Below, piece after piece: positions 1 to 64,000 of a stretch of DNA of 64,000 nucleotides. A program made the translations under genes and the position numbers. Location of the stretch: contig SVKQ01000008.1 of the NCBI GenBank assembly GCA_015068325.1, forward strand, positions 1-64,000, read 5' to 3'. The first letter of the stretch is position 1, and every line of letters begins with the position of its first letter. The notes under the pieces are model-generated. The model was given only the letters and a program-made list of their open reading frames with translations. It was not told the DNA's origin and made no database searches. The DNA comes from Oscillospiraceae bacterium. Lineage in GTDB: Bacteria; Bacillota; Clostridia; Oscillospirales; Oscillospiraceae.

Positions 1-1
1 G

Positions 2-331
2 TGGATCTCCGTGATTCGTCTGCCCGATTTCGTGACCGCGGATGATTTTGCGTGGGCCGTCGAGGAGGCGGCAAGGAAAAAGAAGACAGACTTCTCGAAG
101 GCAGAGTTCCTGACCTATGATGAGGGGCTGTGCGTTCAATGTCTGCATGTAGGTGCCTATGATGATGAACCCGCTACGGTTGCCCGGATGCATGAGTATA
201 TGGAGACCCAGGGATATGTTCTGGACATAACAAGTCAGAGAATGCACCATGAGATTTATTTGAGCGACGCAAGAAAAGTGGCGCCGGAAAAGCGGAAAAC
301 TGTGATTCGGCACCCGATCCGAAAGGGATAA
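2..331 (+). CDS. GyrI-like small-molecule-binding domain protein, C-terminal part (5' truncated by window edge)
   Basis: The reading frame is open to the left edge of the window, so the true start lies outside and only about 109 C-terminal residues are seen. The visible part contains stretches such as VQCLHVGAYDDEPATV and HEIYLSDARKV, typical of the C-terminal half of GyrI-like/effector-binding domains, which bind small hydrophobic or cationic ligands as stand-alone proteins or fused to AraC-type regulators. The next gene is an AraC regulator with its own GyrI-like domain, so the two may belong to one ligand-response locus. Function beyond ligand binding cannot be read from the sequence. Family assignment is from motif recognition only. 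Confidence 0.7.
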   Translation, partial: WISVIRLPDFVTADDFAWAVEEAARKKKTDFSKAEFLTYDEGLCVQCLHVGAYDDEPATVARMHEYMETQGYVLDITSQRMHHEIYLSDARKVAPEKRKTVIRHPIRKG

Positions 332-360
332 TGGCAGGACAGATCCGGGCAGGAAATGAC

Positions 361-389
361 AGGACAATTTCCGCTTTATCAGATACAAT
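361..389 (+). promoter_or_regulatory. possible sigma-A promoter of the AraC-family gene
   Basis: AGGACA (361-366), 17-bp spacer, TACAAT (384-389), about 30 bp before the AraC-type start codon. The -35 is a 4/6 match, so this is only a plausible promoter. Confidence 0.35.
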
Positions 390-418
390 GATCCTAACAA
401 GGGACGGAGGATCCGCCG

Positions 419-1312
419 ATGGAGTGGCTTACCAGCATTCGTACAGCAATCGATTATATGGAAGAGCATCTGACTGACGATATCAGTGCGCAGGATGTGG
501 CCGACAGGGTGCATCTTTCCCTGTTTTTCCTCCAGAGAGGCTTTTCGCTGATGACCGGCTGCGGAATCGGAGAATACATGCGAAACCGCAGACTGTATCA
601 GGCGGCCCTGGATCTGAAGGAGACGGATGACAGAGTGATCGACATTGCATTTCGGTACGGGTATGAAACGCCGGAAAGTTTTACAAAGGCTTTCTCCCGT
701 TTTCACGGTGTCACACCTTCGCAGGTCCGTGACGGGGCCGCCGGAAAAGTCTTTCTTCCCTTGACAATCAAATTATCGGTACAAGGAGGCAGTCAAATGG
801 ATGTTAAAATTGCGCCAATGTTTCCGTTCAAGGTCATCGGTTTTCAGAAGGTTTTCGATAATGAAACTGCCTATGCAGAAATTCCGAAGTTCTGGGATGA
901 GATCTGTGAAAAGTATGCTTATAACGTGTATGCCGGAAATGCACCGGTGAATCCCTATGAGCAGGCCCTGGTGGACAACTGCATCGGGGAGTACGGTGTC
1001 TGCATCGACGATATCGGCGGAGGCAAATTCCGCTATCTGATCGCGGGCAAGTACACAGGCGGATCGGTACCGGAGGGCATGGTGGTCTACGAGTTTCCAA
1101 GGAATGAATGGGCCATATTCAATTGCATCGGTCCAAATCCTCAGACACTGCAGAGCGTGAACACCCGAATCTTCTCTGAATGGCTGCCCGGCAATCCGGA
1201 TTATGAGCTGAGCGGAAATGCAACGGTTGAGTGGTATGACTGTGTAAACGGGGAAATGACTGACCCGGATTATCATAGTGCGATCTGGGTACCGGTGAAG
1301 AGAAAAAAGTAA
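419..1312 (+). CDS. AraC-family transcriptional regulator with GyrI-like effector-binding domain
   Basis: A 297-residue protein. Residues about 8-105 form the two helix-turn-helix motifs of the AraC/XylS family, the second around VIDIAFRYGYETPESF with the typical FSRFHGVTPSQVR ending. From about residue 127 (MDVKIAPMFPFKVIG) to the C-terminus it is a GyrI-like/Rob-type effector domain. Such regulators activate genes, often efflux pumps, on binding a small lipophilic ligand. Start chosen at 419 because GGACGGAGG lies just upstream. A GyrI-like protein ends 88 bp upstream on the same strand. No target gene can be named. Codon use is less GC-biased than most of the window, compatible with accessory DNA. 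Confidence 0.88.
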   Translation: MEWLTSIRTAIDYMEEHLTDDISAQDVADRVHLSLFFLQRGFSLMTGCGIGEYMRNRRLYQAALDLKETDDRVIDIAFRYGYETPESFTKAFSRFHGVTPSQVRDGAAGKVFLPLTIKLSVQGGSQMDVKIAPMFPFKVIGFQKVFDNETAYAEIPKFWDEICEKYAYNVYAGNAPVNPYEQALVDNCIGEYGVCIDDIGGGKFRYLIAGKYTGGSVPEGMVVYEFPRNEWAIFNCIGPNPQTLQSVNTRIFSEWLPGNPDYELSGNATVEWYDCVNGEMTDPDYHSAIWVPVKRKK

Positions 1313-1343
1313 GCAAATTATCAATTACAGCTCTATACCATAA

Positions 1344-1391
1344 AAAAGGAAGATGACCTGCACATGAACATGCAGATCATCTTCCTTTTGT
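1344..1391 (+). terminator. factor-independent terminator after the AraC-type regulator
   Basis: A 19-nt stem (1344-1362 pairing with 1371-1389, one mismatch) around an 8-nt loop, with A-rich left and T-rich right ends, so it could act in both directions. It closes the AraC-type unit. Confidence 0.8.
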
Positions 1392-1512
1392 TGCCAACCC
1401 TGCCAGCCAGATGCCCAAATCAGTTTTTTGATTAAAACTGTCTTACGAACATCCATCTAAACGGCGGGGGCGTTCTTTTTTCGGAAAATGCGGCTCAAAT
1501 CCATTCGCTGTA

Positions 1513-1542
1513 TTGAAATAAACGGCACTGTTGTGGTAACAT
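1513..1542 (+). promoter_or_regulatory. possible promoter of glpP
   Basis: TTGAAA (1513-1518) and TAACAT (1537-1542) are separated by 18 bp, ending 35 bp before the glpP start. The match is moderate. Confidence 0.35.
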
Positions 1543-1577
1543 AATCAATTAGAAAAATGCAGAAAGGATGTGCCGTC

Positions 1578-2135
1578 ATGCCCCATCCGCTGATTGCTCT
1601 GCTGGAGCAGAACCCGGTGATCCCCGCGCTGAAGGACGAGTCGCAGCTGGCCGCGGACGCCCCGTCCCGGGTGGCGTTCCTGCTGTGCGGAGACATCTGC
1701 ACGGTGGGCCGGCTGATCGGCCAGCTCCACGCCCAGGACAGACGGGCCGTGGTGCACGCCGATCTGATCACAGGGCTGGCCCAGAAGGAGATCGCCGTGG
1801 ACTTTCTGCGCCGCTGCGGCGCCGACGGTATCATATCCACCCGCCCGCCGATGATCCGCCGGGGCCGGGAGCTGGGGCTGCTGACGGTGATGCGCTTTTT
1901 CGCCATCGACTCCAAGGCTGTCAGCAATCTGGCGCGGGAGACGGCCGTCGTCATGCCCGACGTGATTGAGGTGCTACCGGGCGCCATCCCCCGGGTGATT
2001 GGATCGCTGGTCCGGGAGCTGCCCGTACCGCTGATCGCCGGCGGCCTGCTGCGCAGCAAGGCCGACATTCTGGCCGCGTTGGGTGCCGGCGCCATGTGCG
2101 TATCCACCAGCGACGTAGCCCTGTGGGCGCTGTGA
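1578..2135 (+). CDS. glpP: glycerol-3-phosphate responsive antiterminator GlpP
   Basis: A 185-residue TIM-barrel-like protein matching GlpP: early motif PVIPALKDE, core [20 protein letters not shown] and the C-terminal [20 protein letters not shown]-type phosphate-binding loop followed by VSTS. In Bacillus, GlpP with glycerol-3-phosphate binds glp leader mRNAs and prevents termination. No glpF/glpK/glpD lies in this window, so its targets must be elsewhere. Start set at 1578 rather than an upstream in-frame ATG at 1557, because AAAGGA ends 9-10 nt before 1578 and the 1557 codon precedes that ribosome site. It is followed 34 bp later by mnmG. Confidence 0.88.
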
Positions 2136-2169
2136 GGCCGCTTATCCTATTTTTGCAGGAGCATACCGT

Positions 2170-4038
2170 ATGCATGAGTTTTCCGCCGGACAATTTGATA
2201 TCGCCGTGGTCGGTGCGGGTCACGCCGGCATCGAAGCGGCCCTGGCCGCTGCCCGGCTGGGATGCCGGACGGTGTGCTTCACCATCCACCTGGACGCGGT
2301 AGGCAACATGCCCTGCAACCCCGCCATCGGCGGCACCGGCAAGGGTCACCTGGTGCGGGAGCTGGACGCCCTGGGTGGCGAGATGGCCCGCGCCGCTGAC
2401 GCCGCCTGCATCCAGTACCGGATGCTGAACCGGGGCAAGGGGCCGGCCGTATGGTCCCTGCGGGCCCAGGCGGACCGACGCCTCTACCAGCAGGTGATGA
2501 AGCACACGCTGGAGCGGCAGGAAAACCTGACGCTGCGGCAGGCGGAGGTAGTGGATATCCGCACCGCCGGCGGCCGCGTGTCCCAGGTGGTGCTGCGCAC
2601 CGGCGCCGTGTACGACGTGCGCGCCGTGGTCATCGCCACCGGCACGTACCTCCGGGGCCGCACCATCGTGGGGGAGTGCGTGGAGAACTCCGGCCCAGAC
2701 GGGCTGCACCCGTCCCTGGCCCTGGCCGACCGTCTGTTGGCACTGGGGCTGCCGCTGCGCCGTTTCAAGACCGGCACGCCGCCCCGCCTCAACGCCCGCA
2801 CTGTGGACTTCAGCAAAATGGAGCTGCAGCGGGGTGACGAAGACCCTCTTCCCTTCAGCTTTTCCACCGGGAACGCACCGGAGAACCTCGCCGTGTGTTA
2901 CCTGACCTACACCAACGAGGAGACCCACCGCATCATCCGGGAAAATCTGGACCGCAGCCCCCTCTACTCCGGCGTCATCGAGGGGGTAGGGCCCCGGTAC
3001 TGTCCCTCCATTGAGACGAAGATCGTCCGCTTTGCCGACAAGCCCCGGCACCAGCTGTTCATCGAGCCCATGGGGCTCTACACGGAGGAGCTGTATGTGC
3101 AGGGTCTGTCCTCTTCCCTGCCGGAGGACGTGCAGCGACAGATGCTGCGCACCATTCCCGGTCTGGAGCACGCGGAGATGACCCGGCCCGCCTACGCCAT
3201 CGAATACGACTGCATCGACCCGCTGGCACTACGGCCCACGCTGGAGACAAAGCAGGTGGCCGGGCTCTACGGTGCCGGGCAATTCAACGGCTCCTCCGGT
3301 TACGAAGAGGCGGCGGTGCAGGGCTTTGTGGCCGGCGTCAACGCGGCGCTGGCGCTGCAGGGACGGCCGTCGCTGATTCTGAAGCGCAGCGAGAGCTACA
3401 TCGGCACGCTGATCGACGACCTGGTCACCAAGGGTACCGACGAGCCATACCGCATCATGACCAGCCGCTCGGAATACCGGCTGCTGCTGCGGCAGGACAA
3501 CGCCGACCGGCGCCTGACGGCCATCGGCCACCGGATCGGGCTGGTCAGCGATGCACGGCTGCGCTCCGTGGAAGAGAAATATAGGGCCGTGGACCGGGAG
3601 ATTCACCGGTTGGAGCACACCGGCATCGCCGGCAGCGAAGCGCTCAACCGGCTGTTGGCAGAGCGCGGCACGGCACCCGTCACCGACGGCTGCCGCCTGA
3701 TCGACCTGCTGCGGCGGCCCCAGCTGTCTTACGGCGATCTGGCACCCTTTGACCCGGAGCGCCCGACTCTGGACAAAGCCGCGGCAGAGCAGGTGGAGAT
3801 TGCTGTGAAGTACGAGGGCTACATCCGCCGCCAGCTGCGGGACGTGGAGGAATTCGAACGGCTGGAGCGGCACCGGCTGCCACCCGATGCGGATTACCAC
3901 CGCATCCAGGGCCTGCGGCTGGAGGCGCGGGAAAAGCTCTCCGCCATCCGGCCGGACAACCTGGGCCAGGCCGGCCGCATCTCCGGCGTATCACCGGCAG
4001 ACGTGGCCGCGCTGATGATCTGGCTGGAGAAAAGGTGA
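2170..4038 (+). CDS. mnmG: tRNA uridine-5-carboxymethylaminomethyl(34) synthesis enzyme MnmG (GidA)
   Basis: A 622-residue FAD protein, normal length for MnmG. It has the N-terminal dinucleotide-binding motif [12 protein letters not shown] (residues about 13-24), the MnmG signature [20 protein letters not shown], a second motif [18 protein letters not shown], and the C-terminal helical domain used to contact MnmE. With MnmE it adds the carboxymethylaminomethyl (or aminomethyl) group to U34 of tRNAs reading NNR codons. AGGAG lies 9 nt upstream of the start. In many Firmicutes mnmE and mnmG are adjacent; here mnmE is about 44 kb away (48.3 kb) and mnmG follows glpP instead. Confidence 0.97.
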
Positions 4039-4046
4039 CAAGACCA

Positions 4047-4075
4047 TTTTCTTTTTCCAGATGACGTGTTATAAT
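4047..4075 (+). promoter_or_regulatory. promoter of the murT-gatD unit (extended -10)
   Basis: TATAAT at 4070-4075 is preceded by TGT (extended -10, TGN). The -35 at 4047-4052 is a weak TTTTCT at 17 bp. It ends 50 bp before murT and follows the mnmG stop codon. Confidence 0.55.
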
Positions 4076-4124
4076 AGTCGGGTATTTTTTCGCCGCATCT
4101 CCCACAAACAGATACAGAGAAGGA

Positions 4125-5441
4125 ATGATGGCATTGAAATTTATCATCGCCCTGCTGGTGGGCAAGCTGCTGCATCTGATCGGCAAACCGCTGGGCAAGG
4201 CCACCAACCTGCCCGGTGAGGTTGCCCTGAAGCTCTGCCCGGACCTGTTCTCCCACTTCCGCTTCCGCGGCAAGGTGCTGGCCGTGACCGGCTCCAACGG
4301 CAAGACCACCACCGCCAATGCCGTGGCCCACATCCTCAGCCGCAGCGGCCGCTCCGTGGTCAACAACGCCAAAGGGTCCAACCTGACCGGCGGCGTGGCC
4401 ACCACGCTGCTGTGCAGCAGCCGGCTCAGCGGCACGGTACCCCAAGACTTCGTGGTGCTGGAGGTGGATGAGCGCTATTCCCGCCTGATCTTCCGGGGCT
4501 TTGCGCCGGATCTGATGCTGGTAACCAACCTGTTCCGGGATCAGCTGACCCGCAACGGCAACGTGGATGTGATCGTGGCCAAGCTGACGGAGGCCATCGG
4601 GCCCGGTACCAGGCTGGTGCTCAACGCCAACGACCCCATCAGCGCCGACCTCGCGCCGGACAACGAGCGGGTCTACTACGCCATGGCCCGTACCGATGCC
4701 TCCACCGACACCTCCGTCAACATCACCCACGATGCCAAGGTGTGCCCCCGGTGCTTCGGAAAGATGCACTACGACTTCTTCCACTACAACCACATCGGGC
4801 AGTTCACCTGCACCAACTGTGGCTACACCACGCCGGAGGCCGCCTATGTAACCGACAACGTGGACTTCGCCGCCGGCGTTTTCACTTTCAACGGCTGCCG
4901 CACCTCCGGTTTCTTCTACAGCCCGTATCTGCTGATGGATCTCACCGCCGCCATCGCCCTGTGCTGCGAGGCGGGCATTCCCCAGAGCACAGCGCTGGAG
5001 CACGCCGCCACCTTCACCGTGAGCCGGCAGCGCTTCCGGGAGTTCGCCATCGGCCGGCGTAAGGCGGTGCTGATTCTGTCCAAAAACCAGAACCCCGTCT
5101 CCTTCGACCAGTCCATCTCCTATGTACTGGAGCAGGAGGAGCGGAAGAACGTAATCATCTACGTCAACAACATCAACCACACCGACAATAAGGACACCAC
5201 CTGGCTCTATGACATCTCTTTCGAGCGGCTCAACGGCAGGATCGACTCGCTGATCTGCACAGGGCCCCGGGCCTATGACCTGGCGGTGCGGCTGCAGCTG
5301 AGCGGCTTCGACATGGACACAGTGCTGGTGGAGCCGGATCTGGATCAGCTCAAGCCCGTTCTGGAGCGCACCGAGGGCACGCTCTATATCCTGACGGAGC
5401 TCTACGACGCCAACGCCATCGTCAAGGCTGTGACCAAGTGA
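4125..5441 (+). CDS. murT: lipid II isoglutaminyl synthase, Mur-ligase-like subunit MurT
   Basis: A 438-residue protein with the MurT architecture. Residues 56-63 are the Mur-ligase P-loop GSNGKTTT, followed by NNAKGSNLTGG. A Cys4 zinc ribbon (C207, C210, C229, C232; CPRC and CTNC) is inserted in the central domain, and a C-terminal DUF1727 domain contains WLYD (D363), at the place of the aspartate important for catalysis in characterised MurT. MurT with GatD amidates the D-Glu of lipid II to D-isoglutamine, at the cytoplasmic membrane. The GatD-like partner follows after 13 bp. Start chosen at 4125 after AGAAGGA; M2 (4128) is an alternative. All key residues look intact here, unlike in the partner. 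Confidence 0.95.
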   Translation: MMALKFIIALLVGKLLHLIGKPLGKATNLPGEVALKLCPDLFSHFRFRGKVLAVTGSNGKTTTANAVAHILSRSGRSVVNNAKGSNLTGGVATTLLCSSRLSGTVPQDFVVLEVDERYSRLIFRGFAPDLMLVTNLFRDQLTRNGNVDVIVAKLTEAIGPGTRLVLNANDPISADLAPDNERVYYAMARTDASTDTSVNITHDAKVCPRCFGKMHYDFFHYNHIGQFTCTNCGYTTPEAAYVTDNVDFAAGVFTFNGCRTSGFFYSPYLLMDLTAAIALCCEAGIPQSTALEHAATFTVSRQRFREFAIGRRKAVLILSKNQNPVSFDQSISYVLEQEERKNVIIYVNNINHTDNKDTTWLYDISFERLNGRIDSLICTGPRAYDLAVRLQLSGFDMDTVLVEPDLDQLKPVLERTEGTLYILTELYDANAIVKAVTK

Positions 5442-5454
5442 GGAGGGATACGCG

Positions 5455-6168
5455 ATGGAACCTGTGAAGATCCTTTGGCTGTACAGCGACCTGCTGGACC
5501 TGTACGGCGACCGGGGCAACCTCACCGCCGTCACCTGCCGCCTGCGGGGCGCCGGCATCCCCTTTGCAGTGGAGGAAAAGAGCATCTATGACGAACTGAC
5601 ACCCGAGGACTATCAGCTGATCTATGCCGGGCCCGGCAAGGACAGGAACCTGCTGCGGGCTGCGGAGCATCTGGCCGGATACGGTGACGCCCTCCGCCGC
5701 AGCGTGGAGAAAGGCACCGTCTTTCTGGTCACCGGCAACGCCCAGCTGCTGTTCGGTCGGGAGATTCGGGACGCCGACGGCACCAGCTGTCCCGCCGCAG
5801 GGCTCTTTGACTACGTTGGCCGGATCACCGGCGAGGTGTTCATAGACGACGTGGTACTCTGCCCCGTTTTCGATCCGGGCAAAGCCGTCTACGGCTTTAT
5901 CAACCGCACATCACAGCTGATCCCCGGCGAGGACAGCTATCCCCTCTTCCGCGTAGTTTACGCCCAGAAGCCCATCGGCAGCGCCGAGGGCACGCTGTAC
6001 CGCAACTTTATCGGCTCCTGGGCGCTGGGTCCGCTGCTGGCCAAGAACCCCACCCTGCTCTCCTACGTGCTGCGGCAGCTGACGGGCCGGGAGGTCCCCT
6101 TCGACAGCTCGCTGCAGGACACCGCCCTGCTCCGGACACTGGCGGAATTTCCCGCAGTGAACCATTGA
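5455..6168 (+). CDS. gatD: GatD-like glutamine amidotransferase homologue lacking the catalytic Cys and His
   Basis: A 237-residue class I (GATase_3/CobQ-like) amidotransferase in the standard position after murT, with family motifs LYSDLLDLYGDRGN at the N-terminus and IYAGPGKDRN. In characterised GatD the nucleophile sits in a CGGYQ-like elbow; here the equivalent is TGNAQ with Thr93 in place of Cys. The His of the YLHGP-like motif is Leu191 (WALGP). As read, the protein should not hydrolyse glutamine. It may be a structural partner letting MurT use free ammonia, take ammonia from another enzyme, or regulate MurT. The frame is intact and codon use is normal, so it does not look like a decaying gene. 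The alignment is by eye against remembered GatD motifs. Confidence 0.85.
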   Translation: MEPVKILWLYSDLLDLYGDRGNLTAVTCRLRGAGIPFAVEEKSIYDELTPEDYQLIYAGPGKDRNLLRAAEHLAGYGDALRRSVEKGTVFLVTGNAQLLFGREIRDADGTSCPAAGLFDYVGRITGEVFIDDVVLCPVFDPGKAVYGFINRTSQLIPGEDSYPLFRVVYAQKPIGSAEGTLYRNFIGSWALGPLLAKNPTLLSYVLRQLTGREVPFDSSLQDTALLRTLAEFPAVNH

Positions 6169-6198
6169 TCTTGCTTTATACAGGAGGAACATGATCCC

Positions 6199-7212
6199 AT
6201 GCCGTCTATCAAATACATCGCCCGTGTGCTTTCCGGCGTCCGCTTCAAAAAGATGGACCACATGATGGACATCGTCAAGGAGAAGTGCGGGCAGGGGAAG
6301 CTGCATACCTTTTTCGACATGGTCTGGTGCGGCATCCGCTACGGCGCCGGCTACTACGACTACGTGCAGTTCGGTTTCTACAACATGAACGGCAAGCAGC
6401 GGGACACCTACCTGACCCGCGTGCGCAACAAGAAGGTACAGGACATCCTGAACCCCGGCGGGCTGGACTATGACTCCGGCGACAAGCTGCTGGGCAACGA
6501 GATGTTCGCCCCCTATCTGGGCCGCAGGACGCTCAACGGCGAGACCTGCACCCAAGAGGAGTTCGCGGATTTCATCGCCGGGCAGGAGGCCATCTTCGCC
6601 AAGATCAACCACGGTGGATGCGGCGTGGGCGTGGAGAAGCTGTATGTGAAGGACTTCGACTCCCCCGAGGCCATGCTGGCCTACATCCGGGAGAAGAAAG
6701 AGATCGTGTTGGAGCACGTGCTGACCCAACACCCGGACATGGAGCGGCTGCACCCCGGCTCCGTCAACTGCCTGCGCATCACCACCGATCGGGTGGGCGA
6801 CACCGTTCACATCGCCTATATCTCCGTGAAAATGGGACGGGGCGACGGCGTGTGCGACAACTCCGGCCAGGGCGGCGTGCTGTGCCGGGTGGATCCGGAC
6901 ACCGGCAGGATCATGTCCGATGCCACTGACGACTACTTCCACGTCTACGACCGGCACCCGGACACCGGCATCGTCTTCAAGGGCTATCAGCTCCCCATGA
7001 TCCCGGAGGCCATCGCGCTGGTCAGGGAGGCCGCCATGCACTTCCCCGGCGTGAACCACGTGGGCTGGGACATCGCCATCACTCCCAACGGCCCCGCCGT
7101 CATCGAGGGCAATGACTTCCCCGGCACTGACCTGTGCCAGCTGGTGCCCTTCTGCCCCGACAAGACCGGCCTGTGGCCCTACTACAAGGAGATCCTGCAC
7201 CTGAAAAAGTGA
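6199..7212 (+). CDS. ATP-grasp protein of the sugar-transfer-associated (ATPgrasp_ST) type
   Basis: A 337-residue protein resembling the alpha-L-glutamate-ligase-related / sugar-transfer-associated ATP-grasp family: central FAKINHGGCGVGVEKL (nucleotide-binding loop), VLEHVLTQHPDM, NCLRI, and the C-terminal metal/ATP motif AVIEGNDFPG. ATP-grasp enzymes activate a carboxylate as acyl-phosphate and join it to an amine or similar group. Members are frequent beside capsule or wall-polymer genes. It starts 30 bp after gatD, with GGAGG upstream, and is probably co-transcribed with murT-gatD, suggesting a role in envelope precursor modification. The substrate is unknown. No signal peptide or membrane segment is apparent. 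Confidence 0.8.
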   Translation: MPSIKYIARVLSGVRFKKMDHMMDIVKEKCGQGKLHTFFDMVWCGIRYGAGYYDYVQFGFYNMNGKQRDTYLTRVRNKKVQDILNPGGLDYDSGDKLLGNEMFAPYLGRRTLNGETCTQEEFADFIAGQEAIFAKINHGGCGVGVEKLYVKDFDSPEAMLAYIREKKEIVLEHVLTQHPDMERLHPGSVNCLRITTDRVGDTVHIAYISVKMGRGDGVCDNSGQGGVLCRVDPDTGRIMSDATDDYFHVYDRHPDTGIVFKGYQLPMIPEAIALVREAAMHFPGVNHVGWDIAITPNGPAVIEGNDFPGTDLCQLVPFCPDKTGLWPYYKEILHLKK

Positions 7213-7225
7213 CCGGATAGTAAAG

Positions 7226-7258
7226 GACCCGGCGCTGAAATGGCACCGGGTCTCTTTT
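7226..7258 (+). terminator. terminator of the murT-gatD-ATP-grasp unit
   Basis: A hairpin with GACCCGG (7226-7232) pairing with CCGGGTC (7246-7252), extended inward with one mismatch, followed by CTCTTTTC. Confidence 0.75.
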
Positions 7259-7266
7259 CGTCCAAG

Positions 7267-7300
7267 AAAAATGAGGTGTCCTGCCGGACGCCTCATTTTT
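7267..7300 (-). terminator. terminator of nifJ (bidirectional sequence)
   Basis: A 15-nt stem (7267-7281 with 7286-7300, one wobble/mismatch) around a TGCC loop, with A5 on one side and T5 on the other. It lies 12 bp past the nifJ stop on the minus strand. Confidence 0.8.
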
Positions 7301-7312
7301 CTTTTACGGGGA

Positions 7313-10300
7313 TCAGCCGTTGTACATCTCCACCAGCTTCAGCAAGTGGTCATAGCGGGTCTTGGCCTCCGCCTCGTTGCGCTCGAACAGCTCGCCGGCA
7401 CGCTCGGGGAACTCGCGGGTCAGGCGGGAGTAACGGGCCTCGTTCATTAGGAACTCCTGATAACCGCCGGCCGGCGCCTTGGAGTCCAGCGTGAACTTCT
7501 TGTCGGCGGCGGGGTTGTAGCGGAACAGGTTCCAGTAGCCGCAGTCCACCGCGCGCTTCATCTCCTTCTGGCAGTTCACCATGCCACCCTTGATGGAGTG
7601 CATCTCGCAGGGAGAGTAGCCGATAATCAGGGACGGGCCGGGATAGGCCTCGGCCTCGGTGATGGCCTTGATGGTCTGGGCGGGATTGGCCCCCATGGCC
7701 ACCTGGGCCACGTACACGTAGCCGTACTGCATGGCGATCTCCGCCAGGCTCTTCTTCTTGACCTCCTTGCCGGCGGCGGCGAACTGCGCCACCTGGCCGA
7801 TATTGGAGGCCTTGGAGGCCTGACCGCCGGTGTTGGAGTAGACCTCGGTATCGAAGACGAAGATGTTCACGTCCTGCTTGGAGGCGATGACGTGGTCCAG
7901 TCCGCCGTAGCCGATGTCGTAGGCCCAGCCGTCGCCGCCGAAGATCCACACGCTCTTCTTGCGCAGATAGTCCTTCTTGTCCAGGATCTGAGCCACCAGG
8001 CTGCAGGCACTGCAGTCGCAGAACTGCCCGCCAGCGGCCTTGACAGCTTGGGCGTGAGCCAGCTTTTCCGCGGCAGTGTCGGCGCCGAAGAGCTCCCGGG
8101 CGGTATCGCTGCCAAAGAATCCGATGGTCTCATCAATGGTAGAAATGCACGCCATCAGGGCCTTGACATACTCGTCGGTGGCTGCACTGTTGGCGGCGCC
8201 GTCATCCATGGTATCCAGCCACTTTTGGGCGGCCTCCTTCAGCTCCGGACGGGTCTGGGGCTGGGCGATCAGCTCGCGGGTCTTGGCGGCCAGATCGTCG
8301 CGGATCTTCTGCTGGCCGATCTGCAAGCCCAGGCCGTGCTCGGCGTTGTCCTCGAAGAGGGAGTTGATCCAGGCGGGACCCTTGCCCTCCTTGTTGGTGG
8401 TATAGGGAGAGGTGGCAGCCGGACCGCCCCAGATGGAGGAGCAGCCAGTGGCGTTGGACACGTACATCCGGTCACCGAACAGCTGTGTCACCAGACGGGC
8501 GTAGCTGGTCTCGGCGCAGCCGGCGCAGGAGCCGGAGAACTCCAACAGGGGCTTGCGGAACTGGCTGCCCTTGACGGTGTTGTCCTGCATATCCTTCTTC
8601 TCGCTGACCTTGGCCTCGCAGTAATTGAACACATCCTGCTGGGGCAGCTCGCCCTCCTGGGGCACCATGGACAGTGCGTTGACCGGGCAGACGCCCACGC
8701 ACACGCCGCACCCCATGCAGTCCAACGGACTGACGGCCATGGTGAACTTGTACACACCCTTGCCCTTGCCGGCCTTTACGTCCACGATCTTGGCGGCCTC
8801 GGGCGCAGCGGCGGCCTCGGCCTCGGTCAGCGCATAGGGACGGATGGTGGCGTGGGGGCAGACATAGGCGCACTGGTTGCACTGGATGCACTTGGTGGAA
8901 TCCCAGGTGGGAACGGACACGGCCACGCCGCGCTTCTCATAGGCAGAGGCGCCCAGTTCGAACTGACCGTCCACATGGTCCACGAAGGCGGACACGGGCA
9001 GGCTGTCGCCGTCCATCTTGCCGACGGGATCCAGGATGGCGCCCACCATCTTCACCAGCTCAGGCTTGCCCTCCCGCTCGGCGGGAGCCTTGTCGTCCCC
9101 GATGTCGGCCCAGGCAGCGGGCACGTCGATCTTCTTGAAAGCGGTGGCGCCCAGGTCGATGGCCTTGTAGTTCATATCCACGATGTCCTGACCCTTCTTC
9201 AGGTAGGACTTCTTGGCGGCTTCCTTCATGTAGCCGATGGCCTCCTCCTGTGGCATGACCTTGGCCAGGGTGAAGAACGCGGACTGGAGGATGGTGTTGT
9301 TGCGCTTGCCCATACCGATCTCCAGCGCCAGGTCGATGGCATTGATGGTATAGAGCTGGATGTTGTTGCGGGCGATGTAGCGCTTGGAGGCGGCGTCCAT
9401 GTGGTGCTCCAGCTCAGGCAGATCCCACTGGCAGTTGATCATATACACGCCGCCTGGCTTCACATCCTGCACCATCTTGAAGCCCTTGGTCACGTAGCTG
9501 GGGTTGTGGCAGGCCACGAAGTCGGCCTTGTTGATATAATAGGGGCTGCGGATGGGTTTGTCGCCGAAGCGCAGATGGCTGATGGTGACGCCGCCGGTCT
9601 TCTTGGAGTCGTACTGGAAGTACGCCTGGACATACTTGTCGGTGTGGTCTCCGATGATCTTGATGGAGTTCTTGTTGGCGCCCACGGTACCGTCGCCGCC
9701 CAGACCCCAGAATTTGCACTCGATGGTGCCCTCAGCCGCGGTGTTGGGGCAGTTCTTGTCCTCCGGCAGGGACAGGTTGGTCACATCGTCCACGATGCCG
9801 ATGGTGAACTGGCGCTTCATCTCCGGGCGCTTGAGCTCGTCATACACAGCAAACACGGAGGAGGGAGGAGTATCCTTGCTGCCCAAGCCGTAGCGGCCGC
9901 CGATGACGGCCACGTCGTTCATGCCGGCGTTGGCCAGCGCGGTGACCACGTCCTGATACAGGGGCTCGCCCATAGCGCCGGGCTCCTTGGTGCGGTCCAG
10001 CACGGCGATGCGCTTGGCGGTGGTGGGGATGGCAGCGATCAGCTTGTCCGGGCAGAAGGGGCGGTACAGGCGGACCTTTACCAGACCCACCTTCTCGCCG
10101 TGGGCGTTCAGATAGTCGATGACCTCCTCGGCCACGTCGCAGATGGAGCCCATGGTGACGATGACGCGGTCGGCGTCGGGGGCGCCGTAGTAGTTGAACA
10201 GCTGATAGTCTGTGCCCAGCTTCTCGTTGATCTTGCCCATGTACTTCTCCACCACGGCGGGCAGAGCCTCATAGTACTGGTTGCAGGCTTCGCGGTGCTG

Positions 10301-10978
10301 GAAGAAGATATCGCCGTTCTCGTGGCTGCCGCGCATATGGGGATGCTCGGGGTTCAGCGCGTGGGCGCGGAACTCGGCCACGGCATCCATGTCGCACATG
10401 TCCTTGAGGTCCTCATAGTCCCACACGGCGATCTTCTGGATCTCGTGGCTGGTGCGGAAGCCGTCGAAGAAGTTGATGAAGGGCACCTTGCCGCTGAGGG
10501 CAGCCAGATGGGCCACGGGCGCCAGGTCCATGACCTCCTGCACATTGCCCTCGCACAGCATGGCAAAGCCAGTCTGGCGGCAGGCCATGACGTCGGAGTG
10601 GTCGCCGAAGATGTTCAGCGCATGGGTGGACACCGTGCGGGCACTGACGTGGAACACACAGGGCAGCTGCTCGGCGGCGATCTTGTACATATTGGGGATC
10701 ATCAGCAGCAGGCCCTGGGACGCGGTATAGGTAGTGGTCAGAGCGCCTGCGCCCAGACTGCCGTGCACCGTGCCGGCGGCGCCGGCCTCAGACTGCATCT
10801 CCACCACCTTGACCCGGGTGCCGAAAATGTTCTTCAGACCGTTGGCACTCCACTGGTCGACAAAATCGGCCATGGGGCTGGACGGTGTGATGGGGTAGAT
10901 GGCAGCCACCTCGGAGAACGCATAGCTGACATGCGCCGCGGCGTTGTTGCCATCCATGGACTTCATCTTTCTTACCAT
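7313..10978 (-). CDS. nifJ: pyruvate:ferredoxin (flavodoxin) oxidoreductase, single-chain
   Basis: A 1221-residue homodimer-type PFOR, slightly longer than the usual 1170-1190. It converts pyruvate and CoA to acetyl-CoA and CO2 and reduces ferredoxin in the cytoplasm. Domains in order: N-terminal pyrimidine-binding domain (YPITPSSPMAD), transketolase-like domain II, gamma domain, a two-cluster ferredoxin domain (CIQCNQC...CP near 695 and CMGCGVC...CP near 752), the proximal-cluster motif CAGC, and the TPP motif GDGWAYDIGYGG near 1012, followed by SNTGGQASKAS. Start placed at 10978, where AAGGAGG stands 11 nt upstream; a longer open frame upstream lacks homology. It is monocistronic between its own promoter and terminator. 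Confidence 0.97.
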   Translation of the reverse strand: MVRKMKSMDGNNAAAHVSYAFSEVAAIYPITPSSPMADFVDQWSANGLKNIFGTRVKVVEMQSEAGAAGTVHGSLGAGALTTTYTASQGLLLMIPNMYKIAAEQLPCVFHVSARTVSTHALNIFGDHSDVMACRQTGFAMLCEGNVQEVMDLAPVAHLAALSGKVPFINFFDGFRTSHEIQKIAVWDYEDLKDMCDMDAVAEFRAHALNPEHPHMRGSHENGDIFFQHREACNQYYEALPAVVEKYMGKINEKLGTDYQLFNYYGAPDADRVIVTMGSICDVAEEVIDYLNAHGEKVGLVKVRLYRPFCPDKLIAAIPTTAKRIAVLDRTKEPGAMGEPLYQDVVTALANAGMNDVAVIGGRYGLGSKDTPPSSVFAVYDELKRPEMKRQFTIGIVDDVTNLSLPEDKNCPNTAAEGTIECKFWGLGGDGTVGANKNSIKIIGDHTDKYVQAYFQYDSKKTGGVTISHLRFGDKPIRSPYYINKADFVACHNPSYVTKGFKMVQDVKPGGVYMINCQWDLPELEHHMDAASKRYIARNNIQLYTINAIDLALEIGMGKRNNTILQSAFFTLAKVMPQEEAIGYMKEAAKKSYLKKGQDIVDMNYKAIDLGATAFKKIDVPAAWADIGDDKAPAEREGKPELVKMVGAILDPVGKMDGDSLPVSAFVDHVDGQFELGASAYEKRGVAVSVPTWDSTKCIQCNQCAYVCPHATIRPYALTEAEAAAAPEAAKIVDVKAGKGKGVYKFTMAVSPLDCMGCGVCVGVCPVNALSMVPQEGELPQQDVFNYCEAKVSEKKDMQDNTVKGSQFRKPLLEFSGSCAGCAETSYARLVTQLFGDRMYVSNATGCSSIWGGPAATSPYTTNKEGKGPAWINSLFEDNAEHGLGLQIGQQKIRDDLAAKTRELIAQPQTRPELKEAAQKWLDTMDDGAANSAATDEYVKALMACISTIDETIGFFGSDTARELFGADTAAEKLAHAQAVKAAGGQFCDCSACSLVAQILDKKDYLRKKSVWIFGGDGWAYDIGYGGLDHVIASKQDVNIFVFDTEVYSNTGGQASKASNIGQVAQFAAAGKEVKKKSLAEIAMQYGYVYVAQVAMGANPAQTIKAITEAEAYPGPSLIIGYSPCEMHSIKGGMVNCQKEMKRAVDCGYWNLFRYNPAADKKFTLDSKAPAGGYQEFLMNEARYSRLTREFPERAGELFERNEAEAKTRYDHLLKLVEMYNG

Positions 10979-11036
10979 GAATGAATAGACCTCCTTCGTT
11001 ATCTGCATTCCGATTCCGGAACTTTGGGCATTGTTT

Positions 11037-11065
11037 ATCCTATCACAATCCTCTCCGGCTGTAAA
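11037..11065 (-). promoter_or_regulatory. promoter of nifJ
   Basis: Read on the minus strand: TTTACA (11065-11060), 17-bp spacer, TAGGAT (11042-11037). It gives a leader of about 55 nt ending in the AAGGAGG site of nifJ. Confidence 0.55.
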
Positions 11066-11242
11066 CGGCGTTTTTTGGCTTTTTCGCTGTTTTGAGGCTT
11101 TTTCTTCCCTGTGAACAAATTTTCTCGCCGCCCTTTGGACATGTTTACGACGGCCCGTCGACACGGCGGCGGCAGAAGCGACTCAAAAGCGCTGCGGCCG
11201 CCATATTTTTTTCGGAAAAACATTCCATCGGCCTCCTTTTTA

Positions 11243-11251
11243 TGGTATGAT
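11243..11251 (+). promoter_or_regulatory. extended -10 promoter element for comM
   Basis: TGG followed by TATGAT, 38 bp upstream of the comM start. There is no good -35, but an extended -10 can work without one. Confidence 0.4.
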
Positions 11252-11288
11252 ACGATTTAACAGACAGGTCGAAGGGAGTGGGGAAACC

Positions 11289-12803
11289 ATGGTGGTAACG
11301 GTGCGCTCGCTGGGACTCAGCGGCATCAGCGGCTACGAGGTCAGCGCGGAGTGCTTCCTCTCCGGCGGCCTGCCCTCCTTCGACATGGTGGGCCTGCCCG
11401 ACGCCGCCGTGCGGGAGGCCCGGGACCGGGTCCGCGCCGCCATCAAGAACTGCGGCGCCAAATTCCCCGTCAGCCGTATCACCGTCAACCTGGCACCTGC
11501 CCGCCTGCGGAAGGAGGGCACGCTCTACGATCTGCCCATCTTCCTGGGTATTCTGGCCGCCTCTGACGAGCTACAATCGCTGCCGGAGGACGCCGCCTTT
11601 CTGGGCGAGCTGAGTCTGACCGGTGCGCTGCGCCCGGTGACGGGCGTGCTGCCCATGGCGCTGTACGCCGCCCGCAGCGGTATCCGGACGCTGTACGTGC
11701 CGGCGGAAAATGCCGCCGAAGCCACTCTGGCCGGCGGGATCACCGTGTACGGCGTGCGCGACGCGGCCCAGCTAGTGCGCCATCTGCGCGGCGAAGAGCT
11801 CATGGAGCCCGCACCGGTGTGGCAGAGTACCGCCGAGCCGGGCCGGCTACCCGACATGGCCGACGTAATGGGTCAGGAAAACGTGAAGCGGGCGTTGGAG
11901 ATCGCCGCCGCTGGCGGCCACAACGTGCTGCTGATCGGTTCTCCCGGCTCCGGCAAGTCCATGCTGGCCCGACGCCTGCCCTCCATCCTGCCGGATATGA
12001 CCCACGACGAGTCCATGCAAACCACGGAGATCTACTCAGTGGCCGGTCTAACGGAGGCCCGCTCACCTCTGGTCACCCACCGCCCCTTCCGCTCGCCCCA
12101 CCACACCGCCTCGCCGGTGTCCCTGTCCGGCGGCGGCACGGTGCCACGGCCCGGCGAGATCTCGCTGGCCCACAACGGCATCCTGTTTCTGGATGAGCTG
12201 CCGGAATTTGACAAGTCGGCGCTGGAGACACTGCGCCAGCCTCTGGAGGACGGCGTGGTCACCATCACCCGGGCCTCGGGCTCCCTGACGCTGCCCAGCC
12301 GCTTCATGCTGGTGTGCGCCATGAATCCCTGCCGCTGCGGCTGGTACGGCCACCCCTCCGGACGCTGCACCTGCTCGGAGAGCCAGGTGCAGAGCTATAT
12401 GCGCCGCATTTCCGGTCCCCTGCTGGACCGCATCGACATGCACATCGAGGTTCCCAGCGTGGAATACGACGCTATGCGCCGCCGGGAACAGCCGGAAAAC
12501 TCCGCCGCCATCCGGCAGCGGGTCAACACCGCCCGGAACATACAGAAGACCCGCTTTACCGGCACCGGCGTCAGCTGCAACGCCTATATGACCCCCGCCA
12601 TGATCGGGCAGTTCTGCGCCCTCGACGAGGCGGGCGAGCGCCTGATGCGTGGCGCCTTTGACCGGCTGGGACTCACCGGCCGCAGCCACGACCGCATTCT
12701 GCGCATGGCCCGCACCATCGCCGACCTGGAGGACAGCGCCCACATCCAGGCCGCCCATTTGGCTGAGGCCATCCAGTACCGCAGCAGCAGTATTCTAAAG
12801 TAA
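11289..12803 (+). CDS. comM: YifB/ComM-family Mg-chelatase-like AAA+ ATPase
   Basis: A 504-residue protein. The N-terminal region (SGYEVSAECFLSGGLPSFDMVGLPD) is the ComM/YifB Lon-like ChlI domain; then the AAA+ module has Walker A GSPGSGKS (about residues 217-224), Walker B ILFLDELPEF, and the Mg-chelatase C-terminal domain with the MNPCRCGWYGH and CTCSE cysteine motif. ComM of Gammaproteobacteria is a helicase promoting branch migration during natural transformation; Firmicute members are little studied. Start 11289 chosen because GAAGGGAGTGGGG precedes it; upstream in-frame residues do not resemble the family. A tiny ORF, thiI and cinA follow closely, likely as one transcript. Confidence 0.93.
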   Translation: MVVTVRSLGLSGISGYEVSAECFLSGGLPSFDMVGLPDAAVREARDRVRAAIKNCGAKFPVSRITVNLAPARLRKEGTLYDLPIFLGILAASDELQSLPEDAAFLGELSLTGALRPVTGVLPMALYAARSGIRTLYVPAENAAEATLAGGITVYGVRDAAQLVRHLRGEELMEPAPVWQSTAEPGRLPDMADVMGQENVKRALEIAAAGGHNVLLIGSPGSGKSMLARRLPSILPDMTHDESMQTTEIYSVAGLTEARSPLVTHRPFRSPHHTASPVSLSGGGTVPRPGEISLAHNGILFLDELPEFDKSALETLRQPLEDGVVTITRASGSLTLPSRFMLVCAMNPCRCGWYGHPSGRCTCSESQVQSYMRRISGPLLDRIDMHIEVPSVEYDAMRRREQPENSAAIRQRVNTARNIQKTRFTGTGVSCNAYMTPAMIGQFCALDEAGERLMRGAFDRLGLTGRSHDRILRMARTIADLEDSAHIQAAHLAEAIQYRSSSILK

Positions 12804-12831
12804 TCTGACAGCAATACAGGAGGAATCCCTT

Positions 12832-12930
12832 ATGAAAAAAGCACTGTTCGTCGTATCCTGCACACTGCTCGGCGTAGCCGCGGGCAACTTCGTGCTGTCC
12901 CTGCTGTCGCTGCTGAAAAAGGAGCAGTGA
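12832..12930 (+). CDS. 32-residue putative single-span membrane microprotein
   Basis: Reads ATG to TGA in 33 codons. The product starts MKK, has a hydrophobic run (ALFVVSCTLLGVAAG, then FVLSLLSLL) and ends KKEQ, so one short membrane span or a signal-like helix is likely. A strong CAGGAGGAA ribosome site lies 7-8 nt upstream, and the ORF lies between comM and thiI on the same strand, 28 bp after the comM stop. No family is recognised. The good ribosome site and hydrophobic, charged-end composition support it being translated. It could also be a leader for coupling translation to thiI. Confidence 0.55.
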   Translation: MKKALFVVSCTLLGVAAGNFVLSLLSLLKKEQ

Positions 12931-12971
12931 ACCGGTACGGCCGGCAATATATCGAGATCAGGAGAGTATCC

Positions 12972-14144
12972 ATGCACGAGATCATTTTGTGCAAGCTGGG
13001 TGAGGTGGTCCTAAAGGGACTGAACCGCCACAGCTTCGAAGCCAAGCTCATGAGCAACATCCGCCGGCGCGTGACCCCCTTCGGCCGGTTCCGGATCTAC
13101 TCACGCCAGAGCACCATCTACGTGGAGCCGGTGGAGGAGGGTTGCGACATCACCGCCGCCTACGCCGCCTGCCGCCAAGTGTTCGGTGTAATCGCCATCG
13201 CCCGGGCCATGCCCTGCAGCAAGAGCGTAGAGGCCATCTTGGAGAACGCCCGCACCTATCTGGGCGACGCGCTGCGGGCGGCGGCGTCCTTCAAGGTGGA
13301 GACCCGCCGGGCCGACAAGAGCTTCCCTATGGGCTCCATTCAGGTGAGCCAGTGGGTGGGCGGCGCCCTGCAGGACGCCTTTCCTCACCTGAAGGTAGAC
13401 GTACACCACCCGGAGCTGACGGTATATGTGGAGATCCGCGAGGACGCGGCCTACGTCCACGCACCCCCCGAGAGCGCCGCCGGCGGCCTGCCCGTGGGCA
13501 TGGGCGGCCACGCCGTGAGCCTGCTCTCCGGCGGCATCGACTCCCCCGTGGCCTCCTACATGATCGCCAAGCGCGGCGTCCAGCTGGAGATGGTACACTT
13601 CGTCTCGCCCCCCTATACCAGCCAGGCGGCCCGGGACAAGGTGCTGCAGCTGGCCCGGGAGCTGACCCCCTGGACGGGGCGGCTGGCCGTGCATATCATC
13701 CCCTTTACCGAGATCCAGGAGGAGATCCGCCGCAGCTGTCCGGAGGACCACTTCACGCTGATCATGCGGCGCTTCATGATGCGTCTGGCCGACATGTTGG
13801 CCAGAGAGCTGCGCTGCAAGGCGCTGGTCACCGGCGAAAACTTGGGCCAGGTGGCCAGCCAGACCATGGACGCCCTGCGGGTCACCGGCGAGGTCACCGA
13901 CCTGCCGGTGCTGCGGCCCCTGATCGGCATGGACAAGGAGGAGATCGTCCGTCTGGCCCGCCGCGTGGGCACCTTCGACACCTCCATCCTGCCCTATGAG
14001 GACTGCTGCACCGTGTTCACGCCCCGCCACCCCAAGACCAAGCCCAACCCGGAGGAGGTGCGGGAGATCGAATCCGTGCTGGACGTGGAGGGTCTGTGCA
14101 GCCGGGCCATGGCGAGCCGGGAGATGATCCGCATCCACCCGTAA
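12972..14144 (+). CDS. thiI: tRNA 4-thiouridine synthase ThiI (without rhodanese domain)
   Basis: A 390-residue protein: N-terminal ferredoxin-like and THUMP domains (roughly residues 1-165), then the PP-loop ATP pyrophosphatase domain with LLSGGIDSPVAS (about 183-194) and MVHFVSPPYTS. ThiI adenylates U8 of tRNA and exchanges it for sulfur. The C-terminal rhodanese domain of E. coli ThiI is absent, as in most Firmicutes, where a dedicated cysteine desulfurase delivers sulfur directly. Start at 12972 (MHEIILCKLGEVVLKG matches the family N-terminus) after GGAGAG; the longer upstream frame overlaps the microprotein. cinA follows 67 bp later. Confidence 0.95.
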   Translation: MHEIILCKLGEVVLKGLNRHSFEAKLMSNIRRRVTPFGRFRIYSRQSTIYVEPVEEGCDITAAYAACRQVFGVIAIARAMPCSKSVEAILENARTYLGDALRAAASFKVETRRADKSFPMGSIQVSQWVGGALQDAFPHLKVDVHHPELTVYVEIREDAAYVHAPPESAAGGLPVGMGGHAVSLLSGGIDSPVASYMIAKRGVQLEMVHFVSPPYTSQAARDKVLQLARELTPWTGRLAVHIIPFTEIQEEIRRSCPEDHFTLIMRRFMMRLADMLARELRCKALVTGENLGQVASQTMDALRVTGEVTDLPVLRPLIGMDKEEIVRLARRVGTFDTSILPYEDCCTVFTPRHPKTKPNPEEVREIESVLDVEGLCSRAMASREMIRIHP

Positions 14145-14211
14145 GCACACCGCCCTCCGGCGCGTATCCAATATCCACTTCAATATATTCATATAAAGGA
14201 GCTGACCCTGT

Positions 14212-15462
14212 ATGTCCTACCGCGCGGAGCTGATCGCCGTGGGCACGGAGCTGCTGCTGGGCAACGTAGCCAATACCGACGCCCAGTTCATCTCTGAAAA
14301 GCTGGCCACCGTGGGCGTGAACGTTCTGTACCACACCGCTGTGGGGGATAACCCTGAGCGGCTCATCTCCGTCATCGACGTCGCCCGTCGCCGGGCCGAC
14401 CTGCTGATCTTCACCGGCGGGTTGGGGCCCACCTATGACGACCTGACCAAAGGCGTTGTCTGCCGCGCCTTAGGCGTGGAGCTGGTGTTCCACCCGGAGA
14501 TCGTGGAGGAGATCCAGCATTATTTCGACACCGTGTTTCGCCGGGAGATGCCGGAGTGCAACCTCCAGCAGGCCTATCAGCCCGCCGGCTGCACCATTTT
14601 CCACAACCCGGTGGGCACCGCCCCCGGCTGCATTTTCGAGAAGGACGGCGTCACCGTGGTGATGCTGCCCGGCGTGCCACGGGAGTGCGAGTATCTGACC
14701 GAGCACGCGCTGATCCCCTGGCTGCGGGAAAAGCACGACGGCGTCATCCTCTCCCACGACTTGCGAATCTTCGGTCTGACGGAGCCCCAGGTGCAGGAGC
14801 GGTTGGCCGACCTGATGAACGAGGCGGTGAATCCCTCTCTGGCGCCCTACGCCAAAACCGGCGAGGTGATGCTGCGGCTCACCGCCAAAGCCGATACAGC
14901 CGAGGCCTGCGAGGAGCTGATGGCCCCTCTGTTCTGGGACACACGGGCCCGTCTGGGCGAGTTCCTCTACGGTGTGGATGTGGACAGTCTGGAGCAGCGG
15001 GTGCTGCAGCTGATGACCGAGCGGGGGCTGACGCTGTCCGCTGCGGAGAGCTGCACCGGCGGTCTGTTCGCCAAGCGCATCACCGATCTGCCCGGCGCCT
15101 CCGCCGTCTTTTTGGGCGGCGTGGTTTCCTACACCAACAGCGTTAAGGCCGGTGCGTTGGGTGTGGCGGAATCGCTGCTGGCAGAACACGGCGCGGTGTC
15201 GGCGCCTGTGGCACGGGCCATGGCCGAGGGTGTCCGCACGCTGACCGGTAGCGACCTGGCCGTGTCCGTCACCGGTGTGGCCGGCCCCGACCGGGACGAC
15301 CGCGGCAACGAGGTAGGCACTGTGTTCGTGGCCCTGGCCTCAGCAGAGGACACCGTCGTCCGGCAGCTGGATCTGGGCACGGGTCGCGGCCGCGTGCGTA
15401 CCGCCGCTGCCCACCACGCCTTTGACATGATCCGCCGCTATCTCACCGGCCTGCCCCTATAA
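14212..15462 (+). CDS. cinA: CinA-family protein (molybdopterin-binding domain plus nicotinamide-nucleotide amidase-like domain)
   Basis: A 416-residue two-domain protein. Residues about 4-170 form a MoCF-biosynthesis-like domain (AVGTELLLGNVANTDAQFI, FTGGLGPTYDDLTK, VVMLPGVPRE). Residues about 255-410 form the CinA C-terminal domain with AAESCTGGLFAKRITD and VTGVAGPDRD. Family members act as ADP-ribose pyrophosphatase and nicotinamide mononucleotide deamidase in NAD salvage; in streptococci cinA is co-expressed with recA in competence. AAAGGAG lies upstream of the start. It follows thiI and precedes a small membrane protein on the same strand. Confidence 0.95.
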   Translation: MSYRAELIAVGTELLLGNVANTDAQFISEKLATVGVNVLYHTAVGDNPERLISVIDVARRRADLLIFTGGLGPTYDDLTKGVVCRALGVELVFHPEIVEEIQHYFDTVFRREMPECNLQQAYQPAGCTIFHNPVGTAPGCIFEKDGVTVVMLPGVPRECEYLTEHALIPWLREKHDGVILSHDLRIFGLTEPQVQERLADLMNEAVNPSLAPYAKTGEVMLRLTAKADTAEACEELMAPLFWDTRARLGEFLYGVDVDSLEQRVLQLMTERGLTLSAAESCTGGLFAKRITDLPGASAVFLGGVVSYTNSVKAGALGVAESLLAEHGAVSAPVARAMAEGVRTLTGSDLAVSVTGVAGPDRDDRGNEVGTVFVALASAEDTVVRQLDLGTGRGRVRTAAAHHAFDMIRRYLTGLPL

Positions 15463-15486
15463 ACAGACAGAAGGAGACTGGATCAC

Positions 15487-15942
15487 ATGGCTAAGAAAAA
15501 CGGATTTTACGACCCCAACGATTACGACCAGCGGCTGGAGAATATCCGCAAGGCCAAGGGCAACCCCAATAAAAACGTGCACCGGAAAAAGAACGGCTCC
15601 AACTACGGCGGCGTCGCCAACGCCCCTGCGGCAGACCGCCGGGCGGCTGCCAAACAGGAGGAGAAGATGAGCCCTACTGTCAAGGCCTCCCTGTACGCCA
15701 TGCTGGCTCTTCTGCTGGTGGTGATGGTCCTGCAGGCCTTCGTCTTCCGGAACAACTACATCATGACCCAGGCATCGACCATGGTGATCGGTCTGATCTG
15801 CCTGTTCCTGGCCTACATCAACCGCTACCAGCGCAAAAAAACCGGCACCTTCCAGACCGTTATGACGGTGGTACTGGCCGGGCTGGGGCTTCTCTACGCT
15901 CTCGCCGGCCTGCTGGGTCTTCTGAAGGCCTTCGGCCTGTAA
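15487..15942 (+). CDS. small basic-N-terminus membrane protein, function unknown
   Basis: A 151-residue protein. The first 60 residues are hydrophilic and rich in Lys, Asn and Arg (MAKKNGFYDPNDYDQRLENI), followed by three hydrophobic segments (about residues 66-86, 94-110 and 120-148). The charged N-terminus would lie in the cytoplasm. It begins 24 bp after cinA with AGAAGGAG upstream, so it is probably the last gene of the comM-thiI-cinA unit. No enzyme motif is visible and I do not recognise a family with a known role. Confidence 0.75.
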   Translation: MAKKNGFYDPNDYDQRLENIRKAKGNPNKNVHRKKNGSNYGGVANAPAADRRAAAKQEEKMSPTVKASLYAMLALLLVVMVLQAFVFRNNYIMTQASTMVIGLICLFLAYINRYQRKKTGTFQTVMTVVLAGLGLLYALAGLLGLLKAFGL

Positions 15943-15949
15943 TTTCCCG

Positions 15950-15978
15950 TTGACAAATCCGGAGAAAATGGGTAAGAT
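15950..15978 (+). promoter_or_regulatory. ileS promoter
   Basis: TTGACA (15950-15955), 17-bp spacer, TAAGAT (15973-15978). It begins 7 bp after the stop of the upstream gene and drives the T-box leader. Confidence 0.8.
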
Positions 15979-15984
15979 AGGCAT

Positions 15985-16266
15985 GCTGTGATAACAAAAC
16001 GCGATGATGGGGACCAGTAGCGAAACGTCAACGGTGCTGAGAGAGCCGCCGGTTTGGTGCAAGGCGGAGACCGAACGCAGGCGAATATCACCCCGGAGCG
16101 GCCCGGCTGAACACATCCAGTAGGCTGGGACGGAGGAGGGCCGATATCTCCCCTCATCCCGCCTGCGGGCGGGGCCCGAGCGGCCGCATATGCGGCAACG
16201 AGAGTGGTACCGCAGAGGACGCTGTGCGCCTTTGTCTCTCAAAAAGAGAGGCAAAGGCGCTTTTTA
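15985..16266 (+). promoter_or_regulatory. T-box riboswitch (isoleucine) controlling ileS
   Basis: The leader contains the stem I region with AGAGAGCC and GGTGCAAGGCGG-like elements, a specifier loop where GAATATCACC presents the isoleucine codon ATC at 16087-16089, and the conserved T-box sequence GAGTGGTACCGC (16202-16213), followed by the terminator stem 16226-16240 / 16246-16260 and a T-run. Uncharged tRNA-Ile should pair with the specifier and, by its 3' end, with the T-box bulge, favouring antitermination and ileS expression when charged tRNA-Ile is scarce. Confidence 0.92.
16226..16266 (+). terminator. regulated terminator of the ileS T-box
   Basis: A 15-bp stem with one wobble (16226-16240 with 16246-16260), AAAAA loop, then TTTTTA. 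It competes with the antiterminator that includes the T-box at 16202-16213. Confidence 0.9.
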
Positions 16267-16301
16267 TCTTTTTCAACACCCTATTCATACAGGAGGATCA
16301 C

Positions 16302-19109
16302 ATGGAGTACAAGAAAACGCTGAACATGCCCAAGAGCGGCTTTCCCATGCGGGCGGGCCTGCCCATGCGGGAGCCGGAGATGCTCTCGCGGTGGCAGGAG
16401 ACGGATCTCTACAACGCGCTGCTGAAGAAGAACGAGGGCAAGCCCCGCTTCTCCCTGCACGACGGGCCTCCCTTCTCCAACGGCAACATCCATATGGGCC
16501 ACGCCCTCAACAAGGCGCTGAAGGACTTCATTGTCCGCAGCTATGCCATGCGGGGCTTCTATACTCCTTACATCCCCGGTTGGGACAACCACGGCATGCC
16601 CATCGAGAGTGCCATCATCAAGGAGCAGAAACTCAACCACAAGGCCATGTCTACCTCGGCCTTCCGCAGCGCCTGCCACGACTACGCCGAGAAGTACATC
16701 CAGCTGCAGATGGCCGGCTTCAAGCGCATGGGCGTGGTGGGCGACTGGGAACACCCCTACCGCACCATGGACAAGACCTTTGAGGCCCAGGAGGTCAAGG
16801 TCTTCGGCCAGATGTACAAAAAGGGTTACATCTACAAAGGTCTCAAGCCCGTGTACTGGTGCCCCAAGGACGAGACGGCTCTGGCCGAGGCGGAGATCGA
16901 GTACCACGATGATCCCTGTACCACCGTGTACGTCAAGTTTCCCCTCCGGGACGATCAGGGCAAGCTGGCCCATCTGGACCGCAGTCGCGTCTCCTTCGTG
17001 ATTTGGACCACCACCATCTGGACGCTGCCCGGCAACCTGGCCATCGCCATGAACCCGGTGGAGAGCTATGCTGTGGTGAAATCTCCTACCGGCGACATGT
17101 TTGTCATGGCCGAGGCTCTGGTGGACAAGGTCATGAAAATCGGCGGCTATGACAGCTGGGAGATCGTGGAGACCCATCCCGGTGCTTTCTATGAGAACAT
17201 GCTGGCCGACCACCCCTTCCTGCCCAAGACATCCCGGCTGGTGCTGGCCGACTACGTGACTATGGAGTCCGGCACCGGCTGCGTCCACACCGCCCCCGGC
17301 TTCGGTGCCGACGACTACCAGACCTGCATGCGCTACGGCATGGAGATGGTGGTGCCGGTGGACGATCAGGGTCGCCACACCGACTACGCCGGCAAGTACG
17401 CCGGCCTCTCCACCGAGGCCTCCAACCCCGTGATCCTGGCGGATATGAAGGAGAGCGGCGCCCTCTTCGCCAGTGAGGACATCGTCCACAGCTATCCCCA
17501 CTGCTGGCGCTGCAAGCACCCCATTATCTTCCGGGCCACCCCCCAGTGGTTCTGCTCGGTGGAGGCCTTCAAGGATGCCGCCACCGCCGCCTGTGATGAT
17601 GTGCGCTGGCTGCCCGCCTGGGGCGAGGACCGCATCAAGGCCATGATCCGCGAGCGCAACGATTGGTGCATCAGCCGCCAGCGCCGCTGGGGCCTGCCCA
17701 TCCCGGTGTTCTACTGCAAATGCTGCGGCAAACCCGTCTGCACCGATGAGACCATCGACACCGTTTCCGCCGCGTTCGAGGCCAAAGGCTCCAACACCTG
17801 GTTTGACGAGGATGCCTCTGCCCTGCTGCCCGCTGGCTTCACCTGCCCCCATTGCGGCGGAGCGGAGGGCTTCGAAAAGGAGACCGACACGCTGGACGGC
17901 TGGTTCGACTCCGGCTCCAGCCACTTCGCCTCCATGGAGCGCGACCAGCACTTCTGGCCCGCCGACGTATATCTGGAGGGTGCCGACCAATACCGCGGCT
18001 GGTTTCAGTCCTCCCTGCTGACCGCCGTGGGCGCCCTGGGCCGCACCGCACCCTTCCGGCAGTGCCTGACCCACGGCTGGACCGTGGACGGCGAGGGCCG
18101 CGCCATGCACAAATCCCTGGGCAACGGTGTGGATCCCAACGAGGTCATCAAGAAGTACGGCGCCGATCTGCTGCGCCTGTGGGCCGGCAGCGCTGACTAC
18201 CGGGTGGACGTCCGCTGCAGCGATGACATCTTCAAGCAGTTGAGCCAGAACTATCTGAAGTTCCGCAACACCAGCAAGTTCTGCCTGGACAATCTGGTGG
18301 GCTTCGACCCCGACCGGCTGACAGCCCCCGACGAGATGTTGGAGCTGGACCGCTGGGCCGTCACTCGCCTGAATGACCTGATTGGGAAGGCCTTTGCCGC
18401 TTACGACGACTATGAGTTCCACACCATCACCCACGCCGTCAATGACTTCTGCGTGGTGGATCTGAGCTCCTTCTACTTCGACATCATCAAGGACCGCCTC
18501 TATTGCGACGAGGCGGACGGCCTCAGCCGCCGCAGCGCCCAGACGGCTCTCTTCCTGATCCTGGACGCCATGACCCGCCTGTTCGCCCCCATCCTGGCCT
18601 TCACCTGCGACGAGATCTGGCAGTCCATGCCCCACCGCTCCGGCGACGACGGCCGTAACGTGCTGCTCAACGAGATGGTGCAGCCCTATACCGCCTATGC
18701 GCTGGACGAGACCGCCATGGCCCGCTGGGGCCAGCTGGCCCGTCTGCGGGACGGCGTCAACGCCGCGCTGGAACAGGCCCGAGCCGACAAGCGGATCGGC
18801 AAGGCGCTGGAGGCCCACGTGACGCTGGTCACCGGAGACAGCGCGCTGGACGAACTGCGCCGTTACTTTGAGAAGGACTGGGCTGACCTGTTCATCGTGT
18901 CCGATGTGGAGGTCAGCACCGATCCGGCCCTGTATGACCAGGCTGCCGAGACACCGCTTGCAGGCGTCCGGGTGCTGGTGAGCGAGGCCCGGGGCCTCAA
19001 GTGCAGCCGCTGCTGGAAGCACCACCCGCTGGTGGGCGCCAACGCAGAGCACCCGGAGCTGTGTCCCCGCTGCGCTGCCGTGGTGGCAAAGCTGCCGGCC
19101 CTTGAATAA
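16302..19109 (+). CDS. ileS: isoleucyl-tRNA synthetase
   Basis: A 935-residue class I synthetase. The HIGH motif is HMGH (residues 64-67) after PPFSNGNI. The editing CP1 domain has the WTTTIWTLPGN and TGCVHTAPG signatures. The KMSKS loop is AMHKSLGN (M602, H603, K604, S605), keeping the catalytic second Lys but lacking the first Lys. A C-terminal zinc knuckle (CSRCW near 901 and CPRC near 921) follows the anticodon-binding domain. It charges tRNA-Ile with proofreading against valine. Start at 16302 after AGGAGG; the upstream in-frame ORF lies in the T-box terminator. Expression is controlled by the T-box. A tRNA-Ala gene follows. Confidence 0.97.
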   Translation: MEYKKTLNMPKSGFPMRAGLPMREPEMLSRWQETDLYNALLKKNEGKPRFSLHDGPPFSNGNIHMGHALNKALKDFIVRSYAMRGFYTPYIPGWDNHGMPIESAIIKEQKLNHKAMSTSAFRSACHDYAEKYIQLQMAGFKRMGVVGDWEHPYRTMDKTFEAQEVKVFGQMYKKGYIYKGLKPVYWCPKDETALAEAEIEYHDDPCTTVYVKFPLRDDQGKLAHLDRSRVSFVIWTTTIWTLPGNLAIAMNPVESYAVVKSPTGDMFVMAEALVDKVMKIGGYDSWEIVETHPGAFYENMLADHPFLPKTSRLVLADYVTMESGTGCVHTAPGFGADDYQTCMRYGMEMVVPVDDQGRHTDYAGKYAGLSTEASNPVILADMKESGALFASEDIVHSYPHCWRCKHPIIFRATPQWFCSVEAFKDAATAACDDVRWLPAWGEDRIKAMIRERNDWCISRQRRWGLPIPVFYCKCCGKPVCTDETIDTVSAAFEAKGSNTWFDEDASALLPAGFTCPHCGGAEGFEKETDTLDGWFDSGSSHFASMERDQHFWPADVYLEGADQYRGWFQSSLLTAVGALGRTAPFRQCLTHGWTVDGEGRAMHKSLGNGVDPNEVIKKYGADLLRLWAGSADYRVDVRCSDDIFKQLSQNYLKFRNTSKFCLDNLVGFDPDRLTAPDEMLELDRWAVTRLNDLIGKAFAAYDDYEFHTITHAVNDFCVVDLSSFYFDIIKDRLYCDEADGLSRRSAQTALFLILDAMTRLFAPILAFTCDEIWQSMPHRSGDDGRNVLLNEMVQPYTAYALDETAMARWGQLARLRDGVNAALEQARADKRIGKALEAHVTLVTGDSALDELRRYFEKDWADLFIVSDVEVSTDPALYDQAAETPLAGVRVLVSEARGLKCSRCWKHHPLVGANAEHPELCPRCAAVVAKLPALE

Positions 19110-19114
19110 AACAC

Positions 19115-19142
19115 TTGCATTTTCCGTAGAAATCGGTATAAT
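19115..19142 (+). promoter_or_regulatory. promoter of tRNA-Ala
   Basis: TTGCAT (19115-19120), 16-bp spacer, TATAAT (19137-19142), just after the ileS stop. Confidence 0.7.
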
Positions 19143-19174
19143 ATATGAGTGGCTCAGGACGGGCCGCTCATATA
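19142..19174 (+). repeat. inverted repeat in the 5' leader of tRNA-Ala
   Basis: Twelve-nt arms (19142-19153 and 19163-19174, one G-T mismatch position) around a 9-nt loop, ending one base before tRNA position 1. The pre-tRNA leader would fold as a hairpin abutting the RNase P site. Confidence 0.7.
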
Positions 19175-19175
19175 C

Positions 19176-19251
19176 GGGCTTGTAGCTCAGCTGGGAGAGC
19201 GTTCGGTTCGCATCCGAGAGGTCGAGGGTTCGAATCCCTTCAGGTCCACCA
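19176..19251 (+). tRNA. tRNA-Ala (anticodon CGC)
   Basis: A 76-nt cloverleaf. The acceptor stem GGGCTTG pairs with CAGGTCC and includes the G3-U70 pair, the alanine identity element. D-arm is TAGCTCAGCTGGGAGAGC; the anticodon stem TTCGG/CCGAG encloses loop TTCGCAT with anticodon CGC at positions 34-36; the T-arm has GGTTCGAATCC. Discriminator A73, and CCA is encoded. It reads GCG codons, which are common in this GC-rich genome. Confidence 0.93.
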
Positions 19252-19328
19252 AATGGACATTGCACGAACACCTATTATTTTCGCGGCGGCTTCGCCGTGC
19301 TGGTGTGGCTGTAATGTCAACACAGAAA

Positions 19329-19365
19329 CAGAGGGTCAAGGTTTTGCGCCTTGACCCTCTGTTTT
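19329..19365 (+). terminator. terminator of the tRNA-Ala transcript
   Basis: A perfect 13-bp stem (19329-19341 with 19349-19361), 7-nt loop TTTTGCG, followed by TTTT. Confidence 0.85.
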
Positions 19366-19379
19366 CATGTGCTGCCTTA

Positions 19380-19408
19380 TTGATGCGTGGACAAAACTCT
19401 GATATAAT
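19380..19408 (+). promoter_or_regulatory. promoter of the 19.44-20.14 kb gene pair
   Basis: TTGATG (19380-19385), 17-bp spacer, TATAAT (19403-19408), followed by GAAGGAGG and the start at 19441. Confidence 0.7.
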
Positions 19409-19440
19409 CTGTTGTACCGGAACGTGAAGGAGGAAACAGC

Positions 19441-19638
19441 ATGAGTAAATACGACCCGCTCTGGGAATACATTCGCAAGCATGAGCCGGAAATGATTACG
19501 TTTGACGAGGTGGAGGCCGTGTGCGGCATTCCCCTCGACCATGCGTTCCTCACCTTCAAAAAGGAGCTTCCCGCGTATGGCTTCCGGGTGGGAAATATCT
19601 CCATGAAAGAAAAAACTATAAGGATCGAAAAGCTATGA
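19441..19638 (+). CDS. small conserved-looking protein of unknown function (65 aa)
   Basis: A 65-residue soluble protein beginning MSKYDPLWEYIRKHEPE and ending IRIEKL, with a central FDEVEAVCGIPLDHAFL helix followed by KKELPAYGFRVGNIS. The pattern resembles a winged-helix-like small domain found in many bacteria as a stand-alone hypothetical protein; no role is established to my knowledge. It has its own promoter and a strong GAAGGAGG site. Its stop codon overlaps the next start (ATGA), so the two genes are translationally coupled. The DNA is less GC-rich than neighbouring housekeeping genes. Confidence 0.8.
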   Translation: MSKYDPLWEYIRKHEPEMITFDEVEAVCGIPLDHAFLTFKKELPAYGFRVGNISMKEKTIRIEKL

Positions 19639-20135
19639 AGGGTTTTCAGCGAGACAATCCATACTTCTCCCTCTGTGGCCTCAACTGCAAGCTGTGCCCG
19701 ATGAATCTCTCCGGGCACTGCGGCGGCTGCGGCTTTGGCAATCAATCCTGTGCCATCGCTCGCTGCAGTCTGGCCCACGGCGGCGTTGAATACTGCTGTG
19801 ACTGCCCAGAATATCCCTGTGCGCGATATGACCACATCGACGAATACGACTCCTTCATCACCCACCGACATCAAAAGACGGATATGGCAAAGATGCGGCA
19901 AATCGGCGAGGCCGCCTACAACGCCGAACAGCGCGAAAAGATGGCGTTTTTGGACAAGCTGCTGTCGAAGTATAACGATGGCCGGAAAAAGACGCTGTAC
20001 TGCACCGCCGTCAATCTGATGGAGTTGGAGGATCTGCGCCGTATCATAGAGCAGATCGACGGGAAGACGCCGGGAGAGATCGCCGACGCGCTGCGGGAGC
20101 AGGCGGGCGATCTGCGGCTGAGGAGGAAAGCATAA
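19635..20135 (+). CDS. DUF3795-type cysteine-rich protein
   Basis: A 166-residue protein. The N-terminal third is Cys-rich: CGLNCKLCPMN, CGGCGFG, CAIARC and CCDCPEYPC, typical of DUF3795 proteins, which probably bind metal or an iron-sulfur cluster; no enzymatic activity is known. The C-terminal two thirds are helical and charged. The start at 19635 overlaps the upstream stop by ATGA, which decides it over a longer in-frame ORF from 19521. Together with the 65-residue gene it forms a two-gene accessory operon. Confidence 0.8.
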   Translation: MKGFQRDNPYFSLCGLNCKLCPMNLSGHCGGCGFGNQSCAIARCSLAHGGVEYCCDCPEYPCARYDHIDEYDSFITHRHQKTDMAKMRQIGEAAYNAEQREKMAFLDKLLSKYNDGRKKTLYCTAVNLMELEDLRRIIEQIDGKTPGEIADALREQAGDLRLRRKA

Positions 20136-20221
20136 AATATATCCGTATATCATACGGTTCATTCTTCAAAAGCTGATCATCGCGGCCCGTCGGTCACCCT
20201 ATCGGGAAAGGAGTGCAACCT

Positions 20222-20536
20222 ATGCCATCAAGCAAGTCCTATCTAGCTTTTATCCTGGACCAGCTCTCTGGGATGGACGGTGTCTCCTGGCGTGCAATGA
20301 TGGGAGAATATATCATTTATTACCGAGGGAAGATCATCGGGGGCGTTTACGACGACCGCTTCCTTGTCAAACCGACAAAGACAGCTGTGTCCATGATGCC
20401 GGCAGCCGCCAAAGAGCGGCCATATGAAGGCGCAAGGGAACTGCTGCTGGTAGACGATGTGGAGGACCGCTCCTTTTTGGAGGCATTGTTGGCCGCGCTG
20501 TACGAAGATCTTCCGTCCCCTAAAAGGCGGAAATAG
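20222..20536 (+). CDS. TfoX/Sxy N-terminal-domain protein
   Basis: A 104-residue protein matching the TfoX N-terminal domain: RAMMGEYIIYYRGKIIGGVYDDRFLVKPT. In Gammaproteobacteria TfoX/Sxy works with CRP at competence promoters, but stand-alone N-terminal-domain proteins are widespread and their role is unknown. The start at 20222 follows AAAGGAG; a GTG at 20213 overlaps that site and is less likely. It is the last plus-strand gene before a convergent terminator. Confidence 0.82.
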   Translation: MPSSKSYLAFILDQLSGMDGVSWRAMMGEYIIYYRGKIIGGVYDDRFLVKPTKTAVSMMPAAAKERPYEGARELLLVDDVEDRSFLEALLAALYEDLPSPKRRK

Positions 20537-20575
20537 TACGGTCTGCGTCCCATTCGTCCGGCCAACACCGGAAAT

Positions 20576-20611
20576 AAAGAGAGCGCCGCCCTGTCGGGCG
20601 GCGCTCTCTTT
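20576..20611. terminator. bidirectional terminator between the TfoX-like gene and the minus-strand crotonase operon
   Basis: A perfect stem (AAAGAGAGCGCCGCCC at 20576-20591 with its complement at 20596-20611, TGTC loop), A-rich on the left and T-rich on the right, placed between converging genes. Confidence 0.85.
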
Positions 20612-20680
20612 ATGGATTGTTTTTCCCACAACGGCTGGGGCGGGCGGTTTCAACGGTCACCGACGTCGGGACTGCCCGGC

Positions 20681-21478
20681 TCACCGGCCGAAGAACTCAC
20701 AGTCCGGCACGCCGTTGTTTTCGATCACGGAGCGCAACCCGTTCTTGCAGTCCTCCGTGGCAAAAACGATCTCCGCCGCCTGCAGCTCAAAGGCGCGAGC
20801 CTCCTCCAGTTGGTTCTGGGTGGCCTTCCGGACACAGTCTTTATAATACTTGACGGCGATGGGTGCGGCTTTCGCCATTTTTTTCGCGATGGCAAACCCA
20901 ACCTCCTCCAGCACGTCGTCTGCCACTACCTTGCTGGCCAGGCCCAGCTCGTAGCACTGGCGGCCGGTAAAGTCCTCGTTCAGGAACATATAGTCCAGCA
21001 CCTTGTTCCGGCCGATCCACATGGGGAGCCGCAGGGAGCTCATACCCCAGGAGCCCACAGTGCCGTAGTAGATATCGCCGTCATGCATGCGGAAGCCCTC
21101 TCCCACGATGCGGATATCGAAGGCGTTGAACATAGCGGTGGAACCGCCGATGCAGCGGCCCTTGGCGGCCACCAGCGTGGGCTTGGAGCAGCCGTCTATG
21201 CATTCCACCAAACGGTTGCCCAGCACGGAAAAGCTCTCGGTGATCTCCCCCGCCGTGCCCAGGTCTTTTTTGATGTCGCCGCCGTCGGCGCCATAGGAGA
21301 AGTCGGGACCGTTGGCCCGGACCATGACGGCGCGGACCTCGTCGTCCGCCTCAAAGGCACGGATGCCGTCTATGATCTCTACGATCATGCGCTTGCTGAC
21401 AGAGTTGTAGGGCGGATAGTTCAGCGTGATCACGCCGACGCGCTCTTTCTTCTCCACGAGGATCGTTGTATATTCCAT
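20681..21478 (-). CDS. enoyl-CoA hydratase/isomerase (crotonase) family protein with atypical active site
   Basis: A 265-residue crotonase-fold protein. The oxyanion-hole loops are recognisable (GADGGDIKKD; GRCIGGSTAMF). The two glutamates that activate water in classical enoyl-CoA hydratase are not present: the GGGCEL-like position reads GGSTAM (Ala instead of Glu) and the PE position reads GD (Asp). It may therefore be an isomerase, decarboxylase, thioesterase or C-C hydrolase rather than a hydratase. Start at 21478 after AAGGAG on the minus strand; the longer frame adds residues over that site. Last gene of an operon with a symporter and an amidohydrolase-fold protein. Confidence 0.85.
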   Translation of the reverse strand: MEYTTILVEKKERVGVITLNYPPYNSVSKRMIVEIIDGIRAFEADDEVRAVMVRANGPDFSYGADGGDIKKDLGTAGEITESFSVLGNRLVECIDGCSKPTLVAAKGRCIGGSTAMFNAFDIRIVGEGFRMHDGDIYYGTVGSWGMSSLRLPMWIGRNKVLDYMFLNEDFTGRQCYELGLASKVVADDVLEEVGFAIAKKMAKAAPIAVKYYKDCVRKATQNQLEEARAFELQAAEIVFATEDCKNGLRSVIENNGVPDCEFFGR

Positions 21479-21505
21479 AGGAAACTCCTTTCCGGTCACA
21501 GGTGA

Positions 21506-22933
21506 TTATTCCGCTGTTGCTTCCTCTTTGGCGGCGGCAACCACATCGGCGACCCGCGCCGTATTTTCCGAGGGGGAGTGCTTGGTGCAGAGGCTCACGA
21601 TGACATAGGCCACAATGGCAGGGACCACGGGGAAAATGCTGGAGAAGGGCACGCTGATGACCTTGAAGATGCACAGGAACGCGGTGATCATGCCCACAGC
21701 GGCGGCGGCAGCAGCACCCTTCGTCGTGCCGCGTTTCCACACAAGACCTCCGATGAGTGGGACCAGCGTGCCGGAGAGCATGATGGTATACCCGGTGGAG
21801 AGCAGATCGATGACGTTTTCAAAGGCGGCCGCACAGATCACCGCCGCGACGGAGACCACGATGTTGACCAGGAGATTGAGGCGCTTCCGCTGTGCCTCCG
21901 TGGCGTTTTTGTTGATGAATCCGCAGTACAGATCGTGCACGACCAGCGCGTCCGTGGCCACCAGTGCGCCACTCGCCGTGGACATGATGGCGGCGATGAT
22001 GGCGCAGAGCATCAGCGCGCAGACGAGGGCGGGAACCTTGTTCATCAACAGCACGATAAAAGCGCTGCCGCCGGCATCCGGGAACTCCGCCCCGCTCCAC
22101 ATGCCGATGTACACCATCAGCAGGCCGAAGAGGATCAGCGGCACACTGCTGACAAAGTGGCCCCAAAAGGCGACCTTCTCACTCTTCGCGGAGGAGACAC
22201 GCTGCACCGAGGTCTGGTCTACCAGGACCGAGAGCAGCATCGGCCCCACAAACATCATCCACAGCTCCGGCGTGATGTGGAACAGGTTGAACATCTCCTG
22301 CGGGTAGTAGGCGCGGACGGTCTCTATGCCCCCCTGGGTGAACATGCATACGCCCACCACCAGCGTGCCTAGAATGATGACGATCACCTGAAACACGGAG
22401 GTGGCGTACGAGCCCCAGAGCCCGGCGAACATGGTGTACACCAGCATGACGGCGGCGGTGATGACCAGTCCGATGATGGGATCCATGCCGAAGGCCTGGA
22501 AGATCGCCTTGGATGCCACCAGCTGGGCGCCCATGGCCGCGGCGCAGGCGAAAGGACCGATGCCGCTGTAGAGCAGCACAATGAAGTTGCCGGAATATCT
22601 CCTCTTGAAATAGTCAGACAGGGAGACCAGCTTGTTGCGGTAGACGAACTTGCTCATGACCACCGCGTACACGATGCCGGCCAGGCCACAGGCGATGGCG
22701 TACCAGGCGCCCGCCACGCCCAGCCGGACCGCATACTGGGTGGTGCCGATGACCACGCCGGAGCCGATGCTGGCACCGACGGCGGAGCCGATGATCATCC
22801 AGATGCCGGACTGCCCGGCGGCGGTGAGGAAATCCTTCGTGGTGCTGGCGTGGGCGCGGCCGCGCAGGCCGATGATGATGTTGATCGCCATAAAGATGAC
22901 AAAGGTAATGATGATAATCAGTGTCAGATCCAT
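21506..22933 (-). CDS. sodium:solute symporter (SSF) family transporter
   Basis: A 475-residue, very hydrophobic protein with about 13 predicted membrane segments. SSF features include the early helix MAINIIIGLRGR, SIGSGVVIGTTQYAV, the GLAGIVYAVVMSKF region and KRRYSG near residue 110. The family uses the Na+ gradient to import sugars, amino acids, carboxylates or panthothenate-like compounds. The C-terminal tail (about 30 residues) is hydrophilic. It lies 27 bp upstream of the crotonase and 63 bp downstream of the amidohydrolase-fold gene, so it probably imports their substrate, perhaps a carboxylic acid. The substrate cannot be read from the sequence. Confidence 0.9.
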   Translation of the reverse strand: MDLTLIIIITFVIFMAINIIIGLRGRAHASTTKDFLTAAGQSGIWMIIGSAVGASIGSGVVIGTTQYAVRLGVAGAWYAIACGLAGIVYAVVMSKFVYRNKLVSLSDYFKRRYSGNFIVLLYSGIGPFACAAAMGAQLVASKAIFQAFGMDPIIGLVITAAVMLVYTMFAGLWGSYATSVFQVIVIILGTLVVGVCMFTQGGIETVRAYYPQEMFNLFHITPELWMMFVGPMLLSVLVDQTSVQRVSSAKSEKVAFWGHFVSSVPLILFGLLMVYIGMWSGAEFPDAGGSAFIVLLMNKVPALVCALMLCAIIAAIMSTASGALVATDALVVHDLYCGFINKNATEAQRKRLNLLVNIVVSVAAVICAAAFENVIDLLSTGYTIMLSGTLVPLIGGLVWKRGTTKGAAAAAAVGMITAFLCIFKVISVPFSSIFPVVPAIVAYVIVSLCTKHSPSENTARVADVVAAAKEEATAE

Positions 22934-22996
22934 ATCGCATACTTCCTTTTTCTTATGTTTTCTCTCCGGCCCTGTGCGGCACTGTTGTCCGCAGCG

Positions 22997-23941
22997 TTAC
23001 AGGCCCTCATAAAAAGTCTTCGCATTGCTGTAGAGAATGTGCTCTTTGGCGTCGTCGCTGAAGGGCAGGGCCTCCACCTGAGCGATGATCTCTTCCACCG
23101 GCAGGCTCTGGGTGTTCCAGTTGGAGGCAAAGCAGATGCGGTCCTTGAGATTCCGCTCCCCATAGAAGAGATAGGGCTCGTAGCCGGAGCCCGGCATGCC
23201 GATCTTCTCCGGCGCATGGGTCTCAAAGTTCAGGTAGACGTTTTCGTGCCGCATGGCCAGGCAGAGGAACTCCAGCACCCACGGCCAGCCGCTGACTCCT
23301 GCCATGATCTTCAGCTCAGGGAAGTCCCTGGCCACCTGGTCGATATACCGGGGATGCCCGATGTCGTAGGGCACTGCCTTGGAGAGGTTCAGGCTGGAGT
23401 ATATATGCACCGGGATCCCCAACTCGCACGCCTTGCTGTAGAGCGGGTAATTCCGCTTGTCATCCGCCGGCAGGCCGGTGCGGAACGCGGTGAGGTAGAG
23501 GGCGTGCAGGCCGTACTCCTTTACGCAGACCTCCAGTTCCTCCACGGCGGCCTGGCCCCGGTTGGGGTCCACGAAGATGAAGCCCTTGAATTTATCCGGA
23601 AAGGCCTGCACGATGGCCGCAGTTTTCCGGTTGTCGTGGCTGCCGTCGCAGGTGATGCCCCACTCCACGCCGATCTCATCCAGATACCGGACAAACTGCT
23701 TCGGCGCGACAGCATGCTGCTCCGCCGCTTCCCGGACCGTCCGCACGAAGCCGTCTGCGCCCTCGTCGGCAAAAATCTCATCCAGCTCCTCCACGGTCAG
23801 TCCCGCCTGCGCCGCGATGCCGGGTCCGTATGTATGCTTGTACCCGCGGTAATGGGGGTCCAGACACATGGAGCAGAGCATGTCCGTCAACGCGTCCGCA
23901 TCCAGCGGCATGTCCAGACACAGGTCTATGACTTTTCTCAT
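22997..23941 (-). CDS. amidohydrolase-2 (ACMSD/LigW-like) fold protein lacking canonical metal ligands
   Basis: A 314-residue TIM-barrel protein of the amidohydrolase_2 type (FKGFIFVDPNRGQAAVEEL, DFPELKIMAGVSGWPW, VYLNFETHAPEKIGM, ICFASNW). Enzymes of this family are metal-dependent hydrolases or decarboxylases. The usual ligands are replaced: the N-terminal HxH is C-L-D (VIDLCLDMP), the IPVVIH-like His is Tyr (IPVHIY), the AHLG His is Val (AGVSG), and the GSDWP Asp is Asn (ASNW). It therefore either works without the usual metal or binds it differently. First gene of the operon; start at 23941, GGGGAGGAA upstream. Confidence 0.82.
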   Translation of the reverse strand: MRKVIDLCLDMPLDADALTDMLCSMCLDPHYRGYKHTYGPGIAAQAGLTVEELDEIFADEGADGFVRTVREAAEQHAVAPKQFVRYLDEIGVEWGITCDGSHDNRKTAAIVQAFPDKFKGFIFVDPNRGQAAVEELEVCVKEYGLHALYLTAFRTGLPADDKRNYPLYSKACELGIPVHIYSSLNLSKAVPYDIGHPRYIDQVARDFPELKIMAGVSGWPWVLEFLCLAMRHENVYLNFETHAPEKIGMPGSGYEPYLFYGERNLKDRICFASNWNTQSLPVEEIIAQVEALPFSDDAKEHILYSNAKTFYEGL

Positions 23942-24022
23942 ACGATTCCTCCCCTTCCCGTCAGTGTGTCTTCTCTATGTGCTTTTTTACATTAGTTCGA
24001 TAGTGTGTTGATGTTTTAGCCG

Positions 24023-24051
24023 ATTATATCACCGTCTCTCCCGCGGCGCAA
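24023..24051 (-). promoter_or_regulatory. promoter of the amidohydrolase-SSF-crotonase operon
   Basis: On the minus strand: TTGCGC (24051-24046), 17-bp spacer, TATAAT (24028-24023), giving a leader of about 75 nt. Confidence 0.65.
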
Positions 24052-24199
24052 GGGCTTTTTTCACTTTTTCGCACAGTCTGTCCTGTTGCACGATTCGCGC
24101 CAAAAAATGGGAGATTTTTTGTTGCTTTTGCCATATGCGGGCCCCGTGAAGCAACCAAAAGAGACTCTTTACGCTGCAATGACCTGTTTTTCTGCACGT

Positions 24200-24236
24200 A
24201 AAGAGGGCGCCGTCCAGACCGGACAACGCCCTCTTT
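24200..24236 (-). terminator. terminator after the CocE-type hydrolase gene
   Basis: On the minus strand a 16-bp stem with two internal U-G wobbles (24236-24221 with 24215-24200) and a 5-nt loop. On the plus strand these positions would be C-A mismatches, which favours minus-strand use. Confidence 0.7.
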
Positions 24237-24253
24237 CGTATGGAGTTGTTTCA

Positions 24254-26317
24254 CTATGCCTGTGTCTCCCTGCGCAACGTGATGTGCGAGGGATATGCCC
24301 CGCCGAAGTGGATGCTGTTGGCGGCCACGGCGGTCTCGCGGCTGTTGAATCCGGCCCTGGTATTGCTGTGGGGGAAGGAGAAGTTCACCGCGCTGGAGGT
24401 GACGGTAAAGCGCAGGCGCTGCCCCTTCCGGAAGCAGGCGGAGAACTTGGTGGTGCGGATGGAGACCGGGCAGACCTGTCCCGGTTCCATAAACACCTCC
24501 CGGTCGAAGCCCTCGCGGTACTTCACATCCAGGATGCCGTCGGCCAGCTTGATGGAGCGGCCGTCCTCCCCCACGCGGGTGATGCGGACCATCAGATCGG
24601 TGTCCGGCACGTTGCTGGACAGGTAGAGCTGTACCGCGACATCGCCGGTGAAGGTCCAGTCCTCCTCCAGCACCGGGGTGGTGAAGCAGAGATAGTCAGG
24701 GCGCTGCTCCTCCAGCGTGTAGTCCTCCGGCACCTCGATTTCGTTTTCGCTCATGTCGATGATGTGCGTGGCAGGGTGCGCCGGATCGTAGTGCAGGGTG
24801 TCCTGCCCGGCGTCCTGCTCCGGGTACTGCGCCAGCGTTCCGTCTGAGGCCAGATAAAGCGTGAACGGCTCGGTCTGCTCGGGCGGCCACTTGGCGGAGG
24901 TCTTCCATCGGTCCTGGCCCACGGTAAAGTATTCCACCGCACCGGTGTCGGCCGGGATACAGTCGCGGCCCTTCAAGTGCTTTTCAAACCAGCGGAAATA
25001 CCACAGATCCAAATCGTAGCGCACGGCGCTGCGTCCCATGGGGACGCCGTGCAGGTCATAGGCACAGTTGCCCTGGTGGATCCACGGGCCCATGATGACC
25101 TTGCGCAGGCCCGCCGGATAATTGGCTGTCAGATCCAGCGCCTGGGTGGAGCCCATGCCGTTGTCGTCGAACCAGCCGGTCTGGATCAGTGCCGGCACGT
25201 CGATGCCGCCGGCCTCCACAGCACGGCGGTACCAGTTGCCTCTGGCCCAGTACTCATCGTCGCAGGGATGGGCCAGCCAGCTGCGCCAGAAGGGCACATC
25301 ATAGCCCAGCGCCTGGCTGCACACGTCCTCCAGCGGGCGGTAGGCCAGCACCTCGTCCCAGTCATCCCGCTCCATTTTGGACACGTCCAGCTTGCGCTGA
25401 CTCACGGCAAAGGCCCAGGCCAGCATACCGCTGCTCATGGTACCGCCGCGCAGCGGCATGTCCACAAAGGCGCTGCCGGCGGCTACCTCGCTGACCATAG
25501 CCTTCAGGTGAGGGTTTTTGCTGGCCGCTGCGGCCCACTGGACATAGCCCAGATAGCTGCCGCCGATCATGCCGATGCTGCCGCTACACCACGGCTGCGC
25601 GGCCAGGAAGTCCAGCGTATCGCTGCCGTCCTCCACCTCGCAGGTCAGGGGGAACCAGTCGCCCCCGCTGTCGTTGCGGCCACGGATATCCTGTACCGCC
25701 ACAGCGAAGCCGCGCTGGGCATAGAGTCGCCACTGCAGTCCCTCATCCTGCCGGCCGTAGGGGGTACGGATCAGCACGCAGGGGACGGGCTCCGTGACGC
25801 CCGCCGGCAGATAGACGTCGGTGGCCAGGCGTACGCCGTCGTGCATGGGCGCCTGGAGAGTGCGCACCTCCTGCAGACCACAGACCGGCTGCGGATAGAG
25901 CGCGTCCCACTCCGGCAGCACGGTCAGATGGCGGTAGGCCGGATCGACGATGATGCAGATCGTGTCGCGGCTGGGCGTCTGTACACCCACGATGGAGTCT
26001 CCCTCCACGATCAGATCCACAGGATATTTCACCCGCCGCTGGATGTAGTGGTGGTCGTCCTTGCGCTCGTAGAACGAGCCGTCGCTCATCTCGAACGACG
26101 CGGGCCTTGCCGCCAGACAGCCTGCGGCCTCGCCGAGCTTTGCAGGAAGCCCGGCGAGGTCGATGTTGGAGAGGGTAGAGAGATGCTGTCTGGTCTCGTC
26201 ATCCATGGGCTGCGGCGGCAGGAAGCTGCCGGAGGCCAGGTCGAGCAGGGAGACCTCAGTGTCCGCGCGGAACGGATCGAACCGCGCATAACAGATGCCT
26301 GACAGATAGAATTCCAT
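24254..26317 (-). CDS. CocE/NonD (S15 X-Pro dipeptidyl-peptidase-like) hydrolase with N-terminal extension
   Basis: A 687-residue protein. From about residue 150 (VRTLQAPMHDGVRLATDVYLPAG) it is an S15/CocE alpha/beta-hydrolase: nucleophile elbow IGGSYLGY, acid GWFDDN, base GPWIHQG, and a C-terminal jelly-roll domain (TFTGDVAVQLYLSSN ... SHITL). Such enzymes cleave X-Pro dipeptides, esters or beta-lactam side chains. The first 150 residues are not part of the usual domain and I do not recognise them. Cytoplasmic: no signal peptide. Start at 26317 after ACAGGAGGG. Last gene of an operon with peptidase-like and epimerase genes, favouring peptide substrates. Confidence 0.88.
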   Translation of the reverse strand: MEFYLSGICYARFDPFRADTEVSLLDLASGSFLPPQPMDDETRQHLSTLSNIDLAGLPAKLGEAAGCLAARPASFEMSDGSFYERKDDHHYIQRRVKYPVDLIVEGDSIVGVQTPSRDTICIIVDPAYRHLTVLPEWDALYPQPVCGLQEVRTLQAPMHDGVRLATDVYLPAGVTEPVPCVLIRTPYGRQDEGLQWRLYAQRGFAVAVQDIRGRNDSGGDWFPLTCEVEDGSDTLDFLAAQPWCSGSIGMIGGSYLGYVQWAAAASKNPHLKAMVSEVAAGSAFVDMPLRGGTMSSGMLAWAFAVSQRKLDVSKMERDDWDEVLAYRPLEDVCSQALGYDVPFWRSWLAHPCDDEYWARGNWYRRAVEAGGIDVPALIQTGWFDDNGMGSTQALDLTANYPAGLRKVIMGPWIHQGNCAYDLHGVPMGRSAVRYDLDLWYFRWFEKHLKGRDCIPADTGAVEYFTVGQDRWKTSAKWPPEQTEPFTLYLASDGTLAQYPEQDAGQDTLHYDPAHPATHIIDMSENEIEVPEDYTLEEQRPDYLCFTTPVLEEDWTFTGDVAVQLYLSSNVPDTDLMVRITRVGEDGRSIKLADGILDVKYREGFDREVFMEPGQVCPVSIRTTKFSACFRKGQRLRFTVTSSAVNFSFPHSNTRAGFNSRETAVAANSIHFGGAYPSHITLRRETQA

Positions 26318-26354
26318 GTGTCAACCCTCCTGTTGCAGAAATTGAGGGCCCGGC

Positions 26355-27515
26355 TCAGCCGCCGACGATGGCATGCACCAGATAGGCGACGCCGATGCCG
26401 AAGTAGTTACCCAGCACCTCGCCCAGGGTGCCGCAGATGATCGACACGGTGACCAGGTTCTTCCAGTTGGCGCTGCCCGCGACAAGGCCGGCGGACGGGC
26501 CGTCCGCGATGGCGGCGGTGCAGGAGAGGATCGTATACTCATAGCCCAGCTTGAGCAGACGGGTGAAGATCAGGTGCAGAATCGTGCTGCCGACGATCAC
26601 GACGAAGCAGAAGAGCGTCACCTGGATCGCGGAGCCCAGGAAGCTGCCGATATCGACCATGAAGCCGATGATGCACAGGAATGTCAGGGAGATCAGCATG
26701 CCCAGATCCATCTTGCCGCGCAGCTTCTTGACGAGGGGGATCTGCGCCAGGATCAGGGACAGGGTGGTAAGCATCAGCATCTTGCCGGCGCCGGCAAAGC
26801 TCTCGGGGAAAATGGCGAAGGCAGCCCATTCGCAGAAGTAATTGATACCGAAGCCCAGGGCCAGCAGCGTGGCGATGTCGCCGATGCTCCAGGTCTTGGC
26901 ATCCAGCAGTCCGGCCTCCTCGGAGCTGCTCGCGGAGCGCTGCTCCTCCGTCAGGTGATACGGCCAGACCTTGTGGAACCACTTCCACTTGCCCAGGATC
27001 GCGGGCGAAGCAAACAGCAGGACCAGGAACGGCATGCCGATCACATAGTCGGCGGTGTTGGCCACGGCCATCGTGGTGCCGGAGGCGCCCAGCGCCACCG
27101 CAATGGCAGACAGGTTGTTGCTGCCGCCGGTGTAGGTGCCCACGAACATACCGGCGATCTTCCAGCCCTCATCAATGTGCCGGCCGAAGATCACACCGCC
27201 GATCGTCGCCATGATACACACCGAAACGACAGCGCTGAGCATGGCAATGAAAGGCTTGGTGGAGAGCTTGCGCATCTCTTTGAGGTCCACGCTCAGCAGC
27301 ATGATTGAAATGGCGATGGGGATGCTGTAGATGAGGAAATAGTTGAACACCTCATGCTCAGCCGGCACCAGGCCGACGTTGTGCAGGATGATGCCGATGA
27401 CGATAACCGTCAGCGCGGGGCCGAAGTTTTTGCCGACCTTGGTTCTGGAGAACCAGAGCGCAAAGGCGATCATGGCCAGGATCAGGATCAGCAGAATCAT
27501 TCCGTTGTTGATCAT
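26355..27515 (-). CDS. DUF819-family integral membrane protein (putative transporter)
   Basis: A 386-residue protein with about 10-11 hydrophobic segments. The DUF819 (YjcL-like) pattern is seen in GPALTVIVIGIILHNVGLVP, MFVGTYTGGSNNLSAIA, the helical hairpin DGPSAGLVAGSANWKN and the C-terminal GTLGEVLGNYFGIGVAY. Proteins of this type often lie next to dipeptide epimerase or peptidase genes and are presumed transporters; no substrate is proven to my knowledge. Here it lies 37 bp upstream of the CocE hydrolase and 33 bp downstream of a proline-iminopeptidase-like gene, supporting a peptide-related substrate. AAGGAGAGAA precedes the start. Confidence 0.85.
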   Translation of the reverse strand: MINNGMILLILILAMIAFALWFSRTKVGKNFGPALTVIVIGIILHNVGLVPAEHEVFNYFLIYSIPIAISIMLLSVDLKEMRKLSTKPFIAMLSAVVSVCIMATIGGVIFGRHIDEGWKIAGMFVGTYTGGSNNLSAIAVALGASGTTMAVANTADYVIGMPFLVLLFASPAILGKWKWFHKVWPYHLTEEQRSASSSEEAGLLDAKTWSIGDIATLLALGFGINYFCEWAAFAIFPESFAGAGKMLMLTTLSLILAQIPLVKKLRGKMDLGMLISLTFLCIIGFMVDIGSFLGSAIQVTLFCFVVIVGSTILHLIFTRLLKLGYEYTILSCTAAIADGPSAGLVAGSANWKNLVTVSIICGTLGEVLGNYFGIGVAYLVHAIVGG

Positions 27516-27548
27516 TGTGTTTCTCTCCTTCCTGTTTTTGGGGATCTG

Positions 27549-28424
27549 TCAGTCGTGGGCGGCCATGAAGGCCTCCACCACAGCGTTGTACTCCTCTGCC
27601 ATCTCCACGTGGCACAGATGCGTGCCGCCGTCGAAGAGTTCCCACTGGCAGTCGGGAATACGGTCATAGATAACCTTTGAAATATAGGGGGTGGCCTCGT
27701 CGGCAGAGCCGGAGGTCACAAGCGTGGGAATGTCGATGTTCTTGAGCTCATCGGTGATGTCCCAGTCCTTCAGCTTGCCGGTCATCACGAATTCGCTGGC
27801 GCCCTGCATGACCATATAGGGCTCGCCCATCTGCGACATGCTGCGGATGACGAAGTCCGGCTGGGGATCGAGCTTGATCACGTGGCGGCGATAATACTCG
27901 TCGCTGGCGGCGACCACCTCGGGACGGCTGTAGTCGCCATCGTTGTCCGCCTGGATCAGTGCTTCCTGCATGTCCTGCGGCAGGTAGGTGCGCAGGCGGT
28001 TGGCCTCCTTGAGCCACAGCGCGGTAGAAGACGGAGAGCTGGCCACGATCATACTCTTCACGCCCTTGGGATGGTGCGTTGCATACTGCATGGCCAGCAT
28101 GCCGCCCCAGGACTGGCCGAGGATATGGACGCTCTTCAGGCCCAACGCCTCGCGCACCACGTCCAGCTCCTCCTCCCACAGCTCGGTGCACCAGAAATCC
28201 GGCATCGAGGGTGTGGGGGATTTGCCGCAGCCGATTTGATCGTAGTAGACCACGGCACGGCCGGTGTCGGCGATGGGATCCAGCGACTCCAGGTAGTCAT
28301 GGGCTGCGCCGGGGCCGCCGTGCAGTGCCAGCAGCGGCGATTTGCCCTCGTCGCATTTGCCTACGATGCGGTAGTAGGTTTTGTATCCCTTGAAGGGGAT
28401 AAATCCTTCCTTGATCTCTCTCAT
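27549..28424 (-). CDS. proline iminopeptidase / L-amino acid amidase-type alpha/beta hydrolase
   Basis: A 291-residue alpha/beta-hydrolase of the S33 prolyl aminopeptidase group: oxyanion motif LALHGGPGAAHDYL, YYDQIGCGKS, nucleophile elbow GQSWGGMLAMQYA, the acid in TSGSADEATP, and a C-terminal His in GGTHLCHVE. Members release N-terminal proline or other residues from small peptides, or hydrolyse amino-acid amides. No signal peptide is visible, so it probably acts in the cytoplasm on imported peptides. A strong AAGGAGG precedes the start. It sits between the epimerase and the DUF819 transporter. The exact peptide specificity is inferred. Confidence 0.9.
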   Translation of the reverse strand: MREIKEGFIPFKGYKTYYRIVGKCDEGKSPLLALHGGPGAAHDYLESLDPIADTGRAVVYYDQIGCGKSPTPSMPDFWCTELWEEELDVVREALGLKSVHILGQSWGGMLAMQYATHHPKGVKSMIVASSPSSTALWLKEANRLRTYLPQDMQEALIQADNDGDYSRPEVVAASDEYYRRHVIKLDPQPDFVIRSMSQMGEPYMVMQGASEFVMTGKLKDWDITDELKNIDIPTLVTSGSADEATPYISKVIYDRIPDCQWELFDGGTHLCHVEMAEEYNAVVEAFMAAHD

Positions 28425-28492
28425 GTCTTTCCTCCTTTTCTGTTCATGACGCGTTCCGCTGCGCCTTTTTTGTTTTTATTCCATGAAGCGGA

Positions 28493-29572
28493 TCAGAAAT
28501 CCACCTCCACGCCGATGCCAGGCTTCTCCAGCAGGGTGAACACGCCGCCGTCGCGGGTGAAGCCTCCCACCATACCGTCATCATCTCCCTTGTAAAACAT
28601 AAAGCTGTCGCAGTCCGCCTCCACGATGGCGCTCTTGGCGGCCACCAGGCTAATACCCGCGGTGATGCTGATCTTGTTCTCCAGCATGCAACCCACCATG
28701 CAGCCCACGCCGGCGCCCCCGGCGATGTCGGCGATCTGTGCGCCGTAGTAAAGTCCGCCGCACTTCATGAGCTTGATGTTGTAGAAATCGGCACAGTGCA
28801 GCGCGGCGGCGCGCCGGGCGTCATAGATGTTGTGGATGCTCTCGTCCAGCATGAGCTTGACGGACGTCTTGTTTTTGGCCATAATCTCGGCCGCGCCGTC
28901 GAAGTCCCACCAGGGGAGGAACTGCTCGGCCGCGTCGACGCCCAGTTTTTCAAACTCCGGCAGCGCCTGCAGCGCCGTTTCCACCGTATAGCCCTGGTTG
29001 GCGTCGATACGGATGCGGACATCCCCGCCGACCGAGGCGCGGATCCGGCTCAGCGCGTCAATATCGTCGCTGAGGCGGATACCCGTTTTCACCTTGAGGA
29101 TGCGAAACCCCTTTTCAAATACGTAGCGCTCGGCCGCGGCCTGCATATTCGCAGGGGTATCGATGCCGATGGTGATGTCGTTGTTGACCACCGCATCACT
29201 GCCGCCCAGCACCTTGTAGACCGGCAGCCCCTGTACCTTGCCGACGATGTCATACAGGGCGATATCCACGGCGCATTTGGCCGATCCGTTGCCGTGGATG
29301 AGGCTGTCCATGAGCGCATGAGCGCCGGCGATGTCAGTGGGATCGAAGCCCACCAGCGCCCGGGCAAACATCTGCAGCACCAAGTAGCAGGTCTCCAGCG
29401 TCTCGCCGGTGACAAAGGGCAACGGCGCTGCAGAGCCGACACCGTAAATGCCGGCATCGGTATCCACCTTGATGATCCAGCTGTCGGACTCCTCTATGGT
29501 ACCGAAGGCGACCCGGAAAGGTGCCGCCAGCGGCGCGGAAAACTTTTCGATCTTGACCCCGGTGATCTTCAT
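28493..29572 (-). CDS. dipeptide epimerase-like enolase-superfamily enzyme
   Basis: A 359-residue member of the mandelate racemase/muconate lactonizing group. The capping-domain loop is LAAPFRVAFGTIEESDSW. The barrel shows the KVKTG acid/base Lys, metal ligands in DANQGYT, EQFLPWWD and LDESIHN, and the second Lys in NIKLMKCGG. The barrel end has ADCDSFMF, at the place of the D-x-D motif typical of dipeptide epimerases. These enzymes convert L,L-dipeptides to L,D-forms (Ala-Glu in murein recycling, or others). The glutamate-specific form cannot be confirmed here. First gene of the operon, from a near-consensus promoter. Confidence 0.87.
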   Translation of the reverse strand: MKITGVKIEKFSAPLAAPFRVAFGTIEESDSWIIKVDTDAGIYGVGSAAPLPFVTGETLETCYLVLQMFARALVGFDPTDIAGAHALMDSLIHGNGSAKCAVDIALYDIVGKVQGLPVYKVLGGSDAVVNNDITIGIDTPANMQAAAERYVFEKGFRILKVKTGIRLSDDIDALSRIRASVGGDVRIRIDANQGYTVETALQALPEFEKLGVDAAEQFLPWWDFDGAAEIMAKNKTSVKLMLDESIHNIYDARRAAALHCADFYNIKLMKCGGLYYGAQIADIAGGAGVGCMVGCMLENKISITAGISLVAAKSAIVEADCDSFMFYKGDDDGMVGGFTRDGGVFTLLEKPGIGVEVDF

Positions 29573-29624
29573 GGCAAAGCCTCCCTTTATCCGTCTTTCA
29601 CTTTAAAGCGCTAATGATTGCCTC

Positions 29625-29653
29625 ATTATAATGATTTCTCCAAATTCTGTCAA
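29625..29653 (-). promoter_or_regulatory. near-consensus sigma-A promoter of the epimerase operon
   Basis: On the minus strand: TTGACA (29653-29648), 17-bp spacer, TATAAT (29630-29625), both boxes fully consensus. A promoter this strong normally needs repression. Confidence 0.85.
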
Positions 29654-29681
29654 TTCATAAGATCTCTAATTTTTGGAGAAA
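29635..29681. repeat. perfect 10-bp inverted repeat flanking the epimerase-operon -35 box (possible operator)
   Basis: TTTCTCCAAA (29635-29644) and TTTGGAGAAA (29672-29681) are perfect inverted copies separated by 27 bp. The left copy lies in the promoter spacer and the right copy upstream of the -35, so a bound repressor could block RNA polymerase. Confidence 0.6.
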
Positions 29682-29889
29682 AATGAGGGGTTTTCATATG
29701 GAAATAGCCTCTATTCTGCATACTGGGCCCGGATAAGCCTCTTTATGGGCCGACCGCTCCGGCCGGGGCATGCAGACTGTTCTGCCGCCCGCCAGCGCCG
29801 CCTTTTGTCCATGCAGCGCCACTGCCTTGTCACCCGTTTACAGTTGTCTTTATGCTGTGGACATTTTGGAAATATTTTTCCGCGTTTCA

Positions 29890-29918
29890 TTGACAATTCG
29901 AGGCAAACGGAATACGAT
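29890..29918 (+). promoter_or_regulatory. promoter of tdh-kbl
   Basis: TTGACA (29890-29895), 17-bp spacer, TACGAT (29913-29918), 55 bp before the tdh start. Confidence 0.65.
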
Positions 29919-29973
29919 TTATATAGAACCTCTCGATCCCGCGCACACAAAATTTGAATAGGGGGCATGCGAC

Positions 29974-31014
29974 ATGAGGGAATGGATGGACGCCATCGTC
30001 AAGCCCGCAGCGGGCCCCGGGCTGGAGCTGCGGCAGGTGCCCGTTCCGGTGCCCGGCGCCGGCGAGGTGCTGATCAAGATTCACAAGACCGCCATCTGTG
30101 GCACGGACGTGCACATCTATAATTGGGACCCCTGGGCCGCCGAGCACATCACCCATCCGCCCATGACCATCGGCCACGAGTATGTGGGCGAGATCGCCGC
30201 GCTGGGCGACGGTGTCACCGGACTGGCGGCGGGGCAGCGTGTCTCCGGCGAGGGGCATATCACCTGCCACCACTGCCGCAACTGCCACACCGGAAACATC
30301 CAGTGGTGCCGCAACACCACCAGCGTGGGCGTGGACCGGGACGGTGCCTTCGCCGAGTACGTCTGCATTCCGGAGACCAATGTGATCCTCATCGATGAGC
30401 AGCTGGACGAGGACGTGGTGGCCTTCTTCGACGCCTTCGGCAACGCCACTCATACCGCCCTCATGTGGGATCTGGTGGGGGAGGATGTACTGATCACCGG
30501 CGCAGGGCCCATCGGCATCATCGCCGCCGGCGTCTGTAAGTACGCCGGTGCCCGCCGTGTTATCATCACCGACCTGAACGATTACCGGCTGGAGCTGGCC
30601 CGGAAGATGGGCGTGGACGCCGCCGTGAACACCGGCCGGGCGGACCTGCAGGATGTCATGCGCCGGGAGGGGCTGGTGGAGGGCTTCGACGTGGGGCTTG
30701 AGATGTCCGGCAGCGCCGCCGCCTTCCGGCAGATGTGCTCCGTCATGCGCAACGGCGGCAAGATCTCCCTGCTGGGCCTGGGCAAGGGCACCGCAGAGGT
30801 GGACATGAACGCCATCATCTGCAAGGGCTTGACGCTGCAGGGCATCTACGGCCGCAAGATGGACAACTGGCACCAGATGAGCTACATGGTCCAGGGCGGC
30901 CTGGATCTGACCCCCGTCATCACCCACCGCTTTCACTACACCGACTTTGAAAAGGGCTTTGCCGCCATGAACAGCGGCAACTCCGGCAAGGTCATCCTGG
31001 ACTGGACGAAGTGA
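29974..31014 (+). CDS. tdh: L-threonine 3-dehydrogenase
   Basis: A 346-residue zinc-dependent medium-chain dehydrogenase. The catalytic zinc Cys is C42 in ICGTDVHIYNWD (a threonine dehydrogenase signature), with GHEYVG next. The structural zinc site is CHHCRNC followed by QWC, and the NAD site is ITGAGPIGIIAA. It oxidises L-threonine to 2-amino-3-ketobutyrate in the cytoplasm. The N-terminus (MREWMDAIVKP) fits the family, and TAGGGGG lies upstream of the start at 29974. kbl follows 43 bp later, forming the usual two-step operon from threonine to glycine and acetyl-CoA. Confidence 0.96.
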   Translation: MREWMDAIVKPAAGPGLELRQVPVPVPGAGEVLIKIHKTAICGTDVHIYNWDPWAAEHITHPPMTIGHEYVGEIAALGDGVTGLAAGQRVSGEGHITCHHCRNCHTGNIQWCRNTTSVGVDRDGAFAEYVCIPETNVILIDEQLDEDVVAFFDAFGNATHTALMWDLVGEDVLITGAGPIGIIAAGVCKYAGARRVIITDLNDYRLELARKMGVDAAVNTGRADLQDVMRREGLVEGFDVGLEMSGSAAAFRQMCSVMRNGGKISLLGLGKGTAEVDMNAIICKGLTLQGIYGRKMDNWHQMSYMVQGGLDLTPVITHRFHYTDFEKGFAAMNSGNSGKVILDWTK

Positions 31015-31057
31015 CCGTCCGACAGAACATGAGGGCATCAGATAAGGAGGAACGGAC

Positions 31058-32245
31058 ATGAAAAGCGCGCTTATATCCTTTGAAAACGAGCTGCAGACCA
31101 TCCGCGATGCCGGCACCTGGCGCAGCGAGCGGATCATCACCACCCCCCAGCGCTCCCGCATCGACACCACCGAGAAGGGCGCCGTGGTCAACATGTGCGC
31201 CAACAACTATCTGGGCCTGAGCGACAACCCGGAGCTGATCGCCGCCGCCAAAGCCAGCTACGACCGCTGGGGCTTCGGCCTCAGCTCTGTGCGCTTCATC
31301 TGCGGCACCCAGGAGATCCACAAGGAGCTGGAGCGCCGCATCGCCGCCTTCGCCGGCACCGACGATGCCATCCTCTACTCCTCCTGCTTCGATGCCAACG
31401 GCGGCCTTTTTGAAACACTTCTGGGAGCCGATGACGCGGTGATCTCCGATGAGCTGAACCACGCCTCCATCATCGACGGCGTGCGCCTGTGCAAGGCGCA
31501 CCGCTATCGCTACAGGAACAACGACATGGGCGACCTGCGCGCCCAGCTGGAGGCAGCACGGGCCGCCGGCTGCCGGAAGATCATCATCGCCACCGACGGC
31601 GTCTTTTCCATGGACGGCTACATCGCTGACCTGAAGGCCATCTGTGACCTGGCCGACGAGTTCGACGCCCTGACCATGGTGGATGACAGCCACGCCGTGG
31701 GCTTCATGGGCGAGCACGGCCGGGGCACCAGCGAGTACTGCGGCGTCATGGGCCGGGTGGACATCATCACCGGCACCTTCGGCAAGGCCATGGGCGGCGC
31801 CTCCGGCGGCTACACCGCGGCCCGCCAGCCCATCGTGGACCTGCTGCGCCAGCGCAGCCGCCCCTATCTCTTCTCCAACACGCTGGCCCCGGCTATCTGC
31901 GCCGCCACGCTGAAGACTATCGACCTGCTGGAGCAGTCCACCTCTCTGCGGGACAAGGTCCATGAGAACGCCCGCTATTTCCGCGCCGAAATGGAGAAGC
32001 TGGGCTTCGACCTGCTGCCCGGCGAGCACCCCATCGTGCCGGTGATGTTGTACGATCCCCGGATCGCCCAGGAGTTTGCCCGCCGGATGCTGGACAAGGG
32101 CGTGTACGTAGTGGGCTTCTGCTACCCCGTAGTGCCCCGGGGCAAGGACCGTATCCGCACCCAGATCTCCGCCGGACATACCAGGGCGGACTTGGACTTC
32201 GCCGTGAAGTGCTTCGGCGAGGTCAAGGCAGAGATGGGTCTGTAA
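31058..32245 (+). CDS. kbl: glycine C-acetyltransferase (2-amino-3-ketobutyrate CoA ligase)
   Basis: A 395-residue PLP enzyme of the alpha-oxoamine synthase family. It shows [46 protein letters not shown] and the PLP lysine K243 in [13 protein letters not shown]. It cleaves 2-amino-3-ketobutyrate with CoA to glycine and acetyl-CoA, acting with Tdh, the gene immediately upstream. AAGGAGG lies 8 nt before the start. Length and motifs match the characterised enzyme, so the assignment is firm. In an anaerobe this feeds acetyl-CoA directly to fermentation. Confidence 0.96.
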
Positions 32246-32247
32246 GC

Positions 32248-32276
32248 TCACGGAAATTGCAAAGTAATTTCCGTGA
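32248..32276 (+). repeat. perfect hairpin after kbl without a T-run
   Basis: An 11-bp perfect inverted repeat (32248-32258 with 32266-32276), 7-nt loop, starting 2 bp after the kbl stop. No U-tract follows, so it is not a standard terminator; it may stabilise the tdh-kbl mRNA 3' end. A second imperfect hairpin lies at 32376-32399. Confidence 0.6.
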
Positions 32277-32442
32277 CTCGAGTAGCAGAACGCTCCGCGC
32301 ACTCACTTTGCCCGCGCACTGTGCGGTCCGGGATGTGATTTCCGACGCACATGTCGTCAGAAAACCGGGCAAAAGGCTTCCGCCGCAGAGGCGGAAAGCT
32401 GCAAGGCTTTTCATCTATTACCAACTACAGGAGGAATGACAT

Positions 32443-33945
32443 ATGACATTGGAAGAAGCGAGAGCCAAACTGAAGACACTGCAGGAGAAGATGGCCGCCT
32501 ACGGCCACGCCTTGGGACTGCTGTACTATGACGGCGCCACTACCGCCCCCAAGGCCACTGCCGCCAACCGCGGCCAGACCATGGGCGTGCTCAGCGAGGA
32601 GCTGTATCAGCTGACCACCGGCGAGGAGACCGTGGCGCTACTGGAGTTTCTGGATGCGCACAGGACAGAGCTGGACGAGCGGGAGCAGCGCATGGTGTTC
32701 CTGCTGCTCAAGGACATCCGCCGCATGCAGAAGATTCCCATGGATGAGTACATCGCCCACCAGCGGCTGATCGTGGAGGCGGAGGACGCGTGGCACACCG
32801 CCAAGGAGACCAGCGACTTCCCTCTGTTCGAGCCGTACCTGGAGCGGATCTTTGCCGACACCAGGAAGTTCGCCGGCTACTGCGCCCCGGACACGGATCC
32901 CTATGACTACTGGCTCAACGAATATGAGGAGGGCCTCAGCAAGGCCCGGCTGGACGAATTCTTCGGCACGCTGCGCGCCCACATCGTACCGCTGCTGCAG
33001 AAGGTCTGCTCCGCGCCCCAGCTGGACAACTCCATGGTAAAGGGCTTCTTCTCCGTGGAGCGGCAGGACCGGCTGTCCCGCCGGCTGATGGAGGTCATGG
33101 GTCTGGATCCGACCCACGTGGGCCTGTCCACCACGGAGCATCCCTTCACCACCAGCTTGGGATCCCATCTGGATGAGCGTATCACCACCCATTACCACGA
33201 GGACGACTTCTCCTCCTCCCTGTTCAGCGTCATCCACGAGGGCGGCCATGCCCTGTATGACACCGGCAGCGACGACTCCCTGGCCTACACCGTGCTGGAT
33301 GGCGGCGTGTCCATGGGCATCCACGAGAGCCAGAGTCGTTTCTACGAAAATCTGCTGGGCCGCAGCCGCGCCTTCTGCGACTATCTGTTCCCCGTTCTGT
33401 GCGAGGTGTTCCCCGACGAGATGGCCGGCCACAGCGCCGAGGAGCTGTACCGGGCGTTGAATCGCTCGGAGCCCTCTTTGATCCGCACCGAGGCCGACGA
33501 GTTGACCTACTGCCTCCACGTGTTGGTGCGCTACGAGCTGGAAAAGCGCGTCATGGCCGGTGAACTGGCCGTGCACGACCTGCCGGCGGAGTGGAACCGT
33601 CTCTACAGGGAATATCTGGGCGTGGACGTGCCCGATGACCGCCGCGGCCTCCTGCAGGACAGCCACTGGTCCGGCGGCAGCATCGGTTACTTCCCCTCCT
33701 ACGCTCTGGGCAGCGCCTACGGCGCCCAATTCCTGCGCAAGATGAAGGAGACGGTGGATGTGGACGGCTGCCTGCGCCGCGGCGACTTCGGCCCCATCAA
33801 CGACTGGAACCGCGCCCATATCTGGCAGTACGGCTGCCTCTATCGTCCCGGTGAACTCTTTGAAAAAGCCACCGGTGAGACCTTCGATCCCACCGTCTAC
33901 ACCACCTATCTGGAGCAGAAGTTCTCGGATCTGTACAGCCTGTAA
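32443..33945 (+). CDS. M32 carboxypeptidase (Taq/BsuCP type)
   Basis: A 500-residue metallocarboxypeptidase of family M32, normal length. Metal site HEGGH at residues 265-269 with the downstream GIHESQSRFYEN ligand, the family motifs RTEADELTYCLHVLVRYELEK and HWSGGSIGYFPSYALG. It trims C-terminal residues from peptides in the cytoplasm. A strong CAGGAGG site is present. It follows tdh-kbl after a 197-bp gap containing two hairpins, and could belong to the same amino-acid catabolism unit or have its own promoter. It fits the peptide/amino-acid fermentation theme of the 20-34 kb region. Confidence 0.95.
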   Translation: MTLEEARAKLKTLQEKMAAYGHALGLLYYDGATTAPKATAANRGQTMGVLSEELYQLTTGEETVALLEFLDAHRTELDEREQRMVFLLLKDIRRMQKIPMDEYIAHQRLIVEAEDAWHTAKETSDFPLFEPYLERIFADTRKFAGYCAPDTDPYDYWLNEYEEGLSKARLDEFFGTLRAHIVPLLQKVCSAPQLDNSMVKGFFSVERQDRLSRRLMEVMGLDPTHVGLSTTEHPFTTSLGSHLDERITTHYHEDDFSSSLFSVIHEGGHALYDTGSDDSLAYTVLDGGVSMGIHESQSRFYENLLGRSRAFCDYLFPVLCEVFPDEMAGHSAEELYRALNRSEPSLIRTEADELTYCLHVLVRYELEKRVMAGELAVHDLPAEWNRLYREYLGVDVPDDRRGLLQDSHWSGGSIGYFPSYALGSAYGAQFLRKMKETVDVDGCLRRGDFGPINDWNRAHIWQYGCLYRPGELFEKATGETFDPTVYTTYLEQKFSDLYSL

Positions 33946-33957
33946 TTGTTTTGCACC

Positions 33958-33995
33958 AAGGGGGGCGCCGATCATCCCGGCGTCCCTCTTCTTTT
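33958..33995 (+). terminator. terminator after the M32 carboxypeptidase
   Basis: A 13-bp stem with two G-U pairs (33958-33970 with 33978-33990), 7-nt loop, then CTTTTCC. Confidence 0.7.
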
Positions 33996-34249
33996 CCGTT
34001 GACTCTTTCTCCACGAAGGATAAAATGAAGAACGGCTGCACTTTTTTAAATTAAAGACCTCTGCACAGAGATTTTTTCTGCTGTACTGGACGCTTTTCCT
34101 ATTCCAAGCGGTGGAACGGTCCTTCCCTTTTCGCCACACCGACCGTCCAGTTCCGTTGTTGACGCGCCGTTTTATAACTTTTCATAGTCATGATAAGATT
34201 TTCTTATAAATTCTTTGCGGAATCTTTATTGAAAAATCGGCAAAGCGCG

Positions 34250-34278
34250 TTGCTACTCTTCAAATGTTGTGATATACT
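34250..34278 (+). promoter_or_regulatory. promoter of the V-ATPase operon
   Basis: TTGCTA (34250-34255), 17-bp spacer, TATACT (34273-34278), about 48 bp before the first start. Confidence 0.65.
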
Positions 34279-34325
34279 TTTATATCGGTATTTCTGAATT
34301 TTTGATTGCGAAAGGCGGTGACAAT

Positions 34326-34640
34326 ATGTATATGGATGCCGTCAGAGACATTCAGGCGCTGGAGGCGCAGCTGGAGCAGCTCAAGGCCCAGGCTCAGACC
34401 CGGGCTCAGGAGGCGCTGACCGCGGCTGAAAAGGACGGCCGGGCCCTCCTGTCCGATGTCCATCAGTCCATTCGCCAGGCGGATGCCGAGGCTATGGCCC
34501 AATGCGAGGCACAGGCTGCCACCCAACGTCAGACGGTGCTGGAGGCCACGGAGGCTGACTGTCAGGCCCTGCGTCAGCAGGCCGCCGGCCGCATGGACGA
34601 GGCCGTACATCTGATCCTCGGAAAGGTGGTGGGACGCTGA
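34326..34640 (+). CDS. V/A-type ATPase peripheral-stalk subunit (G/H type)
   Basis: A 104-residue coiled-coil protein rich in Ala, Gln and Glu (DIQALEAQLEQLKAQAQ then heptad-like repeats) and ending LILGKVVGR, as expected for the peripheral stalk subunit called H in archaea, G elsewhere and NtpF in Enterococcus hirae. It pairs with subunit E to form the stator between subunit I and the A3B3 head. The start is 34326 (M-Y-M-D) after AAAGGCGGTG; a longer frame from 34269 overlaps the promoter. It ends immediately before the subunit I start (no gap). Confidence 0.85.
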   Translation: MYMDAVRDIQALEAQLEQLKAQAQTRAQEALTAAEKDGRALLSDVHQSIRQADAEAMAQCEAQAATQRQTVLEATEADCQALRQQAAGRMDEAVHLILGKVVGR

Positions 34641-37077
<2,437 letters not shown>

Positions 37078-37087
37078 GGAGGGTGCT

Positions 37088-37672
37088 ATGAACGGACTGG
37101 AAAAAATCAACGAGCGCATCCGGCGGGACGGTCAGGCCGAGGCTGACGCCATCCTGGCCGAGGCCGGCAAGCGCATTGAGGTAGCCCAGGCTGGCTACCG
37201 CGCCCAGGCCGAGCAGCTCACCGCCGATGCCCAGGCGAAACGGCGCCAGATGGTGGCCGAGCGGCTGGAACGGCTGCAGGGCAGCGCCGACATGGAGCGC
37301 CGTCAGCTGCTGCTGGGCGCCAAGCAGGCCTGCATCGATGAGGCCTTTTCCAAGGCTGCCGAGGCGCTGCGCGCCCTGCCCCGGGACGAGTATGTGTCCC
37401 TGCTGGCCCGGGTGGCTGCGGACAACGGCGAGGGCACCGAGGAGCTCATCCTCTCCGCTGCCGACCGGGAGGCCGTTGGGGCAGATGTGGTGTCCGCCGC
37501 CAATGCAACCAAAGCCGGCGCCGCCTTCACCCTGTCGGATGAGACCCGGGAGCTGGGCGGCGGACTGGTGCTGAAGAAGGGCCAGGTGGAGATCAACTGC
37601 GCCTTTGACACTCGGCTGCGCCAACTCCGGCAGGAGATGGCCTCCGACGTGGCCCGCATCCTGTTTGACTGA
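37088..37672 (+). CDS. ntpE: V-type ATP synthase subunit E
   Basis: A 194-residue stator protein: long N-terminal helix rich in Ala, Glu and Arg (RIRRDGQAEADAILAEAGKR) forming the coiled coil with the G/H subunit, and a C-terminal globular domain (ELGGGLVLKKGQVEINCAFDTRL) that contacts the B subunit. Start at 37088 after AAGGAGGG. Fourth gene of the operon, 10 bp after ntpK. Confidence 0.92.
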   Translation: MNGLEKINERIRRDGQAEADAILAEAGKRIEVAQAGYRAQAEQLTADAQAKRRQMVAERLERLQGSADMERRQLLLGAKQACIDEAFSKAAEALRALPRDEYVSLLARVAADNGEGTEELILSAADREAVGADVVSAANATKAGAAFTLSDETRELGGGLVLKKGQVEINCAFDTRLRQLRQEMASDVARILFD

Positions 37673-37686
37673 GAGGGGGTATCCCT

Positions 37687-38679
37687 TTGGCAAAGAGACC
37701 CAAGGACACAGATTATTTGTTTTTGTCCGCCCGCATCCGCAGCATGGAGCGCAGCCTGCTGACTCCCTCCCGCATGGAGCGGATGCTGCAGGCCCCCGGT
37801 GCAGAGGAGTGCGTCCAGGTGCTCACCGAGCTGGGCTATCCTCCCTTTGACGCCGCCGGCGAGTCCGGGCTCAACGGGGCGCTGGCCCAGTATCGCACAG
37901 AGATGTTCCACGACCTGAGCCGCTATATGCCCGACCCCTCTGTTCTGGATGTGTTCCGTCTGAAGTACGACTACCACAACCTCAAAACCATCGTCAAGAG
38001 CCGCGGCGCTGACGTGCAGTCCCTGCTGGTGGATGCCGGCCGTATCGGCACTGACGACATGCTGGTCAAATACCGCCAGTCCGGCAAGTGGGATTTCCTT
38101 CCCTCCCCCATGAAGGGCGCCGCCGCAGAGGCGGACCGGATCCTGGCCGAGACAGGCGACCCCCAGCGCAGCGACTTCGCGCTGGACAAAGCCTATTTCG
38201 CCGAGATGCTGTCCCTGGCAAGGGCCAGCGGCAGCGATTTTCTGGTCTCCTATGTCCGCACGCTGATCGACGCGGCCAATCTCCGCTCCGCCGTGCGCAC
38301 GGAGCGGATGCACCGCCCCGGCACCTTTTTGCAGCAGGTTCTCTTTGACGGCGGCTCCGTCTCCGTCAATCGCATCCTGGGTGAGATCAACGGTGGCGTG
38401 GCAGCCCTCTACCGCCCTACGCCCCTGCGGGAGGCGGCGGTGCTGGGTGAGGAGGCCGTGGCCGGCGGCAGTCTGACCGTCTTTGAAAAGGCCTGCGACA
38501 ACGCTCTGCTGTCCAAGATCGGCGAGGCTCGGGCCATTCCCTTCGGCGTGGAGGTGGTCGTGGGCTACATCGCCGCCAGAGAAAACGAGTTTGCCGCCAT
38601 CCGGACCATCCTGTCCGGCCGCGCGGCGGGGCTGGATGCCGACACCATCCGTGAAAGGCTGCGTGATTGCTATGTATAA
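37687..38679 (+). CDS. ntpC: V-type ATP synthase subunit C (TTG start)
   Basis: A 330-residue funnel-shaped helical subunit linking the rotor ring to the central stalk; family features include LFLSARIRSMERSLLT, KYDYHNLKTIVKSR and the C-terminal EVVVGYIAARENE. No ATG precedes the conserved N-terminus, and TTG at 37687 with GAGAGGGGGT upstream gives the expected length, so a TTG start is chosen. The next gene overlaps its end by 8 bp. Confidence 0.9.
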   Translation: MAKRPKDTDYLFLSARIRSMERSLLTPSRMERMLQAPGAEECVQVLTELGYPPFDAAGESGLNGALAQYRTEMFHDLSRYMPDPSVLDVFRLKYDYHNLKTIVKSRGADVQSLLVDAGRIGTDDMLVKYRQSGKWDFLPSPMKGAAAEADRILAETGDPQRSDFALDKAYFAEMLSLARASGSDFLVSYVRTLIDAANLRSAVRTERMHRPGTFLQQVLFDGGSVSVNRILGEINGGVAALYRPTPLREAAVLGEEAVAGGSLTVFEKACDNALLSKIGEARAIPFGVEVVVGYIAARENEFAAIRTILSGRAAGLDADTIRERLRDCYV

Positions 38680-38980
38680 GATCGCTGTGATCGGCGACCG
38701 GGACAGCGTGCTGGCCTTCAAGGCGCTGGGCTTGGACGTGTTTTTCACCGAAACGGGCGAAGAGGCCCGTGCCGTCATGCACCGGCTGATGCAGGAGGCG
38801 TACGCCGTCATCTATCTGACGGAGGACCTGGCCGAACCGCTCCACGCGGAGATTGCCAGGTGCAAGGACATCGCCGTTCCCGCCGTCATCCTGATCCCCG
38901 GCAAGACAGGCTCCCTGGGCGTGGCCGAAGCGGCGCTGCAAAGCGCGGTGGAGCGCGCCGTGGGTGCGGATATTTCCTGA
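38672..38980 (+). CDS. ntpF: V-type ATP synthase subunit F
   Basis: A 102-residue Rossmann-like protein (YKIAVIGDRDSVLAFKALGLDVF, AVIYLTEDLAEPL, AVILIPGK) typical of subunit F (called NtpG in Enterococcus), which with subunit D forms the central rotor shaft. The start ATG at 38672 lies inside the end of subunit C, giving translational coupling; it is the only Met upstream of the conserved start. Subunit A follows after 48 bp with GAAAGGAG. Confidence 0.9.
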   Translation: MYKIAVIGDRDSVLAFKALGLDVFFTETGEEARAVMHRLMQEAYAVIYLTEDLAEPLHAEIARCKDIAVPAVILIPGKTGSLGVAEAALQSAVERAVGADIS

Positions 38981-39028
38981 CAGAAAACAAGAATTCCTCC
39001 ATTCTTTGAAAGGAGCGCAACGCAACAA

Positions 39029-40801
39029 ATGGGTAAGATCATCAAAGTATCCGGTCCGCTGGTGGTGGCGGACGGCATGGCCGACGCCAACATGGCCGAT
39101 GTCGTCCGCGTCGGCCCCCAGCATCTGATCGGCGAGATCCTGAACATGACCGGTGACCGCGCCTCCATCCAGGTCTACGAAGAGACCTCCGGCCTGGGCC
39201 CCGGTGCCGAGGTGGAGACCACCGGCGCGCCGCTGAGCGTGGAGCTGGGCCCCGGCCTCATCGAGAACATCTACGACGGCATCCAGCGTCCGCTGGAGGA
39301 GATCGTCCGCCGCGTGGGCGCCAACATCACCCGCGGCATCCAGGTGGCTCCCCTGCCCCGCGACAAGCGCTGGCAGTGGACGCCTGCAGCGCAGCCCGGC
39401 GACGCCGTGATCGGCGGCGACGTACTGGGCACCGTGCCGGAGACCTCCTCCGTGCTCCACAAGATCATGGTGCCCAACGGCGTCAGCGGCACGGTGGAGT
39501 GGTTGGCGGAAGGCGGCGAGTATACCATCGAGGACGTGATCGCCCGGGTCCGCACCGACCGGGGCGAGCTCCGGGAGCTGACCATGGTGCAGAAGTGGCC
39601 CGTTCGCGTGGGCCGGCCCTATCAAAAGAAATTCCCGCCGGTGACGCCGCTCCAGTCCGGTCAGCGTGTCATCGACACCATGTTCCCCATCGCCAAGGGC
39701 GGCACCGCCGCCGTGCCCGGCCCCTTCGGCTCCGGCAAGACGGTGGTGCAGCACCAGCTGGCCAAGTGGTCCGACGTGGACATTGTGGTCTACATCGGCT
39801 GCGGTGAGCGCGGCAACGAGATGACCGACGTGCTGCGGGAGTTCCCGGAGCTGACTGATCCCCGCACCGGCGAGACGCTGATGAAGCGCACTGTGCTGAT
39901 CGCCAACACCTCCGACATGCCCGTGGCCGCCCGTGAGGCCAGCGTCTACACCGGCATCACTATCGCCGAGTATTTCCGCGATATGGGCTATCACGTGGCC
40001 GTCATCGCCGACTCCACCTCCCGCTGGGCTGAGGCCCTGCGCGAGATGTCCGGCCGCCTGGAGGAGATGCCCGGCGAGGAGGGCTACCCTGCCTACCTGT
40101 CCTCCCGTCTGGCCCAGTTCTATGAGCGTGCCGGCATGGTCCAGTGCATGGGCAGTGATGACCGCACCGGCTCCCTGACCGCCGTGGGCGCCGTGTCGCC
40201 TCCCGGCGGCGACCTGAGTGAGCCGGTGAGCCAGGGCACCATGCGTATCGTCAAGGTGTTCTGGTCGTTGGACGCCTCCCTGGCCTATCGCCGCCACTTC
40301 CCCGCCATCAACTGGCTGAACTCCTACTCCCTGTACCTGGACTCCATGCGCCCCTGGTTCGACGAGCATCTGGGCCCCGAGTTCATGCTCAACCGCGGCC
40401 GGGCCAGCCGGCTGCTGCAGGAAGAGAACGAACTCAACGAAATCGTTCAGCTGGTGGGCAAGGATTCTCTGTCCGCCAGCGACCAGCTGACGCTGGAGAT
40501 CGCCCGCATGCTGCGGGAGGATTTCCTGCAGCAGAACGCCTTTGTGGACGTGGACTCCTACTCCAGCTTTGACCGGCAGAAGCGTCTGCTGGCGCTGATC
40601 CTCCGCTATGAGGATCTGTGCCGCGGTGCCATCGCCCGGGGCGCCGAGCTGGCAGACCTGTTCACCGTTCCCAGCCGCGAGCGTCTGGGCTGGGCCAAAT
40701 TTACCGAGGCGGACAAATACGCCGCCGAATACGAGCAGATCGGCGCCGACATGGAGCGCGAGATCGAAGAGCTGACCCGAAAGGCTGGTGAGGACGCATG
40801 A
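39029..40801 (+). CDS. ntpA: V-type ATP synthase catalytic subunit A
   Basis: A 590-residue catalytic subunit. Walker A is GPFGSGKT (about 231-238), with the family-typical [16 protein letters not shown]. The Walker B-type [23 protein letters not shown] motif and the extra V/A-type domain after the N-terminal barrel (PRDKRWQW) are present. It hydrolyses or makes ATP at the A/B interfaces of the A3B3 head. The stop overlaps the B start (ATGA). Confidence 0.97.
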
Positions 40802-42174
40802 TGAAGGAATACCGTACCATCCATGAGGTCTCCGGCCCCCTGATGGTGGTGGAGCAGGTGGCGGGCGTCACCTACGACGAGCTGGCTGAGATCGAGCTGG
40901 CTGACGGCGCCGTGCGGCTGTGCAAGGTGCTGGAGGTGGACGGCGACCGGGCCGTGGTGCAGCTGTTTGACAGCTCCGCCGGCATCAACCTGCGCGACAG
41001 CAAAATCCGCTTCCTGGGCCATCCCCTGCAGATGGGCGTGTCCGGCGACATGCTGGGCCGCGTGTTCAACGGCATGGGCCAGCCCATCGACGGCGGCCCC
41101 GCGCTGCTGGCCGAGAAGTATCTGGACATCAACGGTCTGCCCATGAACCCCGCCGCCCGCGACTATCCCAACGAGTTCATCCAGACGGGTGTTTCTACCA
41201 TCGACGGTCTGAACACCCTGGTCCGCGGGCAGAAGCTGCCCATTTTCTCCGGCTCCGGCCTGCCCCATGCCAATCTGGCCGCCCAGATCGCCCGCCAGGC
41301 CCGGGTGCTGGACGACTCCTCCAACTTCGCCGTGGTGTTTGCCGCCATCGGCATCACTTTCGAGGAGTCCGAGTTCTTCGTCCGCGAGTTCAAGCGCACC
41401 GGCGCCATCGACCGGACGGTGCTGTTCACCAACCTGGCCAATGACCCCGCCGTGGAGCGTATCGCCACGCCCCGCATGGCGCTGACCGCCGCTGAGTACC
41501 TGGCTTTTGAAAAGGAAATGCAGGTGCTGGTCATCCTCACCGACATTACCAACTACGCCGAGGCACTGCGCGAGGTGTCCGCCGCCAAGAAGGAGGTCCC
41601 CGGCCGCCGCGGCTATCCCGGCTATCTGTACACCGATCTGGCCTCCATCTATGAGCGGGCCGGCCGCAAACTGGGGTGCAAGGGCTCCATCACCATGATC
41701 CCCATCCTGACCATGCCGGAGGACGACAAGACCCATCCCATCCCCGACCTGACCGGCTACATCACCGAGGGACAGATCATCCTCAGCCGCGACCTGTACC
41801 GAAAGAACATCCTGCCCCCCGTGGACGTGCTGCCCAGCCTGAGCCGCCTGAAGGACAAAGGCGTGGGCGAGGGCAAGACCCGGGCCGACCATGCGCCCAC
41901 CATGAACCAACTCTTTGCCGCCTACGCCTCCGGCAAGGAGGCCAAGGAACTGATGACCATTCTGGGCGAAGCGGCCCTGAGCCCGGTGGATCTGATCTAC
42001 GCCAAGTTCGCCGACGAGTTTGAAAAGCGCTATGTGAACCAGGGTTTCGAAGAGAACCGTTCCATCCAGCAGACGCTGGATCTGGGCTGGGAGCTTCTGA
42101 GCATGCTGCCCCGGTCTGAGCTCAAGCGCATCAAGCCGGAGATGCTGGATCAGTATCTGCCCAAGAAGGACTGA
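40798..42174 (+). CDS. ntpB: V-type ATP synthase non-catalytic subunit B
   Basis: A 458-residue subunit with the B-type nucleotide domain lacking the Walker A Lys of the catalytic chain ([19 protein letters not shown]), and [15 protein letters not shown] and VLPSLSRL motifs. It completes the A3B3 head. Two adjacent ATG codons (40798 and 40801) are possible starts; the first overlaps the ntpA stop as ATGA. Subunit D follows after 8 bp. Confidence 0.96.
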
Positions 42175-42182
42175 GGTGCGCC

Positions 42183-42833
42183 ATGGCCGGTAAAACCATC
42201 AACCCCACCCGCATGGAGCTGACGCGGCTGAAGGGCCGCCTCCGCACGGCGATACGGGGCCACAAGCTGCTCAAGGACAAGCGCGATGAGATGATGAAGC
42301 AGTTCCTGGACATCGTCCGCCGCAACCGCGCCCTGCGCAGACAGGTGGAGGATGGCCTGCAACGGGCCAACGCCGCCTTCACGGTGGCCTCCGCCGTCAT
42401 GGGCCCGGAGATGCTGGAGCAGGCGCTGCTGTACCCCAAGACCAGCGTGGAGCTGGACGTCAGCTACCGCAACATCATGTCGGTAAACGTGCCGGTCTAC
42501 GACTTCCATACCACCGGTGCCGAGGGGGACATCTTCCCCTACGGCTTCGCCCAGACCAGCGGCGAGCTGGACGCGGCGCTGGAGACCATGCAGAACGTGT
42601 TCCATGACATGCTGGAGCTGGCCCAGGTGGAGAAGTCCATGCAGCTGCTGGCCCAGGAGATCGAGAAGACCCGCCGGCGCGTCAACGCGCTGGAGTACGT
42701 CATGATCCCTGAGACCCAGCAGAACATCCGCTACATCTCCATGAAGCTGGATGAAAACGAGCGCGGCAACACCACCCGCCTGATGAAGGTCAAGGACATG
42801 GTGCTGCAGGAGGCTCACCATTTCAAACAGTGA
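42183..42833 (+). CDS. ntpD: V-type ATP synthase subunit D
   Basis: A 216-residue protein that forms the long helical hairpin of the central rotor shaft: N-terminal NPTRMELTRLKGRLRTA and C-terminal RRRVNALEYVMIPETQQNI are family signatures. It couples rotation to subunit F and C. Last gene of the operon, followed by a strong terminator. No gene for an archaeal-type extra subunit follows. Confidence 0.94.
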   Translation: MAGKTINPTRMELTRLKGRLRTAIRGHKLLKDKRDEMMKQFLDIVRRNRALRRQVEDGLQRANAAFTVASAVMGPEMLEQALLYPKTSVELDVSYRNIMSVNVPVYDFHTTGAEGDIFPYGFAQTSGELDAALETMQNVFHDMLELAQVEKSMQLLAQEIEKTRRRVNALEYVMIPETQQNIRYISMKLDENERGNTTRLMKVKDMVLQEAHHFKQ

Positions 42834-42857
42834 CGCACACACGAACCGTGCGGATGC

Positions 42858-42886
42858 GAGCCGGCCCGAAACGGGCCGGCTCTTTT
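42858..42886 (+). terminator. terminator of the V-ATPase operon
   Basis: A perfect 11-bp GC-rich stem (42858-42868 with 42872-42882), AAA loop, TTTT. Confidence 0.85.
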
Positions 42887-43067
42887 CGCATTTTTTCTCT
42901 GCAATCCCCGCCGGCGGTCCCAACTACTCCCTCCGTTGCTGCTGAGCGATCCGGGCAGCCTCGGCCCGGCGTTCCGGCATATGGGCAGGGGCGCTTTCCG
43001 CGTTTCGGTATGGCGCAGCCCTTTTTCGGGCATACTGCAGGAAACCGACAAAAAGGAGATGTTTCCC

Positions 43068-43259
43068 ATGTATGCCAACGTTTTGCAGAAGGCCTGCATC
43101 CAGTGCGGCCTGTGCCCCACCATCTGCCCGGCGGTGTTCACCCTGTCCGACAACGGCGAGAGCGCCCACGCTGTCATCGACGAGATCCCCGTAGAGCTCC
43201 AAGCCGACGCCCGCCTGGCGGCGGACAGTTGCCCCACCGGCGCCATCGTTCTCCGGTGA
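43068..43259 (+). CDS. small 4Fe-4S ferredoxin
   Basis: A 63-residue protein with CIQCGLC followed by CP and a downstream SCPTGAIVL motif. The spacing fits a single [4Fe-4S] cluster coordinated by the three cysteines of the first motif plus the later CP, with the middle cysteine free or in a disulfide, as in Thermotoga- and Desulfovibrio-type small ferredoxins; a variant with two partial sites is less likely. It probably takes electrons from PFOR. Start at 43068, AAAAGGAG 10 nt upstream. Lone gene between the V-ATPase terminator and rpsO. Confidence 0.88.
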   Translation: MYANVLQKACIQCGLCPTICPAVFTLSDNGESAHAVIDEIPVELQADARLAADSCPTGAIVLR

Positions 43260-43304
43260 CGACTGATCCCCTCAAAAAAATCTCGTTTTTTTGCAGATTT
43301 GTCC

Positions 43305-43333
43305 TTTACAAATCCCAAACGCTGTGGTAATCT
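43305..43333 (+). promoter_or_regulatory. promoter of rpsO
   Basis: TTTACA (43305-43310), 17-bp spacer, TAATCT (43328-43333), leaving a leader of about 110 nt that could host S15 autoregulation; no specific fold was established. Confidence 0.6.
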
Positions 43334-43446
43334 TACAAAGTACGCTAATATGCGTAAATATCGCCCCTTGCCTTAGTGACGCGGATCGTTTCACCTGTCC
43401 TGCCACTCAGGATGCGGGCAAATCAACAGAAAGGTGGAAAACCACA

Positions 43447-43713
43447 ATGATGCTGAAAGAGCAGAAGACCTCTATCATCGAGGCCAACCGTACCCATGAG
43501 ACCGATACCGGCTCCCCCGAGGTCCAGGTCGCCATCCTGACCGAGCGGATCAGCCAGTTGACGGCTCACCTGAAGGTCCATCCCCACGACTTCCATTCCC
43601 GTCGCGGCATGCAGATGATGATCGGCAAGCGCCGTCGTCTGCTGGACTACCTGGCCAAGAAGGACATCGAGCGCTATCGTGCCCTGATTGCCAAGCTGGG
43701 CCTGCGCAGATAA
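43447..43713 (+). CDS. rpsO: ribosomal protein S15
   Basis: An 88-residue S15 of normal length: [33 protein letters not shown] and [18 protein letters not shown] are family hallmarks. It binds 16S rRNA helices 20-22 in the small subunit. GAAAGGTGG is upstream; the start could be 43447 or the adjacent Met codon at 43450. pnp follows after a terminator and about 200 bp, the usual rpsO-pnp order. Confidence 0.96.
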
Positions 43714-43723
43714 CATGGAAAAT

Positions 43724-43756
43724 AGGGTGGTGTGCCGTGCGCACCACCCTTCTTTC
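43724..43756 (+). terminator. terminator/attenuator between rpsO and pnp
   Basis: A 12-nt stem (43724-43735 with 43739-43750, one G-U) with a 3-nt loop and TTCTTT. It would limit read-through into pnp. Confidence 0.7.
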
Positions 43757-43918
43757 ACGTTTTCCCCCGCTGTCCCCCGCTTTTTCCCCGCACCCGCGGC
43801 TGCGCCGGGCAGGACCTTTAGAACTTGAACATGCGCCCTCTTTTTTGCAGGACGTGTTTTCAAGTGCTAAACGGCTTGCTCCTGCCGCGGGGAATATCAA
43901 AGAAAAGGAGTATCAAGC

Positions 43919-46090
43919 ATGTCAACCATCATCACCCATCGTCAATTCCCCAAGTACCGCAAGTACACCATGGATCTGGCGGGCCGTCCCCTCTCCTTGG
44001 AGGTGGGCAAGCTGGCCGAACTGGCCAACGCCGCCGTTATGGTCACCTACGGCGACACCAGCGTGCTGTGCTGCGTCACCGCCGCCCCTCGTCCCCGGGA
44101 CGGCATCGACTTCTTCCCCCTGAGCGTAGACTTTGAGGAGAAGCTCTACTCCGTGGGCCGCATCCCCGGCAGCTTCAACCGCCGCGAGGGCCGCCCCGGC
44201 GAGAAGGGCATCTTGACCTCTCGCGTCATCGACCGGCCCATCCGCCCCCTGTTCCCCCACGACTTTCGCAATGACGTGTCTGTCATGTGCACTGTCATGA
44301 GCGTGGACCACGACTGCTCCCCTGAGATTTGCGGCCTGATCGGCACCTCCGCCGCCCTGGCCATCTCTGACATTCCCTGGAACGGCCCCGTGGGCGCCCT
44401 GAAGGTGGGCTTGGTGGACGGCAAGCTGGTGCTCAACCCCGACAGCGAGCAGCGCAAGGTCTCCGACCTGGACGTGACCGTGGTCTCCACCGGCAAGAAG
44501 GTGGTCATGATCGAGGCCGGCGCCAATGAGGTTCCCAACGACATCATGTTCGAGGCCATCCGCATGGCCCACGAGGAGAACCAGAAGCAGATTGCCCTCA
44601 TCGGCCAGATGGTGGCCGAGATCGGTAAGCCCAAGTTTGACTATCCCCACGCCGACTTCGACGAGGTTCTGTTCGAGCGCATCGTGGCCGACTTCATGGA
44701 TGAGGCCAAGGCCGCTATGGACACCGACGACAAGAACGTTCGCGAGGCCCGCTGGAACGAGATGATCGAGCACTGGCACGAGAAGTATCTGGAAGAGTTC
44801 CCCAACATGGACCAGTACCTGGAGGAGATCACCTACAAATTCCAGAAGAAGATCGTCAAGGCCTGGTTGCTGGAAGGCCACCGCGTGGACGGTCGCGCGA
44901 AGAACGAGATCCGTCCCCTGGCCGCCGAGGTGGGCGTGCTTCCCCGGGTCCACGGCTCCGGCCTGTTTACCCGCGGCCAGACGCAGGTGCTGTCTGTGGC
45001 CACGCTGGACACGCTGTCCGCCAACCAGAAGCTGGACACCATCTGGGAGGAGACCGAGAAGCGCTATATACACCACTACAACTTCCCCGGCTACTCCGTG
45101 GGCGAGGCCAAAGCGGCCCGGTCCCCCGGCCGCCGGGAGATCGGCCACGGCGCGCTGGCTGAGCGGGCCCTGCTGCCGGTGATCCCGCCGGTGGAGGAGT
45201 TTCCCTACGCCATCCGCGTGGTGTCCGAGGTGGTATCCTCCAACGGTTCCACTTCTCAGGGCTCCATCTGTGGCTCCACGCTGGCTCTGATGGATGCCGG
45301 CGTGCCCATCAAGGCCCCCGTAGCCGGCATCTCCTGCGGCCTGATTCAGGACGACGACGGCTCCTTCACCACCTTCATCGACATCCAGGGCGTGGAGGAC
45401 TTCCACGGCGAGATGGACTTCAAGGTGGCCGGTACCAAGGAGGGCATCACCGCCATCCAGATGGACCTGAAGAACGACGGCCTGACCATGGACATCATCC
45501 GCAATGCGCTGGACATCACCTATGACGCCCGCGTACAGATCCTGGATCAAATCATGTTGCCCGTGATCGCCGAGCCGCGGCCGGAGGTCAGCCCTTACGC
45601 CCCCAAGATGATCACCATGCATATCGATCCGGACAAGATCCGCGAGGTCATCGGCAAGGGCGGCAGCGTGATCCAGAAGATCGTGGCCGAATCCGGCGCC
45701 AAGGTGGATATCGATGACGACGGCACTATCCACATCGCCTCCCCCAATGCGGAGAGCTGCGAGATGGCCAAGAAGTTCATCGACGAGATCGTGTTCGTGC
45801 CCGAGGTGGGCCAGCTGTACTACGGCCGCGTCGTCAGCTATCTGACCAGCAAGCAGAACGGCGCGCAGCTGGGCGCCTTCATCGAGCTGGCCCCCGGCAA
45901 GGACGGCCTGTGCCACATCTCCAAGGTGTCTGACCGCCGTGTGGAGAAGGTGGAGGACGTGCTGAAGATCGGCGACATGACCTGGGTCAAGGTGGTGGAG
46001 ATCGACGAGAAGGGCCGCGTGAATCTGAGCCGCAAGGACGCCTTGAAAGAGGTGGCCCAGCGGGAGGCCAGCGGAGAGATCCTCGGCTGA
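43919..46090 (+). CDS. pnp: polyribonucleotide nucleotidyltransferase (PNPase)
   Basis: A 723-residue phosphorolytic 3'-5' exoribonuclease. Two RNase PH domains: the first contains SFNRREGRPGEKGILTSR and the second AKAARSPGRREIGHGALAER and GSICGSTLALMDAGVP. They are joined by a helical domain, followed by the KH domain (IREVIGKGGSVIQKI) and an S1 domain (GAFIELAPGKDGLCHIS). It degrades mRNA and structured RNA in the degradosome. Start at 43919 after AAAGGAG. A terminator follows. Confidence 0.97.
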   Translation: MSTIITHRQFPKYRKYTMDLAGRPLSLEVGKLAELANAAVMVTYGDTSVLCCVTAAPRPRDGIDFFPLSVDFEEKLYSVGRIPGSFNRREGRPGEKGILTSRVIDRPIRPLFPHDFRNDVSVMCTVMSVDHDCSPEICGLIGTSAALAISDIPWNGPVGALKVGLVDGKLVLNPDSEQRKVSDLDVTVVSTGKKVVMIEAGANEVPNDIMFEAIRMAHEENQKQIALIGQMVAEIGKPKFDYPHADFDEVLFERIVADFMDEAKAAMDTDDKNVREARWNEMIEHWHEKYLEEFPNMDQYLEEITYKFQKKIVKAWLLEGHRVDGRAKNEIRPLAAEVGVLPRVHGSGLFTRGQTQVLSVATLDTLSANQKLDTIWEETEKRYIHHYNFPGYSVGEAKAARSPGRREIGHGALAERALLPVIPPVEEFPYAIRVVSEVVSSNGSTSQGSICGSTLALMDAGVPIKAPVAGISCGLIQDDDGSFTTFIDIQGVEDFHGEMDFKVAGTKEGITAIQMDLKNDGLTMDIIRNALDITYDARVQILDQIMLPVIAEPRPEVSPYAPKMITMHIDPDKIREVIGKGGSVIQKIVAESGAKVDIDDDGTIHIASPNAESCEMAKKFIDEIVFVPEVGQLYYGRVVSYLTSKQNGAQLGAFIELAPGKDGLCHISKVSDRRVEKVEDVLKIGDMTWVKVVEIDEKGRVNLSRKDALKEVAQREASGEILG

Positions 46091-46109
46091 GGCAACAGAA
46101 AACACAGGA

Positions 46110-46141
46110 CAGGAGCTGCCTCTGGCAGCTCCTGTTTTTTC
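46110..46141 (+). terminator. terminator of pnp
   Basis: A perfect 11-bp stem (46110-46120 with 46124-46134), TCT loop and six or more T residues. Confidence 0.9.
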
Positions 46142-46150
46142 AAAAGATAT

Positions 46151-46179
46151 TTGACCATGCCGCGCGGCGGTGCTATAAT
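46151..46179 (+). promoter_or_regulatory. promoter of the DUF554 gene
   Basis: TTGACC (46151-46156), 17-bp spacer, TATAAT (46174-46179), preceded by TGC (extended -10). Confidence 0.75.
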
Positions 46180-46247
46180 CTGCGGGGAAAATCCAGGAGC
46201 TTCGCCGGATCGCCCCAAATCAAACACGTTTCGGGAGACAGAGATCT

Positions 46248-46979
46248 ATGATGGGACTGGGAACGCTGATCAACACCGCGTGCGTGGTGGCAGGAGGCCT
46301 GACGGGCCGCCTGGCAGGCAGATTCTTCAAGGAGACGCAGCAGGCCGCGCTGACGATGGTCTGCGGCATCAGCGTCCTGTTCATCGGCATCGCCGGCGCC
46401 ATGGAGGGCATGCTGACGGCCGACGGCGCCGTGCTCCACAGCGGACAGGCCATGTTCATCGTGCTGTGCCTGGCTCTCGGCACCCTTGTCGGCGAGCTCC
46501 TGCGCATCGAGGAGTTCTTCGAGCGGTTCGGCGAGTGGCTGAAGCAGAAGACCGGCAACGCCAGGGACAAGAGCTTCGTGGACGCCTTTGTCACCGCCAC
46601 GCTGACCGTCTGCATCGGCGCCATGTCCATCGTGGGTGCCATACAGGACGGCATCCTGGGCGATTACTCCATCCTGGCCGTGAAGTCTGTGCTGGACTTC
46701 ATCATCATCGCTGTCATGACCTCCTCCATGGGCAAGGGCTGCGTGTTTTCCGCCATCCCTGTCCTGCTGCTGGAGGGCAGCGTCACGCTGCTGTCCCGCC
46801 TGATCGCACCGGTCATGACCGAGGCGGCCATCCGGAATCTCTCGCTGGTGGGCTCCATTCTGATCTTCTGCGTGGGTCTGAACCTGGTGTGGGGCAAGAA
46901 GGTCCGCGTGGCCAATATGCTGCCAGCCGTCGTCCTGGCCGTGCTGGCGGCCTACCTGCCGGCGGGCCTCCTGGGGTAA
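46248..46979 (+). CDS. DUF554 family membrane protein
   Basis: A 243-residue membrane protein with about seven hydrophobic spans. DUF554 signatures include GTLINTACVVAGGLTGRLAG, GTLVGELLRIEE, the FVTATLTVCIGAMSIVGAIQDG segment and KSVLDFIIIAVM. The family is widespread in Firmicutes and its function is unknown; a transporter role is commonly presumed. Own promoter and own terminator indicate a single-gene unit. Two ATG codons in tandem (46248, 46251) could start it. Confidence 0.85.
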   Translation: MMGLGTLINTACVVAGGLTGRLAGRFFKETQQAALTMVCGISVLFIGIAGAMEGMLTADGAVLHSGQAMFIVLCLALGTLVGELLRIEEFFERFGEWLKQKTGNARDKSFVDAFVTATLTVCIGAMSIVGAIQDGILGDYSILAVKSVLDFIIIAVMTSSMGKGCVFSAIPVLLLEGSVTLLSRLIAPVMTEAAIRNLSLVGSILIFCVGLNLVWGKKVRVANMLPAVVLAVLAAYLPAGLLG

Positions 46980-47011
46980 CAGTCCAGGAGCGAGCGCGCG
47001 ATCGAAAAGGA

Positions 47012-47052
47012 AAACGGGCAGGGCTCGGGTAAATCCCGAGCCCTGCCCGTTT
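47012..47052. terminator. bidirectional terminator between the DUF554 gene and the HTH regulator
   Basis: A perfect 18-bp stem (47012-47029 with 47035-47052), 5-nt loop TAAAT, A- and T-rich at the ends, positioned between converging genes. Confidence 0.8.
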
Positions 47053-47321
47053 CATCGTGTACCGCTTGTTCTGTCATCAACGCAGCGACCGGTCGTAACA
47101 CCTTTTTTGCGGCGGCAATCGGGGTGTGTTCCCAAAAGATCATCTGCTGAAACATTATACAATCGGCACAAGGCGATCAAATGCCGCAGCGGAAGCTCCG
47201 TCGCCCGGCGTTCATAGCGGGCGTACATCGTTTGAGATGTGTGCAGCACGTCTGCCACCTGCTGCTGCGTCAAATCGTTGTCCTCGCGCAAATCTCTCAG
47301 TCTGGACATATAATCCGACAT
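47052..47321 (-). CDS. XRE-type helix-turn-helix transcriptional regulator
   Basis: An 89-residue protein. Residues about 4-65 are an XRE/Cro-type HTH (RLRDLREDNDLTQQQVADVLHTSQTMYARYERRATELP ending in LIALCRLYNVSADDLLG), with the typical QQQVADVL and YARYE helices. The C-terminal 25 residues are basic and unlike a known domain. The start at 47321 follows GGAGGG by 11 nt; a GTG at 47333 overlaps that site. It is divergent from a zinc-ribbon membrane protein gene, with tandem operator-like repeats between, so it probably represses one or both genes. Confidence 0.85.
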   Translation of the reverse strand: MSDYMSRLRDLREDNDLTQQQVADVLHTSQTMYARYERRATELPLRHLIALCRLYNVSADDLLGTHPDCRRKKGVTTGRCVDDRTSGTR

Positions 47322-47361
47322 AGCGTACACCACCCTCCGTTATCTGAGGATAGTGTACCCC

Positions 47362-47405
47362 AGTACATATTTTTACTATTGACTTTAGTATATATATTTA
47401 CTAAA
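47362..47405. promoter_or_regulatory. tandem operator-like sites between the HTH gene and the zinc-ribbon gene
   Basis: The pattern AGTA-N7-TTACTA occurs twice, at 47362-47378 and 47387-47403, 25 bp apart. The second forms a larger palindrome (TTTAGTA at 47384-47390 with TACTAAA at 47399-47405) lying between the -35 and -10 boxes of the plus-strand promoter. Confidence 0.65.
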
Positions 47406-47407
47406 AT
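47379..47407 (+). promoter_or_regulatory. promoter of the zinc-ribbon membrane protein gene
   Basis: TTGACT (47379-47384), 17-bp spacer, TAAAAT (47402-47407), overlapped by the palindromic sites. Confidence 0.7.
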
Positions 47408-47454
47408 TGACTCAGGATTTCATCTCAAAATCAAAAAGAATCGAGGAAACGCAC

Positions 47455-48012
47455 ATGGCAAACAAATTGACGACCTGTAAGGTCTGCGGCGCAGAGATCG
47501 CAGCCAGCGCCAAAAGATGCCCGTCCTGCGGCGCAAAAATAAAAAAACCTGTTTTTCGGAGATGGTGGTTTTTGGCCCTGCTGCTTGTCGTCCTAGTGGT
47601 CATCATTGCGTCCGGCGGCAGCAATAAGGACAGTTCCTCTGCCGGTAACCCGCCCTCAAGTGACAATACACAGAAAGAAGAACCCATCTCTTATACTCAT
47701 TACAATGTGGCAGAGCTGTTTGATGCACTGTCTGACAATGCACTGAAAGCACAGGACACTTACAAGGGGCAGTATGTTGAAATCGAGGGCTTTCTCAGTA
47801 CCATCGACAGCGATGGAAAGTATATCTCTATCGGCGCCGATCCGGACAATTTGGACTATTTCCTTCAAAGTGTTCAGTGCTTTCTGAAGAGCGATGCACA
47901 AAAGGCGCAAATCATGGAAATGAGTTCTGGCGATCCTATAGTTGTTCGCGGCAAAATCACCTCTGTCGGCGAAGTATTGGGATTCTCGCTGGATATTGAC
48001 AGCATCGGCTGA
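47455..48012 (+). CDS. zinc-ribbon membrane-anchored protein with OB-fold-like (tRNA_anti-like) domain
   Basis: A 185-residue protein. The N-terminus has a zinc ribbon (CKVCGAEIAASAKRCPSCG), then a single membrane span (WWFLALLLVVLVVIIASGG), a Ser/Asn-rich linker, and an extracytoplasmic domain of about 110 residues (YNVAELFDALSDNALKAQD, YVEIEGFLSTID, GDPIVVRGKITSVGEVLGF) like tRNA_anti-like OB-fold domains, which occur in small membrane proteins of unknown role. Start at 47455 after GAGGAAAC. Its promoter is covered by operator-like repeats divergent from an HTH gene. The DNA is less GC-rich than its flanks. Function unknown. Confidence 0.8.
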   Translation: MANKLTTCKVCGAEIAASAKRCPSCGAKIKKPVFRRWWFLALLLVVLVVIIASGGSNKDSSSAGNPPSSDNTQKEEPISYTHYNVAELFDALSDNALKAQDTYKGQYVEIEGFLSTIDSDGKYISIGADPDNLDYFLQSVQCFLKSDAQKAQIMEMSSGDPIVVRGKITSVGEVLGFSLDIDSIG

Positions 48013-48022
48013 TCTCTTTCAA

Positions 48023-48053
48023 CAGGGCAGGTACTTCCCTGCCTTGTTTCTCT
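48023..48053 (+). terminator. probable terminator of the zinc-ribbon protein gene
   Basis: A 9-bp stem with one G-U pair (48023-48031 with 48038-48046), 6-nt loop, followed by TTTCTC. Confidence 0.55.
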
Positions 48054-48115
48054 CTTCGTCCATGCAATACCTGCTTTGCTTTTTTTCGCAACGCTCTTTT
48101 GCGCCAAAAAACTGT

Positions 48116-48160
48116 TGACAGCCCTGCACCTAATATATTATATTAGGTGCAGGGCTGTCA
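48116..48160. repeat. 45-bp near-perfect palindrome upstream of mnmE
   Basis: Two 22-nt arms (48116-48137 and 48139-48160) are exact inverted copies around a single base at 48138. TTGACA at 48115-48120 and TA-rich sequence at 48138-48144 fall inside it. On the minus strand a T-run follows (rc of 48105-48110), so it could also terminate minus-strand transcripts. Confidence 0.8.
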
Positions 48161-48199
48161 TATATCATCTGGCGGCCAGTTTCAGCGTAAAACCATATC

Positions 48200-48228
48200 T
48201 TCCCAAGGCGTCGTTTTCGTGGTATAAT
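48200..48228 (+). promoter_or_regulatory. promoter of mnmE
   Basis: TATAAT at 48223-48228 with TGG before it (extended -10) and a weak TTCCCA -35 at 17 bp, 38 bp before the start. Confidence 0.6.
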
Positions 48229-48266
48229 ATCATATCTGCGGTCCATTTCCGTTTGGGAGGAATACC

Positions 48267-49634
48267 ATGCCTGACACCATTGCCGCCATTGCCACGCCCC
48301 AGCTCCCCAGCGCCATCGGGATCCTGCGTCTCAGCGGACCGGATACCCGCTGTCTGCTGGAGCGGGTGTTCCGCGCCAAAAACGGCCGGTCTATGGCCGA
48401 CCAGCCCCGGCGCGCCATGGTGTACGGCGATTTGCTGGACAGGGAGGGCCGCATCATCGACCATGTGCTGTGCGTCCTCTTTCCGGGGCCGGACAGCTAC
48501 ACCGGCGAGGACTGCGCCGAACTCCACTGCCACGGCTCCCCCGTGGTGCTCAACGAGGGGCTGGCCGCCCTGTTCGCCGCCGGTGCGCGGCAGGCGAAGG
48601 GCGGGGAATTCACACGGCGGGCCTTTCTCAACGGCCGCATGGACCTGCTCCAGGCTGAGGCGGTGGCGGACCTCGTCGACGCGGAGACCGCCGAGGCCGC
48701 CCGCAACGCCGCGCTGCAGCTCTCCGGCAACCTCAGCCGGGGTGTGGACGGGATCTACGACGACTTGATGGCGCTTCTCAGCCGCTTTTACGCCGTGGTG
48801 GACTACCCAGACGAGGACATCGACGAGGACAGCCGGGAGCAGATGCTGGACACCCTGCGCCGGGCCGAGAACCGCCTGGCAGAGCTGCAGGCCACCTTTT
48901 CCCGGGGCCAAGTGCTCAAAACCGGCGTGCCCGCCGTGATCCTGGGCCGGCCCAATGTGGGCAAGTCCTCGCTGCTCAACGCGCTGGCCGGCTATGACCG
49001 GGCCATCGTCACCGACGTGGCCGGCACCACCCGCGACACAGTGGAGGAGAAGATCCGCGTGGGCCATGTATTGCTGCGGCTCATCGACACCGCCGGCATC
49101 CGGTCCGCGGCTGACGCCGTGGAAGCCCAGGGCGTGGCACGCAGCCGCGACGCAGCCCGGCAGGCGTCGCTGGCGCTGCTGGTGCTGGACGGCTCTGGCC
49201 CCCTTACCGACGAGGACGAGGCGGCCATCGCCGTGGCAGAGGCCGTGCCCCACCTGCTGGTGGCGGTGAACAAATCCGACCTTCCCCGCCGGATCGACGT
49301 GGGCCGTCTGGCCGACCGGTTCGACCATGTGGTGTCCGTCAGCGCCAAAACCGGTGAGGGACTCGCCATCCTGACCGACGCCATTGCCGCCCTGTATCCT
49401 GCCGGCGGCGAGGCTCAGGGCGTCCTGCTGACCAACGCGCGCCAGGCCGACGCCGTGTCCCGGGCGTTGGAGTCCGTGAAGAGCTCCCGCGCCGCCCTGC
49501 GCATCGGCATGACGCCGGACGTGGTGCTCACCGACGCCGAGGCCGCGCTGCACGCCCTGGGCGAGCTGAACGGCCGATCCGTCCGGGAGGATCTGGTGTC
49601 CACCATCTTCTCTCGCTTCTGTGTGGGCAAATAA
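48267..49634 (+). CDS. mnmE: tRNA modification GTPase MnmE (TrmE)
   Basis: A 455-residue protein of normal length: N-terminal tetrahydrofolate-binding domain (AIATPQLPSAIGILRLSGP, SYTGEDCAELHCHG), helical domain, inserted G domain (GRPNVGKSSLLNAL, DVAGTTRD, LIDTAGIR, NKSD) and the C-terminal FCVGK, where the conserved CIGK Cys is used in catalysis. It makes the C5 modification of U34 with MnmG (2.2-4.0 kb). GGGAGG precedes the start at 48267. degV follows after about 100 bp. Confidence 0.97.
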   Translation: MPDTIAAIATPQLPSAIGILRLSGPDTRCLLERVFRAKNGRSMADQPRRAMVYGDLLDREGRIIDHVLCVLFPGPDSYTGEDCAELHCHGSPVVLNEGLAALFAAGARQAKGGEFTRRAFLNGRMDLLQAEAVADLVDAETAEAARNAALQLSGNLSRGVDGIYDDLMALLSRFYAVVDYPDEDIDEDSREQMLDTLRRAENRLAELQATFSRGQVLKTGVPAVILGRPNVGKSSLLNALAGYDRAIVTDVAGTTRDTVEEKIRVGHVLLRLIDTAGIRSAADAVEAQGVARSRDAARQASLALLVLDGSGPLTDEDEAAIAVAEAVPHLLVAVNKSDLPRRIDVGRLADRFDHVVSVSAKTGEGLAILTDAIAALYPAGGEAQGVLLTNARQADAVSRALESVKSSRAALRIGMTPDVVLTDAEAALHALGELNGRSVREDLVSTIFSRFCVGK

Positions 49635-49731
49635 ACGCCCTCACATGCCCTATACCGCGCTATTCGGTGCTTATTAGCGCCATAGTACGCCTATCGCCGT
49701 TTATCAACGCTCCCAAAGGAGGATTTACTGT

Positions 49732-50604
49732 ATGCGAGACTACATCATCATGACTGACAGCTGCTGCGACCTGACCGACGAGATGGCCCGGGAACTGGAA
49801 CTGGAGGTGCTTCCGCTGACCATGCACATGGACGGCGAGGAGTACCCCAACTATCTGGACGGCCGCGCCATCACCAACGAAGAGTTCTACCGCCGCCTCC
49901 GCGCCGGCAAGCTGGCCACCACCTCAGCGGCCAACATCGGCCAGTTTGAGGAGCGCATGCGCACCCTGCTGGAGCAGGAAAAGGACATCGTGTGCGTCTG
50001 CTTCTCCTCAGCCCTGTCCACCACCTATCAGTCCGCCGCCATCGCCGCCCAGAATCTGGCCCCCGACTATCCCGACAGGCAGATCTACGTGGTGGACTCC
50101 CTCAGCGCCTCCCGGGGCCAGGGGCTGCTGCTGTATCTGGCCGTGCAGAAGAAACGGGAGGGTCTCACCGCGCCGGAGCTGGCCCAGTGGGTGGAGGACA
50201 ACAAACTCACCGTCTGCCACTGGTTCACCGTGGACGACCTGAATTTCCTCAAACGGGGCGGACGCCTCTCCGCCGGCGCGGCTCTTTTCGGCACCATGCT
50301 CTCCATCAAACCGGTGATGCACACCTCCAACGAGGGCAAGCTTGTGCCCATGGCCAAGGTGCGGGGCCGGAAGGCAAGCCTCCAGGCCCTGATTGACAAG
50401 GTGGGCGAACTGGGTGTGGAGCTGGACAAGCAGGTCATGTTCATCTGCCACGCCGACTGCCTGGCCGAGTCGGAGGAAGTGGCCGCCGAACTGAAGCGCC
50501 GCTACGGCGTGCGGGAGGTCTACATCCACTACATCGGACCGGTGATCGGCAGCCACACCGGGCCCGGCACCATGGGTCTGTTCTTCGTGGGGCGTGAGCG
50601 CTGA
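49732..50604 (+). CDS. DegV family fatty-acid-binding protein
   Basis: A 290-residue DegV protein: IIMTDSCCDLTDEMA at the N-terminus, the TTSAANIGQFEERM motif, VVDSLSASRGQGLLL and the DDLNFLKRGGRLSAGAA region typical of family members. DegV proteins (FakB-like) bind a fatty acid in a deep cavity and present it for FakA-type kinases; no fakA lies here. The stop overlaps the next start (TGATG), coupling it to prmA. AAAGGAGG lies upstream. Confidence 0.93.
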   Translation: MRDYIIMTDSCCDLTDEMARELELEVLPLTMHMDGEEYPNYLDGRAITNEEFYRRLRAGKLATTSAANIGQFEERMRTLLEQEKDIVCVCFSSALSTTYQSAAIAAQNLAPDYPDRQIYVVDSLSASRGQGLLLYLAVQKKREGLTAPELAQWVEDNKLTVCHWFTVDDLNFLKRGGRLSAGAALFGTMLSIKPVMHTSNEGKLVPMAKVRGRKASLQALIDKVGELGVELDKQVMFICHADCLAESEEVAAELKRRYGVREVYIHYIGPVIGSHTGPGTMGLFFVGRER

Positions 50605-51557
50605 TGAACTGGCTGGAGCTGCGGCTTGACACCTCGCCCGCCGGGCTGGACGCGGCGACGGCTCTGCTGGAAGAGCAGGGCGTCACCGGCCTGGTCATCG
50701 ACGACGAGGCGGACTTTCGGGACTTTCTGGAGCACAACCGCCAGTACTGGGACTATGTGGACGAGGAACTGCTGCGCCAAAAGCAGGGGCTCTGCCGGGT
50801 GACCTTTTACTTGCCTGACAGCGACGACGGTTACGGCCAGCTGGCCCAAATCCGCATCGCCGTCAGCGTCCTGAAGGCGGCGCACCCCGAATACGCGCCG
50901 CTGCTGCTGACCATGGACCACGTGGCCGACGCCGACTGGGAGAACAACTGGAAGCAGTTCTATAAGCCCATGGAGATCGGTCGGCGGCTCCTGGTGGTGC
51001 CGGAGTGGGAGCAGTTCGACGGCGGAGACCGCGTGAAGCTGCTGCTGAACCCGGGTCTCACCTTCGGCACCGGCAGCCACGCCACTACCCGGCTGTGCCT
51101 GACGGCGCTGGAAAAGCACATCCGCGGCGGGGAAAAGGTGCTGGATCTAGGCTGCGGCAGCGGAATCCTCTCCATCGCGGCACTGCTACTGGGCGCAGAG
51201 CGCGCCTTTGCCTGTGACATCGACGAGAAGTGTGTGGACGTGGCCTATGAAAACGCCGCCCTCAACGGCATCGGCCGGGACCGCTATACCGTCCGCTGGG
51301 GCGACGTGTTGTCCGATCGGCAGCGGCAGCGGGAGTTCGGCGGCGAGTATGACATCATCGCGGCCAACATCGTGGCTGATGTGATCATCGGCCTCAGCGG
51401 CCGGGTACGCCCCTTCCTCAAGCCCGGCGGACTCTTCCTCTGCTCCGGCATCATCGACGCCCGGGCCGCCGAGGTGGCCGACACCCTGCGCCGGGACGGC
51501 TGGGAGCTCGCTGAAACGAACAGCAGCGAGGGCTGGTACAGTTACCTCTGCCGGTAG
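50604..51557 (+). CDS. prmA: ribosomal protein L11 methyltransferase
   Basis: A 317-residue SAM-dependent methyltransferase that trimethylates ribosomal protein L11. N-terminal substrate domain (MNWLELRLDTSPAGLDA), then the Rossmann domain with FGTGSHATTRL, VLDLGCGSGILSIAA and the NPP-like IIAANIVADVI. The start overlaps the degV stop. A bidirectional terminator lies 24 bp after the stop. Confidence 0.95.
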   Translation: MNWLELRLDTSPAGLDAATALLEEQGVTGLVIDDEADFRDFLEHNRQYWDYVDEELLRQKQGLCRVTFYLPDSDDGYGQLAQIRIAVSVLKAAHPEYAPLLLTMDHVADADWENNWKQFYKPMEIGRRLLVVPEWEQFDGGDRVKLLLNPGLTFGTGSHATTRLCLTALEKHIRGGEKVLDLGCGSGILSIAALLLGAERAFACDIDEKCVDVAYENAALNGIGRDRYTVRWGDVLSDRQRQREFGGEYDIIAANIVADVIIGLSGRVRPFLKPGGLFLCSGIIDARAAEVADTLRRDGWELAETNSSEGWYSYLCR

Positions 51558-51580
51558 AGCCGCCGGAACACATTAAACAG

Positions 51581-51620
51581 AACGAGAGCCAACGACGGAT
51601 GGCGTTGGCTCTCGTTTTTT
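51581..51620. terminator. bidirectional terminator between prmA and the VanW gene
   Basis: A 14-bp stem (51581-51594 with 51603-51616), 8-nt loop, T6 on the plus side. The minus side is less U-rich. Confidence 0.8.
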
Positions 51621-51624
51621 CTTC

Positions 51625-53475
51625 TCATTCGCCGCCCTCGGCGGGATCGGGGTCAGCAGGGGGCTCCGGTGTCTCCGGCGCGGGCTCCTCCGGTGTCTCC
51701 GGCGTCGGCGTCTCCGGGGTCTCGGGGGTCTCCGGGACGGCGGGCTCCGTCGGCTCCTCCGGTGCCGGCGTCTCCGGAGTTTCGGGCTCCGTCGGCTTCT
51801 CCGGCTCGGTCGGCTCCTCACCGGGCTTGGTGTCCTCCTTCTCCGGCTTGGGTTCCTCCTTCTCCGGACCGATGCGGTAGATGGTGGGGCGCATCTCATA
51901 GTCGCTGGTAGCCTCCACCTCGCTGGAGATCAGGGTGCCATCACCGGCGTACACATTGCGCCAGGTCTTGACGAAGTACCCGGTATAACCGCTCTGCTCC
52001 AGCACCTTTTGGCCGGGCTTCAGACTGTCGTCCTCCTTGTACTCCACCTTGGAGGGTGTGGTGGACAGCGTGCTGCTGACCATACGCACATAAGTATCGT
52101 CCAGCTTTGTGCCGTAGATGGACACGGTGAGGTTGTTGTTGCTGCTGTATTCCGTGACGATCTTGATGGGGTAGTCTGTGTTGTTCTCAAACACGTAGTC
52201 CGGGCTGGGATAGAAGGTAGTGGCGTCGCAGCCCCAGGTAATGTAGCCGGGGGCATACTGGTGGCACCAGCGCTCTACGATCTTCAGGTTGCTCAGCAGC
52301 GTGGCGTAATACAGCGTAGAGGACACCTGGCACACGCCGCCGCCGTAGACGTCCACCGTCTTGCCGCCCACATAGCCGGGTGCCGTCAGATAGCCGTTTT
52401 CCTTGTTGGGGTTGCCGATGGTCCTGTTATAGGAGAATCGCTCACCGCTGTTGAGGATATATCCGTTGACCACACCGGCGGCGCGGCGCACGTTGTTGAG
52501 CCGGTTGGAGCTACCGCTGACATAGGTGGTATACGTGCCGAGGCAGTCGCGGAAGAGTACGTTCTCCAGCTCGTCCTTCTCCACCACAGGGAACGCCACC
52601 GTGCCGGGAATCACGATCTCCTCGCCCGGCTCCGCCTTGGCCAGCAGGGCCTGGGCTTCGGCCACGTCGAACTCCACGCCGATGCGGGAATCGGTCAGGT
52701 CGCCGGTGGCCTTGTCATATCCGGCATTGGCCATCTCGCCGTGGATCTCCTCATACAGCGCCGCCAGGTCGATGGGCTGTGCGGACACGGGGATATATGT
52801 GCACTGGATAGGGCTCAGATCGCCGGTGGCCACCGCGTTGGCAATGGCCTCGCGCAGCAGCTTGCTGTCGACCTCTACGCCGTCCCTGGGTTTTGTTACA
52901 TACAGGCCGTCGCTCTTCTCCTCGTCCAGGCGGTAGGCGCCGTCCACCACCGTGCTGGCCATGCCGGCGCTGATCCGATCCAGCGCTTCATTGAGAGACG
53001 CCTCGTCGGCCGACAGGGGGGCCGACACGTCGTTGGTGGTGAACCAGCTGCGGATGTAATTCCAGCCGTCGGCCAGGAAACTGCTGTGGGTGGCCTCCCA
53101 GGCGCTGTTGGCCGCATCCTCCGGCGTGACGGTGACCGTCAGGTCGGAGAGGGACACGCGGCTGACCTCCTCGTCGTCCTTCATCAGGGAGATGCCCATC
53201 TCATTGCTGAGCCTGGGGCCCTCCTGCTGCCACAGCTCCTCGATCTGCTGGCGGGTCAGGCCGCCCACATCCACACCCAGGACACTGGTGCCCTTGAGCA
53301 CCGTGTCGCTGGAGGCCGCCACGCCGCAGATGGCGGCGTAGCCTGCCGCCAACACGCCTGCTACAATGCCACAGACCAGCAGGGCGGTTTTTCTGCCCTT
53401 TTTCGGCGTCTGTTCCGCCGGCTGCTGATCGGATACTCGTTCCTCCAAGGATACCTGGCTGTAGTTTTCTTCCAT
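51625..53475 (-). CDS. VanW family membrane-anchored protein with Pro/Glu/Thr tail
   Basis: A 616-residue protein. A cytoplasmic start of about 30 residues is followed by a single span (TALLVCGIVAGVLAAGYAAI), an extracellular region with two peptidoglycan-binding_4-like domains (from about residue 75), and the VanW domain (FSYNRTIGNP, GKTVDVYGGGVCQVSSTLY), then a small beta domain. The last 75 residues are almost only Pro, Glu, Thr and Ala repeats, a likely wall-spanning linker. VanW is of unknown function, first seen in vancomycin-resistance clusters but common in clostridia without them. Start at 53475 after AAAGGAGGG; a longer frame upstream is not family-like. Confidence 0.9.
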   Translation of the reverse strand: MEENYSQVSLEERVSDQQPAEQTPKKGRKTALLVCGIVAGVLAAGYAAICGVAASSDTVLKGTSVLGVDVGGLTRQQIEELWQQEGPRLSNEMGISLMKDDEEVSRVSLSDLTVTVTPEDAANSAWEATHSSFLADGWNYIRSWFTTNDVSAPLSADEASLNEALDRISAGMASTVVDGAYRLDEEKSDGLYVTKPRDGVEVDSKLLREAIANAVATGDLSPIQCTYIPVSAQPIDLAALYEEIHGEMANAGYDKATGDLTDSRIGVEFDVAEAQALLAKAEPGEEIVIPGTVAFPVVEKDELENVLFRDCLGTYTTYVSGSSNRLNNVRRAAGVVNGYILNSGERFSYNRTIGNPNKENGYLTAPGYVGGKTVDVYGGGVCQVSSTLYYATLLSNLKIVERWCHQYAPGYITWGCDATTFYPSPDYVFENNTDYPIKIVTEYSSNNNLTVSIYGTKLDDTYVRMVSSTLSTTPSKVEYKEDDSLKPGQKVLEQSGYTGYFVKTWRNVYAGDGTLISSEVEATSDYEMRPTIYRIGPEKEEPKPEKEDTKPGEEPTEPEKPTEPETPETPAPEEPTEPAVPETPETPETPTPETPEEPAPETPEPPADPDPAEGGE

Positions 53476-53587
53476 GACAGCCCCTCCTTTTTGCTTCCGT
53501 TGCTCTGCCGCGCTCTCTGCACAGCATGTCAGTGTATTATACTCCTTTTCCGTATAAAAAGCATTACAATTTTGTAACAAGGGGTCT

Positions 53588-54403
53588 TTACGCCCCTTTT
53601 CCCGCCGTGGGGATGCGGATAGTCAGCAAAATGCAGCCGTCTGCGTCCTCCCGGCCCCACTCAGCCCCTACGCCGGCCTGCCGCATCATGCGCACGCCCC
53701 GGTCCACACTGTTGAGGAACAGGCGCACGTCCTTAATGATATATGTGGTACGGCGGCGAGGCGGCGTGGTGCGCAGGGCTTTGAGCCGGTCCTCCACATA
53801 GGTCTCTGTCCGGGCCACATTCCAGCCGTTCTTCACGATGGCGGCAACGGCCCGTCGCTGGTTCTCCTCGTCCGGCAGACGCAGCAGCGCCCGGGCGTGG
53901 CGCTCGGTGAGGCCGCTCTCCCGGATCAGGCGGCGCACCCCCTCCGGCAGACGCAGCAGGCGCAGCTTGTTGGCCACGCCGGACTGGGATTTGCCGATCT
54001 TTTCCGCCGCCTCCTCCTGGCTGAGCCCGTACTGGCGGATCAACCGGGCGATGGCCTCCGCCTCCTCCCAGTAGTCCAAGTCACGGCGCTGGAGGTTCTC
54101 GATCAGCGCCAGCAGGGCAGAGTCCTCCTCGCCTACCCGGGCGATCAAGCAGGGCACCTCCCGCAGGTCGGCCATGCGCGCCGCCCGCAGCCGCCGCTCG
54201 CCGGCCACCAGTTCATAGCCTTGGTCCACCCGGCGCACCGTCAGCGGCTGGAGGATGCCGTAGGCGCGGATGCTGTCCGCCAATTCCCGCAGGCCCTCCT
54301 CGGAGAAGCTGCGGCGGGGCTGCCGGGGGTTGGGCCGGATCTGTCCGACGGGGATATACTGCACCCGGGTGGACAGAAACTCGCCTTTGCGCTGTTCTTT
54401 CAT
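53588..54403 (-). CDS. ParB/Noc-family chromosome partitioning or nucleoid occlusion protein
   Basis: A 271-residue ParB-type protein: IPVGQIRPNPRQPRRSF, VAGERRLRAARMA (CTP/arginine patch), the IENLQRRDLDYWEEAEAIARLI region and an HTH (LSQEEAAEKIGKSQSGVANKLRLLRLP). Such proteins bind parS-like sites and slide as CTP-dependent clamps. ParB and Noc cannot be separated without a tree; no parA is adjacent, which favours Noc. Start at 54403 after AAAAGGAGGG. No parS-like 16-mer was confidently located in this window. It is followed by the VanW gene. Confidence 0.85.
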   Translation of the reverse strand: MKEQRKGEFLSTRVQYIPVGQIRPNPRQPRRSFSEEGLRELADSIRAYGILQPLTVRRVDQGYELVAGERRLRAARMADLREVPCLIARVGEEDSALLALIENLQRRDLDYWEEAEAIARLIRQYGLSQEEAAEKIGKSQSGVANKLRLLRLPEGVRRLIRESGLTERHARALLRLPDEENQRRAVAAIVKNGWNVARTETYVEDRLKALRTTPPRRRTTYIIKDVRLFLNSVDRGVRMMRQAGVGAEWGREDADGCILLTIRIPTAGKGA

Positions 54404-54478
54404 GGGGATCCCTCCTTTTCTGCCTGTATTGTACCCGCTCATTCCGGCAAAAAAGATCGAATCCCGTCGGGAAATCCG

Positions 54479-54512
54479 AAAAAACTGCCCGGCGGGAGGA
54501 CCCGTCGGGCAG
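54479..54512 (-). terminator. terminator after the DnaC-type loader gene
   Basis: On the minus strand a 12-bp stem (54512-54501 with 54496-54485), 4-nt loop and a run of six T residues. Confidence 0.8.
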
Positions 54513-54523
54513 GATGTCGTTTG

Positions 54524-55522
54524 TCACGCCTGGCGTTCCCGCTTCAGGCGGCGGATATCGTCGCCGAAGAAGGGCAGGATCTGATACTCTCCTTCAAGCC
54601 GGGAGAGGAGCTGGGGGGAATAGCGCTTGCCGATCTCCTCCGGATTCAGGTTGGTGCTGATGATGGTCTTTTTCCCCGCCAGCAGGCGGCCGTTGACCAG
54701 CTGGTAGAGGGAGCTCTGGACAAAGGAGGTGGTCATCTCCGTGCCCAGGTCGTCGATGATCAGCAGATCACAGGCGCGGAAGCGCTCCACGTCCTCCTCG
54801 ACCTGCTCCTCCTCATCCCGGCGGAACTTGTCCGCCTCCAGCCGGGCAAAGATGTGGCCGGCGGTATCATAGACCACGGAGAAACCGTTCTCGCTGACCA
54901 CCCGGGCGATGCAGGCGGAGAGGAATGTCTTGCCCAGGCCCGGATCGCCGCTGAACAGCAGGTTGCCGCTGCGGGGGCCGAACTGGTGAGCATAGTCCTG
55001 GCAGGTGTCAAAGTTCTCTTCCATATTGGCCCGGGGCGAGATGCCCATCCCCGGTGACACCGCGGCGCTGTACCAGCAGAAATCAAAGGTCTCAAAGCTG
55101 GCGGTGCCCATGTCCAGCATCCGGGACAGCTCCTCGATCTGGGTTCGGGTGTAGTACTGGCGCAGGCAGCGGCACATTTCGCCGTCCCGGAAACCTGTGT
55201 CACCGCAGAGGACGCAGTTTGGCTTCTCCTCCAGCTCGTCGGCCTCGTAGCCGCGCTCCATCAGCAGGGCGGCCCGCTCCCGCTGCAGGTCCAGGTTCCG
55301 GTCCTGGATCACACGCAGGGCCGGCAGCGGATCGGTGCCCCGGCGCAGGGCCGAACTGATGATCTGGGACATGGTGCCGCGCAGCTCCCGGTCGATTTCC
55401 TCCAAACGGGGAATTTCCCGGAATATCTGCTGTTGGCGCTCTGCGAACGCCTCGCTGCGGCGCTGCTTGTCCCGGTCGTACCGGGCCAGGCTGCGGCGCA
55501 GGATCTTTCCGTCGTATGCCAC
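54524..55522 (-). CDS. DnaC/DnaI-type helicase loader ATPase
   Basis: A 332-residue protein. A helical N-terminal half (with RYDRDKQRRSEAFAERQQQIF) leads to a Cys motif (CVLCGDTGFRDGEMCRC), probably a zinc site as in DnaI. The AAA+ domain has FSGDPGLGKTFLSACIA (Walker A around residue 190), LLIIDDLGTE (Walker B) and STNLNPEEIGKRYSPQLLSRL. It loads the replicative helicase onto DNA during initiation or restart. It lies 14 bp downstream of dnaD, as in other Firmicutes. GGAGGGG precedes the start. Confidence 0.92.
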   Translation of the reverse strand: MAYDGKILRRSLARYDRDKQRRSEAFAERQQQIFREIPRLEEIDRELRGTMSQIISSALRRGTDPLPALRVIQDRNLDLQRERAALLMERGYEADELEEKPNCVLCGDTGFRDGEMCRCLRQYYTRTQIEELSRMLDMGTASFETFDFCWYSAAVSPGMGISPRANMEENFDTCQDYAHQFGPRSGNLLFSGDPGLGKTFLSACIARVVSENGFSVVYDTAGHIFARLEADKFRRDEEEQVEEDVERFRACDLLIIDDLGTEMTTSFVQSSLYQLVNGRLLAGKKTIISTNLNPEEIGKRYSPQLLSRLEGEYQILPFFGDDIRRLKRERQA

Positions 55523-55535
55523 GCGTGTCCCCTCC

Positions 55536-56453
55536 TTATCGCTTGATATACCGCTTCATCCAGTCGTTTTTCTCGCCGGCAGGACGGCCGGTCTTTTTCT
55601 CCCTGGCACTGCGCGGCGTACGTTCCTGCCGCTCCACGTCCTCAGGTGTACGCAGGCCATCCGTCTCCCAGCGGCGCAGTATGCCGTTGAGGTAGCCCCA
55701 CTTCAGCTCTTTTTTATAGAAGATCGTCCTGTCATAGGCCAACGCCACCAGTTCTGGCGTGTAGCCCTTTTCAATCCACTGGATGATGTAGCGCTCCTCG
55801 CTGTCCACCGGGCGGCGGTCACAGATCTGCACGGCCCGGAGGTAGGCGCCCATCTGCTCCTGTTTGGCGTCATAGTCCTTGAGATACCGGGCGGCGCTCT
55901 CCTGGTCGAACAGGCCCTGCCTGGCCCAGTAATACCCCTCTTTTTCCACCTGGCGCAGCGTGGGACGGCGGCCGGGGCCGAAGCGCCGCTCCACACGGCT
56001 GACACAGTGGCACACCAGCAGGTAGATCACGTCCGGCGGCATGCCCAGGTCGTCATAGAGCCCCGCCAGAATTTGCAGATCCGCCGTTTTCAGCTTTTTG
56101 CCCAGCTTCTCCTCTGTTTGGCGCACCAGCATGGCAAAGCCGCTGTCACCCTCCAACAGGGCAGCGATGTCGCCGGTGGTGTAGGCAGGGCGCTCCTCCG
56201 CCGGCTCCGGGATCGTCTCCGCTCCGCCCTCCAGCAGGCCCAGCTGCTGCAGCGTATGCTCGGCGTCGGCCAGCCGCAGTTCGCTCCATCGCAGACGTTT
56301 TTGTATCTCCTGGGGCGTGACGCCGCCGGAGGCGCGCACCAGGAACAGATACAGCAGCGCGGCGTCGCTGTCCGCCCGGGCGATCAGCTTGTCCAGCCGC
56401 TGAGCGGGCAGGGATACGTCCCGCTCCTGATCCCGCAGGATATATCCGCTCAT
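55536..56453 (-). CDS. DnaD domain protein (replication restart primosome component)
   Basis: A 305-residue protein with a winged-helix-like N-terminal region (ASGGVTPQEIQKRLRWSELRLADAEHTLQQLGLL) and a C-terminal DnaD/DnaB_2 domain containing the family motif YYWARQGLFDQE and YIIQWIEKGYTPELVALAYDRT. DnaD proteins remodel oriC DNA and recruit DnaI/helicase during initiation and restart; the DnaC/DnaI loader follows at once. Start at 56453 after GGAGGTG. Confidence 0.9.
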   Translation of the reverse strand: MSGYILRDQERDVSLPAQRLDKLIARADSDAALLYLFLVRASGGVTPQEIQKRLRWSELRLADAEHTLQQLGLLEGGAETIPEPAEERPAYTTGDIAALLEGDSGFAMLVRQTEEKLGKKLKTADLQILAGLYDDLGMPPDVIYLLVCHCVSRVERRFGPGRRPTLRQVEKEGYYWARQGLFDQESAARYLKDYDAKQEQMGAYLRAVQICDRRPVDSEERYIIQWIEKGYTPELVALAYDRTIFYKKELKWGYLNGILRRWETDGLRTPEDVERQERTPRSAREKKTGRPAGEKNDWMKRYIKR

Positions 56454-56482
56454 GGCACACCTCCTCCCGCAATTGTTTCTTC

Positions 56483-56511
56483 ATTTTACAATAAAACTCC
56501 TTTTTCGTAAA
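56483..56511 (-). promoter_or_regulatory. promoter of the dnaD-dnaC operon
   Basis: On the minus strand: TTTACG (56511-56506), 17-bp spacer, TAAAAT (56488-56483). Confidence 0.65.
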
Positions 56512-56549
56512 GATGCCGCGCCGTTTTTTCAGAAAATTCCTGTCGATGC

Positions 56550-56578
56550 TTTACGCCTTTTGCCGATTATGGTATAAT
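56550..56578 (+). promoter_or_regulatory. promoter of zapA
   Basis: TTTACG (56550-56555), 17-bp spacer, TATAAT (56573-56578). Confidence 0.7.
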
Positions 56579-56652
56579 TCATTCTGTATAAGTGTTATTA
56601 TGCCCTTCGGCCCCGCAGGGACCGGAGCAACAGGAAAGGACGGGTCGTCACT

Positions 56653-56967
56653 ATGGCAAATCGTGTTAAATTCAACATCTGTGGGGAGGAATACACCCTG
56701 ATCGCGGAGGAGAGCCCCTCCTATATGGAGCGGGTGGGCAAGCTGGTGGACAGCCGCATGTCCGAGGTGCTCAACGGCGGCAGCAACAGCCGCACCGACG
56801 CGGCCATTCTGGCTGCGGTGAACATCGCCGACGAGCTGCTGAAGGCCCAGGAGAGCGCTGAGAATCTTCGCCGCCAGATCAAAACCTACGTGGATGAGGC
56901 CGCTCAGGCCAAAAACGAGATCTCTGAGCTGAAGCGCCAGCTGTTCAAGGCCCAGAACCGCAAGTAA
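56653..56967 (+). CDS. zapA: cell division protein ZapA
   Basis: A 104-residue protein of ZapA type: NICGEEYTLIAEESPSYMERVGKLVDSRM followed by RTDAAILAAVNIADELLKA and a C-terminal coiled coil rich in Lys, Glu and Gln. ZapA tetramers bundle FtsZ filaments at the division ring. The stop codon overlaps the next start (taATGa). Start follows a strong GGAAAGGA site 10 nt upstream of ATG. Confidence 0.9.
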   Translation: MANRVKFNICGEEYTLIAEESPSYMERVGKLVDSRMSEVLNGGSNSRTDAAILAAVNIADELLKAQESAENLRRQIKTYVDEAAQAKNEISELKRQLFKAQNRK

Positions 56968-59063
56968 TGACGGAGCTGCTTGCCCCCGCCGGCTCGTGGG
57001 AGGCCATGACGGCCGCCGTGCAGAGCGGCGCCGACGCGGTATACATGGGATTTGGCAGCTTCAACGCCAGGCGCAACGCCAAAAACTTCACCGACGAGGA
57101 GTTTGCCCGGGCCGCCGCCTACTGCCATCTGCGGGGCGTGCGGGTCTATCTGACGCTGAATACCCTGCTGACAGACCGGGAGCTGCCCGCGGCGGCGGAC
57201 GCGCTGCGCCGCGCCAGTGACATGGGCGTAGACGCCGTGCTGGTGCAGGATTGGGGCGTTTTGCAGCTGGCCCGCCAGGTGGCGCCGGATCTGCCGCTCC
57301 ACGCCAGCACCCAGATGAGCCTGTTCTCACTGGGCGGGGCCATGCTGGCCCGGGAGCTGGGTGTGGAGCGGGTGGTACTGGCCCGGGAACTGGCCCGGAA
57401 CGACATCCGCACCATCTGTCGCCGCTGCGGTGCCCAGGTGGAGGTGTTCGTCCACGGGGCATTGTGCATGTGCTACTCCGGCCAGTGCGCCATGAGCGCG
57501 CTGATCGGCCAGCGCAGCGGCAACCGGGGCACCTGCGCCCAGCCCTGTCGCCTGCCCTACGGCGTCAACGGCCTCTGTGGGAATGACCGCCCCCTGAGCC
57601 TGAAGGACGTGAATCTCTCCTCCCACCTGCGGGAGCTGCAGGAGATGGGCGTGGCCTGCCTGAAAATCGAGGGGCGGATGAAGCGGCCGGAGTACGTGGC
57701 GGTGGTGACCTCCATCTACCGCCGGCTGCTGGACGAGGGCCGCGGTCCCACGCCCCGGGAGGCCGCCCGACTGGAGGCCGCCTTCAGCCGTAGCGGCTTT
57801 ACCGACGGCTATTATCGGGGTGAAAAAGGTCCTCACATGCTGGGCAGCCGCCCGGAAAACGCCCGTTGGCCGGAGGAGCTGTTCGCCGCTGCCCGGGAGG
57901 ACTATGAAAAAATCGAGCACCGCGCCGTACCGGTGGACATGCGCTGCGTGATCCGTGCCGGAGAGCCGGCCGCGCTGACCGCCGCCGCGGAGCGAAACGG
58001 CCGGACCGTGACGGCGGAGGCCCGCGGCGCTGTGCCGGAGCCGGGCCGCACCCGTTCGCTGACGGCGGAGGAGCTGCGCACGCGGCTGGGCAAAACCGGC
58101 GGCACTGCGTTCACCGTCCGCGCCGTAGAGACGGAGCTGGACGAGGGACTGATGCTGTCGGCCGGCACGATCAATGCTCTGCGTCGCCAGGTGCTGGAGG
58201 ACCTGACGAACCGGCTCTCCGCCGTCCCTGTCAGCGGCGCATGGCCCCGCCGTACCTCCCCAGAGGATCTACTGCCGCCGCCATGCCCGCCCCAGGCAGA
58301 CGAGCCGGAGCTGACCTGCTCCATCGCCGCCGCGGCGCAGCTGACGCCGGAACTGGCCGAAAGCGCAGCGGCGGTGTATATTCCGCTGGAGCTGCTGGAT
58401 ACAATGGAACTGGCACCCTATGCGGCGCGGACGAAGCTGTTCGCCGTGCTGCCCCGGGTGTTCCGCACGGCGGACGAGGCCGTCTTCCGCGCAGTACTGG
58501 AACAGCACGCCCTCCATCTCTCCGGCGCGTTGATTGGCAATCTGGGCCACCTGTCGGTGGCGGAGGGCCTGGGGATGGATCTGCGGGGCGATTTCGGTCT
58601 GAACGTGTTCAACTCCCGGTCGCTGCTACTACTCCGGGACCTGGGACTCCATGGCGCCACCGTGTCCTTTGAGCTCCGGCACCAGCAGGTGCGGGATCTG
58701 CAGAAGTATCTGCCCTGCGAGGCCATCGTCTACGGCCGTCTGCCGCTGATGATCACCGAAAACTGCCCCGCCGCCAACACCGTGGGCTGTAGCCACGGCG
58801 ACGGCGCCGTGCTGACCGACCGCACCGGGGCCGTTTTTCCCGTGCTGTGCGCCTACGGCTGCCGCAGCGAGATCGAAAACAGCCGGGTGCTGTTCCTGGC
58901 CGACAAGCCGGAGTACCGCCGCTGCGGCCTGACCCGGGCCCGGCTGCGCTTTACCACCGAGTCGCCGGAGGTGTGCCTGGCCGCGATCCGCCGCTACCGG
59001 GGGCAGTCCGACTGGACGCCTGCCAACTACACCCGCGGGCTGTTCTACCGGGGCGTGGAGTGA
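56967..59063 (+). CDS. peptidase U32 family protein (long form)
   Basis: A 698-residue protein. The N-terminal half is the U32 domain (LLAPAGSWEAMTAAVQSGADAVYMG, FVHGALCMCYSGQC with the conserved HG...C signature, IEGRMKRPEYVA). The C-terminal half contains a DUF3656-like region. U32 proteins are implicated in ubiquinone biosynthesis, tRNA/RNA hydroxylation (as RlhA) or peptide cleavage; the clostridial long form resembles RlhA/TrhP-type proteins. It overlaps zapA by one base, so they are co-translated. The exact substrate is not known. Confidence 0.88.
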   Translation: MTELLAPAGSWEAMTAAVQSGADAVYMGFGSFNARRNAKNFTDEEFARAAAYCHLRGVRVYLTLNTLLTDRELPAAADALRRASDMGVDAVLVQDWGVLQLARQVAPDLPLHASTQMSLFSLGGAMLARELGVERVVLARELARNDIRTICRRCGAQVEVFVHGALCMCYSGQCAMSALIGQRSGNRGTCAQPCRLPYGVNGLCGNDRPLSLKDVNLSSHLRELQEMGVACLKIEGRMKRPEYVAVVTSIYRRLLDEGRGPTPREAARLEAAFSRSGFTDGYYRGEKGPHMLGSRPENARWPEELFAAAREDYEKIEHRAVPVDMRCVIRAGEPAALTAAAERNGRTVTAEARGAVPEPGRTRSLTAEELRTRLGKTGGTAFTVRAVETELDEGLMLSAGTINALRRQVLEDLTNRLSAVPVSGAWPRRTSPEDLLPPPCPPQADEPELTCSIAAAAQLTPELAESAAAVYIPLELLDTMELAPYAARTKLFAVLPRVFRTADEAVFRAVLEQHALHLSGALIGNLGHLSVAEGLGMDLRGDFGLNVFNSRSLLLLRDLGLHGATVSFELRHQQVRDLQKYLPCEAIVYGRLPLMITENCPAANTVGCSHGDGAVLTDRTGAVFPVLCAYGCRSEIENSRVLFLADKPEYRRCGLTRARLRFTTESPEVCLAAIRRYRGQSDWTPANYTRGLFYRGVE

Positions 59064-59150
59064 GACGGGCAGCGGCATTTTCCAGTCCAATCAGTAATAC
59101 TGCAATCGAATTATACATATAGTTATCAATAGCAGGAGCAATGTGACAAG

Positions 59151-59600
59151 ATGAAGCTGTTTATCAAAGCCCTCTCTCCGAAGATCGGTCGGGAGATCCC
59201 CGCGCCGGACTACGCCACCATCGGCGCTGCTGCCATGGACCTGCGCGCCTGTCTCGACGGACCTGTAACGCTGGCAGCCGGTGCCCGGACGCTGGTGCCT
59301 ACCGGCCTCGCCATCGCCCTGCCGGACGCGGGACACGTGGCGCTGGTGTTCGCCCGCAGCGGGCTGGGCATCAAAAAGGGCGTCTGCCTCAGCAACGGCG
59401 TGGGCGTCATCGACAGCGACTACCGGGGCGAAATCGGCGTAGGACTGGTGAATCTATCCGACGAGGACTACACCATCCTGCCCGGCGACCGCATCGCCCA
59501 ACTGATGGTGATACCGGTGGTGCAGCCGACGCTGGAGTTCGTGGACACACTGGACGAGACGGAGCGGGGCATCGGCGGCTTTGGCTCCACGGGGCGGTGA
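59151..59600 (+). CDS. dut: dUTP diphosphatase
   Basis: A 149-residue trimeric dUTPase: motif 1 AAAMDLRA, motif 2 ARSGLGIKKG, motif 3 GVGVIDSDYRGEIGVGLVN, motif 4 GDRIAQLMV and motif 5 RGIGGFGSTGR with the Phe/Arg that cover the substrate. It hydrolyses dUTP to dUMP and prevents uracil incorporation. GCAGGAGC lies upstream of the start at 59151. The maf gene begins 5 bp after its stop. Confidence 0.96.
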   Translation: MKLFIKALSPKIGREIPAPDYATIGAAAMDLRACLDGPVTLAAGARTLVPTGLAIALPDAGHVALVFARSGLGIKKGVCLSNGVGVIDSDYRGEIGVGLVNLSDEDYTILPGDRIAQLMVIPVVQPTLEFVDTLDETERGIGGFGSTGR

Positions 59601-59605
59601 GGCAT

Positions 59606-60196
59606 ATGGCGAAGATCGTGCTGGCCTCTGCCTCGCCGCGGCGGCAGGAGTTGCTGCGGCGCATCGGCATCGCCGATTTTACGCTGCGGATCCCGCAGGT
59701 GGAGGAATTCTATCCCGACGGCCTCTCTCCGGAGGAGACCGTCGTCTATATCTCCCGGGAAAAGTCGCTGGCTGTTCCCTCGACCCCCGACGAGATCGTC
59801 ATCACCGCCGACACCATGGTGTTTCTGGATCAGGCCCGGCTGGGCAAGCCCCGGGACGAGGCCCACGCGCTGGAGATGCTGACGGCGCTGCAGGGACGGC
59901 GTCACACCGTGTGCACCGGCGTCACCGTGCGGCAGGGCGAGCGCATCCTCAGCCGTGCTCAATCCACCGACGTGTACTTTCGCCCGGCGGGTCGGACGGA
60001 GCTGGCCGACTACATCGCCGGCGGCGAACCCATGGACAAGGCCGGCGCCTACGGTGTACAGGGCCAGGGGGCGCTACTGGTAGAGCGCATCGACGGCGAT
60101 TTTTTCAACGTGATGGGACTGCCGGTGGTGCTGCTGCAACGGATGCTGGCCGAATTTGGCATACATCTGTTGGCTCCAAACCCGCCAGAGGAGTAG
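59606..60196 (+). CDS. maf: Maf-like nucleoside triphosphate pyrophosphatase
   Basis: A 196-residue Maf protein: N-terminal signature IVLASASPRRQELLRRIG, the TADTMVF motif with the catalytic Asp, GKPRDEAHALEML and the C-terminal NVMGLPVVLLQRML. Maf proteins hydrolyse dTTP, UTP, CTP or modified nucleotides and are linked to septum formation, fitting the neighbouring mreC-mreD-mrdA genes. The start at 59606 (MAKIVLAS) is preferred to a 59597 GTG overlapping the dut stop; no strong ribosome site is visible, so translation may be coupled to dut. Confidence 0.93.
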   Translation: MAKIVLASASPRRQELLRRIGIADFTLRIPQVEEFYPDGLSPEETVVYISREKSLAVPSTPDEIVITADTMVFLDQARLGKPRDEAHALEMLTALQGRRHTVCTGVTVRQGERILSRAQSTDVYFRPAGRTELADYIAGGEPMDKAGAYGVQGQGALLVERIDGDFFNVMGLPVVLLQRMLAEFGIHLLAPNPPEE

Positions 60197-60198
60197 GA

Positions 60199-61032
60199 AT
60201 GAAGCGTTTTTTCACCAAAAACGGCATATTGCTGCTGGCCGCCGTCACCATCGTGGCGGTGATCCTCTGCGTGGTGTCGGCCGTCAGCAGCGGAACGGGC
60301 TTCCTGTACAACGCGGCAGGCGTGATTGCCTCGCCCTTCCGCGCCGCCGGCGCCGCTGTGTCCGGCTGGGTGGAGGACATCGGCGGCTACTTCCGCTCGG
60401 TGGAGGGACTGCAGCGGGAAAACGAGCTGCTGCGCCAGGAGAACGCCCGGCTGCAGGAGGCCATCCGACAGGCGGAGACCGACAGCGAGGAGAACGCCCG
60501 GCTGCGCAGCCTGCTGGAGTTGCGGCGACAGCGGCGGGAGCTGTCCTTTGAGTCTGCCTACATCACCGGGCGCAGCGTCTCCAACTGGGCCTCCACGCTG
60601 ACGCTGGGCAAGGGAACCTCCTCTGACGTGGCCATCGGCGACTGTGTTGTGGACGAATACGGCTATCTGGTGGGCGTGATCACTGACGCGGGCCTCAACT
60701 GGAGCACCGTCACTACCGTGCTGGATACCGACTCCCAGTTGGGCGCGACGGTGTTCCGCACCGGCGAGACGCTGATCGCCTCCGGCGACTTGCATCTGAT
60801 GAACAGCAACCGGCTGCGGGCCAACTTCCTGGAAGGCGACCTCACCGAGGGTGATCTGATCGTCACCTCCGGTCTGGGTGGCTACTACCCCTCTGACCTG
60901 GTGATCGGCGCGGTGGAGGAGATCAAGCCCGACGACAGCGGCCTGGGCCGCTATGCCGTGCTGGCGCCCAAGGCCGATCTGGATGCGCTGTCGGAGGTCT
61001 TTGTCATCACCGATTTCGACATCGTGGAGTAA
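60199..61032 (+). CDS. mreC: rod shape-determining protein MreC
   Basis: A 277-residue bitopic protein: short cytoplasmic start, one span (ILLLAAVTIVAVILCVV), a coiled coil (LQRENELLRQENARLQEAIRQ) and the MreC beta domains (NWASTLTLGKGTSSDVAIGDCVV, TVLDTDSQLGATVFRTGET). It organises the elongasome with MreD and PBP2 outside the cytoplasmic membrane. The start at 60199 lies 2 bp after the maf stop; a longer frame starting at 59581 runs through maf and is not real. AGGAA upstream. Confidence 0.92.
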   Translation: MKRFFTKNGILLLAAVTIVAVILCVVSAVSSGTGFLYNAAGVIASPFRAAGAAVSGWVEDIGGYFRSVEGLQRENELLRQENARLQEAIRQAETDSEENARLRSLLELRRQRRELSFESAYITGRSVSNWASTLTLGKGTSSDVAIGDCVVDEYGYLVGVITDAGLNWSTVTTVLDTDSQLGATVFRTGETLIASGDLHLMNSNRLRANFLEGDLTEGDLIVTSGLGGYYPSDLVIGAVEEIKPDDSGLGRYAVLAPKADLDALSEVFVITDFDIVE

Positions 61033-61044
61033 GGGGATGCGCCC

Positions 61045-61551
61045 ATGGGTCAAGGTAAACTGTTCTATCGCTGGCTGTTTTATGCGCTGGCGGCGCTGCT
61101 GGGGCTGGCGCTGCAGTCGTTGCTGCTGAACCGGCTGCGGCTCTGGGGCGTGCATCCCTTTCTGCCGCCGGTGCTGGTGGCCGTGGCCGCCGCCTGGGAG
61201 GATCGGCAGGAGAGCCTCTGCGCCGCAGCCGTGCTGGGTCTGCTGTGCGACCTGCTTTTTTCCCCCGTGGTTCCCTGTTTTTATGTACTCACCTTTGCCG
61301 CGGCGGCGTTTCTGACCGGGCTCATCTCCAAACACCTGATCGTTCCGGGCTTTTTCTGTGCCCTGGTCGCTTCCGCGGCGGCTGTCGCACTGAGCGGCCT
61401 GCTCCATGCGCTGTTCCTCACCTTCCGCGGTGTGGCCGATCCGGCTGCGGCAGCCTCCATCCTCGGCCGGGAGCTGGTGCTGACGCTGCCGCTGGTCCCG
61501 CTGGTATACCTGTTGTACCGCCCCATCCACCGCCGCTTTGCGGCGGATTGA
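61045..61551 (+). CDS. mreD: rod shape-determining protein MreD
   Basis: A 168-residue membrane protein with five or six predicted spans and the MreD pattern (WGVHPFLPPVLVAVAAAWEDRQE, LLCDLLFSPVVPCFYVLT). It acts with MreC and MrdA in side-wall synthesis. It follows mreC by 12 bp and precedes mrdA by 21 bp. MreD sequences diverge strongly, so the operon context carries much of the assignment. Confidence 0.85.
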   Translation: MGQGKLFYRWLFYALAALLGLALQSLLLNRLRLWGVHPFLPPVLVAVAAAWEDRQESLCAAAVLGLLCDLLFSPVVPCFYVLTFAAAAFLTGLISKHLIVPGFFCALVASAAAVALSGLLHALFLTFRGVADPAAAASILGRELVLTLPLVPLVYLLYRPIHRRFAAD

Positions 61552-61572
61552 TCCTTTTCCGAAGGAGTCCCC

Positions 61573-63591
61573 ATGAGACAGAATCCGCTGAAATCGAGAC
61601 TGGCAGGTCTGGCCGTGTTCTTCGGCCTGTTTCTGCTGCTCTTTTTCTTTTCTCTCTATAATACCCAAATCATCCACGGCAACGAGTATCGCGCCCGCTC
61701 CATCACCAGCAACGCCACCACCCAGGAGGTGGAGGCCTCCCGGGGCATCATCACCGACCGCAACGGCAAGGTACTGGTCAGCAATCGCCTGGCCTACACG
61801 CTGATGCTGTCGGACCGGGATTTTGCCGATGACGGGAAGCTGAACGCGGCCATCGCCCGGCTGATTCGGCTCTGCGCCGACAACGGCGTGACATGGATCG
61901 ACACCTTTCCCGTCAGCGAGACCGGCCCGTTCCAGTATCTGCCTGCCGCCGCCGACAACGAGAGCTTTTCCGCCTTTTTGAAGGATCAGAACATCGCCTA
62001 CTTTTCCTCTGCCACCGTCACGGCGCCGCAGCTGATCTCCCGGCTCCGGACCGCGCTGGGTATTGAGGCGGCGCTGACCGACAACGAGGCGCGCCGGATC
62101 ATCGGCGTGCGCTACGAACTGGCGCTCCGCTCCCCCTGCCTCTTCGCCGAGGATGTACCGGTGGAGCTGATCAGTCAGATCGTGGATGGTCAGTTCGCCG
62201 GTGTCTCCACCGGCACCTCCGCCGCCCGGGTCTACAACACCACCTATGCCGCCCACATCCTGGGTCGCATTTCCCGCATCTATGCCGAGGACTGGCCAAC
62301 ATACCGGGACAAGGGCTACGACATGGATGCGCTGGTGGGCACCGACGGCGCGGAGGCGGCCTTTGAGGGGTATCTCCGCGGCACGGACGGCACGCGGCTC
62401 ATCACCACCGACGACAACGGCAAAATCACCGGCGAGCTGTATACAGAGGCGCCCCAGCCGGGTCACACCGTGGCACTGACGCTGGACATCGACCTGCAGC
62501 GGGATGCCGAAACGGCGCTGGCAGACACCATCGAGGGCATGATCGACAAGGACACCCTGCAGCGGGGCGGGGCCGCCGCCGTGGTGAAGGTGGGCACCGG
62601 CGAGGTGCTGGCGCTGGCCTCCTATCCCACTTTTGACCTGGCCAACTTCAACCGTGACTACGAGCAGCTGTTGGAGGATCCGCGGCTACCCATGTTCAAC
62701 CGGGCCGTCAACGGCGCTTATGCCCCCGGCTCCACCTTCAAGCCCTGCACGGCTGTGGCCGCGCTGGAAAGCGGCGTGATCACCCCCTCCACCACGATAC
62801 GCGACCGGGGCATCTACACCTACTACGCTTTTCCCCAGCCCATGTGCTGGATCTACAGCCAAAGCGGCGGCACCCACGGCAGCATCAACGTGACCCAGGC
62901 CATCACCGTGTCCTGCAACTATTTCTTCTATGAGGTGGGTCGCCTGATGGGCATCGACACGCTGGCCGACTACGCCGCCCAGTTCGGCCTTGGCCAGCAC
63001 ACCGGCATCGAGATCGGTGACTCCGCCGGTGCGCTGGCCTCGCCAACATACGCCGAGGGCCACGGCCTGGACTGGACTGACGGGCAGACCATCACCGCCG
63101 CCATCGGCCAGAGCTACAACCTGTTCACCCCGCTGCAGCTGGCCAACTACATCGCCACACTGGCCTCCGGCGGAACGCACTGCCAGGCCCACCTGCTCAA
63201 GGAGGTCAAGACCTTTGACAACGCCCGACAGGTCTACGTCTATGACGAAGCGCCCCTGAACACCGTGGAGATCAGCGACAGCACGCTGCGCGCCGTGCTG
63301 AGCGGGATGCACAACCTGACCACCTCCGGCAGTGTGTCCTCCCAATTCTCCCACTGCGTGGTCTCTGCCGGCGCCAAAACCGGCACGGCCCAAGTGGGCA
63401 CCGCCATCAACAACGGCGTATTCGTGGCCTTTGCCCCCTATGAGGACCCCGAGATCGCCGTGGCCGTGGTCATTGAAAAGGGCGGCAGCGGCGCCGCGCT
63501 GGCAGATACCGCCGTGGAGATCATCAACGCCTATTTTTCCCGGGATGACAGCACCGCCGGTATCACCGGCGAAAACACTCTATTGAGGTGA
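61573..63591 (+). CDS. mrdA: penicillin-binding protein 2 (elongation transpeptidase)
   Basis: A 672-residue class B PBP. One N-terminal span (LAVFFGLFLLLFFFSLYNTQI), the pedestal/dimerisation domain (TQEVEASRGIITDRNGKVL), and a transpeptidase domain with SxxK at S387 (GSTFKP), SxN at S447 (SCN) and KTGTAQ at K602. It cross-links peptidoglycan during elongation with MreC/D and is a beta-lactam target. AAGGAG precedes the start at 61573. A GH13 enzyme gene follows 11 bp later. Confidence 0.95.
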   Translation: MRQNPLKSRLAGLAVFFGLFLLLFFFSLYNTQIIHGNEYRARSITSNATTQEVEASRGIITDRNGKVLVSNRLAYTLMLSDRDFADDGKLNAAIARLIRLCADNGVTWIDTFPVSETGPFQYLPAAADNESFSAFLKDQNIAYFSSATVTAPQLISRLRTALGIEAALTDNEARRIIGVRYELALRSPCLFAEDVPVELISQIVDGQFAGVSTGTSAARVYNTTYAAHILGRISRIYAEDWPTYRDKGYDMDALVGTDGAEAAFEGYLRGTDGTRLITTDDNGKITGELYTEAPQPGHTVALTLDIDLQRDAETALADTIEGMIDKDTLQRGGAAAVVKVGTGEVLALASYPTFDLANFNRDYEQLLEDPRLPMFNRAVNGAYAPGSTFKPCTAVAALESGVITPSTTIRDRGIYTYYAFPQPMCWIYSQSGGTHGSINVTQAITVSCNYFFYEVGRLMGIDTLADYAAQFGLGQHTGIEIGDSAGALASPTYAEGHGLDWTDGQTITAAIGQSYNLFTPLQLANYIATLASGGTHCQAHLLKEVKTFDNARQVYVYDEAPLNTVEISDSTLRAVLSGMHNLTTSGSVSSQFSHCVVSAGAKTGTAQVGTAINNGVFVAFAPYEDPEIAVAVVIEKGGSGAALADTAVEIINAYFSRDDSTAGITGENTLLR

Positions 63592-63602
63592 GACGAAGCC
63601 AT

Positions 63603-64000
63603 ATGTCCGACCGATTTGTCTTTGACCCCCGCGATGATCGCTATAAATCCCCCTTCGGCGCGACGGCCTGTGGCAGCACCGTCACCTTCACCCTGCGACC
63701 GCTGCCGGACGAGGGTTTCGCCGCCTGTGTGCTGCTGGCTTGCTGCGAGTTCGGCGGCACCGAGCAGGAGTGCTCTCTTCCCGCCGCCGGCGGCCAGGGC
63801 GATCTGTTCTCCGGTGTCTACACCGTCCCCGCTCAGCCGGAGCTGATCTGGTACGCCTTCCGCTTCACCCGCCGGGACGGCTCCTGCGTGTATTTCGGCC
63901 GGAACGGCTACTGCGACCTGCCGCAGCTACAGCGCTGGCAGCTCACGGTCTATGACGATACGTTTCTAACGCCCCAATGGTTTGGGGCCGGCGTAACCTA
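63603..64000 (+). CDS. glycoside hydrolase family 13 (alpha-amylase/neopullulanase-like), N-terminal part (runs off the window)
   Basis: About 132 residues are visible and the frame is open to the window end. They form the N-terminal beta domain of neopullulanase-like GH13 enzymes (DDRYKSPFGATACGSTVTFTLR, YAFRFTRRDG, VYDDTFLTPQWFGAGV), just before the catalytic barrel would begin. Such enzymes hydrolyse alpha-1,4- and alpha-1,6-glucans or cyclodextrins. ATATG start with a weak ribosome site 11 bp after mrdA. The catalytic residues lie outside, so the substrate cannot be set. Confidence 0.85.
   Translation, partial: MSDRFVFDPRDDRYKSPFGATACGSTVTFTLRPLPDEGFAACVLLACCEFGGTEQECSLPAAGGQGDLFSGVYTVPAQPELIWYAFRFTRRDGSCVYFGRNGYCDLPQLQRWQLTVYDDTFLTPQWFGAGVT

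Follow-up and report, generated by a model that had tools for sequence, protein, structure and literature searches.

MurT/GatD pairs of a large, mostly clostridial clade lack the glutamine-hydrolysis residues of GatD

The murT-gatD pair of the window (the whole stretch of 64,000 nucleotides analyzed here, from an Oscillospiraceae bacterium) encodes a GatD that is very likely glutaminase-dead, and the pair belongs to a clade of 84 pairs of the same kind. Judged from the sequences, the dead state of GatD is old, under selection and widespread, and the protein has kept its fold and the known contact at its interface with MurT. The function that we favor, at a probability of about 0.5, is that of a glutamine-independent MurT that would be fed by ammonia and would require GatD as a scaffold. 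MurT would use ATP to activate D-Glu2 of lipid I/II at its alpha-carboxyl and would then add free ammonia, yielding D-isoglutamine. GatD would still be obligatory as a scaffold by which MurT and the ammonia gate are ordered, comparable to human CPS1, which retains a dead glutaminase domain. The original prediction had offered three roles for such a GatD, as a structural partner of MurT, as part of a free-ammonia user or as an acceptor of ammonia from another enzyme, and among these we favor the scaffold combined with free ammonia. The genes concerned are the following:

4125 to 5441, forward strand: gene of the MurT ligase partner, with P-loop, Mg and acceptor residues and Cys4 zinc ribbon intact (PF08353, 81.4 bits; PF08245, 41.5 bits).
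5455 to 6168, forward strand: gene of the pseudo-GatD, 237 amino acids with a GATase_3 fold and the glutaminase centre lost (intact open reading frame).
6199 to 7212, forward strand: gene of a sugar-transfer-associated ATP-grasp protein (PF14397, by Pfam; an association only).

As had been predicted, gatD lies directly behind an intact murT: the 237-codon open reading frame starts 13 bases after the end of murT at position 5441. Its product is a GatD-like GATase (PF07685, 38.1 bits vs a cut-off of 27), and its closest relatives in the PDB are GatD chains, by sequence as well as by fold. It was assigned to GatD by its GATase_3 fold and its pairing with murT, and the partner was assigned to MurT by its P-loop, acceptor Asn, Mg-binding Glu, Cys4 zinc ribbon and MurT_C domain. 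Both proteins score below the NCBIfam equivalog cut-offs, GatD with 72.5 and 57.9 bits (cut-offs 400 and 450 bits) and MurT with 202.6 and 174.5 bits (cut-off 800 bits in both models).

The glutaminase centre of the window GatD has changed at five positions, all on the forward strand:

5632 to 5634: Pro60 at the position of the oxyanion-hole Gly60 (alignment column).
5734 to 5736: Gly94 (codon GGC) at the position of the nucleophilic Cys, preceded by Thr93 at 5731 to 5733 (ungapped profile alignments).
5737 to 5739: Asn95 at the position of the oxyanion-hole Gly95 (alignment column).
5836 to 5838: Val128 at the position of the Gln-capturing Arg, Arg128 in S. aureus and Arg142 in the pneumococcus (alignment columns).
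6025 to 6027: Leu191 (codon CTG) at the position of the catalytic His (profile alignments).

The original prediction stated that both catalytic residues are replaced, Cys by Thr93 and His by Leu191, in an intact frame. The frame is intact and the codons of both named residues are plain in the DNA (ACC at 5731-5733 and CTG at 6025-6027). Leu191 indeed occupies the His position, but the nucleophile site is Gly94 and not Thr93. A profile of the window type comprising 24 relatives was aligned to all four solved GatD sequences; no gap occurs at the elbow, and G94 pairs with the Cys. An hhalign comparison with 16 intact GatDs is ungapped at the elbow, too. The residues pair as T93 with Ile or Val, G94 with Cys, N95 with Gly, A96 with Gly, L98 with Gln and G101 with Gly. 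A single-sequence phmmer alignment places a gap beside the elbow, which fits the earlier reading. In an AlphaFold model of the window GatD (mean pLDDT 96.0, pTM 0.92), a strand covers residues 89-93 and a helix residues 94-100. Since the strand ends at 93 and the helix begins at 94, the elbow is formed by Gly94. The ungapped alignments together with the model rule out that Thr93 takes over as nucleophile. More generally, it is very improbable that glutaminase activity is restored by a nucleophile at another place of the fold. Thr93 is conserved in 76 of the 84 clade members and is chemically possible in this role, but it belongs to the strand and precedes the elbow by one residue, and the protein also lacks the His, Arg128 and the oxyanion glycines.

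The losses of Arg128 and of the two glycines go beyond those originally noticed. In S. aureus GatD, each of the mutations C94A, H189A and R128A abolishes glutaminase activity, and the glycines 60 and 95 are assigned to the oxyanion hole (PMC5871853). Due to the loss of Cys, His, Arg128 and both oxyanion glycines, hydrolysis of glutamine by the window GatD is very unlikely.

The replacements are neither a sequencing error, nor a sign of decay, nor an oddity of the window. A separate metagenome-assembled genome from red deer (L037) harbors Gly and Leu at the same two GatD sites, at a gatD identity to the window of 65%; it was the one relative retrieved when the genomes were scanned with the single window GatD as query. 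Between the two loci dN is 0.28 and dS 1.14 for gatD (dN/dS about 0.25), and dN is 0.21 and dS 0.93 for murT (dN/dS about 0.22). Both genes are under purifying selection. These values, the residues of L037 and the MurT clade exclude error and decay. The predicted maintenance of a pseudo-glutaminase by selection is thus upheld at the sequence level, and the neighboring MurT retains an intact ligase core.

The window genome contains a second murT-gatD pair (on contig C19) that also lacks the Cys and the His, so that both of its pairs are dead and none is intact. A search for an intact second GatD in this genome, which is 95% complete, revealed none among four GATase_3 matches. These are CobQ (named by NCBIfam), a 455-amino-acid open reading frame that we take to be CobB, and the two dead GatDs. 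PyrG, GuaA and CobQ, the three other class-I enzymes whose Cys motif could be read (the CobB-like frame and one partial GATase match on C21 were left out of this reading; names by NCBIfam), keep their Cys. This indicates that the loss of glutaminase function is not general in the window genome, and a general switch of the organism to free ammonia was rejected. A compensating class-II enzyme was rejected as well, as no Asn_synthase match in the window genome exceeds the cut-off of 21 bits; two lie just below it, at 20.5 and 20.1 bits.

For a comparison with related pairs, MurT loci were gathered from the GTDB family of the window (150 genomes), its class (293) and its phylum (398). Loci of class and phylum were fetched non-randomly with a preference for low-scoring MurTs, and their counts should not be read as prevalences. 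The resulting tree comprises 232 MurTs, of which 216 have a GatD-like neighbor; none was found for the other 16, some of which lie near contig ends. Eighty-four MurTs, including that of the window, form one clade (FastTree support 0.997) that spans 14 family codes plus L037. All 84 GatDs of this clade lack the Cys (83 Gly, 1 Ala) and the His, which is replaced by Leu in 42, Ile in 20, Thr in 18, Ser in 3 and Val in 1. Among the 132 GatDs outside the clade, 112 possess both residues and are called intact, so that their 112/112 for Cys and His holds by construction, which is not the case for the MurT columns compared below. The Gln-capturing Arg is present in 112/112 intact GatDs and in 72/84 of the clade. 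Gly60 occurs in one of the 84 clade members vs 110/112 intact GatDs, and Gly95 in one of the 84 vs 108/112. The other 20 GatDs outside the clade lack the full pair: 17 have another residue in place of the Cys, two have the Cys without the His, and one is partial and unreadable. Parsimony on the MurT tree requires the Cys to have changed at least 11 times and the His at least seven times, a count that does not distinguish loss from regain. The window GatD is hence no one-off copy: it belongs to an 84-pair clade, and separate losses occur elsewhere.

Trees of GatD are less uniform. In a FastTree of 155 GatDs, six members of the f52 type, whose genomes look like Eubacteriaceae, fall outside the rest of the clade. 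A further tree built with IQ-TREE from 64 of these 216 proteins, for which the active-site columns were blanked, recovers 28 core members as one clade (99/97) and likewise places six members of the Eubacteriaceae type apart; monophyly of all 34 clade GatDs in this set is not rejected (p-AU 0.477). A single origin of the main clade is thus supported by MurT, whereas the GatD trees only do not contradict it.

Within the family, 101 loci from 94 genomes were classified, including that of the window, and two partial matches were left out. Clade pairs alone were found in 49 genomes, intact pairs alone in 34, and either kind together with a MurT without detected GatD in one and two genomes, respectively. 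Five genomes have only a MurT without detected GatD, and three show other losses. By motif classification, G098 is one more clade-type genome. In none of the 94 classified genomes does a clade pair occur together with an intact pair, as if one replaces the other; however, only six of the 94 have more than one MurT, which gives this test of exclusivity modest power.

Several losses outside the main clade were recorded individually. In L071, L112, L132, L144, L105, L172, L160, L068-L070, L072, L248, L282 and L283 the nucleophile is replaced by Gly, Ala, Ser or Asp, and the MurT equivalent of S. aureus Asp349 is kept. In L264, L274, L277 and L278 no GatD was detected downstream of murT, and their tree neighbors L248 and L283 have Cys-less GatDs; GatD may have been lost outright in these four loci.

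The MurT proteins of the clade keep the ligase core: the P-loop Lys, the acceptor Asn, the Mg-binding Glu and the four zinc-binding Cys are present in 84/84. The acceptor Asn, Asn85 of pneumococcal MurT, is essential (PMC6085368). Three further positions, all on the forward strand, characterize the clade or the window type:

4473 to 4475: MurT Arg117 in a clade-specific ExDER motif, mostly Ala or Gly in intact MurTs (alignment column).
4554 to 4556: MurT Asn144 in a loop proposed as ammonia channel, Tyr or Phe in intact MurTs (alignment column).
5193 to 5195: MurT Asp357, equivalent to Asp349 of S. aureus and kept in the window (alignment column).

Arg117 occurs in 83/84 clade MurTs vs 0/112 MurTs with an intact GatD, and Asn144 in 81/84 vs 1/112; the role of the loop holding position 144 was proposed for the pneumococcal enzyme (PMC6085368). 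The Asp349 equivalent is present in only 10/84 of the clade but in 112/112 of the intact group. In S. aureus this residue is the putative third member of the triad (PMC6113224), and by our mapping its position would belong to the negative gate described for the pneumococcal complex (PMC6085368). The ND..ADG.D loop is not recognizable in the clade. Because a strict regular expression for this loop misses 38/112 intact MurTs, alignment columns were used, in which the AADG stretch is gapped in 72/84 clade MurTs. When the loop was read from its Trp anchor, which was possible in 69/84 clade and 83/112 intact MurTs, an Asp six residues before the Trp was found in 1/69 readable clade members vs 83/83 readable intact ones. 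No deletion in the loop is claimed, as the anchored reading gives a different loop and not a shorter one.

The MurTs beside the 20 other GatDs are mostly canonical (Asp346 in 19/20, Asp349 in 18/20). The glutaminase-dead pairs therefore fall into two classes, those outside the main clade, in which MurT has changed little, and the main clade with its altered MurT. The window type, represented by the window, L037 and L008, lies inside the main clade and lacks both Arg128 and the Glu98 of the clade. It keeps Asp349, both gate Asp residues and the contact between MurT-Trp360 and GatD-Gly21; in the pneumococcus, MurT W360A unbinds GatD (PMC6085368).

It is improbable that ligase activity has been lost and that the pair persists only as a decayed or regulatory relic. 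The fast divergence of gatD (44.5% identity between the window and G145) and three MurTs of family f88 outside the clade that lack core residues would fit such a relic. Against it stand the dN/dS values of about 0.22-0.25, the ligase core invariant in 84/84 and the spread of the clade over 14 family codes.

The reading of an ammonia-fed MurT with a scaffold GatD is favored by the S. aureus mutant GatD-C94G, which has the very substitution fixed in the window GatD. This mutation eliminates glutamine-dependent amidation but leaves NH3-dependent amidation at pH 8.5 unaffected, and GatD-C94G is still required by MurT; at pH 7.5 ammonia was not used (PMC3266927). The mutant was made in the laboratory and has its His and Arg intact, whereas the Gly of the window is natural, fixed and accompanied by other losses. 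Repeated loss, as implied by the at least 11 changes of the Cys, fits a donor that is available without hydrolysis. The pH of 8.5 needed for ammonia use in S. aureus counts against ammonia as donor, as do the new residues near acceptor and channel in the MurTs of the main clade. If the nitrogen source alone had changed, MurT would be expected to remain canonical, which holds mostly for the 20 other pairs but not for the main clade.

The main rival to D-isoglutamine as the product of the pair is a D-Glu2 whose alpha-carboxyl carries an amino acid. In the main clade, MurT might attach an amino acid and not ammonia at this site, which would resemble type-B or glycine-substituted peptidoglycan, and GatD would then act as a binding or gating subunit. 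We consider this possible but less probable than the use of ammonia. The alterations of MurT along the ammonia path (loss of Asp349 in 74/84, Tyr/Phe144 to Asn in 81/84, Ala/Gly117 to Arg in 83/84) and the unrecognizable loop point in this direction. The same is true for the Gln-capturing Arg in 72/84 clade GatDs, which may still bind an amino acid, though not in the window type. Acetyl-CoA synthase is encoded in all four of the clade-bearing f52 genomes tested (G227, G403, G374 and G324), which are acetogen-like; a fifth f52 genome, G433, lacks it and has an intact GatD at the locus read. The murein of Acetobacterium woodii is of type B. A review table gives type B2alpha beside A types for Eubacterium; for Oscillospiraceae, it lists meso-DAP for Faecalibacterium only and has no entry for Oscillibacter (PMC11382707). 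On the other side, G433 has a second MurT_C match beyond its intact-GatD locus, the f52-type GatDs stand apart from the clade of the window in the GatD trees (although joining is not rejected), and the window type has both gate Asp residues but neither the Arg nor the Glu98 that the clade has. We know of no MurT-type ligase that adds an amino acid to D-Glu2. That the main clade as such is a ligase placing an amino acid on this carboxyl, as the first step towards type-B or glycine-substituted peptidoglycan and with GatD for binding or gating, is about as probable as this amino-acid reading in general.

Another protein with glutaminase activity could also take over from the dead site and pass ammonia on to the pair. 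Behind murT and a dead gatD in L207 (genome G224) lies a gene of the asparagine-synthase type that includes a glutaminase domain of its own, but this is a single case among 20 neighbor proteins put through Pfam, beside which others may exist, and the window genome has no Asn_synthase match over the cut-off. Such a supply is quite unlikely for the pair. As a functional clue, the gene neighborhood is mixed. A PF14397 gene or a relative of it lies at most two genes from the pair in 5/46 long clade loci (the window, L126, L179, L204 and L206), in varied orientation and too rarely to be interpreted.

Compared with the lipid II isoglutaminyl synthases MurT/GatD of S. aureus, S. pneumoniae and S. pyogenes, the window pair lacks the Cys, the His, Arg128 and the oxyanion glycines, possesses clade-specific MurT residues and scores far under the equivalog cut-offs. 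Human CPS1 retains a class-I glutaminase domain although it is dead, and its synthase uses free ammonia. CPS1 structures are among the fold matches of the window GatD, at an identity of 13-14% that is not close; their glutaminase domain is fused and belongs to another pathway, whereas the window GatD is encoded by a separate gene. Archaeal MurT-like proteins are relatives of MurT without a glutaminase partner, reported from pseudomurein archaea that have no GatD at all (PMC11915815). The active site of GatD was called broadly conserved in 2012 (PMC3266927), and the accessible text of Morlot et al. describes murTgatD as widespread in Clostridiales without mention of Cys-less forms. In the open-access literature searched, which leaves most subscription papers outside its scope, no description of a natural glutaminase-dead (Cys-less) GatD was found.

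Amidation of D-Glu2 shapes cross-linking and innate sensing. This large clade, whose members belong almost entirely to the class of the window, keeps the pair but has lost the residues needed to hydrolyze glutamine. In many genomes, homology-based annotation may therefore predict a wrong nitrogen donor and perhaps a wrong product. The clade represents a natural experiment on the roles of GatD besides hydrolysis, and its MurT/GatD is a candidate type-B peptidoglycan ligase. In several Gram-positive bacteria MurT/GatD is essential, and it has been proposed as a drug target (PMC6085368).

Two further observations concern individual loci. In L157, L158 and L159, which belong to family f88 of another class, the ligase-core residues of MurT are lost and GatD has Gly for Cys but keeps the His; these are possibly a further repurposed or inactive pair. 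In the congeneric genome G125 (L126), the genes flanking the pair are close to those of the window region 2170-7212 (mnmG 81% and the ATP-grasp gene 72% identical), whereas MurT is only 35% identical and the pair is of another clade type. The two loci thus apparently differ by an in-place swap of one dead pair for another.
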